In this document: piece after piece, positions 1-35,484 of the stretch
Layout: each line of letters starts with the position of its first letter
Numbering within the stretch: position 1 is the stretch's first letter
Origin: Bacteroidota bacterium
Lineage (GTDB): Bacteria; Bacteroidota; Bacteroidia; Bacteroidales; Prolixibacteraceae
Direction of reading: 5' to 3'
DNA length: 35,484 nucleotides
NCBI GenBank assembly: GCA_030684645.1
Contig: JAUXUF010000374.1
Location: 1-35,484 of the forward strand
Made by a program: the position numbers and the translations under genes
Notes under the pieces: model-generated
Database searches by the model: none
Told to the model about the DNA's origin: nothing
What the model saw: the letters and a program-made list of their open reading frames with translations, nothing else

Positions 1-1
1 A

Positions 2-115
2 GCCGATAAAGAAATACAACTGCTCAAAGCCAAAACCGATAAACTGCGCGAGCAGAAAAAGGGAATGATGCAGGTGCTGTTGACGGGGAAGAAACGATTG
101 AAAATTAATGCATAA
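2..115 (+). CDS. hsdS: Type I restriction-modification specificity subunit HsdS, C-terminal end (partial)
   Basis: Only the last 37 codons are in the window; the gene runs in from the left edge. The tail is rich in Lys, Leu and Gln and contains LKAKTDKLREQKKGMMQVLL followed by TGKKRL. This is the typical end of the second coiled-coil spacer in HsdS, ending in the LLTGK(K/R)R-like sequence. HsdS carries the target recognition domains and bridges HsdM and HsdR. The complete hsdR downstream supports the call. The target recognition domains and hsdM must lie to the left, so specificity cannot be judged. Confidence 0.8.
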   Translation, partial: ADKEIQLLKAKTDKLREQKKGMMQVLLTGKKRLKINA

Positions 116-125
116 ATAATCCAAG

Positions 126-1562
126 ATGAAAGGATCAAACAAAGCAAATAAACAATTAAACAAACAAAATATGGATCATACAATTAACTGGTACGAAAAA
201 GAAATTGACGAAATTTACGATTACAATCAGGACTTAACCGACGATGAAACATTTCAGTTTTTAACCCATCTGCTCCACAACTATCCTGATTTGGATATTG
301 ATTGGATTGAAATGTTCGGGGGAATTACTGAGCATCTGTTTGAGGCTGGTAGGGTTGATGATGTTTTGAACTTTACAAACGATTACCGGAAAACTTTCCC
401 CGGCAAATATGAAACGCAATGCCGAAGAATTGAAAAAGATTTGATTACCAATCTTTTTTATCGGGGCGACATCGAAACCATTAAAGAACGGTTGGAAATA
501 ACGAAATGTATTCCGGTACCTGACCGCTATGCTGTTGCCAGTGACATAATAGTGCAACTCACTTATCATGGTCAGCATAAGCTTGCCTTCGAATATTCAA
601 AATTCCTTGTTGAATCGCCACCGCCCGAAACTGATGAATTCGTTTATTATCCTCAGGTTGCTTTTAATACCACTATCTATTTGTACGAACTTGAAAAACT
701 TTACGAGAATATTAAAGAGGGTGTGTCTGGAGGAGTTGAAGCATTTGATAATGAGATCCAAATGGTAGATCTTCCTCAGAATAAAGAAGTTTTTGAGATT
801 GTTCTGAAAAACCTGAAAGAACCACTGGATAAATTGGCCATCCAATCGAAAATTGAAACGGAAAGTAACGATTTGTTGCTGACGATATCGGTTCAATTTT
901 ATAAATACATGAAAGATGAGTTTGGAATGTCGTTCATGATCTCGGACAGGTTTTGGACTATTCTGAAAAAAATAGAATTGTTTGGTCAGGAAGAAAATGA
1001 TGAAGCCTTTTTTTACATCGCCTACCCAATTCTCTCGGAACATATCGAAAACCTGTACGACCGAACCTTTCTCTCGAATGAAATTGAAATTTTCGGTATG
1101 GTGTATGGATTAAAATATGTTTATCGGTTCCTTCATGTCTATGACCTGATCAACGACCATTATTATCAGCGGATGGAAGAGAATATCGGGATGCTTGAAT
1201 ATGACTCTATATTTTATCTTAATAGAACTGCGTGGCAAATGAAGTTTGTTTTTGACTGGCCACAACTGAATCCTCCCGACCCAAATATGGTCAAATTATT
1301 TTCAGACACGTATCGCTATTCTATCGACAAAACTGTTGGAGATCAATTTGATAATTATCTGGAATCATGGTCTGTACCTAAAAGCGTACAGGAAGAAATT
1401 GATCAGTTCTATAACGAAAAGCAATTGAATAAAAAAGAAAATGATCACGACCGCTGGTTTCCAACCCAACCAATTGTAAATACAGGGCCAAAAGTTGAGC
1501 GGAACGACCCTTGCCCGTGTGGCAGCGGGAAAAAGTACAAGAAATGCTGCATGGATAAATAA
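126..1562 (+). CDS. SEC-C motif protein of unknown function inside the type I RM operon
   Basis: The 478-residue protein ends in a textbook SEC-C zinc-binding motif ([17 protein letters not shown]). Its metal ligands would be C463, C465, C474 and C475. SEC-C tails occur on SecA and on many unrelated cytosolic proteins. The preceding 440 residues are acidic, rich in aromatic residues and probably alpha-helical, with no signal peptide or membrane span; I do not recognise a domain, though the pattern would suit helical repeats. The gene starts 10 bp after the hsdS stop and precedes hsdR, so it is probably co-transcribed with the restriction genes. An internal ATG at 171 (residue 16) is an alternative start, because the first 15 residues are low-complexity Lys/Asn/Gln. 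Its function is unknown; a role accessory to restriction is only an inference from position. Confidence 0.8.
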
Positions 1563-1838
1563 AAACATAATAAATTAAGAAAATATGATCACCATCGAAC
1601 TATAACAGCTTAAAGAAAGCAAAGACAATGTTGAGTTAAAAAATGTGTCTATCATGCTCGGAAATTGGATTTTGAAGGAATGAAAAATACGAATAATCGG
1701 CCGGTGATGATTCTCCATATTTCTAATAGCAACAATTTAGGAATAATAAAATGTGCTGACAAATAAGGCTTTAGTAAAATTGGATTTGAATAATCAATTC
1801 TCCAAAAAGCAATATAATTCTCCAAAACGGTAAAAAGA
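1563..1838 (+). other. Intergenic gap between SEC-C gene and hsdR, possible gene remnant
   Basis: These 276 bp contain no intact gene. Short open stretches in shifting frames are visible: one starts with ATG at 1585 and stops after six codons, and another ends just before 1770. They could be a decayed small ORF of the restriction operon. The similarity is too weak to name a family, and no terminator hairpin is evident. hsdR may therefore still be read from the upstream promoter. Confidence 0.35.
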
Positions 1839-4800
1839 ATGGATACACCAAGTTTTAAAGAAGATCACATTAGTCAGGTACCTGCTTTGCAGATGCTGCA
1901 AAACCTGGGCTATTTTTATTTGTCGCCGGGAGAGGCCATGCAAATGCGGAGCGGAAAAACAACCAATGTGTTGCTTGAAGATGTATTGCGAACCCAGTTG
2001 AAAGAAATCAACTCCATCAAAATTAGCTCAACCAAAACCAGTGTTTTTAGCGACACAAACATTGAGAATGGCATTCAGGCGCTCAAAGATCTTCCGATGA
2101 ACGAAGGATATATTGCCGCCAGCGAAACGGCTTATAACCTGCTAACCTTGGGCAAATCGCTTGAACAAAGCATCGATGGAGATAAAAAAAGCTTTACCCT
2201 TCAATACATCGACTGGCAAAACATCAGCAATAACGTTTTTCATGTTACCGAAGAATACAGCGTAATGCGCAGTGCCAGCAAAGAGCACTACCGCCCTGAT
2301 ATTGTTTTGTTTGTAAACGGCATTCCCTTGGCTATTATTGAATGTAAACGGCCTGATATGAAGGAGCCGTTATCCCAGGCGATCTCTCAACATCTAAGAA
2401 ACCAACAGGAAGACGGAATTCGTTCCTTGTTTGTTTATGCGCAATGTCTTCTTAGTTTAGCCACAGATAGTTGCTCTTTTGCCACTATTGGTACGCCGGA
2501 AAAGTTCTGGTCTCAGTGGAATGAAAAATTCCAGAATTTGCAGGAGGAGCAGTCGTACAGCAATTCCTTAATGAAATTTAAGAATACACCACTTGGTACT
2601 GAACAGAAAAACAAATTATTCAGTGACCGGTTCAGGTACGTTCGCAAGCATTTCGATGATCTGGAAAGCCAAAAAATACTCCCGGTAAAACAGGATGAAT
2701 ATCTGTTCAGCTTGTGCCATCCTGAACGGATGCTTGATATGGCGTTTAATTTCATTGTATATGACTATGGGGTGAAGAAAATAGCCCGGTACCAGCAATT
2801 CTTCGCCATAAAGAAAACACTCAGCCGGATCAATAATATAGAAGGCGGAAAACGCAAAGGCGGTGTTATCTGGCATACCCAGGGAAGTGGCAAGTCGTTA
2901 ACAATGGTCATGCTGGCTCAGGCAATTGCTTTAGAGAAGTCGATTAAAAATCCCAAAATTATTTTGGTAACCGACCGGGTTGATCTGGATGACCAGATTA
3001 CCGGAACTTTTCGCAAGTGTGGAAAATTGGTTGAAAATGCCACGACAGGAAACCGTCTGGTAGAATTACTTGAAAGCAAAAGCGATGTGATTGTGACAAC
3101 CGTAATCAATAAATTTGAAAAGGCTGTCCGGCAACTCAAACAACCGCTTTTATCGCCCGATATCTTTGTTTTGGTAGATGAAGGGCATCGCAGTCAGCAT
3201 GGAACGTTTAACATCGACATGCTCAAGACCATGCCAAATGCCTGTTACATTGCCATGACCGGAACACCACTTTTCAAGAGAGACAAAAATACGGCTGCCC
3301 GGTTTGGTGGAATGATTGATACCTATACGGTTGATCAGGCTGTAAAAGATAAAGCTGTTGTGCCTTTATTGTATGAAGGTCGCCATGCCATACAAAAAGT
3401 AAATGAGAGTCCGGTTGACAACTTCTTTTCCCGGATTTCGGAGCCGCTTACCGAATATCAACGGGCTGATTTGAAGAAAAAATTCAGCCGCGCTGACCAG
3501 TTAAATATTGCAGATCAGAAAATTTATGCCATAGCCTGGGACATCAGCCTACATTTCCGGGACAACTGGCAAGGAGAAACCCCATTTAAAGGACAATTGG
3601 TTTGCCAAAGCAAAGAGGCCGCGATTCGTTATAAAACCTATTTGGATGAAATTAATATTGTTTCCACTGAAGTGTTGATTTCACCCATTGATGAACGTGA
3701 AGGTGAAGATAGCGCCTATGGAGAATCATCGGATCGGGTGAAAGGCTTTTGGAAACGGATGATGAACGAACACGGTAATCCGAAAAGGTATGAGAAAAAT
3801 ATTATCAGTCGCTTTAAAAATCAGCCTGATCCGGAAATCATTATTGTGGTTGATAAGCTGCTCACAGGTTTTGATGAACCTAAAAACACCGTATTATACC
3901 TAACCCGAAATTTGAAAGGACATTCATTACTTCAGGCAATAGCCAGGGTTAACCGGGTTTATCCGGACAAAGAATTTGGGTACATCATCGACTATTATGG
4001 AGTGTTGGATGAGTTGGACACCTCCTTGGACTTATATTCCTCGATGGAAGATTTCGATGAAAGTGACCTGGAAGGAACCTTGACAAACATTGAAGATGAG
4101 ATAAAAAAGTTGCCGCAAAAACATTCTGAGTTATGGGATTTATTTAAAACCATCGGCAATAAACGCGATGCGGAAGCCTACCAGCAAATGCTCCGTGATG
4201 AAGCTGTCAGAGTCGTTTTTTACGACAAGTTGGCTTCATTTGCCAAATCGCTGAAAGTGGCTTTGTCATCAATCCAGTTTCATAAACAAGTGGAAGAAAA
4301 GCTTATCGAACGATATAAAAGCGATCTGGCCATGTTCCTGAAACTTCGTCTGGCAGTATTTGAACGGTACTCAGACCGGATTGATTATAAACAGTACGAG
4401 GGACAAATTCAAAAGCTGATAGATACGCATATTCAAACGGATGAAGTGATCACAATCACTGAATTGGTCAATATTTTTGACAAGGAAAAATTCGGGGATG
4501 AAGTTGAAAAGACAATTGGCGATTCAGCCAAAGCTGATAAAATAGCATCCCGGACAGCAAAGCACATTACCGAGAAAATGGATGAAGATCCTGCCTTTTA
4601 CAAGAAGTTCTCCCAGATGCTTAAAGATGCAATAAAAGCTTACGAGGAACATCGGATCAATGAAACTCAGTATTTGCATAAGGTTAAGGATATTATGAAC
4701 GCAGTTCTTTCCCGTAATGATTCTGAAATTCCTCCAGAGCTTCAGAATCAGGAAATAGCCAGGGCTTTTTATGGGCTTTGTTCCGAATCCTTTACTGAAA

Positions 4801-5066
4801 AATTTAGGGATTCAGAAACGCGGAGAATTGTTTCGATACATGCAGCTATTCAAATAGACGAAATAATACAGAATGCAGTTTTTGATCAGGGTAAACCAAT
4901 TGTTGACTGGCAGAATAAATCGAATATTACGGGTAAACTGTTGATTGAAATTGGGGATTACCTGATTGATGATGTCAGGGAAAAGTACGGTATTGACCTT
5001 TCATTTGATGAAATGGATATCATTGCTGAAAGATGTATTGACGTTGCTAAAATCAGGTATAAATGA
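1839..5066 (+). CDS. hsdR: Type I restriction enzyme, R subunit (HsdR)
   Basis: This is the full-length 1075-residue motor/nuclease subunit, which cleaves DNA after ATP-driven translocation when the target is unmethylated. The N-terminal nuclease has the PD-(D/E)xK signature: D154 in RPDIVLF and E168-C-K170 in IIECKRPD. The SF2 helicase follows, with Walker A TQGSGKS (K352), a DEGH box at 447-450, MTGTP motif III and motif VI QAIARVNR at 699-706. The C-terminal 300 residues are helical and would contact HsdM/HsdS. The reading frame is intact with no missing key residue, so the enzyme is probably active if hsdM and hsdS are intact. It overlaps the next gene by 4 bp (ATGA), which indicates translational coupling. 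Confidence 0.96.
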   Translation: MDTPSFKEDHISQVPALQMLQNLGYFYLSPGEAMQMRSGKTTNVLLEDVLRTQLKEINSIKISSTKTSVFSDTNIENGIQALKDLPMNEGYIAASETAYNLLTLGKSLEQSIDGDKKSFTLQYIDWQNISNNVFHVTEEYSVMRSASKEHYRPDIVLFVNGIPLAIIECKRPDMKEPLSQAISQHLRNQQEDGIRSLFVYAQCLLSLATDSCSFATIGTPEKFWSQWNEKFQNLQEEQSYSNSLMKFKNTPLGTEQKNKLFSDRFRYVRKHFDDLESQKILPVKQDEYLFSLCHPERMLDMAFNFIVYDYGVKKIARYQQFFAIKKTLSRINNIEGGKRKGGVIWHTQGSGKSLTMVMLAQAIALEKSIKNPKIILVTDRVDLDDQITGTFRKCGKLVENATTGNRLVELLESKSDVIVTTVINKFEKAVRQLKQPLLSPDIFVLVDEGHRSQHGTFNIDMLKTMPNACYIAMTGTPLFKRDKNTAARFGGMIDTYTVDQAVKDKAVVPLLYEGRHAIQKVNESPVDNFFSRISEPLTEYQRADLKKKFSRADQLNIADQKIYAIAWDISLHFRDNWQGETPFKGQLVCQSKEAAIRYKTYLDEINIVSTEVLISPIDEREGEDSAYGESSDRVKGFWKRMMNEHGNPKRYEKNIISRFKNQPDPEIIIVVDKLLTGFDEPKNTVLYLTRNLKGHSLLQAIARVNRVYPDKEFGYIIDYYGVLDELDTSLDLYSSMEDFDESDLEGTLTNIEDEIKKLPQKHSELWDLFKTIGNKRDAEAYQQMLRDEAVRVVFYDKLASFAKSLKVALSSIQFHKQVEEKLIERYKSDLAMFLKLRLAVFERYSDRIDYKQYEGQIQKLIDTHIQTDEVITITELVNIFDKEKFGDEVEKTIGDSAKADKIASRTAKHITEKMDEDPAFYKKFSQMLKDAIKAYEEHRINETQYLHKVKDIMNAVLSRNDSEIPPELQNQEIARAFYGLCSESFTEKFRDSETRRIVSIHAAIQIDEIIQNAVFDQGKPIVDWQNKSNITGKLLIEIGDYLIDDVREKYGIDLSFDEMDIIAERCIDVAKIRYK

Positions 5067-5761
5067 CAACTGATTGTGTCCAGTTTGGATCGAAAGAAAT
5101 AGTTTACCAATATGCCTGGTCGGATAGGAAGACTTTGGGTATTACCATCACTCCGGAAATGGAAGTATTCGTGAAAGCTCCGCTTGATACTCCAATAGAA
5201 AAGATTAGGGAAAAAGTGATCAAACGGGCGCCATGGATACTGAAGCAGCAAAATTATTTCCTGGCTTTTTTCCCAAAAACAACTCCTCGAAGATATGTGA
5301 GTGGTGAAACACATTTATACATGGGGCGTCAATTCCGTTTGAAAGTCTTGGATGGCGGCAAAAGTGAAGTAAAGTATAAAGGCCGTTTTATAGAAGTTAT
5401 AACCAAAGATAAATCAAAGGCCGGACATTTATTAAAGCAATGGTACCGGCAAAAGGCCAAAGAAAAATTCGCAGAAATAGCGGAACCACTAATTGTCAGA
5501 TTTCAAAAATATGGTGTAGAACCATCCGGTATATACATTCTTGATATGCCTAAACGATGGGGTAGCTGCACTCCAAAAGACAAAATCATTTTAAATCCTG
5601 AACTAATAAAAGCCCCGAAACGCTGTATTGAATATGTGATTATCCACGAACTGTGCCACTTGGTTCACCACGACCATACTCAAAAATTTATCGACCTTCA
5701 AACCAAGGAAATGCCCGACTGGGAAAAATGGAAAATGAAGCTGGAGAGGTTGTTAGCTTAA
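5063..5761 (+). CDS. YgjP-like (DUF45, M48-type) zinc metallopeptidase
   Basis: The 232-residue protein has the YgjP/DUF45 layout. An N-terminal beta-rich part contains YQYAWSDRKTLGITI and the KAPLDTPIEKI stretch. A middle segment, PKRWGSCTPKDKIILNPELI, precedes the catalytic helix HELCHLVHHDH. Expected zinc ligands are H195 and H199, with E196 as the general base and H205 as the likely third ligand. No signal peptide is seen, so it should be cytoplasmic. It starts within the hsdR stop codon (ATGA overlap). Genes of this family are often found beside hsdR in bacteria, but their role there is not established. The stop at 5761 ends the plus-strand operon; no clear terminator is seen after it. 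Confidence 0.88.
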   Translation: MTTDCVQFGSKEIVYQYAWSDRKTLGITITPEMEVFVKAPLDTPIEKIREKVIKRAPWILKQQNYFLAFFPKTTPRRYVSGETHLYMGRQFRLKVLDGGKSEVKYKGRFIEVITKDKSKAGHLLKQWYRQKAKEKFAEIAEPLIVRFQKYGVEPSGIYILDMPKRWGSCTPKDKIILNPELIKAPKRCIEYVIIHELCHLVHHDHTQKFIDLQTKEMPDWEKWKMKLERLLA

Positions 5762-6317
5762 AATTCTATTTTCCTTTGAGACTCATCAATGTCCAGATGT
5801 TTCCCCCAACTCTCATAGTGATTTGCAATTTCGTTTAGTAATAATGAAACAATCGGAAATTGATTACAGATTTCTTGAGATAGATTTCTGTATTTTTGCG
5901 CGGTAGCCCGTGTAGGAGAGCCATTACTTAGTTCTTAATTATAGTTAGTTACAGATTATAAATAAAAGAACAATGCAATATTGATGTTGAATCTAAAATG
6001 TTTCAAGATTGTTTGATTTAGGAACATCGTGATTTAACTCTCTATCATAGTTCTGCAATTATAGATATTTATCTCAGAATATATTGTTCAAAACGATAAA
6101 CATAATAGCAAAGTTCTTGGCTGGTTGCATTCTAAAAGTAAAAGCAACTTTTTTATCCACATCAAAGTTTTGTCGAAAATGTTCCATGGAAAATTCATCG
6201 GTTTTTTTGAAACAGGCATACCACAAAGATGGTCTCGGGTTTTAAGTCAAGCTGGCAGCCGTTGAGCGGAAAATGCAATTCTCAAGACATGTTGCTTCAC
6301 CAATTTCCATTCATTGA
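5762..6317. other. Gene-poor gap between restriction locus and DoxX operon
   Basis: No convincing gene lies here. It contains copy A of a 50-bp repeat (6010-6059). On the minus strand a frame of about 55 codons stays open from roughly 6240 down to a stop at 6074-6076, with an internal ATG at 6184-6186. Its translated sequence includes DEFSMEHFRQNFDVDKK, but I recognise no family. It may be the tail of a decayed gene. The AT content and short open frames suggest accessory or degraded DNA. Confidence 0.4.
6010..6059. repeat. 50-bp imperfect direct repeat, copy A
   Basis: This stretch matches 8933-8981 at about 41 of 50 positions with a single one-base gap. Both copies start TGTTTGATTTA, share ACATCGT, ATTT and ACTCTCTA, and end in GTTCTGCAAT. 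The two copies lie in the same orientation on either side of the DoxX/DsrE operon. It does not encode an obvious protein in either strand. Confidence 0.65.
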
Positions 6318-6357
6318 AAAAGGCATAGCAGCCATTTGATAAAATAAGCTGCTACGC
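6318..6357 (-). terminator. Rho-independent terminator of the DoxX/DsrE operon
   Basis: The arms GCATAGCAGC (6323-6332) and GCTGCTACGC (6348-6357) pair over 10 bp with one G-U in the minus-strand RNA. The stem is followed directly by a run of five T residues on the minus strand (the AAAAA at 6318-6322, after a single intervening base). It lies just downstream of the last gene of the operon, whose stop is at 6385. Confidence 0.8.
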
Positions 6358-6384
6358 ACATTTTCTGTTGAATATCTGGTTTAT

Positions 6385-6807
6385 CTAAAGTTCGATACTT
6401 AAGTATCCTTTTTTCTGTAATTGAAAGTTATAAAGGATACCATTTTCAGTCACTTGAATTTGTTTCGGCAAGTCCTTCGGATTGACTTTAAATTGCTTTA
6501 AAGAAAATCCACAAGCATATAATTCAACATGATATTTTTCTGCCATTTCCAGATAAGGAGTAATCTTGTCCTTTTGGATTAAATCGGTAATCGTTTTACC
6601 ACAAATTACAACTTTAAACGCACCAAAATGATTTCCATCTTCAGTAGCTAAATCCTTAGCCGCCAAAATAATAGGCTTAAGTTGTTGTACGTCTCTCGTA
6701 AGGATGGTGTAATTTTGCATCGTTGAATTTGCCGGGTTTTGGGCCAGACTATTACCCGAAATTAGGAACGTGAATATGACGTTTACTATTAAAATATATG
6801 CTTTCAT
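6385..6807 (-). CDS. Exported DsrE-like family protein
   Basis: The 140-residue protein begins with a signal peptide of about 22 residues (hydrophobic ILIVNVIFTFLISG, cleavage near SLAQ). The mature part has the DsrE/DsrF-like alpha/beta pattern: YTILTRDVQQLKPIILAAKD, then FKVVICGKTI and a terminal VELYACGFSLKQF. Cysteines C69 and C99 sit at the ends of core strands; C99 occupies the place of the conserved Cys in sulfur-relay DsrE proteins. The export signal suggests a periplasmic member rather than a cytoplasmic tRNA-thiolation protein. The start codon overlaps the stop of the DoxX gene by 4 bp. Together with the DoxD/DoxX neighbours it suggests sulfur or redox chemistry at the membrane, but the substrate is unknown. 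Confidence 0.7.
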   Translation of the reverse strand: MKAYILIVNVIFTFLISGNSLAQNPANSTMQNYTILTRDVQQLKPIILAAKDLATEDGNHFGAFKVVICGKTITDLIQKDKITPYLEMAEKYHVELYACGFSLKQFKVNPKDLPKQIQVTENGILYNFQLQKKGYLSIEL

Positions 6808-7214
6808 GCTTTTATGGTTTTATGGTTATTAAAATTGTTCATTATAAAAAATATTAACCCTCCGAAAATAGCGACGTTCTTAAATAAAGGGCCAATGGTT
6901 GACATTTGTCCAACTTGAGTGGTAATTGTGATAGGCAGAAGTACCAATGCTAAAATTAGAGCGGCATATTTTGTTTTAAATCCAATCATTAAAGCAATGC
7001 CTGCAATTAGCATAACAACACCTGAAGCAACAACTGAAAATTCGGGATTGCCAAAAATATGGGCTAACTCTTTAAGTCTGGCCTGGTTGATTTTACTAAT
7101 CACTTTTTCAATATTGAATAAGTGATTTATACTTGCAACGATAAAAATCAGACTTAATAAGATTCTGAATACCGTTACAGAATTTCGATTTATATTAACT
7201 GTTTTTGATTCCAT
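6804..7214 (-). CDS. DoxX family membrane protein
   Basis: The 136-residue protein has four predicted membrane segments: VFRILLSLIFIVASINHLF, FSVVASGVVMLIAGIALMIG, YAALILALVLLPITITT and LFKNVAIFGGLIFFIM. The second is followed by GFKTKYAAL, the typical turn of DoxX proteins. DoxX proteins are small quinone-linked or redox-associated membrane proteins whose function is mostly inferred. The gene is 10 bp downstream of the DoxD/DoxA gene and overlaps the DsrE-like gene by 4 bp, so the three are one transcription unit. Confidence 0.85.
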   Translation of the reverse strand: MESKTVNINRNSVTVFRILLSLIFIVASINHLFNIEKVISKINQARLKELAHIFGNPEFSVVASGVVMLIAGIALMIGFKTKYAALILALVLLPITITTQVGQMSTIGPLFKNVAIFGGLIFFIMNNFNNHKTIKA

Positions 7215-7224
7215 TTTTTTTGAT

Positions 7225-8250
7225 TTAAATTTTTATTAATTCGCTCCATGTAATACCGCTAATGTCTGTTAGCTTTATCTGATATTCCCCGGCAGGCAAA
7301 GCTGATAAGCGCTCGTCATGAATAGTAACGATTGCTTTTGCCCCTAAAGGAATGATTAAACTATGTTTTCCGGGTTTCACTTTAGCTACATATACATTCG
7401 CTATATTTTTCGTTGGAAAAGCAGACAGATCTTCTCCATTTAGCTTTAGGATGTTATGACCATTTTCGTCCGTTAATTCAATGCCAATTAAAAATGAACC
7501 ATAAACATCCACCCCTTCTACACGAAAAACCTGAAATGACAGTGAATTGGCTGATAGTTGCGCATGCTCTATTTCAATTTTGGGTTTTACGGATTTGTTG
7601 TGTAAGTCGCCCCACACACCACCATGAAAATATTGATTGGTAAACAACGTGATAAATAGAATTATCATTGAACCTGAAAACACGACCCTATGCAACACAT
7701 TCAATTTAATTGGCAAAACACCTGACCCCATCCAACTAAACCATCGGCCATTAGTTATTTTATTTCGACGATTTATCAGAAAGTAATCCATTGAATATTT
7801 ACCACTGCCAGATAGAAACAGGGTGAAGCCTGCAGCTATTCCAAGAATACCAATTTGCCATTCATCCAAACAGGTAGTTCCTATCCAACCGGAGCCTAAG
7901 AGTATTCCCATGGCCAGGCCGAAAACGCCCACACTCATAAGTCTTGTAAATAATCCAAACATTAAGAATAACCCGACAATTCCTTCTATAATGGTAAAAA
8001 TCGCCATAGCCCACCATAAGGTTTCAGGATTTATTACAAGGTATTCGATGATTGGTTTTATGCCCAATGCATTGGGCAGGAAATTGTTGAACTTTTCACC
8101 AATGTAGCCCAATGCTTCCTGGTCTAATTTGTTGGCTAATACCAGTCTTCTCCAAAAAGCTGAGAAATAGGTCCATCCTACAACCAAACGTAAGGTTAGC
8201 GTGAAAAGTCCAGCCAAATTATATGACTGCACTAATTTTTGATTATGCAT
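7225..8250 (-). CDS. DoxD-DoxA fusion, thiosulfate:quinone oxidoreductase-like membrane protein
   Basis: The 341-residue protein fuses two parts. Residues 1 to about 165 form a DoxX/DoxD-like four-helix membrane domain, with TLRLVVGWTYFSAFWRRLVL at the start, GIVGLFLMFGLFTRLMSVGV in the middle and LGSGWIGTTCLDEWQIG. After another membrane helix near 190-210 comes a soluble beta-rich domain (from about 220) resembling the DoxA subunit, with sequences such as QVFRVEGVDVYGSFLIGIEL and KPGKHSLIIPLGAKAIV. In archaeal Acidianus, DoxD and DoxA form thiosulfate:quinone oxidoreductase; fused versions are common in Bacteroidota, where the activity is unproven. It precedes a DoxX gene and a DsrE-like gene. 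A sulfur role is plausible from these families but not shown. Confidence 0.85.
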   Translation of the reverse strand: MHNQKLVQSYNLAGLFTLTLRLVVGWTYFSAFWRRLVLANKLDQEALGYIGEKFNNFLPNALGIKPIIEYLVINPETLWWAMAIFTIIEGIVGLFLMFGLFTRLMSVGVFGLAMGILLGSGWIGTTCLDEWQIGILGIAAGFTLFLSGSGKYSMDYFLINRRNKITNGRWFSWMGSGVLPIKLNVLHRVVFSGSMIILFITLFTNQYFHGGVWGDLHNKSVKPKIEIEHAQLSANSLSFQVFRVEGVDVYGSFLIGIELTDENGHNILKLNGEDLSAFPTKNIANVYVAKVKPGKHSLIIPLGAKAIVTIHDERLSALPAGEYQIKLTDISGITWSELIKI

Positions 8251-8309
8251 TTTAAATGATATTTTTTTATACTAAAAGATTTATTTGATTTAAACGGAGT
8301 GATGCAAAA

Positions 8310-8717
8310 TCAAATCATGTACTTTAATCTTTTATATAAAATGTAAAGAGGAATATCTTTCTTGCTTTTATTTTCACAAGTTAAAGGATTGAAAAAAGCA
8401 GGATGATCAATGGAGAAATTTGAAAATTGATTTGTAAACGTAGCAAAAGATTTGAATTTAAGACCTTTTCTAGCTTGCTTTACTTTTACAATCTCCGCTT
8501 GACTATATGCAACACAACAATCGGTGGCTTGTTGAATAGTTGTCTTGCTTGGATTAAGTGTGTTGGTCGTTTTTACACCTAACGCATGTTGCAGGGAATT
8601 TCGTACAGCACAGGGAGCAATGATCAATAACAGCCCTAAAAACAGAACTGTCCATGTTTTGCTACTACCACTTCTATGTTTTGAAATCTCTTGCATTAAT
8701 ATAATAACGGTTACCAA
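8310..8717 (-). CDS. Small membrane-anchored protein of unknown function, first gene of DoxX operon
   Basis: The 135-residue protein has one strong membrane segment (TWTVLFLGLLLIIAPCAVRN) and a basic, Ser/Thr-rich remainder. A Cys pair (ATDCCVAYSQAEI) lies in the middle and another Cys near the C-terminus. I do not recognise a family. An internal ATG at 8696 (MQEISKHRSG) is a likely alternative start, as it leaves a shorter polar segment before the helix. It is 59 bp upstream of the DoxD/DoxA gene on the same strand and just downstream of a good promoter, which supports it being real and leading the operon. Confidence 0.6.
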   Translation of the reverse strand: MVTVIILMQEISKHRSGSSKTWTVLFLGLLLIIAPCAVRNSLQHALGVKTTNTLNPSKTTIQQATDCCVAYSQAEIVKVKQARKGLKFKSFATFTNQFSNFSIDHPAFFNPLTCENKSKKDIPLYILYKRLKYMI

Positions 8718-8745
8718 TTGGAATTGTTTTCCAATTAATTTTTCA

Positions 8746-8775
8746 CAAAGCTAATCAACTATTTTTTTCAACAAG
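8746..8775 (-). promoter_or_regulatory. Bacteroidota-type promoter for the DoxX operon
   Basis: On the minus strand TAGCTTTG (8746-8753) is a perfect match to the Bacteroidota -7 consensus TAnnTTTG. An 18-bp spacer precedes a CTTG (8772-8775) resembling the -33 TTTG box. It lies about 30 bp before the ATG at 8717 and about 50 bp before the alternative ATG at 8696. Confidence 0.65.
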
Positions 8776-8932
8776 AGTAGCCAACTACTTTTAGTCTGTT
8801 TTTTTTAATACGTTAATATTGGAAGTGCTACATTTGAAAGGACAGTAAGTTAAGCGAAAAAATAATTACTTTCCATTATGAATCAAATTAGAAAAAAGTA
8901 CGACCTGGAGTTTCAGAAAAAAGGAGTATAAC

Positions 8933-8981
8933 TGTTTGATTTAATTACATCGTAATTTGACTCTCTACGCTGTTCTGCAAT
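8933..8981. repeat. 50-bp imperfect direct repeat, copy B, abutting the IS
   Basis: This is the second copy of the repeat at 6010-6059. Its last base (8981) directly precedes the left terminal inverted repeat of the insertion sequence, so the IS inserted exactly at, or within, an element of this kind. A 17-codon open frame at 8878-8931 (MNQIRKKYDLEFQKKGV) lies just upstream; it faintly resembles the N-terminus of IS3-type OrfA proteins, but this is too short to rely on. Confidence 0.65.
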
Positions 8982-10321
8982 GGGTGTACGACAAAATTCC
9001 GGTTTAATAGAAAAAAGGCTATACATTTGTAAATCAACTAAAAATACAAATAAGTATAACCTTTAACTCCTAAGAGTATGACAACAAAGTTAAATGAAAT
9101 ATTTTCGGTTTTAGTAGGAGCTCTGGAAGATTTATCAAACAACGTCGATAAAGAATCTTCGAGCTACCAATTTGAATTCTCGTTTAATGATCTACTCCTG
9201 AATTTTGGTCAGTCGGTTTTTCAATCCGTAGTGGGAAATATTCCAAAATCGAAAAACGACCGTATCACCATTCTTACAAGTTTTGGCGATGTTTGTTTCC
9301 ACAAAAATCATCCCTTGTCAACTGCTCCCGGTGGTTTTAAGATCAGTCCTTACATGCAGGAGCAATTGTGTCGTGCTGGTACAAGGTTGACCTTTGAAGA
9401 AGCAAGTGAACAAGTAACGGAATTGAAAGGTGTAGCAGTAAATGCAAAACAAATAGAGCGGTTATGCCATCACTACGGAGAATTATTAGGGCAGGTTGAT
9501 TGGAAACAAGCCTACAATGAGGCCACTCAATTGCGCTTACCTTTAAAGGACGAGCTTACCTACGCAATGATGGACGGCAGTATGATCCTGACAAGGCAAA
9601 AAGATGAATCGTGGAAAGAGGTCAAACTCTGCAGAACGTTTCGATCCGGCGACAGGGTCGAAGATGTCTCCAAAAACCGCAACCTTATCGGGCATTCGGA
9701 TTACGTGGCCCACTTGGGCAAACATGTGGATTTCTTTGATAAGGTAATAGAGGTACTCCCAACACAAAGCCCACTGGTGTTTATCTGCGATGGGGCAAAA
9801 TGGATATGGAAATGGATAGAGGAATATTATCCCAGTAGTACACAGATACTGGATCTCTATCATTGTAAGGAACATCTTTATGGCTTTGCAAAAATATACT
9901 ATCCCAAAGATGAACATCAATCACGAAAATGGGTAGAGTCTTGTATCGAACTTTTAATGAACAAAAAGGTAAGCGAATTATTGACAACTATATCCGAACT
10001 GTCATGTAACCAAAAACAGATTGAAAAAGAAAAGCAAAAGTTGGTAACCTATTTGCAAAACAATGAAAACCGTATAAACTATGGGCTATACAAAGAACAA
10101 GGGCTCCTGTTTGGTTCAGGGGCAATAGAATCGGCAAACCGTGACATCATTCAAAAACGAATGAAATTATCGGGGCAACGATGGACACTATCAGGGGCAC
10201 AGCAAATGCTCAATTTAAGAGTATGTTATAAAAGCGGATACAACAGAAAACTACATGAACTAATAACAAATTACCAAAATGTTGCCTAATTTATGTCAAA
10301 AGGGAATTTTGTCGTACACCC
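8982..10321 (+). mobile_element. ISKra4-like insertion sequence, complete, 1340 bp
   Basis: The element is bounded by perfect 19-bp terminal inverted repeats: GGGTGTACGACAAAATTCC at 8982-9000 and its reverse complement at 10303-10321. It carries one transposase gene filling nearly the whole interior. The flanks (…TGCAAT to the left, CATTTG… to the right) show no convincing target-site duplication. An older insertion or a later flanking rearrangement could explain this. The intact frame and perfect ends suggest it may still be mobile. Confidence 0.9.
9078..10289 (+). CDS. ISKra4 family DDE transposase
   Basis: The 403-residue protein fits the ISKra4 family in length and motifs. Probable catalytic residues are D166 (YAMMDGSMIL), D238 (FICDGAKWIW) and E351 (GSGAIESANRD). 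The central stretch QILDLYHCKEHLYGFAK between the second D and the E is also characteristic. A helical N-terminal region precedes the catalytic core. The frame is uninterrupted and lies 77 bp inside the left inverted repeat and 13 bp from the right one. Confidence 0.9.
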   Translation: MTTKLNEIFSVLVGALEDLSNNVDKESSSYQFEFSFNDLLLNFGQSVFQSVVGNIPKSKNDRITILTSFGDVCFHKNHPLSTAPGGFKISPYMQEQLCRAGTRLTFEEASEQVTELKGVAVNAKQIERLCHHYGELLGQVDWKQAYNEATQLRLPLKDELTYAMMDGSMILTRQKDESWKEVKLCRTFRSGDRVEDVSKNRNLIGHSDYVAHLGKHVDFFDKVIEVLPTQSPLVFICDGAKWIWKWIEEYYPSSTQILDLYHCKEHLYGFAKIYYPKDEHQSRKWVESCIELLMNKKVSELLTTISELSCNQKQIEKEKQKLVTYLQNNENRINYGLYKEQGLLFGSGAIESANRDIIQKRMKLSGQRWTLSGAQQMLNLRVCYKSGYNRKLHELITNYQNVA

Positions 10322-10342
10322 CATTTGTTATGCTCATCCATC

Positions 10343-11407
10343 TTATTGGCAAGATGCAGTAAGAGTCAAATATTTTTTCACAACTCCCATTTGGGGTTTA
10401 TCTACTCCATTTGCCGGCTCAATAGATAAAGGATAAGTTCCCCACCAGGGACCCCCGGCCCAATAAGTACCATTTACACAATTATCTTGCAGGTATTTAA
10501 GAAAGTTATCTAACACAACCAGCCATCTGGCATCATTAGCGGGTATGCCATATTCTCCAATAAAGCCTTTCTTATTATTTGCCTTAAGCCAATCTATAAA
10601 AGGCTTAACACGGTCTACTCCCCTATTAGCATATCCTGCTTCAACATCATAGGAACCCTTATACGTTCCGGAATTATCTTTATCAAAGTAGGTGTGAGCC
10701 TGAAAAATTAATTTATTTGATGGATCCGACAAGTTCTTTAATACATCACTTTTAGAACCAGGAGTTCCAAACAAGCCCGGGCTGCTCCATCCATCTCCAC
10801 TAATAATAATGTTTGTCGTTTGGTCTATACTTCTAATGCCGTTAATCGTTTCCTGTGAAATATCAAACCATGATGGAGAAGCTAACATATCATGAGGTTC
10901 ATTCATTATATCATAACCCCAAATTTTCTTGCTTTTAAAAGCAGTGGCCATCCTGGTCCAGAAATCTTTAAATGCCTGTACCGGCAGCTCTGGAGAACCA
11001 ATGATAAAAGTGGTGCCGTTTATTTTTCTTCGGCCATAATTATGGCAATCCAGGATGATTGAAATTTCTCTCTTATTAGCTTCATCGATCAAAGCCATCA
11101 CACGTGCCAATTCAGCTGCATCTAAAGGTACATTCATAGTAGGTTGTAGCCTCTCCCATTTAAAAGGTAACCTGACTAATTTAACGTCTTTTGATTTATA
11201 GTAATCTAACTCGGCAATATTAGGATATATATAGGCCGTACCATAAGCCCCAGAAGAGGATCCAAATTCTCCCCCAGCCAAATTAACTCCAAAAGGAACA
11301 GGCTTTTCTACCGGTATTGGTTGTATAACCGGTGACGGTATTTGTTCCTTTTTTTTGCAGGATAGCATAATTGTTGCCGCTGCTATTACGAATAGAATGT
11401 TTTTCAT
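10343..11407 (-). CDS. GH5-type (cellulase-like) glycoside hydrolase lipoprotein
   Basis: The 354-residue protein starts with a lipoprotein signal (IAAATIMLSCKKK, lipobox Cys near 17). The catalytic domain opens with FGVNLAGGEFGSS and follows a GH5 TIM-barrel pattern: VRLPFKWERLQ, ISIILDCHNYG, the acid/base E170 in IMNEPHD, and the nucleophile E285 in GFIGEYG. The opening motif is like that of GH5 endoglucanases of the fungal/bacterial subfamily 5 group, but the subfamily cannot be fixed by eye; endo-beta-glucanase or a beta-mannan-active enzyme are both possible. It lies 109 bp downstream of the GH92 gene on the same strand. Its stop is only 21 bp from the IS, so its native terminator has probably been lost. 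Confidence 0.85.
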   Translation of the reverse strand: MKNILFVIAAATIMLSCKKKEQIPSPVIQPIPVEKPVPFGVNLAGGEFGSSSGAYGTAYIYPNIAELDYYKSKDVKLVRLPFKWERLQPTMNVPLDAAELARVMALIDEANKREISIILDCHNYGRRKINGTTFIIGSPELPVQAFKDFWTRMATAFKSKKIWGYDIMNEPHDMLASPSWFDISQETINGIRSIDQTTNIIISGDGWSSPGLFGTPGSKSDVLKNLSDPSNKLIFQAHTYFDKDNSGTYKGSYDVEAGYANRGVDRVKPFIDWLKANNKKGFIGEYGIPANDARWLVVLDNFLKYLQDNCVNGTYWAGGPWWGTYPLSIEPANGVDKPQMGVVKKYLTLTASCQ

Positions 11408-11516
11408 GCGATTCTTTATTTTATTTGTTACTATGTTTAAAGCTTTTGCAAGCTAAATTGAGAGCCTCTTATTTTCCGGCTCTTATTTAAGATTTTAAGG
11501 ATTAATCTAACCACGA

Positions 11517-13703
11517 TCATTTTATACTCCTTTTTTCTTTACCCATTATAAACTGCAATGTGCCGCCTTTCATGATGTCGCTATAATTGATCTGATACGA
11601 GTGGTACGGCTTGCCATTAAGTTGTATAGCCTGTATATACTTATTTTTAGAAGAAAGCTTTTTTGCCTGAATGGTAAGAACTTTATCGCCCACCTTTACA
11701 GATGCCCGTTTAAAGAAGGGCGCACCGATATCAAATATGCCGGAAGCCGGATTTACCGGATAAAAGCCCAAAGAGCTAAGAATATACCAGGCGCTCATCT
11801 GTCCGCAATCGTCATTCCCGCTCAAACCATCGGGCTTGTTCAGGTATTGGGTTTTTAAAATGCGGGGTATCATCTCTTGGGTTTTCCAGGGTGCATCGGC
11901 ATAATTGTACAGATAAGCCACGTGGTGGCTGGGCTCATTGCCATGGGCGTATTGTCCTATTAATCCGGCCACATCAAAAACAGTCCCTGTTTTGGCATAC
12001 ACTTTCGGATCTAATGTAAAAAGCGTATCAAGCTTTAACATAAAGGGCTGTTTGCCGCCCATTAATTCAATCAGCCCTTCAATATCATGCTGCACATGCC
12101 AGGTATATTGCCAGGCATTGCCCTCGGTATAGTCGCCGTAACCGGGAGGAGAAACTTCAATCGGATCAAAAGGTGAGACCCATTCGCCATTCATTTTTTT
12201 GGGTCGCATTAATTTGGTGGACGGGTCATAAAGATTTTTATAATAACCGGCCCTTTTGCTGAAAAACCGGCAATCGGCTTCTTTACCTAAGGATTTTGCC
12301 ATTTGTGCGGCACACCAGTCGTCTGTAGTGGATTCTAAAGTGCGGGAAACGGATTCATTTGTTACGGTATCTGCCGGCAGGTAGCCATATTTATCATATA
12401 GGCTCCAGTCGTACTTATGCCAGCTGTTTTTTGTCAGGGACTGCTTAATGGCATTATACGCCCTTTCTGTATCCTCTTGCTTTAAAAGCCCTTTAAAATA
12501 AGCATCCACAATAATAGGCACAGCATGATTTCCTATCATGGTGTAGTTCTCCTTTCCCCAAAGTGTCCATATCGGTAACATCCCGACAGCGTCATAATGA
12601 TCTAAAATGGAATACACCATGTCCCTGTCTTTTTCGGGACTGATAATGGTATATAAGGGATGGGCCGCCCGGTAGGTATCCCAAATGGAAAAAGTAGTAT
12701 AATACGTTTTATTTGCTGACTGATGCACTTTGTCGTCTGCTCCCGTGTACCGTCCATCGGCATCAGCCATATTGTTGGGCTGTATAAACAGATGGTACAT
12801 GGAGGTATAAAAATTGAACTTTTGTTCTTTGCTGCCCTTTATTGTAATTTTTGACAGATAGGTATTCCAGACATCCAGTGCCTCTGTTTTCACTGTTTCA
12901 AAACTTTTGTCTTTTGATTCTGACAGGTTTTGCCTGGCACCTTCAATACTTACCGAAGATATGGCCACCCTTGTTTCTATTACTTCGCCTGTTTGGGTGG
13001 TATAGCCCACTATCAATTTCCGTTTGGTATCCTCATCCAAAAATTCTGAGCGTACAAAAGGTTTGCTGAACTCGATCACAAAGAATATTTTCTTCTCTAC
13101 CCAGTTTTTGGTATGGGTATAGCCGCTGATGACCGTATTATTTTCAACCGTTATCTTAGCATCCAATACATGGGTATTTACGCTGTCTGCATGGGAAACC
13201 AGGCCGCTCTGAAAATCCATCAAAATATGCGATTCGCCCCCTTTGGTAAAAGTATAGCGCTGTACTCCTGTACGATGCGTAGCAGTAAGTTCAACTTTTA
13301 TTCCCTCATCGGGCAAGTTTACGATATAATACCCGGTTGTAGCCTTCTCGCTCTTTTTGTCTATACGGCTTCGGTAAATTTCTTTTATCCTGTTTCCGGT
13401 ATAAGGCAGCATCAGCATATCCCCAAGGTCCATCCAGCCTGTACCGTTTAAATGGGTATGGGCAAAGCCGATGATGGTACTGTCCTCATAACGATAACCC
13501 GAACTGTACTGCCATGAATAATTATTTGTTTCGGGACTTAACTGCACCAGTCCGAAAGGCAGGGTTGCGCCGGGGAAGGTATGCCCGTCACCCGATGTTC
13601 CGATAAAAGGATTTACATAACGGCTAAGATCCTGGGCCTGCATTTTTAAGCCGCATATTAGCAGTACAAATAAACATTTTGGAAAAAGAGATTTGCGTAT
13701 CAT
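11517..13703 (-). CDS. GH92 family alpha-mannosidase, secreted
   Basis: The 728-residue protein has a signal peptide (about 23 residues, ending KMQAQ) and the GH92 hallmark RYVNPFIGTSGDGHTFPGA at the mature N-terminus. An N-terminal beta-sandwich is followed by an (alpha/alpha)6 barrel. Candidate catalytic residues are E527 in EGNAWQYTWHV and D631/D632 in GNDDCGQMSAWY. GH92 enzymes are calcium-dependent inverting exo-acting alpha-mannosidases; which linkage this one cuts cannot be read from the sequence. It is the first gene after the locus terminator hairpin, with a 470-bp upstream region, so it may have its own promoter. Its presence suggests the locus targets an alpha-mannose-containing glycan. 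Confidence 0.95.
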   Translation of the reverse strand: MIRKSLFPKCLFVLLICGLKMQAQDLSRYVNPFIGTSGDGHTFPGATLPFGLVQLSPETNNYSWQYSSGYRYEDSTIIGFAHTHLNGTGWMDLGDMLMLPYTGNRIKEIYRSRIDKKSEKATTGYYIVNLPDEGIKVELTATHRTGVQRYTFTKGGESHILMDFQSGLVSHADSVNTHVLDAKITVENNTVISGYTHTKNWVEKKIFFVIEFSKPFVRSEFLDEDTKRKLIVGYTTQTGEVIETRVAISSVSIEGARQNLSESKDKSFETVKTEALDVWNTYLSKITIKGSKEQKFNFYTSMYHLFIQPNNMADADGRYTGADDKVHQSANKTYYTTFSIWDTYRAAHPLYTIISPEKDRDMVYSILDHYDAVGMLPIWTLWGKENYTMIGNHAVPIIVDAYFKGLLKQEDTERAYNAIKQSLTKNSWHKYDWSLYDKYGYLPADTVTNESVSRTLESTTDDWCAAQMAKSLGKEADCRFFSKRAGYYKNLYDPSTKLMRPKKMNGEWVSPFDPIEVSPPGYGDYTEGNAWQYTWHVQHDIEGLIELMGGKQPFMLKLDTLFTLDPKVYAKTGTVFDVAGLIGQYAHGNEPSHHVAYLYNYADAPWKTQEMIPRILKTQYLNKPDGLSGNDDCGQMSAWYILSSLGFYPVNPASGIFDIGAPFFKRASVKVGDKVLTIQAKKLSSKNKYIQAIQLNGKPYHSYQINYSDIMKGGTLQFIMGKEKRSIK

Positions 13704-14110
13704 ATTTTATGATAATTTACCAAGGATTTTGACACTCCCTGAATTTTATTAAATAAACCAAAAAGCTGTTCTGGTGTACGGACGGATTACCATTAAAACT
13801 TTTTCGCTTGGGTTATATTGAAAATTTAATTTTGATCAGCACTATCAACATATAATAAGCTTACGATTACAAGTAGCTGCCTGTCTGATCTGTTGTTGAA
13901 ATAAAGTCATTTTTTAACATAAAATTCCATGAATATTATCCAATCCAGATATTATCGAATTTTTTAATCGTGTTTCCGCGTTCCGTGCTATAATTCTCCA
14001 AGGGCCGCGGCCCATGTCTCCGCAGTATGTTCGGATCCGGCGTGTGCAATATGGAACCGACCTTGAAATTCTTTACGGCGTCACCAAATTTGAGCGAATC
14101 GATTACAATT
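13704..14110. other. Intergenic region upstream of GH92 gene, with a GC-rich Met-less open frame
   Basis: The 13704-13935 part is AT-rich and would hold the GH92 promoter, though I could not pick a convincing one. From 14169 down to a stop at 13936 the minus strand has 77 open codons without any ATG, overlapping the hairpin at 14111-14159. The translation includes IDSLKFGDAVKNFKVGSILH and GPRPLENYSTERGNTIKKFD. This patch is visibly more GC-rich than its surroundings and includes the 12-bp palindrome GGGCCGCGGCCC (14002-14013). It could be a gene remnant, a dispersed repeat or a structured RNA. Confidence 0.45.
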
Positions 14111-14159
14111 AAAATTGCGGCCCGAAGTGTGACTCCGAAAACCTTCGGACCGCAATTTT
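14111..14159 (-). terminator. Strong hairpin ending the sigma-FecR-SusCD-lipoprotein operon
   Basis: The arms at 14111-14127 (AAAATTGCGGCCCGAAG) and 14143-14159 pair at 16 of 17 positions with a 15-nt loop. The stem is GC-rich in its middle and closes with A/T runs on both outer ends, so it could terminate transcription from either side. It lies 17 bp beyond the stop of the last lipoprotein gene (14177) and separates it from the GH92-GH5 pair. Confidence 0.7.
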
Positions 14160-14176
14160 CAATTTTTGTTTACTTA

Positions 14177-15163
14177 TCAGAGAGCATAACGTTTAATTCC
14201 GATCTTGGCACTTTTAGCGCCATTATTTATTGAATTAATAAATATGTAAGCACGATACTTACTATCAGCAGTTTCAACCCAGAGCCCAGCTTCAGCTTTA
14301 AGATTAAGTGCATAATTAGGAGCGCCAGAGAGGTCAAGCTTCTGAAAATCTAAATCATCAACAAAAACGCTATACTGATGTTTTGGGTCAAGCTGCCAGT
14401 CTCGCAGGTTCCAAACTTTGCTGACTTTGGCGCTTCTGTTTACCCCGGACGGAAGCGTTATCCCGGGAAGATAAATTGCATCAGCAGCCGGCGATACCAG
14501 TGCATGAGTGAAGTTTGCCGGAGTAGTACGATACAGGTATACCAGATCGATCTTATCCGCATTGGCAGCGGCGTTAGCCTCAGTATAAACAGCCATGTCA
14601 GCTATAGAAATATAGCAGGCATTATTATCACTAAGATCAAGACCAAGCACCATATCCATTTTAGAAATAGCGTATGGCCCCATAGCGTAAGAAGCTGTTT
14701 GTCCATTACTGCTTATAGCCGAGAAGGTAAAACTTACCGATTTGCCTCTTGCCTCTTCAGGTACAACATAGTAATAGCGAAGTGTAACGGCAGAAGTATC
14801 TGCCGTGAAGGTAACTTTTGTTGTTTTCCCATTAGTTACAGATGCCCCCCCAATAATAACTCCTACATCCGCGCCACCGGTATTTGTGTAGAAGGAACGA
14901 TTTTCAAGAAAGGTTCCTGTGGCTCCTGCAATAGAAGCCTCCACCTGTGCAGAAACAATTTTGCCTACTTTCGGTCCCATGGCCATCGCGTAAGCGAACT
15001 CTATTTGTTGTCCTACCACATTCGGCCCTAAACTTCTCTTGATTACATCATTTTGAAGATTTGTACTCAGGGTCGGGATGGCATATTCTTCCTTATTACA
15101 TGCATTCATGAACAGAAGCAATGACAGCAGGAATGATATGTTAATAAAATATTTAAGTTCCAT
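14177..15163 (-). CDS. Surface lipoprotein of the SusCD locus, possible glycan-binding protein
   Basis: The 328-residue protein has a lipoprotein signal (SLLLFMNACNKEE, Cys 22) and a beta-rich mature region. No enzymatic motif is recognisable. The repeated Met/Gly-rich segments YAMAMGPKVG and YAMGPYAISKMDMV suggest two or more beta-sandwich domains. The position after SusC, SusD and another lipoprotein is where SusE/F-like surface glycan-binding proteins usually lie. It might belong to one of the DUF4466-like families seen in Bacteroidota loci, but that is a guess. The gene is 22 bp downstream of the preceding one. Confidence 0.75.
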   Translation of the reverse strand: MELKYFINISFLLSLLLFMNACNKEEYAIPTLSTNLQNDVIKRSLGPNVVGQQIEFAYAMAMGPKVGKIVSAQVEASIAGATGTFLENRSFYTNTGGADVGVIIGGASVTNGKTTKVTFTADTSAVTLRYYYVVPEEARGKSVSFTFSAISSNGQTASYAMGPYAISKMDMVLGLDLSDNNACYISIADMAVYTEANAAANADKIDLVYLYRTTPANFTHALVSPAADAIYLPGITLPSGVNRSAKVSKVWNLRDWQLDPKHQYSVFVDDLDFQKLDLSGAPNYALNLKAEAGLWVETADSKYRAYIFINSINNGAKSAKIGIKRYAL

Positions 15164-15185
15164 AATCCGTTTTTTTTTTCAAAAA

Positions 15186-15590
15186 TTAAGGTTGAACTGT
15201 TATAAAAACTGTATAAGGTTTTTTGACCTTACGGTTACCAGAGACCACCGTATAAACTTTGGGATTGAGTAAATCAGAGAAGTCAACCTTTCCGGTAATC
15301 TTCGGATCCAGTTTAGCATCTGTTACCAGGGTAAACTGGGGATAAAGATTCTTAAGGTCGGTGCCAAATTGCACCTCAATGTTAATAATTTGAGCTACCG
15401 TATCTATTAACGGAGTCTTAGTCCTTACGGATAACAGGTCCGATCCTATAAGGTCAAAATTACTTACATAACACTGTGCCCTGTCTGTTATGAGCAGTCC
15501 ATCTTCATCTATAGGAAAATCCTTTTTACATCCAGCCCAAACCAGCGGGACAAGTATGAATATAACTATTATTTTAATGTAATTTTTCAT
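15186..15590 (-). CDS. Small lipoprotein of the SusCD locus
   Basis: The 134-residue protein has a lipoprotein signal (IFILVPLVWAGCKKD, Cys 20). The rest forms one small beta-sandwich-like domain with the pattern DTVAQIINIEVQFGTDLKNL, LDPKITGKVDFSDL and a final KPYTVFITVQP. That ending resembles the bacterial beta-sandwich repeat domains (DUF5018/DUF1735-like) common after SusD genes. It has the length of a single domain and no enzymatic motif. A surface glycan-binding or assembly role is inferred from position: 27 bp after SusD and 22 bp before the next lipoprotein. Confidence 0.7.
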   Translation of the reverse strand: MKNYIKIIVIFILVPLVWAGCKKDFPIDEDGLLITDRAQCYVSNFDLIGSDLLSVRTKTPLIDTVAQIINIEVQFGTDLKNLYPQFTLVTDAKLDPKITGKVDFSDLLNPKVYTVVSGNRKVKKPYTVFITVQP

Positions 15591-15617
15591 CTTTAATTAT
15601 TTTAATTTACTTAAGAA

Positions 15618-17471
15618 TTACTGCCACGGTGTATTCTGGGTCATATTCGGGTTGCGGTTAATTTCATCTCCCGGAATTTTATAAATATAGGCTCGTTGAT
15701 ACGTCAGTTCATTCGCATTCTGATAGTAAAGATCATTCGGGATGCCATATGTATCATAATGTCGCTTTCCGCTTCCTCCCGGAAGTCCCCAAACCCTTTC
15801 AATGGCACGCCACCTGCGAAGATCGAAATTGCGATGTCCTTCACCGATCAGCTCAACAATCCGTTCCTGTTCAATAGCGTCAAAGAAATTTGCTTTGCTG
15901 CTTATTTTGGCGGCTGCTAACGGGGGAAGGTTACCACGGTGGCGAACTTTATTAACCAATGAAATAGCATCTGCCTGTGGGCCGTATGCCTCATTGGATG
16001 CCTCGGCATACATCAGATACACATCTGCTAAACGCATTACGGGCCAGGCAAAGTTTCCGTTGCTGCGGTCATGCCCAGGAGTGTTGCGAACGAACTTACG
16101 GAATACATACCCTGAATTACTCCCGTCTGTATTATAGCTTCGATACACCACCCCATCAATCGTAACCGGTGTGTTATATACCCGATATATCCAGGGAGAC
16201 CATCCGTTTTCCTTTTTTTGAAATAAAGCCAAAGTCATTTCATAATCCCACAAAATCGTAGATTTCATACGGTAGTCCCTGTTTGCATAGCTCTGAGGGT
16301 TAACTGCAGAATTTGCTGTCGTGCGGGCATTAGGGTTAGTGGTTGGATTCATCGGTATAAGCGGATCAGCAAAGTCGCCGGTAATGATTGACTGATACCG
16401 GTCGGCTATTTCAAAACGGGGAGTTACCCATGCCTGTGAGCCTTCCATGGTACGTCCTGCAAAATCCCGCATCAGTTCCTCACCCTGAAAGGTACCGGTA
16501 AGGCCATGATTAAAGGCCATAATCATTTCTTTATCTCCATTAGCTATTGGGGTAAAGAGGTAGTAGTAATTAGGCAGTATTTCTGCCTTTCCTAAAGCAT
16601 CAATATTACCGGGTTCACCATTTCTGAAAAGGGTTAAGCTATAATCATTAATAACTTTTTTAAAATCTTCAGCCGCAGCTTTATAAGCAGCATCGGCAGC
16701 TATAGCATCCGGTGTAAAGCCATTTAACTCAGGCCAGCCAAACTTATTCCAGCAGGCCCAGTAAAGCTGTAGTTTGCCTCGAAAAGCAAGGGCCGCAGGC
16801 TTAGCGGCACGCCCTACCTTAGGAGTTGCCACAGGGAGCTTTTCAAAGGCATAAGTAAAATCGGCCATAATTTTGTCTTTTACTTCCGCTATTGGCATAC
16901 GGGAAAACCCTGCTGCCTCTTCGGGCCTTGTTGGGACAAAATCAATATACGGCACATCGCCCCACATGGAGATCAGACGAAAATAAATCATACCCCGAAG
17001 AAGACGGGCTTCGCCAATGATAGCCTCCAAATTAGCAATGGAAGAAGGCTTGGCCTCTGGTAGCATTTTTTCAACATTTGCTATCACATAATTAGCACGG
17101 ATAACCCCCAGATACATTGATTTAAAGTAAATATCATGCTGACTTCCATAACCTGTCGGAGACCATGAATAAGGAGTGCTATAAGCCATCCCGTTTCTTA
17201 AAATAGTTTTAGAAAGGGTCTGTCCCCGGGCTTTAAAGTATTCCCCATTGCCGTCAAAAAAGTAATCGCGATCAAAGAGGTACCGGATATCGCCATAAGC
17301 TCCCATGAGTGCAAATGTAGCGTCATCTTCCGTTTTCCAGAAAGCGTCTGCGAATAAATCTACAGTAGGATCTTGCTCCAGCAGGTCCTTTTGACATGAA
17401 TTATTAAAAAGCATCAATCCAGCTAAAACCGTTATAAATAGTAATTTAGAAGTAGTTTTCATTTTTTTCAT
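15618..17471 (-). CDS. susD-like: SusD/RagB family outer-membrane glycan-binding lipoprotein
   Basis: The 617-residue protein has a lipoprotein signal (LAGLMLFNNSCQKD) and the SusD N-terminal pattern DAFWKTEDDATFALMGAYGD, IRANYVIANVEKML, then RLLRGMIYFRLISMWGDVPY. The C-terminal half has LADVYLMYAEASNEAYG and the typical ending RIVELIGEGHRNFDLRRWRA followed by YKIPGDEINRNPNMTQN. It forms the lid over the SusC channel and captures glycan at the cell surface. It lies 11 bp after the SusC stop, as usual. An ATG three codons in (17462) is an alternative start. Confidence 0.95.
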   Translation of the reverse strand: MKKMKTTSKLLFITVLAGLMLFNNSCQKDLLEQDPTVDLFADAFWKTEDDATFALMGAYGDIRYLFDRDYFFDGNGEYFKARGQTLSKTILRNGMAYSTPYSWSPTGYGSQHDIYFKSMYLGVIRANYVIANVEKMLPEAKPSSIANLEAIIGEARLLRGMIYFRLISMWGDVPYIDFVPTRPEEAAGFSRMPIAEVKDKIMADFTYAFEKLPVATPKVGRAAKPAALAFRGKLQLYWACWNKFGWPELNGFTPDAIAADAAYKAAAEDFKKVINDYSLTLFRNGEPGNIDALGKAEILPNYYYLFTPIANGDKEMIMAFNHGLTGTFQGEELMRDFAGRTMEGSQAWVTPRFEIADRYQSIITGDFADPLIPMNPTTNPNARTTANSAVNPQSYANRDYRMKSTILWDYEMTLALFQKKENGWSPWIYRVYNTPVTIDGVVYRSYNTDGSNSGYVFRKFVRNTPGHDRSNGNFAWPVMRLADVYLMYAEASNEAYGPQADAISLVNKVRHRGNLPPLAAAKISSKANFFDAIEQERIVELIGEGHRNFDLRRWRAIERVWGLPGGSGKRHYDTYGIPNDLYYQNANELTYQRAYIYKIPGDEINRNPNMTQNTPWQ

Positions 17472-17482
17472 GATTTCAGGGT

Positions 17483-20400
17483 TTAGAAACTCAGGTTAAC
17501 ACCAAGCGAATAAGATCTAAGTATTGGATACAAGTCATTTGAACCTCCACTTTTTTCTGGGTCAAGGCCACGAAAAGATGTGAAAGTTGCCAGATTTTCG
17601 GCCGAACCAAAGATACGCAAGCTATTAACACCAACCTTTTGAAGGAATCTCTTAGGTACTGTATAACCTAACTGCAAATTCTTCACCCTGAGAAAACTCA
17701 TGTCATCCAACCAGAATGTTGTTTGTGTCCGGTTTAGATTTCCGTTCATGCGGGGCCAGGCTCCGTCCCTGTTATCCAGTGACCATGGATTTTCCCAATG
17801 CTGTCCGGTAAAAGCGTACCTTTTAACAGGGGGATCAATATTATTAAAACTATTTAACCAATAATCTTTACGCCCTGTTGAGCCCTGAAGCAAAACAGTC
17901 AGATCAAAACCCTTCCAGCCAAAATCGCTGTTTAAAGAAAAGTTAGTGGTAGGCCTGTCTTGTTGAATGTTGGGGTATGCTTTCCTGTCATTATCATCAA
18001 TCCTTCCATCGCCATTCAAGTCCTTACGAAGAATATCACCGGGAGATGCTCCTTGTGGAGACGCATTATATACATCCTGCCAGGTTTGTGCGATACCCAT
18101 ATCTTCAAAGGACCATAAAAAGTGGTATGGCATATTTAAAAATGTAGTGCCTTTGCCCAGATACTCATTCCATTTTTCAAGTCTGGTTGCATTATAACTA
18201 AGGTTCAGGCCGATACCATATACCACCTGACCAACTTTATCCCTCCAGTTAAAAGTGCCTTCAACGCCACGGTTTCTAAGGTTCCCGATATTTTTACGGG
18301 GAGCATCGTAAGCCAATTCTATAAGAATAGGCAAATCAGACGGCCGGTTCATGCCGGTAGTTAAACGATCGTAGAAATCGAGTTCAGCAGTCAGACGGTT
18401 ATTCAGAAATCCCAGATCAAGCCCTGCATTAAAAACTGCGGTATTTTCCCAGGTAAGATCTGTATTAACAATTCTTCTGTAAATAAATCCTTTGTCAACG
18501 TTAACACCATTTGCATCCGTAATATAATTATTGCCCGCAAGTGTCTGTTGCTGCTCATACCGGCCAACTCCGCTGTTATTTCCCAAACTTCCATAACTCA
18601 CCCTAAGTTTACCTTTGCTCAAAAAGTTACCGGCAAATGATTTTATAAAATCCTCTTCCATGAAACGCCATCCGGCAGATACGGAAGGGAAGAAACCATA
18701 TTGGCTTCCGGATAAGAACTTGGAAGAACCATCGTACCTAAATGTTGCCGACAAAAGATACTTATCGAAGGCAGCATAGTTTAAACGGCCAATATAGGAA
18801 CGAAGCCCTTCAGTCGAAGAATTTCCTCCTGTAGTTTGGGTAGTAGTTAACGCTGCGTTAATTTCGCTAAGTGAGGGATGTATACGGTCCATCCGTGAAG
18901 CGTTAAGGGCCCGGTCATACCAATACTCCTCGCTGTATGCAAAAAGAGCATTTATATTATGTTTTTGGGCAATAGTGGTATTATAGTTTAGGCTTCCGGT
19001 TAACAATGTCTTGTTTCCCGTATTGGTATTATTAATGACAGGGGCATTTAAGCCTAAATATTGCCTGCCAATAAAAGACTGGGTTTGAGTACTATAAGCG
19101 CTTTGCGGCATATCTGCTTCTTTATGAAACTGATTATAGTAATTTACTGCATACTCAACACGCCCTGTTAATCCTTTAAGCGGGGTCCAATCTAAATACA
19201 TACTTCCATTCCCTTCCTGGCGACTTTGCCTTTTAAGGGCGTTTTCATAATACACTAAAGGATTGTATGCCATTGGATCTTCGCCATAAGCCATAACTCC
19301 GCCATAATAACCGGATACGGGGTCGAAAGGTAAAACACCTGCAACAGCATTTATCATATCTCCACCGGTAGGCCCACCCTGGCCACCAAAACCTTCAGAA
19401 AATGCATATACAAAGTTCGACGTGTTAGCGTTAAGTTTAACTCCCACATTCATATTCTTGCGAACCTTATAATCATAACTGATACGGGCATTGTATAGCT
19501 TAAACTCGTTGTTGATCTGTAATCCCTGCTGATTCTGTGTTCCTACGGAAATATAGAAATTTGACAAATCAGAACCTCCGGTTGCAGACAGATTATACTT
19601 TTGCATACTTCCATTTTGCAGGAACACATCCCACCAGTCGGTATTAGGGTATTTTACAGGGTCAACCATGCCTAAAGCCAGCCATTGATCGATACTTCCA
19701 TTTTTGTATAATTGGCTTGCTGGTGCATGATTAACGCCATACGCTCGTTGGTGTAGTGTAAGGGCACGAGGATAATTTGAAATAAATTCCTGGGCTTTTC
19801 TTGGTGTTTCCAGGGCGCTAGTACTGGTAAAGGTAATAGTAGGTTTCTTACCCTTACCTGACTTTGTAGTGATCAGGATTACACCATTAGCCGCCCTTGA
19901 ACCATAAACAGCTGATGAAGCAGCATCTTTTAGTACAGAGATAGTTGCTACGTCGTTCATGTCAACCCTGTTGATATCCACATCAGGCATGCCATCAACC
20001 ACAATCAAAGGATTGGCATTATTAACTGTACCCAGGCCCCGGATAAGCAAACTGGCACGGTTATTACCTGCCATACCTGAAGTTTGTACGGCGGCCAAAC
20101 CCGGAACGAGGCCAGAAAGGGCGGATGAAACATTTGATACCGCACGACCCGATATTTGTTCATCAACGCTAATCATCGATAGCGCTCCTGTAAGATGTAC
20201 TTTTTTCTGGGTGCCGTAACCCACCACGACAACTTCTTCCATTCCAACTGTTTCATCCTGAAGGACAATGTTGAAAGTTGTTTCCCCTGTAATGGTAACT
20301 TCCTGTGTTTTCATTCCCACAAAAGAAAACACCAGAGTTTTGGCATCTTCAGGAACATTCAGTCGGAAATTCCCATCGTTGTCGGTAATGGTTCCGGTGG

Positions 20401-20869
20401 TTGTCCCTTTTACCACAACTGAAACCCCGGGAACCGGTTCACCGTTTTTGTCTTTTACGGTTCCCGAAACTCCCTTCTGTTGTTCGACAGGTATTGGAGC
20501 TACTTGTTCGGGTGCCCTTTTAATCACTACCACGCGGTCGTCGATTTCATACGAGAAGCCGTTTGGGACCAGAATTTTATCCAGTATATCTTCCAGTTTG
20601 GCATCTTTCACCTGAATGGACACCGAAGGTACGTCCTTCAAAAGGTCAGACCTGTAAAGGAAGTAGAACTTACTCTGTTCTTCAATTTTCTTCAGAACCT
20701 GTTCGATACTGCTGTTTTCCAGCTTTAGTACCAGGTTTGTCTGTTGGGAGTACACACTTGCCGAAACCTGCAAAAGGCCCAGCAAAACAAAAAATACAGT
20801 TATCCTCATCATAAGGAATAATTTTTTCCACCCGTGCCAACGGATAGAGTTACATCGTTTTTTTTTCAT
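17483..20869 (-). CDS. susC-like: SusC/RagA family TonB-dependent outer-membrane transporter with STN domain
   Basis: About 1128 residues, starting at the ATG at 20869. An in-frame ATG nine codons upstream (20896) is possible, but 20869 gives the usual basic start before the signal peptide, which ends near SVYSQ. The domain order is an STN domain (SIEQVLKKIEEQSKFYFLYR … VPNGFSYEIDDRVVVIK), a CarboxypepD-regulatory-like domain (GVSGTVKDKNGEPVPGVSVV), the TonB plug (VVGYGTQKKVHLTGA … GSRAANGVILITTKSG) and a 22-strand barrel ending in a beta-strand with a terminal Phe. The STN domain marks it as a sensor as well as a transporter. It would signal to the FecR anti-sigma factor encoded directly upstream, so substrate import probably switches on its own operon. 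Confidence 0.95.
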   Translation of the reverse strand: MKKKRCNSIRWHGWKKLFLMMRITVFFVLLGLLQVSASVYSQQTNLVLKLENSSIEQVLKKIEEQSKFYFLYRSDLLKDVPSVSIQVKDAKLEDILDKILVPNGFSYEIDDRVVVIKRAPEQVAPIPVEQQKGVSGTVKDKNGEPVPGVSVVVKGTTTGTITDNDGNFRLNVPEDAKTLVFSFVGMKTQEVTITGETTFNIVLQDETVGMEEVVVVGYGTQKKVHLTGALSMISVDEQISGRAVSNVSSALSGLVPGLAAVQTSGMAGNNRASLLIRGLGTVNNANPLIVVDGMPDVDINRVDMNDVATISVLKDAASSAVYGSRAANGVILITTKSGKGKKPTITFTSTSALETPRKAQEFISNYPRALTLHQRAYGVNHAPASQLYKNGSIDQWLALGMVDPVKYPNTDWWDVFLQNGSMQKYNLSATGGSDLSNFYISVGTQNQQGLQINNEFKLYNARISYDYKVRKNMNVGVKLNANTSNFVYAFSEGFGGQGGPTGGDMINAVAGVLPFDPVSGYYGGVMAYGEDPMAYNPLVYYENALKRQSRQEGNGSMYLDWTPLKGLTGRVEYAVNYYNQFHKEADMPQSAYSTQTQSFIGRQYLGLNAPVINNTNTGNKTLLTGSLNYNTTIAQKHNINALFAYSEEYWYDRALNASRMDRIHPSLSEINAALTTTQTTGGNSSTEGLRSYIGRLNYAAFDKYLLSATFRYDGSSKFLSGSQYGFFPSVSAGWRFMEEDFIKSFAGNFLSKGKLRVSYGSLGNNSGVGRYEQQQTLAGNNYITDANGVNVDKGFIYRRIVNTDLTWENTAVFNAGLDLGFLNNRLTAELDFYDRLTTGMNRPSDLPILIELAYDAPRKNIGNLRNRGVEGTFNWRDKVGQVVYGIGLNLSYNATRLEKWNEYLGKGTTFLNMPYHFLWSFEDMGIAQTWQDVYNASPQGASPGDILRKDLNGDGRIDDNDRKAYPNIQQDRPTTNFSLNSDFGWKGFDLTVLLQGSTGRKDYWLNSFNNIDPPVKRYAFTGQHWENPWSLDNRDGAWPRMNGNLNRTQTTFWLDDMSFLRVKNLQLGYTVPKRFLQKVGVNSLRIFGSAENLATFTSFRGLDPEKSGGSNDLYPILRSYSLGVNLSF

Positions 20870-20957
20870 AGATTTGTACTGTAAGTTAATACACATTATT
20901 ATTTTACTACAAGTTGGGCGGGGAATGGTGCAAACATTTTCCGCCTTTTTCTTTATC

Positions 20958-22124
20958 TCATTTGATGGTTATTTGAAGATTTTCAATTTCAAAATTCACT
21001 TCGTTGGTACGTTCAATTTTTTTTAGAATGTCGTTGAAATCGGCATAACGTTCCAGATTTCCGGTGAACCTCACATTCTTTAGCTCATCACGGTCAAAAA
21101 TCACCTCAACATTATACCATTTCGAAAGGGTTTTCATGATGTCTTCCAACATTTGGTCCCGAAAAACAAAACGCCCGTCTTTCCATGCCACATACTGATT
21201 TATATCAACCGTTCTTTTTTGAACCTGATTGTTGTTAGTGTTTAGGATGCTCTGTTCACTGGGTTTCAGCATGAGTTTTACTTCCGGATTATTACTTAAC
21301 GAAACTTCCACTTTACCTTCTACCAGGGTTGTATATATGCTTTGATTTTCAGCATAAGATGAAACATTGAATTGAGTTCCAAGAACCGTGACCAGTTGAC
21401 TTCCGGAGCTGACCAAAAAAGGTTTTTTTTCGTTTTTCGATACTTCAAAATAAGCCTCCCCGGTGAGTTCAACGCTACGAACATCGGCTGCAAACTGAAC
21501 CGGAAAACGCAGGGTGGTTTCCGAATTCAGCCATATTTTGGTGCTGTCAGAAAGGATCAGAAAGTATTCTCCGCCACGTGGAATTTTCAGAGTATTGTAT
21601 TTTATTTTATCAGGTTGCTCGTTTTTACTGATGTATTCAAGTTGGTTACCTGTATTTTTAATCTCAGTGCCATCGGCATCAATAAAGGAATTATCTCCTG
21701 AAGTAAGGTCGTGCTCAGTGCCATCGGCAAGTATCAGTATTGCTTTGTTGCTGCCAGGAACAATCGATTGCGCCAATTTCTCAATTCCAATTGATTCTGG
21801 ATTGTTGGGTGGAAAAAACTGAAAATAAATCATGAACAGGATGCTGGCAGCAATGCTGATGACAGCAATAATACTGGCATTTCGGTATGGGGAATGAATA
21901 CCTGCTTTGTGGTGAATGGTTTTCAATGCTTTTTTTAATTCGGCAGGTGAGTTGGCAAATTGGGTTCCACTATTGTAATAGCGAAGCGCACCCTCGAAAT
22001 AGTGTCTATGCGAACTATGTTCCGACAACCATCGGGTTAAAATAATTTCTTCTTGCTCAGTTGTCTGATGGTGGATTTTTTTCCAGATGATCTCAAAATC
22101 GATGTTTTGATTCAGTTCGGTCAT
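20958..22124 (-). CDS. FecR family anti-sigma factor
   Basis: The 388-residue protein has the standard layout. An N-terminal cytoplasmic DUF4880-like part (residues 1-80) is followed by one membrane helix (ASIIAVISIAASILFMIYFQ, about 83-103). Next come a periplasmic FecR domain (IPRGGEYFLILSDSTKIWLN … FPVQFAADVRSVELTGEAYF) and a C-terminal DUF4974 domain (VRFTGNLERYADFNDILKKI). It holds the ECF sigma factor inactive until the STN domain of the cognate SusC signals import. It lies between the sigma factor gene (78 bp upstream) and SusC. Confidence 0.94.
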   Translation of the reverse strand: MTELNQNIDFEIIWKKIHHQTTEQEEIILTRWLSEHSSHRHYFEGALRYYNSGTQFANSPAELKKALKTIHHKAGIHSPYRNASIIAVISIAASILFMIYFQFFPPNNPESIGIEKLAQSIVPGSNKAILILADGTEHDLTSGDNSFIDADGTEIKNTGNQLEYISKNEQPDKIKYNTLKIPRGGEYFLILSDSTKIWLNSETTLRFPVQFAADVRSVELTGEAYFEVSKNEKKPFLVSSGSQLVTVLGTQFNVSSYAENQSIYTTLVEGKVEVSLSNNPEVKLMLKPSEQSILNTNNNQVQKRTVDINQYVAWKDGRFVFRDQMLEDIMKTLSKWYNVEVIFDRDELKNVRFTGNLERYADFNDILKKIERTNEVNFEIENLQITIK

Positions 22125-22202
22125 GCCATTTTTAGTTAAGTATAGTCTGATGACACTTAAGTATGAAAAAAGGGTGACAGGAAATGAATATTTTTCTGAA
22201 AA

Positions 22203-22769
22203 TTAAAAGAAGAAGCGCAACGAACTGGTCTCCAAAAGTGTTTTGCGCATTTTCTCCTTTGCCCGTTTGAGCTGTGTTTTTACAGTATTCTCCGAAATTT
22301 GGTTGGTCTCGGCAATCTCATGTAATTTTCGTCCGAAGAGGTATTTCTGTTTAAACAGTTCACCCATTTGTGGAGGTAGTTGTGCAATGGCTTCCTGCAC
22401 TTTTTTGAGAATTTCCAGATCGACCCAACCTGGCGAATCATCTTCATTGAGAAGGGCTTCCAGATATAAAATTTTATGCTTGTCCTGAACATGAATGTCT
22501 CGCAGATGGTTCAAGCAACGGTTCTTAACCGATTGATAAAAGTAAGATTTAAGCGAAAGCTGAATCTCGATGCGGTGGGTATTTTCCCAGAAATGGATGT
22601 ACAGATTCTGTACAATATCCTCGCAAACCTGCTTGTCAAAAAGAAAACCTTCGGCATAACGAATTAAATGAGGATAATACTCATAGAAAAGTGCTTCGAA
22701 AACCTTTCGGTTCCGGTTTCTGATTTCGCTGAGTAATATCTTGTCTTCTACCTTCATTTTTGTATCCAA
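22203..22769 (-). CDS. ECF-type RNA polymerase sigma factor
   Basis: The 188-residue protein has sigma-70 region 2 (residues about 20-90: FEALFYEYYPHLIRYAEGFL, then CEDIVQNLYIHFWENTHRI) and region 4 (about 125-180, with LHEIAETNQISENTVKTQLK as the helix-turn-helix). The short linker and the absence of regions 1 and 3 make it an ECF sigma factor. It would drive the FecR-SusC-SusD operon downstream when released by FecR. An ATG at 22757 (residue 5) is an equally possible start. Confidence 0.94.
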   Translation of the reverse strand: MDTKMKVEDKILLSEIRNRNRKVFEALFYEYYPHLIRYAEGFLFDKQVCEDIVQNLYIHFWENTHRIEIQLSLKSYFYQSVKNRCLNHLRDIHVQDKHKILYLEALLNEDDSPGWVDLEILKKVQEAIAQLPPQMGELFKQKYLFGRKLHEIAETNQISENTVKTQLKRAKEKMRKTLLETSSLRFFF

Positions 22770-22775
22770 TAGCTA

Positions 22776-22807
22776 CAAAGCTGTAAAAATATTTCAGATC
22801 TGACAAT
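22776..22807 (-). promoter_or_regulatory. Possible housekeeping-type promoter of the sigma/FecR operon
   Basis: On the minus strand CAGCTTTG (22776-22783) matches the -7 consensus TAnnTTTG at all but one defined position. It is 20 bp from an ATTG (22804-22807) in the -33 place. The -7 box is only 6 bp from the ATG at 22769 but 18 bp from the ATG at 22757, which favours the later start if this promoter is used. Confidence 0.4.
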
Positions 22808-22916
22808 TCCAGTCATTGGCATTTCTCAAGAATTGATTCGCTCAATGAATATGCAGATACCCTTTAAAGTTAATAAATAGCCTTAATATTCTGGATTTCA
22901 GTTCTGATATCTTTAT

Positions 22917-23560
22917 TTAGCCAATCTCACAAAAGCAAGTTATAGAAGAATAATCGATGAAGGTTTTTCTTTTTCGTTGTTTAAAGAAATTGCAAAATAC
23001 TTTGGGCAACATATTGGCTCTCTCTGTAAGCTGGTTCAGTATTAAATCAGAAGTGAAATTTTTCATGATGTAGTCACATACTTCTGCAATTTGCTCTGAA
23101 CCTGAAGTTTTAAAATTTTGAATATATCTGGACTTGCCAGTTTTTCTTTTTCATTTGTTTCAGCTAAAATGTTGAGTATGCGCAGTAATTCGATTATTCT
23201 TGACGGGCCATAAATTTCCAGCATATTATTCATTCTTTTTGCAACCACTTGCCCCGTATTTCCAAGGATGGAAAAGCCCATGACGGATTCTTCCAGAAAT
23301 CTGGCTATTGTCTCCATCTCAGGGATATTAAAGAACCCATTTCCAAGGAAATCTAAGTTGAAATGTATAACAATAACCTATGCAGTAAGATTTGAATTCT
23401 ATTAGTAATAAATCTTACAGTTACGATAAACATTTGGGAGATATGGATCAAGGAAAACAAGGTCACCATCAGTAAAACTACTCGTGTGGTCACCGATAAT
23501 TTTATCATCTGAACTTTTCAGTATAAGTACAATTTCGAAATAAATATATCTTATAAAAGT
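22917..23560 (-). pseudogene. Decayed AraC-family transcriptional regulator (cupin + helix-turn-helix)
   Basis: Three pieces in order look like one Bacteroidota AraC-type regulator. From about 23542 the minus strand reads YFEIVLILKSSDDKIIGDH and then GDLVFLDPYLPNVYRN, the typical cupin sensor. It stops at TAA/TAG (23404, 23401) and TAG (23380). The same frame resumes with VIVIHFNLDFLGNGFFNIPE and runs through the helical linker to a stop at 23063. In another frame, AEVCDYIMKNFTSDLILNQL and PKVFCNFFKQRKRKTFIDY give the first DNA-binding helix-turn-helix and stop at 22917. Three in-frame stops, one frameshift and a missing second helix-turn-helix make it non-functional. It lies between the sigma operon and the uronate genes and may once have regulated either. 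Confidence 0.85.
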
Positions 23561-23649
23561 GGCTATACCATATTAGAATGAAGCATCCACCATGTCATTA
23601 TAAATTAATTGTTTAGCTGGTGATATTATTAACATGTCGCCAAAGAAAA

Positions 23650-24924
23650 TTAGTTGGAAATATAAATCGGATAGCTTAACAATTCTGCTTCCGAAGAAAT
23701 ATATGCCTTAAAGTTGTCGATACTTTTCCATCTTTTGTTTTCAAGTCCCCAAACGGCAAAGAAATAGTGGCGGGAAGCGGCATCTGGCTTGATTTTCTGC
23801 GCTACATAATAGGTCTGTGAAATAACGTTACTGAATTTCTTTTCATCAACCGTTTTGTACCCGAGACTGTAAAAATCGATATCAGTTGTACGGGCAACCT
23901 TTGTCACTTCATCTTTCTTCAGTAAAACAGCCATACCAAGTTCATCAAAATTTAGCGACTGTTTATCGAGTGTTGCAATCGAACGGTAAGCAGCATTTGC
24001 CTCAAAATCAATTGGCTGATTCTTTAGCAAACTGGTAACAATACCAGTAACCAGTTGCTTTTCACCTGAAAATCCGGAGACAGTAACATCTGACTGAAAC
24101 CAGTATTTCCCCGGATAAATGGAAATTCGTTCAACAGCCGACAGGTTCTGCCCTGCAACATGCCATCCCGTATATTTCAAATCGAAGACTGACCGCACAG
24201 GGCCTTCGATCACCTTCTGATATTCATATCCATCAGTTGAGCCTAACCTGTAAAGCGAATCAGCTTCCAGCATGGCCAAACCACCTGAACCCAGTGAACT
24301 TCCACAATGCAGAATATCCATTCCCCAGTCAGAAAGCACATGGTAATCAGGAATTTCAGGAGTATGAATTTTGTCGATAATCAGTCCGGGTTTCAATTTA
24401 CCAAACAAGTCTTTTACGTTGCGGCAGTCGAAATAATTCCGGAATCCCATTTTATCGTTTTCCCAACTGACACTTTCGCCTTGCGCAATGATTTTGAAAC
24501 TATCCTTGTAAGAAAGTGCGGTATAGTGATCAACTTCGGTATAGCTTTTATCCGGTTGCAGAATTCCCAACCGCAAATTGGTACGTTTTTCAAATACAGG
24601 ATATCGATCAACGGCAATGTTTTCAATATTCAATTTAATCGTTTCCGAAGCTTTAAAATTGATGGTAAAAGCCAGTTCATCCCATTTGCCATCGCCATTC
24701 AGATCATCGGCCTGTGAAGGAACATTTTTGCCATCTAATTTCAGGATAGGTACAAATCCATCAGGAACAACTCCCGCTTTTGCTTCCAAATCGGCACGCT
24801 TCAAAACGATCGTTTCGTCAGGCCGGTCAACAGCCAGTGGATTCGTCAACACAAGAGTATTCCTTTTTGTACAGGCAGTAGCTCCAATCAGGAACACAGC
24901 ACTAATTATAAATAGTCTTTTCAT
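23650..24924 (-). CDS. DUF4861 family lipoprotein of a uronate/pectin locus
   Basis: The 424-residue protein has a lipoprotein signal (SAVFLIGATACTKRN, Cys 18). The mature region starts with beta-rich segments (TLVLTNPLAVDRPDETIVLK, DLNGDGKWDELAF) and matches my memory of DUF4861 proteins, which accompany pectin and rhamnogalacturonan degradation genes in Bacteroidota. The 400-residue single-domain length suits the family. Its biochemical activity is not something I can state. It overlaps kduD by 4 bp (ATGA), so it belongs to the kduI-kduD operon and is translationally coupled. Role in oligouronide handling in the periplasm or outer membrane is inferred. Confidence 0.75.
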   Translation of the reverse strand: MKRLFIISAVFLIGATACTKRNTLVLTNPLAVDRPDETIVLKRADLEAKAGVVPDGFVPILKLDGKNVPSQADDLNGDGKWDELAFTINFKASETIKLNIENIAVDRYPVFEKRTNLRLGILQPDKSYTEVDHYTALSYKDSFKIIAQGESVSWENDKMGFRNYFDCRNVKDLFGKLKPGLIIDKIHTPEIPDYHVLSDWGMDILHCGSSLGSGGLAMLEADSLYRLGSTDGYEYQKVIEGPVRSVFDLKYTGWHVAGQNLSAVERISIYPGKYWFQSDVTVSGFSGEKQLVTGIVTSLLKNQPIDFEANAAYRSIATLDKQSLNFDELGMAVLLKKDEVTKVARTTDIDFYSLGYKTVDEKKFSNVISQTYYVAQKIKPDAASRHYFFAVWGLENKRWKSIDNFKAYISSEAELLSYPIYISN

Positions 24925-25727
24925 GATGGCAGATCATTTTCACCTTTCACATAACCAAAATTGGCAAGAATGCCGCCATCGACATAAAGCACATGGCCGT
25001 TTACAAAATCACTGGCTTTTGAGGCCAGAAAAAGTGCAGCATTGCCAACATCTTCAGGCTCTCCCCAGCGACCTGCTGGTGTACGTGTCATGACCAGATC
25101 ATTGAACGGATGACCGTTCAGCCGGATATCTTCAGTTTGAGAAGTTGCGATGTAGCCCGGGCCAATGCCATTGATCTGAAGGTTATATTTTGCCCATTCG
25201 CAGCACATATTTGCGGTTAAAAGTTTTAATCCGCCTTTGGCTGAAGCATAGGCAGAAACCGAGTTACGGCCGTAAACGCTCATCATCGAACACATGTTGA
25301 TGATTTTACCGCTGCGTTTGGCGATCATTGCCGGAGCAACGCGTTTCGAAACAATCAAAGGCGCAATCAAATCAACATCAATTACCTGTTTAAAATCGGC
25401 AATCGGCATATCCAGAATCGGAATGCGTTTAATGATACCGGCATTGTTCACCAAAATATCGATAGTTCCAAGCTCTTTTTCGATGATGGAAATTCCTTTG
25501 TCAACATCAGCTTCATCAGTAACATTAAAAACCAGGGTAAAAACATCAATCCCGTCGGCCTGATATTCCTTCTTGCATTTTTCGAGTCTCTCTTCGCTCA
25601 GGTCGTTTACGCAAATTTTAGCGCCAGCTTTTCCCAGCACTTTTCCAATAGCCATTCCGATACCATGAGTTCCCCCGGTAATCAGGGCAATTTTTCCGGT
25701 TAAATCAAATAATTCATTCATATTCAT
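24921..25727 (-). CDS. kduD: 2-dehydro-3-deoxy-D-gluconate 5-dehydrogenase (KduD-type SDR)
   Basis: The 268-residue short-chain dehydrogenase has the NAD-binding GGTHGIGMAIG motif near residue 18, the NNAG strand and the active-site Y160-x3-K164 in SAYASAKGG with a preceding Ser. The end GHVLYVDGGILANFGY is typical of the family. KduD reduces 2,5-diketo-3-deoxygluconate to 2-keto-3-deoxygluconate, the step after KduI. It lies 15 bp downstream of kduI and overlaps the DUF4861 gene. Gluconate 5-dehydrogenase is a close relative, but the neighbouring kduI makes the KduD assignment firm. Confidence 0.92.
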   Translation of the reverse strand: MNMNELFDLTGKIALITGGTHGIGMAIGKVLGKAGAKICVNDLSEERLEKCKKEYQADGIDVFTLVFNVTDEADVDKGISIIEKELGTIDILVNNAGIIKRIPILDMPIADFKQVIDVDLIAPLIVSKRVAPAMIAKRSGKIINMCSMMSVYGRNSVSAYASAKGGLKLLTANMCCEWAKYNLQINGIGPGYIATSQTEDIRLNGHPFNDLVMTRTPAGRWGEPEDVGNAALFLASKASDFVNGHVLYVDGGILANFGYVKGENDLPS

Positions 25728-25742
25728 TTTATTTAAAATTTT

Positions 25743-26585
25743 CTATTTCAATTGGTTAGGTTGTACAATGTCCATATCGGTATAATCCATGTTTTCGCCA
25801 GCCATACCCCAGATGAAAATATAGTTACTGGTTCCGGCAGCCGAATGTATCGACCAGTTTGGTGAGATTACTGCCTGTTCATTGAGCATCCAGATGTGAC
25901 GGGTTTCCTGCGGTTGACCCATAAAATGACAGACGGCCTGACCTTCAGGAACATTGAAGTAAAAATAAACTTCCATTCGTCGGCTGTGAGTATGGGCAGG
26001 CATGGTATTCCAAACACTTCCGGGGCGCAATTCGGTCATTCCCATCTGAAGCTGACAGGTCTCAACGACTTTACTAATCAGCAATTGATTGATCTGACGT
26101 TCATTGGATGTTAGCGAAGCACCCATTTGCAGCACATTGGCATCTTTCAGGGTAATGTGCCGGGTAGGAAGTTCTTTATGCGCCGGGGTCGAATTCAGGT
26201 AAAAACGGGCCGGTTGAGCCGCACTTTCAGATTTGAAAATGATCTGTTTCACACCTTTACCAATATACAAGGCTTCTTTGAATTCAAGCGGGTATTCAAC
26301 ACCGTCAACCACCACCGAACCTTTGGCTCCGACATTGATAATTCCCAATTCGCGGCGATCGCAAAAGTAAGGCGCTTTCATCGGATCGATTGGGGTAAGT
26401 TCCAGCAGGCCATTTACAGGAACAGCACCTCCGGTAATGTACCGGTCGTAATGCGAATAAACCAAACGAATCTGATCGTTTTCCATTACTTTTTCGATCA
26501 GGAAATGCCCACGCAATTGAGCGGTATCATACTTTTTAACATCATCAGGATGCGATGCAAAACGTTCTTCAAAAATTACTGACAT
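25743..26585 (-). CDS. kduI: 5-keto-4-deoxyuronate isomerase (4-deoxy-L-threo-5-hexosulose-uronate ketol-isomerase)
   Basis: The 280-residue cupin enzyme matches KduI in length and sequence. Zinc ligands are clear: H198 and H200 in [16 protein letters not shown]205 in the same segment, and H247 in [13 protein letters not shown]. These are the E. coli ligands shifted by two. It isomerises 4-deoxy-5-ketouronate, the spontaneous product of unsaturated galacturonate or glucuronate released by lyases and GH88/GH105 hydrolases, to 2,5-diketo-3-deoxygluconate. It is the first gene of the minus-strand operon kduI-kduD-DUF4861. No lyase or unsaturated-uronidase gene is in the window, so the substrate must come from elsewhere in the genome. 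Confidence 0.96.
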
Positions 26586-26676
26586 AATATTTTAATTTAT
26601 GTGTTTGAACTTGTTTTTTAGGGAACATGCTATTTTCTTACGACTCATTTTTACGGAAAATTCCGAAAAGATGAAG

Positions 26677-26715
26677 CAAAGATAGTTGGTTTTCTAAAAT
26701 GTGCAATCGATTGCA
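26677..26715 (-). promoter_or_regulatory. kduI promoter with overlapping 14-bp palindromic operator
   Basis: On the minus strand TATCTTTG (26677-26684) is a perfect -7 box. It is 19 bp from ATTG (26704-26707), the -33 element. That element lies inside the perfect palindrome TGCAATCGATTGCA (26702-26715), an ideal LacI-family operator. A bound repressor would block -33 recognition. The predicted leader before the kduI ATG (26585) is about 85 nt. The site is also 67 bp before the divergent lacI-type gene and may influence it. Confidence 0.8.
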
Positions 26716-26782
26716 TATTTATTTTAAATTGGATAACTGAAAACAAAATTATTAGCATATTTGCATAACTTTTAGCCCTGAA

Positions 26783-27820
26783 ATGAATAAAAATACTGAA
26801 CCTACCATACACGACATTGCCAGAGAATTGAATATCTCGGCATCAACCGTATCGCGGGCATTGAACAACAATCCCCGGATCAGCCTGAAAACAAAGGAAA
26901 AGATCAAAGCTGTAGCCGATTCCATGGGTTATCGCCCCAATACGCTTGCATCGAACCTCCGGAATAAAAAATCGAATAGGATTGGAATTGTCGTGCCACT
27001 AATCAACAGGCACTTCTTTTCATCGGTGATCAGCGGTGTTGAGGATGTAGCTTATAAAGCCGGGTACAATGTGGTCATTTCTCAATCAAACGACCTGGCA
27101 AGCAAGGAAATAGAAATTGTGCATTCGATGTTCACAAACAGGGTCGACGGGCTGATCATTTCAATCGCCATGCAGACCGAAAACTTTGACCATTTAAAAC
27201 TCTTCCGGAAGAAACATATTCCGCTGGTATTTTTCGACCGTGCAGTGCCCGAAATTGAAACCGACAAGATTGTGGTCGATGATTTTGACGGAGGATTCAG
27301 GGTTACACAACACTTGATCAATCAGGGTTATAAGCGAATCGGTCATTTAGCCGGTCCGCAAAACCTGAGAACCTATTTTGACCGAAAAAACGGATATATT
27401 GAAGCACTGAAGCAAAATGGCGTTTTCTACGATGAATCGCTTGTTCTTGTAAATACGCTCACCAGTGAAGACGGCACACTTGCTGCACAACAACTTATGA
27501 GCCTACAAAATCCGCCGGATGCGATTTTTTGCGGAAACGATACAACTGCTCTTAGTTTAATGATTTACCTGCGCGATAAGGGATTCCGGATACCGCAGGA
27601 TATTGGAATTGTTGGATTCAGCAACGAACCTTTCTCTAAAGTTGTTTCACCATCGATTTCAACCATTGCACAACCCGGATTTGAAATGGGACAAAAAGCG
27701 GCAGAATTGATTATCAGGAAAATAGAAAATCAGGAAAGAACTTACCAAACCATTGTTTTACCTACCGAACTGATTATTAGGGAATCTTCGGACAGGGGGA
27801 AAAGTGGTCAGTCGCAGTGA
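26783..27820 (+). CDS. LacI/GalR family transcriptional regulator of the uronate genes
   Basis: The 345-residue protein has the N-terminal LacI helix-turn-helix (TIHDIARELNISASTVSRAL, residues 8-27) with a hinge near 45-60. The effector domain of the periplasmic-binding-protein fold follows (RIGIVVPLINRHFFSSVISG onward). The C-terminal region contains FCGNDTTALSLMIYLRDKGF and RIPQDIGIVGFSNEPFSKVV. It is divergent from kduI and precedes kdgK. Two copies of an identical palindrome at those promoters make it the likely repressor of the KDG pathway, with a KDG-like or keto-deoxyuronate compound as probable inducer. Both points are inference. Confidence 0.92.
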   Translation: MNKNTEPTIHDIARELNISASTVSRALNNNPRISLKTKEKIKAVADSMGYRPNTLASNLRNKKSNRIGIVVPLINRHFFSSVISGVEDVAYKAGYNVVISQSNDLASKEIEIVHSMFTNRVDGLIISIAMQTENFDHLKLFRKKHIPLVFFDRAVPEIETDKIVVDDFDGGFRVTQHLINQGYKRIGHLAGPQNLRTYFDRKNGYIEALKQNGVFYDESLVLVNTLTSEDGTLAAQQLMSLQNPPDAIFCGNDTTALSLMIYLRDKGFRIPQDIGIVGFSNEPFSKVVSPSISTIAQPGFEMGQKAAELIIRKIENQERTYQTIVLPTELIIRESSDRGKSGQSQ

Positions 27821-27970
27821 TCAATGGAGCCCGCCTGCCGTCGAGATTAGGTTACGAGTTGCGAGATATGAGTTAAAAAATGCAGCTCGTAACACGAAAC
27901 CCGCAACAATCAACTAAAAAGCTCATATTTTACCTACCGAACAAATAATCAGGGAATCTTCGGACAGGGG
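27756..27970 (+). repeat. Duplicated lacI 3' end flanking an inverted-repeat spacer
   Basis: A 43-bp stretch encoding the C-terminus LPTELIIRESSDRG (27756-27798) recurs at 27928-27970 with 39 of 43 bases identical. There it reads LPTEQIIRESSDRG followed by TAG. The intact gene ends 22 bp past the first copy. The spacer holds an imperfect inverted repeat, GTTACGAGTTGC (27851-27862) against GCAGCTCGTAAC (27882-27893), with a 19-nt loop. It may act as a terminator or be a dispersed intergenic repeat. The pattern looks like a tandem duplication or the residue of a paralogous lacI tail. Confidence 0.8.
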
Positions 27971-28096
27971 ATAGGGAAGTGCCCGATTCAATAAAATTTC
28001 ACTTATACACCGGTGGGAATATTTCAGCCGGAGGATATGTAATATTCTGTGTAACGATTTTACGTTTTATTCTTTTCATACTTCCGGAAGGTTTGT

Positions 28097-28139
28097 TTTG
28101 TTCGGATTGATAAAAATACTAGATTTGCAATCGATTGCA
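28097..28139 (+). promoter_or_regulatory. kdgK promoter with overlapping 14-bp palindromic operator
   Basis: TTTG (28097-28100), a 19-bp spacer and TAGATTTG (28120-28127) make a perfect Bacteroidota promoter. The identical palindrome TGCAATCGATTGCA occurs at 28126-28139, overlapping the last two bases of the -7 box and covering the start region, so bound repressor would block transcription. The kdgK ATG is at 28162, giving a leader of about 28 nt. Confidence 0.85.
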
Positions 28140-28161
28140 CAATTTTAAAATTAGCAGTAAA

Positions 28162-29193
28162 ATGAAAGTAGTTACTTTTGGTGAGATCATGTTGCGTTTA
28201 GCTACACCCGGTTATTTGCGATTTAATCAGACCGATAGTTTAATTGCCACATTTGGTGGCGGTGAGGCCAATGTTGCCGTATCGCTTGCCAACTTTGGTA
28301 TTTCGGTTGATTTTGTAACCCGTTTGCCTGAAAACGATATTGCCCGGTCTTGCATGATGGACTTGAGAAAATACGGAGTAGGTGTAGATAAGATTGTATA
28401 TGGTGGCCAACGTCTTGGAATTTATTTTCTGGAAACAGGTGCTGTAAGTCGCGGTAGTAAAGTGATTTACGATCGTGCAAATTCAGCTGTATCAGAAATC
28501 AAACCAGGAATGATTGACTGGGATACGGTTTTTGAAGGCGTAAACTGGTTTCACTGGACCGGAATAACACCTGCTATTTCGCAGGGAGCTGCCGATGTTT
28601 GCCTGGAAGCTATCCGGAAAGCTAACGAAAAGAGAATCACCGTTTCGTGCGACCTGAATTACCGCAAAAACCTGTGGAACTACGGCAAAAAAGCCGGCGA
28701 AGTGATGCCTGAACTGGTCGCCGGAACTGATGTGGTTCTTGGAAACGAGGAAGATGCTGAAAAAGTTTTGGGCATTAAACCGGAAGGTGTGGACGTAACT
28801 GGTGGCCATGTTGAAGCTTCAGCCTACGAATCTGTTTCAAAACAGATCATGATCAAATTTCCACGATGTAAAAAGGTGATTACCACCTTACGCGGGTCAA
28901 TCAATGCCAACCACAACAGCTGGTCGGGAGTGCTTTGGGATGGGAAAAATTTATCCGAAGCACCAACTTATCAGATTACTGATATTGTTGACCGTGTTGG
29001 TGGGGGTGACTCATTCATGGGCGGACTGATTTACGGTTTACTGACTTACCCTGGCAATGACCAGAAAGCATTGAACTTTGCCGTTGCTGCATCGTGCCTG
29101 AAACACACCATTTATGGCGATTACAACCAGGTAACTGTTGACGAAGTTGAAAAACTTATGGGTGGCGATGCTTCAGGCCGGGTTGCCAGATAA
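28162..29193 (+). CDS. kdgK: 2-keto-3-deoxygluconate kinase, PfkB family
   Basis: The 343-residue sugar kinase begins MKVVTFGEIMLRLATPGYLR. The ATG at 28162 is chosen because the in-frame TTG further upstream (28135) lies inside the operator. PfkB features are the N-terminal FGGGEANVAVSLANFG and the C-terminal DRVGGGDSFMGGLIYGLL, with catalytic base D283. KdgK phosphorylates 2-keto-3-deoxygluconate at O6, feeding KDPG to the aldolase encoded next. It is the first gene of the operon kdgK-eda-transporter. Other PfkB specificities (fructokinase, ribokinase) are made unlikely by the aldolase downstream and the kdu genes upstream. Confidence 0.9.
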   Translation: MKVVTFGEIMLRLATPGYLRFNQTDSLIATFGGGEANVAVSLANFGISVDFVTRLPENDIARSCMMDLRKYGVGVDKIVYGGQRLGIYFLETGAVSRGSKVIYDRANSAVSEIKPGMIDWDTVFEGVNWFHWTGITPAISQGAADVCLEAIRKANEKRITVSCDLNYRKNLWNYGKKAGEVMPELVAGTDVVLGNEEDAEKVLGIKPEGVDVTGGHVEASAYESVSKQIMIKFPRCKKVITTLRGSINANHNSWSGVLWDGKNLSEAPTYQITDIVDRVGGGDSFMGGLIYGLLTYPGNDQKALNFAVAASCLKHTIYGDYNQVTVDEVEKLMGGDASGRVAR

Positions 29194-29194
29194 A

Positions 29195-29345
29195 AGAAGC
29201 CTCCCCAACCCCTCCAAAAGAGGGGCTTAAAGTCCTCAATAACTTGGAAATTGAATATTGGGACTATAATAGACAGATATCCAATACTGAATATCCAATA
29301 TTCAATATTCAATATTCAAAACTTCGATCATCACGACCGAAATTT
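29195..29345 (+). repeat. Intergenic repeat-rich spacer inside the kdgK-eda operon
   Basis: The first part holds a hairpin: CCCCTC, a 5-nt CAAAA loop, then GAGGGG, within a C-rich tract next to AAGCCTCCCC. Sequences of this type are scattered through intergenic regions in many Bacteroidota genomes. The rest (29230-29345) is AT-rich with repeated CCAATAYTCAATATT-like units. The hairpin could attenuate or process the operon message. Confidence 0.55.
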
Positions 29346-29371
29346 GGAACTTGAAACTGAAACTATAAGAT

Positions 29372-30043
29372 ATGGCTCGATTTACAAGAATAGAAGTAGC
29401 ATTAAAAATGAAAGAAACCGGTTTGGTACCGGTTTTTTATCACAAGGATACTGAAGTATGCAAACAGGTAGTAAAAGCTTGTTATGAAGGTGGTGTGCGT
29501 GTTTTTGAGTTCACCAACCGTGGCGATTTCGCGCACGAAGTATTTGGCGAAATTTCGAAATGGGCAGTAAAAGAAGCTCCGGAAATGATTTTGGGCGTTG
29601 GCTCTGTGATTGATAGTGCAACTGCTGCGCTTTACATTCAGTTGGGAGCAAATTTCATAGTTTCACCTCTGATTGACGAAGAAACTGCCCGCTTTTGCAA
29701 TCGTCGCAAAATTGCCTGGAGTCCGGGTTGTGGTTCCGTGACTGAAATCAATAAAGCACACGAACTTGGCGCTGAAGTGGTAAAAGTATTTCCCGGATCA
29801 TCGGTGGGAGGCCCTGATTTTGTTTCAGGAGTAAAAGGCCCAATGCCATGGGCCAGCATTATGCCGACCGGCGGCGTTTCTCCGGACGAAACTAACCTGA
29901 AAGGCTGGTTCAAAGCCGGCGTTCATTGCGTTGGAATGGGTTCTCAATTATTCCCCAAAGATGTAATTGAAGCCGGAAATTATCAGGTTATAACTGAAAA
30001 ATGTAGACAAGTACTGGCGATTATCAAAAAGCTAAAAACATAA
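29372..30043 (+). CDS. eda: 2-dehydro-3-deoxy-6-phosphogluconate (KDPG) aldolase
   Basis: The 223-residue class I aldolase matches KDPG/KHG aldolases. E46 (FEFTNRG) is the proton-transfer residue and K138 in VVKVFPGSSVGG is the Schiff-base lysine. The phosphate-binding loop MPTGGVSPDE follows. It splits KDPG into pyruvate and glyceraldehyde 3-phosphate and completes the pathway that starts with KduI. It lies between kdgK and the transporter gene. The first ATG after the repeat spacer gives the family-typical start MARFTRIEVALKMKETG. Confidence 0.94.
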   Translation: MARFTRIEVALKMKETGLVPVFYHKDTEVCKQVVKACYEGGVRVFEFTNRGDFAHEVFGEISKWAVKEAPEMILGVGSVIDSATAALYIQLGANFIVSPLIDEETARFCNRRKIAWSPGCGSVTEINKAHELGAEVVKVFPGSSVGGPDFVSGVKGPMPWASIMPTGGVSPDETNLKGWFKAGVHCVGMGSQLFPKDVIEAGNYQVITEKCRQVLAIIKKLKT

Positions 30044-30076
30044 ACAAGTTCAATCCTAACAAATTAAACTATTGGA

Positions 30077-31411
30077 ATGAACCAACTCAAAACAATCGGA
30101 AACTACCGGTGGACCATCTGTGCACTGGTGTTTTTTGCAACAACCATCAATTATCTCGATCGTCAGGTAATCAGTTTGTTAAAACCATATCTGGAAGCTG
30201 CCGGTCTGTTTGGCGACGATCCTAAAACTTATGAATCAGTTTATGCCAATATCGTGATCTGTTTTCAGATCGCATATGCTTTCGGAATGTTGTTGGTAGG
30301 GGGAATCATTGATAAATTTGGTACAAAAATCGGCTATGCAGCATCATTGTTTGGATGGAGTCTGGCAGCTATTGGACATGCGTTTGCAAAAGGTCCGTTC
30401 GGTTTTGGCGTTGCCCGTGCAGCTTTAGGCATTCCCGAAGCCGGGAACTTTCCTGCGGCCATAAAAACTACAGCCGAATGGTTTCCGAAGAAAGAACGGG
30501 CTCTGGCAACCGGTATCTTTAATTCAGGAACCAATGTGGGAGCTATAATTGCCCCAATGGTTGTTCCGTTGATTGCGGTTACTTTGGGTTGGCAATGGGC
30601 ATTCATCCTGACCGGTGCAATCGGCTTAATCTGGCTTGTTTTTTGGAAAATCATGTATGATTCTCCGGAAAAGAAACTTGCGAAAGGTCAGCTCAAACAG
30701 GCCGAATATGATTACATATTAAGTGATAAAGAAGAAACAGTTGCCGCAGACGGATCGGAACTGAAAAAGATTAGCTGGTTTAAATTGCTGACATTCAGAC
30801 AAACCTGGGCATTTTTCCTCGGTAAATTATTGACTGACCCGATTTGGTGGTTCTTCCTTTTTTGGTTACCTGCGTTCCTGAAGGAACAGTACGGTTTAAC
30901 TGGCACACAGGTCAGTTTCCCTATTGCTCTTGTTTATACCATGACCACTGTTGGAAGCATATTTGGTGGCTGGTTACCTAAACGGTTTATGGAAAGAGGA
31001 ATGGATGCCAACAAAGCCCGGAAAACAGCCATGTTTATTTATGCTTTGTTTCCTTTATTAGTTCTTTCTGCTCAAAAAATGGGCAGTTACAACATGTGGT
31101 ATGCAGTGATTATCATCGGTATTGCAGCTTCAGCACACCAGGCCTGGTCGGCAAATATTTTCACTACGGTTTCCGATATGTTTCCGAAACGGGCTATTGC
31201 TTCGGTTACCGGAATTGGTGGCATGGCTGGCGCTGTTGGCGGTATCATGATTGCCAAATCGGCCGGATTACTTTTTGATCATTTCAAAGCTGCGGGCGAT
31301 ATTCGGGTAGGTTACGGGATCATGTTTATGATTTGTGCAACGGCCTACATCATTGCATGGTTTGTGATGCACCTTCTGGTTCCGAAATTTAAGAAGATTG
31401 AATTGGAATAA
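30077..31411 (+). CDS. MFS transporter, hexuronate/aldohexuronate (ExuT-like) family
   Basis: The 444-residue protein has twelve likely membrane segments and the anion:cation symporter (ACS) signature TINYLDRQVISLLKPYL near residue 20. The motif GIPEAGNFPAAIKTTAEWFP and the loop with KKERALATGIFNSGTN are typical of ExuT-like members. It would import uronates, oligouronide products or keto-deoxy sugars across the inner membrane by proton symport. It is 33 bp after eda in the same operon, and a terminator follows. The exact substrate is inferred from the pathway genes. Confidence 0.88.
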   Translation: MNQLKTIGNYRWTICALVFFATTINYLDRQVISLLKPYLEAAGLFGDDPKTYESVYANIVICFQIAYAFGMLLVGGIIDKFGTKIGYAASLFGWSLAAIGHAFAKGPFGFGVARAALGIPEAGNFPAAIKTTAEWFPKKERALATGIFNSGTNVGAIIAPMVVPLIAVTLGWQWAFILTGAIGLIWLVFWKIMYDSPEKKLAKGQLKQAEYDYILSDKEETVAADGSELKKISWFKLLTFRQTWAFFLGKLLTDPIWWFFLFWLPAFLKEQYGLTGTQVSFPIALVYTMTTVGSIFGGWLPKRFMERGMDANKARKTAMFIYALFPLLVLSAQKMGSYNMWYAVIIIGIAASAHQAWSANIFTTVSDMFPKRAIASVTGIGGMAGAVGGIMIAKSAGLLFDHFKAAGDIRVGYGIMFMICATAYIIAWFVMHLLVPKFKKIELE

Positions 31412-31429
31412 CTGGAATATGAAATTAAA

Positions 31430-31497
31430 AAGCAAAGAAACAGATTTTGGCCTGCTTCTTTGCTTCCTGTTTTCCGCATTGGGAAAACCTGGAATTT
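31430..31497 (+). terminator. Double hairpin terminator of the kdgK-eda-transporter operon
   Basis: The first hairpin pairs AAGCAAAGAA (31430-31439) with TTCTTTGCTT (31456-31465), 10 bp perfect with a 16-nt loop. The second pairs GTTTTCC (31469-31475) with GGAAAAC (31482-31488) and is followed within a few bases by a run of T residues. Together they end the operon 18 bp beyond the transporter stop. Confidence 0.75.
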
Positions 31498-31582
31498 TTT
31501 GATATTATTTTGGTAAATAAACTACCTCGCCGCAGAGCCAACGAGGTATCAAAAGCATGAATTAATATACTCATCATTAAAG

Positions 31583-31590
31583 TATATTTG
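31583..31590 (+). promoter_or_regulatory. Probable -7 box for the second ECF sigma gene
   Basis: TATATTTG is a perfect TAnnTTTG match and lies 34 bp before the ATG at 31625. No good TTTG -33 box is seen at the standard distance, so only the -7 element is claimed. Confidence 0.4.
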
Positions 31591-31624
31591 TAATTTAGTG
31601 CCTTAAACTCTCTAATCTGACCTG

Positions 31625-32218
31625 ATGCTGATGCTTACCAAAGACAATATTACACAGGAACTATTGTCACGTTTGAAAAAAGGGGACCATGCCGCTTTTG
31701 AAGAAATATTTGAACGATACAGCAAACCGTTGTTTCAGTTCTCATTGAGCTACTTAAAATCAAAAGAAGCTGCTGAAGATATTGTACAGGAAGTATTTAT
31801 TAAAATCTGGAAAAACAGGAGAGAGATAAAAACAGATACATCATTCCAATCTTACCTTTTTACGATTGCGCTTAACTCAGTCCGTAAATATTTTAATAAA
31901 ATTTCAAGGTTACATGAATTAAGGCATGACATTCTAATCAATTTTTTCCGGCTGAAACCGGAATTCGACGACCGTTCCGATTATCAGGTATTGCTCGATA
32001 AATTGGATGAGTTGATCAGACAGATGCCGGAAAAACGCAGGGAGGTTTTCATCAAAAAGAAAATCGAAGAAAAATCATTGAAAGAAATTTCCGAAGAATT
32101 GAATATTACTACGAAAACTGTCGAATACCATATTTCTGAAGCCATGAAATTTTTAAAGAAGGAGTTTGAGAAGTTTCAGGTTCAAGGGCTGGTATTTTTC
32201 CACCTTTTTATACGCTAG
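31625..32218 (+). CDS. ECF-type RNA polymerase sigma factor, orphaned from its SusC
   Basis: The 197-residue sigma factor has region 2 (FEEIFERYSKPLFQFSLSYL, AAEDIVQEVFIKIWKNRREI) and region 4 (SLKEISEELNITTKTVEYHI). It is of the Bacteroidota SusC-linked type and starts a locus that once continued with FecR, SusC and SusD. The frame is intact. Because the FecR gene is destroyed, the sigma factor has no cognate anti-sigma factor here. It could be constitutively active, be held by another FecR, or be unexpressed. An in-frame ATG two codons later is an alternative start. Confidence 0.92.
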   Translation: MLMLTKDNITQELLSRLKKGDHAAFEEIFERYSKPLFQFSLSYLKSKEAAEDIVQEVFIKIWKNRREIKTDTSFQSYLFTIALNSVRKYFNKISRLHELRHDILINFFRLKPEFDDRSDYQVLLDKLDELIRQMPEKRREVFIKKKIEEKSLKEISEELNITTKTVEYHISEAMKFLKKEFEKFQVQGLVFFHLFIR

Positions 32219-32369
32219 TCCTAAGTCCTCTGCTTTAAATCAGAAGAATGTAAGCAACCGATTATTTATAATCGCTATTATGAATTGCCTAACATTAAGA
32301 TCTGATTCCATATAGATCTCCCATCTCGCATGGCTTTTAACGTCAGTTAATTACTATTTACCAGACAGT

Positions 32370-32406
32370 TAGTGAAAAAAATGAAAAAAATGTTAATTTT
32401 TCACTA
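32370..32406 (+). other. Hairpin between the ECF sigma gene and the FecR remnant
   Basis: TAGTGAAAAA (32370-32379) and TTTTTCACTA (32397-32406) form a perfect 10-bp stem with a 17-nt loop. It lies 150 bp after the sigma stop and may terminate or attenuate the message. Thirty-one bp further on, GTGTCGTT (32438-32445) resembles the GTGTCATC found before the other FecR gene (minus strand, 22149-22156). Confidence 0.5.
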
Positions 32407-32479
32407 GGGATTTTCCTTAATCCAGGATATAACAGGCGTGTCGTTTAAAAAATTGACATAAAAGTGTAGGAATAAGCAA

Positions 32480-32623
32480 ATGGAAAATAAAATCAACTAT
32501 AAAATACTCCTCGATTTTTCAACAGGGAAATACTCGTATAACGATTATTTAGATGTAAAGCACTGGTTTACCAATGTCAGAGGTTGTATGGGTAGGCCTC
32601 TATCAAAGCATTCGAAATGCTAA
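32480..32623 (+). pseudogene. FecR anti-sigma factor, N-terminal stub
   Basis: From ATG at 32480 the first 33 codons (ending DYLDVKHWFTNV near 32578) look like the cytoplasmic N-terminus of a FecR protein, with the pattern ILLDFSTGKYSYNDYLDVKH. The sequence then runs out of FecR similarity and stops at 32623. The remaining parts (membrane helix, FecR domain, DUF4974) are missing. The break coincides with the start of SusD-like sequence in another frame. Confidence 0.75.
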
Positions 32624-33737
32624 TTTGGTTATTATGAACGCTCCAAACGCGAAACAACTAACAGCTGATGATATCACTAAATATGTTGGTGAAGCAAAGT
32701 TCATGAGGGCTTTCTCTTATTTTCTATTGGTAAAGAACTGGGGTGGTGTACCAATCAGAACAGAAGAAAATATTACTGAAATAGATGTTGCCCGAAGTTC
32801 TGCGGATGATGTATATTCACTGATCCTTAGTGATCTGAAGGATGCTGAAGGTACTTTGCCTGATATCGCATCTCTTCCCGGAAAACCGTCAAAATGGGCG
32901 GCAAAAACTTTACTTGCCGATGTTTATTTCTATCGTGGTATGAACAGTGAAGCTGCCGGCAAAGCCAATGAAGTGATTGCCGCTAATAAATATTCTCTGG
33001 TACAAGTTACTGTTCTTAACGATTTTTACAAATTATATGGGGTTGATGTCGTAACTTCCACAGAAGAAATATTCTACATAAAATATAGTCATGAGAATGG
33101 GACCCTTTATCCCATGATGCTTCATCACCCTAACTCAAAAATGGTCGGAGGTGGCGGATATTATGGAATTTATACCGATAAAGTATCAAATGGCGTAATG
33201 AAGAACTGGGATATGAATGATCTTAGAAGACAATTATGGTACAATTGGGATATCGGTTTAGGCAATAACACTCTTCTTACCCTAAAGTTTATTGATCCTA
33301 AAGCACCCGGTGCCGGAGCCAATGCAACTGATATTCCGGCATATCGTTTTGCTGATGTTTTACTGATGAGCGCTGAAGCCGAAGTCCGGTCAACAGGGAT
33401 TATTTCTGTAACTGCAATGGAAAGGCTAAACATGGTACACCGCAGGGCTTATGGATATCCAATTTCGACAGCTTCCATCGTTGACTTTAAAATAACTGAA
33501 TATACCAAAGACTCTTTTCTTGATCTGGTTATTAAAGAACGTGGTTATGAAACAGTTTGCGAAGGAAAACGTTGGATTGACCTTAAAAGGTTAGGAGCAG
33601 TCAAATTAAGGGAGATTATTAAGGCTGGAACTGGACGAGATGTTGTGGATAAACATTTTTTATTCCCTATCCCGGTGGCCGAATTATCCTATAATAAGAA
33701 AATTGATCCAGCTAAGGATCAAAACCCTGGATATTAA
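32574..33737 (+). pseudogene. SusD/RagB protein, N-terminally truncated
   Basis: The 387-residue open frame lacks a signal peptide and the N-terminal 90-100 residues of SusD. It begins inside the family with VVWVGLYQSIRNANLVIMNA, followed by KFMRAFSYFLLVKNWGGVPI and FADVLLMSAEAEVRSTG. The end is intact (TVCEGKRWIDLKRLGAVKLR … KIDPAKDQNPGY). The ATG at 32574 lies in the FecR stub and is an accident of the junction. Without lipidation it cannot reach the surface. No SusC is present beside it. It is probably non-functional. Confidence 0.82.
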
Positions 33738-33802
33738 TCTTTTCAGCTAAAAAAAATAAAAACAGACTCTATAAAGATTTTAAACAAACAAATAATTAAA
33801 CT

Positions 33803-35341
33803 ATGCGACGTAAAATTTTTTTATGCCTGATTTCAATATTTTGTCTCAATCAACTACATGCACAAATGTCAGAATCAGACAAGCAACAAGGACAGAAGGC
33901 TCAGGAGACAAAAGAAATTAAGGTTATGAGCGAAGCCTACTGGAAGCTCTGGAATCCGGAAGTCCAGGCAAAAATAGATCGTGATATCGAGCAGAACCGC
34001 AAAGCCGATGCAGTATTCAGGCTGAAGGGTGTGCCGGCGGGTGCGCAGGTGAAGGTCGAGCAAATCTCGCACGATTTCATCTTTGGAGCACACATCTTTA
34101 ACTTCAATCAGTTGGGGACAACAGAGCGCAACCAAAAGTACAAAGAGCTTTTTGGTACGCTGTTCAATTCGGCAACCATTGCCTTTTATTGGAAAGATTT
34201 TGAGATGCAACCGAACCGTCTGCGTTTTAAAGAAGAATACTGGGACACGGAAGCCTATTGGAATGGTGTGAAAGAGCCGAAAAAAGAACCGCACTGGCGC
34301 CGTCCTGCTTCAGATCCGGTGGTCGAATTCTGCGAGAGCAAAGGAATCAGCATGATTGGTCACACAATAATCTGGGGCAGTTTCTGGCAACATCCGGAAT
34401 GGCTGTTTGAACAATTTTGCCCTGCAGAGGAAAAGGAGAAGATTAATAAGCTGGGGAAGGATGAACTGTACAAACTGACTCCTGCCCAAATTGAAGCGTT
34501 GGCTCCGGTATATTGGAAAGAGATGAAACGGCTTTTTGAAAAACGGGTGGTGGAATTGGCAAATTATTATGGTGGCCGTTTGCAAAGTTGGGACGTGGTC
34601 AACGAAAGCGCCATAGACTATCATGGACAGAGTGTAACTGGTGATGCGGTTTGCAAAAGCGCCTACAGGTTGATGCCGGGCGACTATGCTTACCAGGCGC
34701 TTAAAACTGCCGACCGGGTGTTCCCGAAAAACGTAAAGTTGAACATCAGTGATTATGAGACTAAGGCCAACTACGCCAACCAAGTCAAAGACTTGCTTGC
34801 GCACGGTTGCCGCATCGAAAGCATGGGATCGCACATGCACCTGTTCCTCCCTCAGCAGTGCCTGGACATAGCGGACGGTAAGGCGATTCAAACCCCGCAG
34901 CAAGTATGGGACAAAATGGAAACGATCTCCAAAGCGGGGGTACCGATCCATTTGAGCGAGATCACCCTTACATCGCCAGGCAGCGATGAGCGTGGACGCG
35001 AGATTCAGGCAACCATTGCGCGGAATCTGTACCGTATTTGGTTCAGTATTAAGCCCATGGAGGGCATCACGTGGTGGAACGTGCTTGATGATTGCGGGGC
35101 ACCTGGCGAGCCATCAATATCAGGTCTGTTTACCCGTAACATGGAGCCTAAACCATCGTTTTACGCACTTGACAAATTAATCAACCAGGAATGGAAAACC
35201 AATATGACTGTCAAGGCTGGTGAAAACGGAAGTGTGAAGTTTCGTGGGTTCAAAGGCCGTTATCTGGTGAGTTGGAAAGATATGTCAGGGAAAGAACAAC
35301 AGCAGGAATTCTACCTGAAGCAAGACGGGGACGGTTTCTAA
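33803..35341 (+). CDS. GH10 family endo-beta-1,4-xylanase, secreted
   Basis: The 512-residue protein has a signal peptide (about 20 residues, ending QLHAQ) and a linker of about 30 residues rich in Gln/Lys/Glu. The GH10 barrel follows. The acid/base is E268 in SWDVVNESA and the nucleophile E386 in IHLSEITLT. Other conserved parts are IGHTIIWGSFWQHPEW, KLNISDYE, ESMGSHMH and GITWWNVLDD. A short beta-rich tail closes the protein. It would cut xylan backbones into oligosaccharides. It lies 65 bp downstream of the truncated SusD, so it was probably the terminal enzyme of the damaged locus. By eye the coding sequence is richer in GC than the SusD remnant. Confidence 0.93.
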   Translation: MRRKIFLCLISIFCLNQLHAQMSESDKQQGQKAQETKEIKVMSEAYWKLWNPEVQAKIDRDIEQNRKADAVFRLKGVPAGAQVKVEQISHDFIFGAHIFNFNQLGTTERNQKYKELFGTLFNSATIAFYWKDFEMQPNRLRFKEEYWDTEAYWNGVKEPKKEPHWRRPASDPVVEFCESKGISMIGHTIIWGSFWQHPEWLFEQFCPAEEKEKINKLGKDELYKLTPAQIEALAPVYWKEMKRLFEKRVVELANYYGGRLQSWDVVNESAIDYHGQSVTGDAVCKSAYRLMPGDYAYQALKTADRVFPKNVKLNISDYETKANYANQVKDLLAHGCRIESMGSHMHLFLPQQCLDIADGKAIQTPQQVWDKMETISKAGVPIHLSEITLTSPGSDERGREIQATIARNLYRIWFSIKPMEGITWWNVLDDCGAPGEPSISGLFTRNMEPKPSFYALDKLINQEWKTNMTVKAGENGSVKFRGFKGRYLVSWKDMSGKEQQQEFYLKQDGDGF

Positions 35342-35484
35342 GCATTTGATGATTTATGTGCATGTTCGCTATCGCAATGGTTCGGTAAATTTTAATATAA
35401 ATATTTGAATATCAATAAAATAAGCGAAAAATAAGTATAAAATAATTTGTTTAAGACCTTAAAAATCAGTAATTTAAAAGATTA
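35342..35484. other. AT-rich end of window, no feature seen
   Basis: The 143 bp after the xylanase stop are AT-rich without a convincing gene or terminator hairpin. Further genes of the xylan locus may follow beyond the window. Confidence 0.5.

Follow-up and report, generated by a model that had tools for sequence, protein, structure and literature searches.

The window, i.e., the whole stretch of DNA that was analysed (35,484 nucleotides), made up the whole of contig C105 of a 5.2-Mb genome assembled in 408 contigs. It contained (i) on the minus strand, kduI (5-dehydro-4-deoxy-D-glucuronate isomerase; 25743 to 26585; NCBIfam equivalog, 434 bits versus a cut-off of 250), a kduD-like short-chain dehydrogenase gene (24921 to 25727), and a DUF4861 protein gene (23650 to 24924; Pfam, 276 bits); and (ii) on the plus strand, a LacI-family (KdgR-like) regulator gene encoding 345 aa (26783 to 27820), a kdgK-like PfkB sugar kinase gene (28162 to 29193; Pfam PfkB, 102 bits), eda (KDPG/KHG aldolase; 29372 to 30043; NCBIfam, 372 versus 275 bits), and an MFS transporter gene (30077 to 31411; Pfam MFS_1, 180 bits). 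The designation kduD is a context name only, because the best NCBIfam model above its cut-off was gluconate 5-dehydrogenase; kdgK was named by family and context, with none of the NCBIfam equivalogs at cut-off for this kinase; and the MFS transporter, whose substrate was assigned by context, is probably of hexuronate type.

The window LacI displayed the two-domain structure of the LacI/GalR family, namely PF00356 (LacI; 56 bits, cut-off 27) plus PF13377 (Peripla_BP_3; 115 bits, cut-off 26.5), and the Pfam scan gave LacI and periplasmic-binding models only, leaving the regulator outside the IclR family. It scored under the cut-off in each of the 21 NCBIfam models among the matches listed, and its best solved relative was CcpA (197 bits). 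The last codons of lacI (27756 to 27799) recurred in slightly altered form at 27928 to 27971, in the lacI–kdgK spacer some 170 bp further on; this remnant suggests a duplication or recombination event at the spot.

The 14-bp perfect palindrome TGCAATCGATTGCA was present in two exact copies at 26702 to 26715 and 28126 to 28139, precisely where the sequence-only reading had located them, with lacI lying in between. Among the perfect 14-bp palindromes of the window (7 places in total), it alone occurred twice, and a first-order Markov model of window composition put the expected number of exact copies at 3e-4 for the window and 0.05 for the genome. The first copy (predicted operator 1, strandless like the second) was located between the divergent kduI and lacI, with 116 bp between it and the kduI start (26585) and 67 bp between it and the lacI start (26783), while the second (predicted operator 2) covered the last bases of the kdgK -7 box, 22 bp upstream of the kdgK start.

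Promoter boxes were matched to the Bacteroidota consensus (-33 TTTG plus -7 box). The kdgK promoter TTTG-N19-TAGATTTG (plus strand, 28097 to 28127; TTTG at 28097 to 28100 and TAGATTTG at 28120 to 28127) was a perfect match, and the final two bases of its -7 box were the first two bases of the palindrome. The kduI promoter (minus strand) had a perfect -7 box TATCTTTG (26677 to 26684) and, 19 bp upstream, ATTG (26704 to 26707), which was one base off TTTG and lay inside operator 1. The claims that the palindrome covers the kduI -33 box and overlaps the kdgK -7 box were thus borne out; the further claim of a perfect consensus at these promoters held for kdgK, but only nearly for kduI.

Palindrome-bearing promoters across the genome

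The genome-wide search that the sequence-only reading had proposed gave 7 places at ≤1 mismatch to TGCAATCGATTGCA (1.9 expected by the Markov model with window composition; 0 for the reversed-pattern control), all upstream of gene starts. Besides the kduI|lacI and kdgK sites of the window, these places preceded (i) a second kdgK–eda–MFS operon (with kdgK2) downstream of uxaC on contig C333, (ii) a GH88-family hydrolase gene (280 bits) on contig C232, (iii) a YhcH/YjgK/YiaL protein gene on contig C321, (iv) a second, paralogous lacI (lacI2) on contig C337, with the site 67 bp upstream of its start, and (v) a DUF6807 gene on contig C364. In the case of the GH88 and YhcH genes, the site fell within the ORF of maximal length, and a later ATG was taken as the start; the YhcH family match started exactly at this ATG. 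The genome had four GH88-model matches, two of them above cut-off, and the strongest was the operator-bearing one. The additional sites were thus few and upstream of genes, most of which fit uronate/pectin catabolism, and the motif worked as a tag for remote loci in retrieving the GH88 hydrolase and the second kdgK operon. The notion of a "local" regulon proved too narrow: the site also occurs at five further loci of this genome, and in relatives it is found at SusC-like receptor genes and a rhamnogalacturonase/lyase-like gene (see below).

At ≤2 mismatches, there were 31 places in the genome (reversed pattern, 1). The 24 two-mismatch places were divided into three outside ORFs of at least 70 aa (C176, C88, and C119), three at the first bases of ORFs or in a 97-aa ORF (C187, C319, and C235), and the remaining 18 within longer ORFs; this level was taken as mostly chance because the places lay mainly within ORFs, and two-mismatch sites were rejected as regulon members for the same reason. 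The C88 site (creatininase|Gfo/Idh, conserved in relatives) was the only one kept as a probable target, and the C119 site was kept as the putative own site of a LacI paralog (see below).

The promoter-box search was applied to eight promoters. In addition to kduI and kdgK, the kdgK2 site overlapped the promoter box TAGATTTA, the GH88 site was directly 3′ of the promoter box TATGTTTG, and the yhcH site started 12 bp past the end of the promoter box TATATTTG; lacI, lacI2, and the DUF6807 gene gave no match to the consensus promoter in this search. Repressor-like placement was thus seen at five of the eight promoters, and sites that overlap or closely follow promoter boxes suggest repression.

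The window kdgK–eda–MFS operon is a duplicate of that on contig C333, the encoded proteins being 91.5, 88.8, and 95.3% identical, respectively. The two operons shared a 27-bp piece (-7 box plus operator) and had different leaders. Of the kdgK sequences from 16 genus relatives, 15 were closer to the C333 copy than to the window copy (by 0.3 to 2.1 points) and one was equally close to both; for kdgK sequences of other genera, the window copy was closer in 4/5. The kdgK tree left the order of the two copies unresolved.

Conservation among relatives

The site search was also applied to 61 genomes (own genome included), 43 of which had the site at ≤1 mismatch, with 192 places versus 2 for the reversed pattern. 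A close LacI ortholog, defined as a match of at least 56% identity, was found in 26 of the 61; at least three sites were present in all 26 genomes with this ortholog versus 7/35 without it (Fisher value 4e-11, with shared ancestry ignored). The exceptions included G025 and G033, which had four sites each without a close ortholog, and G005 (100% complete by estimate), which had sites before GH88 and kdgK without one; G005 may represent a lost regulator, an assembly gap, or another reader of the site.

Among the 22 genus relatives, the ortholog was found in 17 and any site in 19. Their 104 sites were all annotated: 83 before recurring targets, 11 in other intergenic regions, and 10 in coding regions; since the target classes were partly drawn from these same 104 sites, the figure of 83 is a measure of recurrence rather than an independent test. 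The recurring targets were the lacI promoter (16 sites, comprising 7 with divergent kduI and 9 with a divergent GH88-like gene), kdgK (16), GH88/105 (16, one of them just 24% identical to the reference), creatininase|Gfo/Idh (13), SusC-like (8), YhcH (5), DUF6807 (4), rhamnogalacturonase/lyase-like (3), and 3-keto-disaccharide hydrolase (2). The lacI-promoter site was present in 16 of the 17 genus relatives with the ortholog, and in the 17th (G007), the gene was cut at the contig start. In six other family genera with the ortholog, 20/28 sites fell in the same target classes; G034 and G036 also had the ortholog, and their 18 sites are outside this count.

A comparison of 38 loci related to the LacI protein covered 13 full-length close relatives (59 to 87% identity) with an upstream region, including those of Draconibacterium orientale, D. 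sediminis, Maribellus sediminis, and Tangfeifania diversioriginum, plus one further close relative cut at the contig end, which was left outside the 13. The palindrome preceded lacI in all 13 (10 exact, including D. orientale and D. sediminis at L152 and L126, and 3 with one mismatch), and six of the 13 named loci were contigs also in the genome set, which makes the two sets not independent; none of the 24 distant relatives had a site within 2 mismatches in the fetched loci. The Mucilaginibacter loci (LacI at 39 to 44% identity, many beside kduI, kdgK, and eda) likewise had no site within 2 mismatches, and the LacI helix there was mostly SVSTVSKAL.

Four further arrangements were observed. First, the genes for a creatininase-like hydrolase and a Gfo/Idh oxidoreductase formed a divergent pair with an operator-like site carrying an off-centre change (the 13 genus sites above; L071, L060, L076, L090, L098, and others, plus L180 with two mismatches in the own genome). 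Second, operator-like sites at L089:3001 and L220:2501 (the latter exact) lay about 100 bp upstream of small proteins with similar starts; the L089 protein is a sigma-70 family factor (Pfam), and a tie of the operator to a sigma-factor cascade is possible. Third, L315 (G033) had two CAATCGATTG cores near 2629 and 2707, just downstream of a LacI gene, with outer bases too altered to count at one mismatch. Fourth, a GH88-like gene was located between lacI and kduI in several genus relatives (e.g., L068:3086-5103), which makes the hydrolase part of the kduI operon there.

Candidate regulators and their putative operators

The own genome harbored six LacI-HTH genes. The window LacI and its C337 paralog were 84% identical, had the recognition helix ISASTVSRALN in common, and paired in the tree with moderate support (86/72); the two probably have the operator in common. 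Another LacI paralog, on contig C119 (helix ISPSTVSRAL), had the similar site CGCAAACGATTGCA upstream of its own start (L181:2667), and a C119-type paralog in G009 had TGCAAACGATTGCA near the gene (L065:3001); the C119-type operator being close but different, cross-talk between the paralogs is possible. On contig C333, the inverted repeats TCCGTGT-N4-ACACGGA at L010:6717-6734 and about 6808-6825 (the second copy with one change) were flanked by uxaE and a gene for a LacI protein with a Peripla_BP_4 domain, and they are likely the operator of a separate galacturonate regulator. The C333 LacI had been considered as the reader of the kdgK2 site and was set aside, its promoter region having, by eye, this other inverted repeat.

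TGCAATCGATTGCA is an even palindrome with a central CG, located near target starts; an even palindrome and a central CG are typical of LacI-family operators (general features in the available part of Ravcheev et al. 2014, PMC4052901), which favours a LacI/GalR operator. The sites stood before genes of KDG formation and use (kduI and the two kdgK–eda operons), as expected for a KdgR-type regulator. The palindrome very probably serves as the operator for a KdgR-like repressor of the LacI family that controls unsaturated-uronate/pectin catabolism. The predicted set of repressor, operator, and targets was supported by the genome scan, with the amendment that two candidate regulators (the 84%-identical paralogs) were found instead of one.

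From the sites, positions, conservation, and target families observed, we infer the binding protein, the direction of control, and the effector. The window LacI and the C337 paralog would bind TGCAATCGATTGCA as dimers, and the bound protein, lying over the kduI -33 box and over the last bases of the -7 box of kdgK, would block transcription. Upon degradation of pectin or some other uronan cleaved by lyases, an unsaturated-uronate intermediate, most likely 2-keto-3-deoxygluconate, would free the repressor; kduI–kduD–DUF4861, both kdgK–eda–MFS operons, the YhcH-family gene, and the DUF6807 gene would then be turned on, together with the GH88-family hydrolase, which would feed kduI. The lacI gene itself would also be regulated by the operator.

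It seems rather unlikely that the C337 paralog is the working regulator, with the window copy being redundant or responsive to another sugar acid. The identical recognition helix and the site upstream of lacI2 are consistent with such a role, but the window copy keeps the arrangement beside kduI seen in relatives, no uronate gene was among the ORFs seen adjoining lacI2, and the tree pairing looks like the outcome of a duplication in this lineage. Still more doubtful is a palindrome read mainly by the C119 or C333 protein, with the window lacI as a bystander: the number of LacI-HTH genes, the similar site before the C119 gene, and the persistence of sites in G005 without a close ortholog would agree with another reader, but G020 and G021 keep C119-type and C333-type LacI and have no site at ≤1 mismatch, the C333 region has its own, different inverted repeat, and the site count tracks the close ortholog of the window LacI. 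A functionless repeat of a 14-mer by chance is scarcely credible given the conservation at the lacI and kdgK promoters (16 genus relatives each) and the near-empty reversed control across the 61 genomes, although the Markov expectation means that single remote sites could be chance, and the DUF6807 site had no promoter box beside it.

Sites outside the family and known systems

Among 296 genomes across the class, 44 (own included) had a kduI match, and the best 29 of the 46 non-own places were fetched. The operator within 2 mismatches was found at -400 to +60 of kduI in 8 of these 29 best loci; a permuted control at the same loci (300 palindromes, central CG kept) gave a mean of 0.03 and a maximum of 1. 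The sites recurring at kduI loci outside the family had the core AATCGATT, and a ninth locus, L284, had CGTAATCGATTACG. All nine loci came from four families outside the own order, and several of them were close kin, so they stand for fewer than nine independent events. L289 and L290 had a LacI gene with the helix TASTVSRAL beside kduI–kduD and the site CGCAATCGATTGCA, and a 42% LacI of G025 with the helix LSASTVSRALNN had TGCAATCGATTGTA before its own start. Two observations spoke against a simple one-helix rule: L266 (helix NSSTVSRAL) also had a AATCGATT site, and the SASTVSRAL proteins of G021 and G033 had no core site in their own fetched loci.

As a tentative suggestion, the AATCGATT-cored palindromes might represent an ancient uronate operator shared across the class Bacteroidia and recognized by AST-helix LacI proteins, and the regulator in this genus might have recruited YhcH, DUF6807, the creatininase-like hydrolase plus Gfo/Idh oxidoreductase, and the 3-keto-disaccharide hydrolase. 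If so, the recruited genes would be undescribed steps in the breakdown of unsaturated or 3-keto uronides from pectin.

The name KdgR covers two protein families. Dickeya/Erwinia KdgR is an IclR-family protein that represses the KDG pathway of pectin utilization, while Bacillus subtilis KdgR is of the LacI family and belongs to the kdgRKAT operon; likened by description, the latter is a LacI-type repressor adjoining kdgK and an aldolase gene, as in the window. Caldicellulosiruptor KdgR, as described in the accessible text of PMC8579813, is an IclR-family protein that likewise represses KDG metabolism in pectin utilization; it has the same pathway role but belongs to a family unrelated to the window LacI. 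LacI-type KdgR, UxaR, UxuR, and UxmR were predicted in Bacteroides thetaiotaomicron (Ravcheev et al. 2013, PMC3878776, from its available portion); the BT0487 KdgR among them, likened here by description, is like the window LacI a LacI-family protein, predicted for glucuronate/galacturonate use, and its regulon is said to include some periplasmic/extracellular proteins. The Bacteroides UxaR/UxuR/KdgR branch, in the excerpt available from Ravcheev et al. 2014 (PMC4052901), likewise represents LacI-type control of the galacturonate, glucuronate, and KDG pathways; that excerpt mentions no Prolixibacteraceae-type genomes and spells out no operator sequences. The 14-mer TGCAATCGATTGCA was not found in the literature text searched (subscription journals, figures, and RegPrecise being outside its scope). 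A LacI-type KdgR is thus a kind already predicted, and what appears new here is a well-defined putative operator together with some target genes of unknown role.

The finding provides a concrete, predicted regulator–operator pair for uronate/pectin use in Bacteroidota close to Draconibacterium and Maribellus, and the operator ties the window genes to other pectin-digestion genes dispersed in the genome. The paralogs, whose helices are nearly identical while their operators differ slightly, form a natural series for the LacI recognition code. Used as a genome-wide tag, the motif gives SusC-like receptors and several unknown genes in relatives a predicted pathway.
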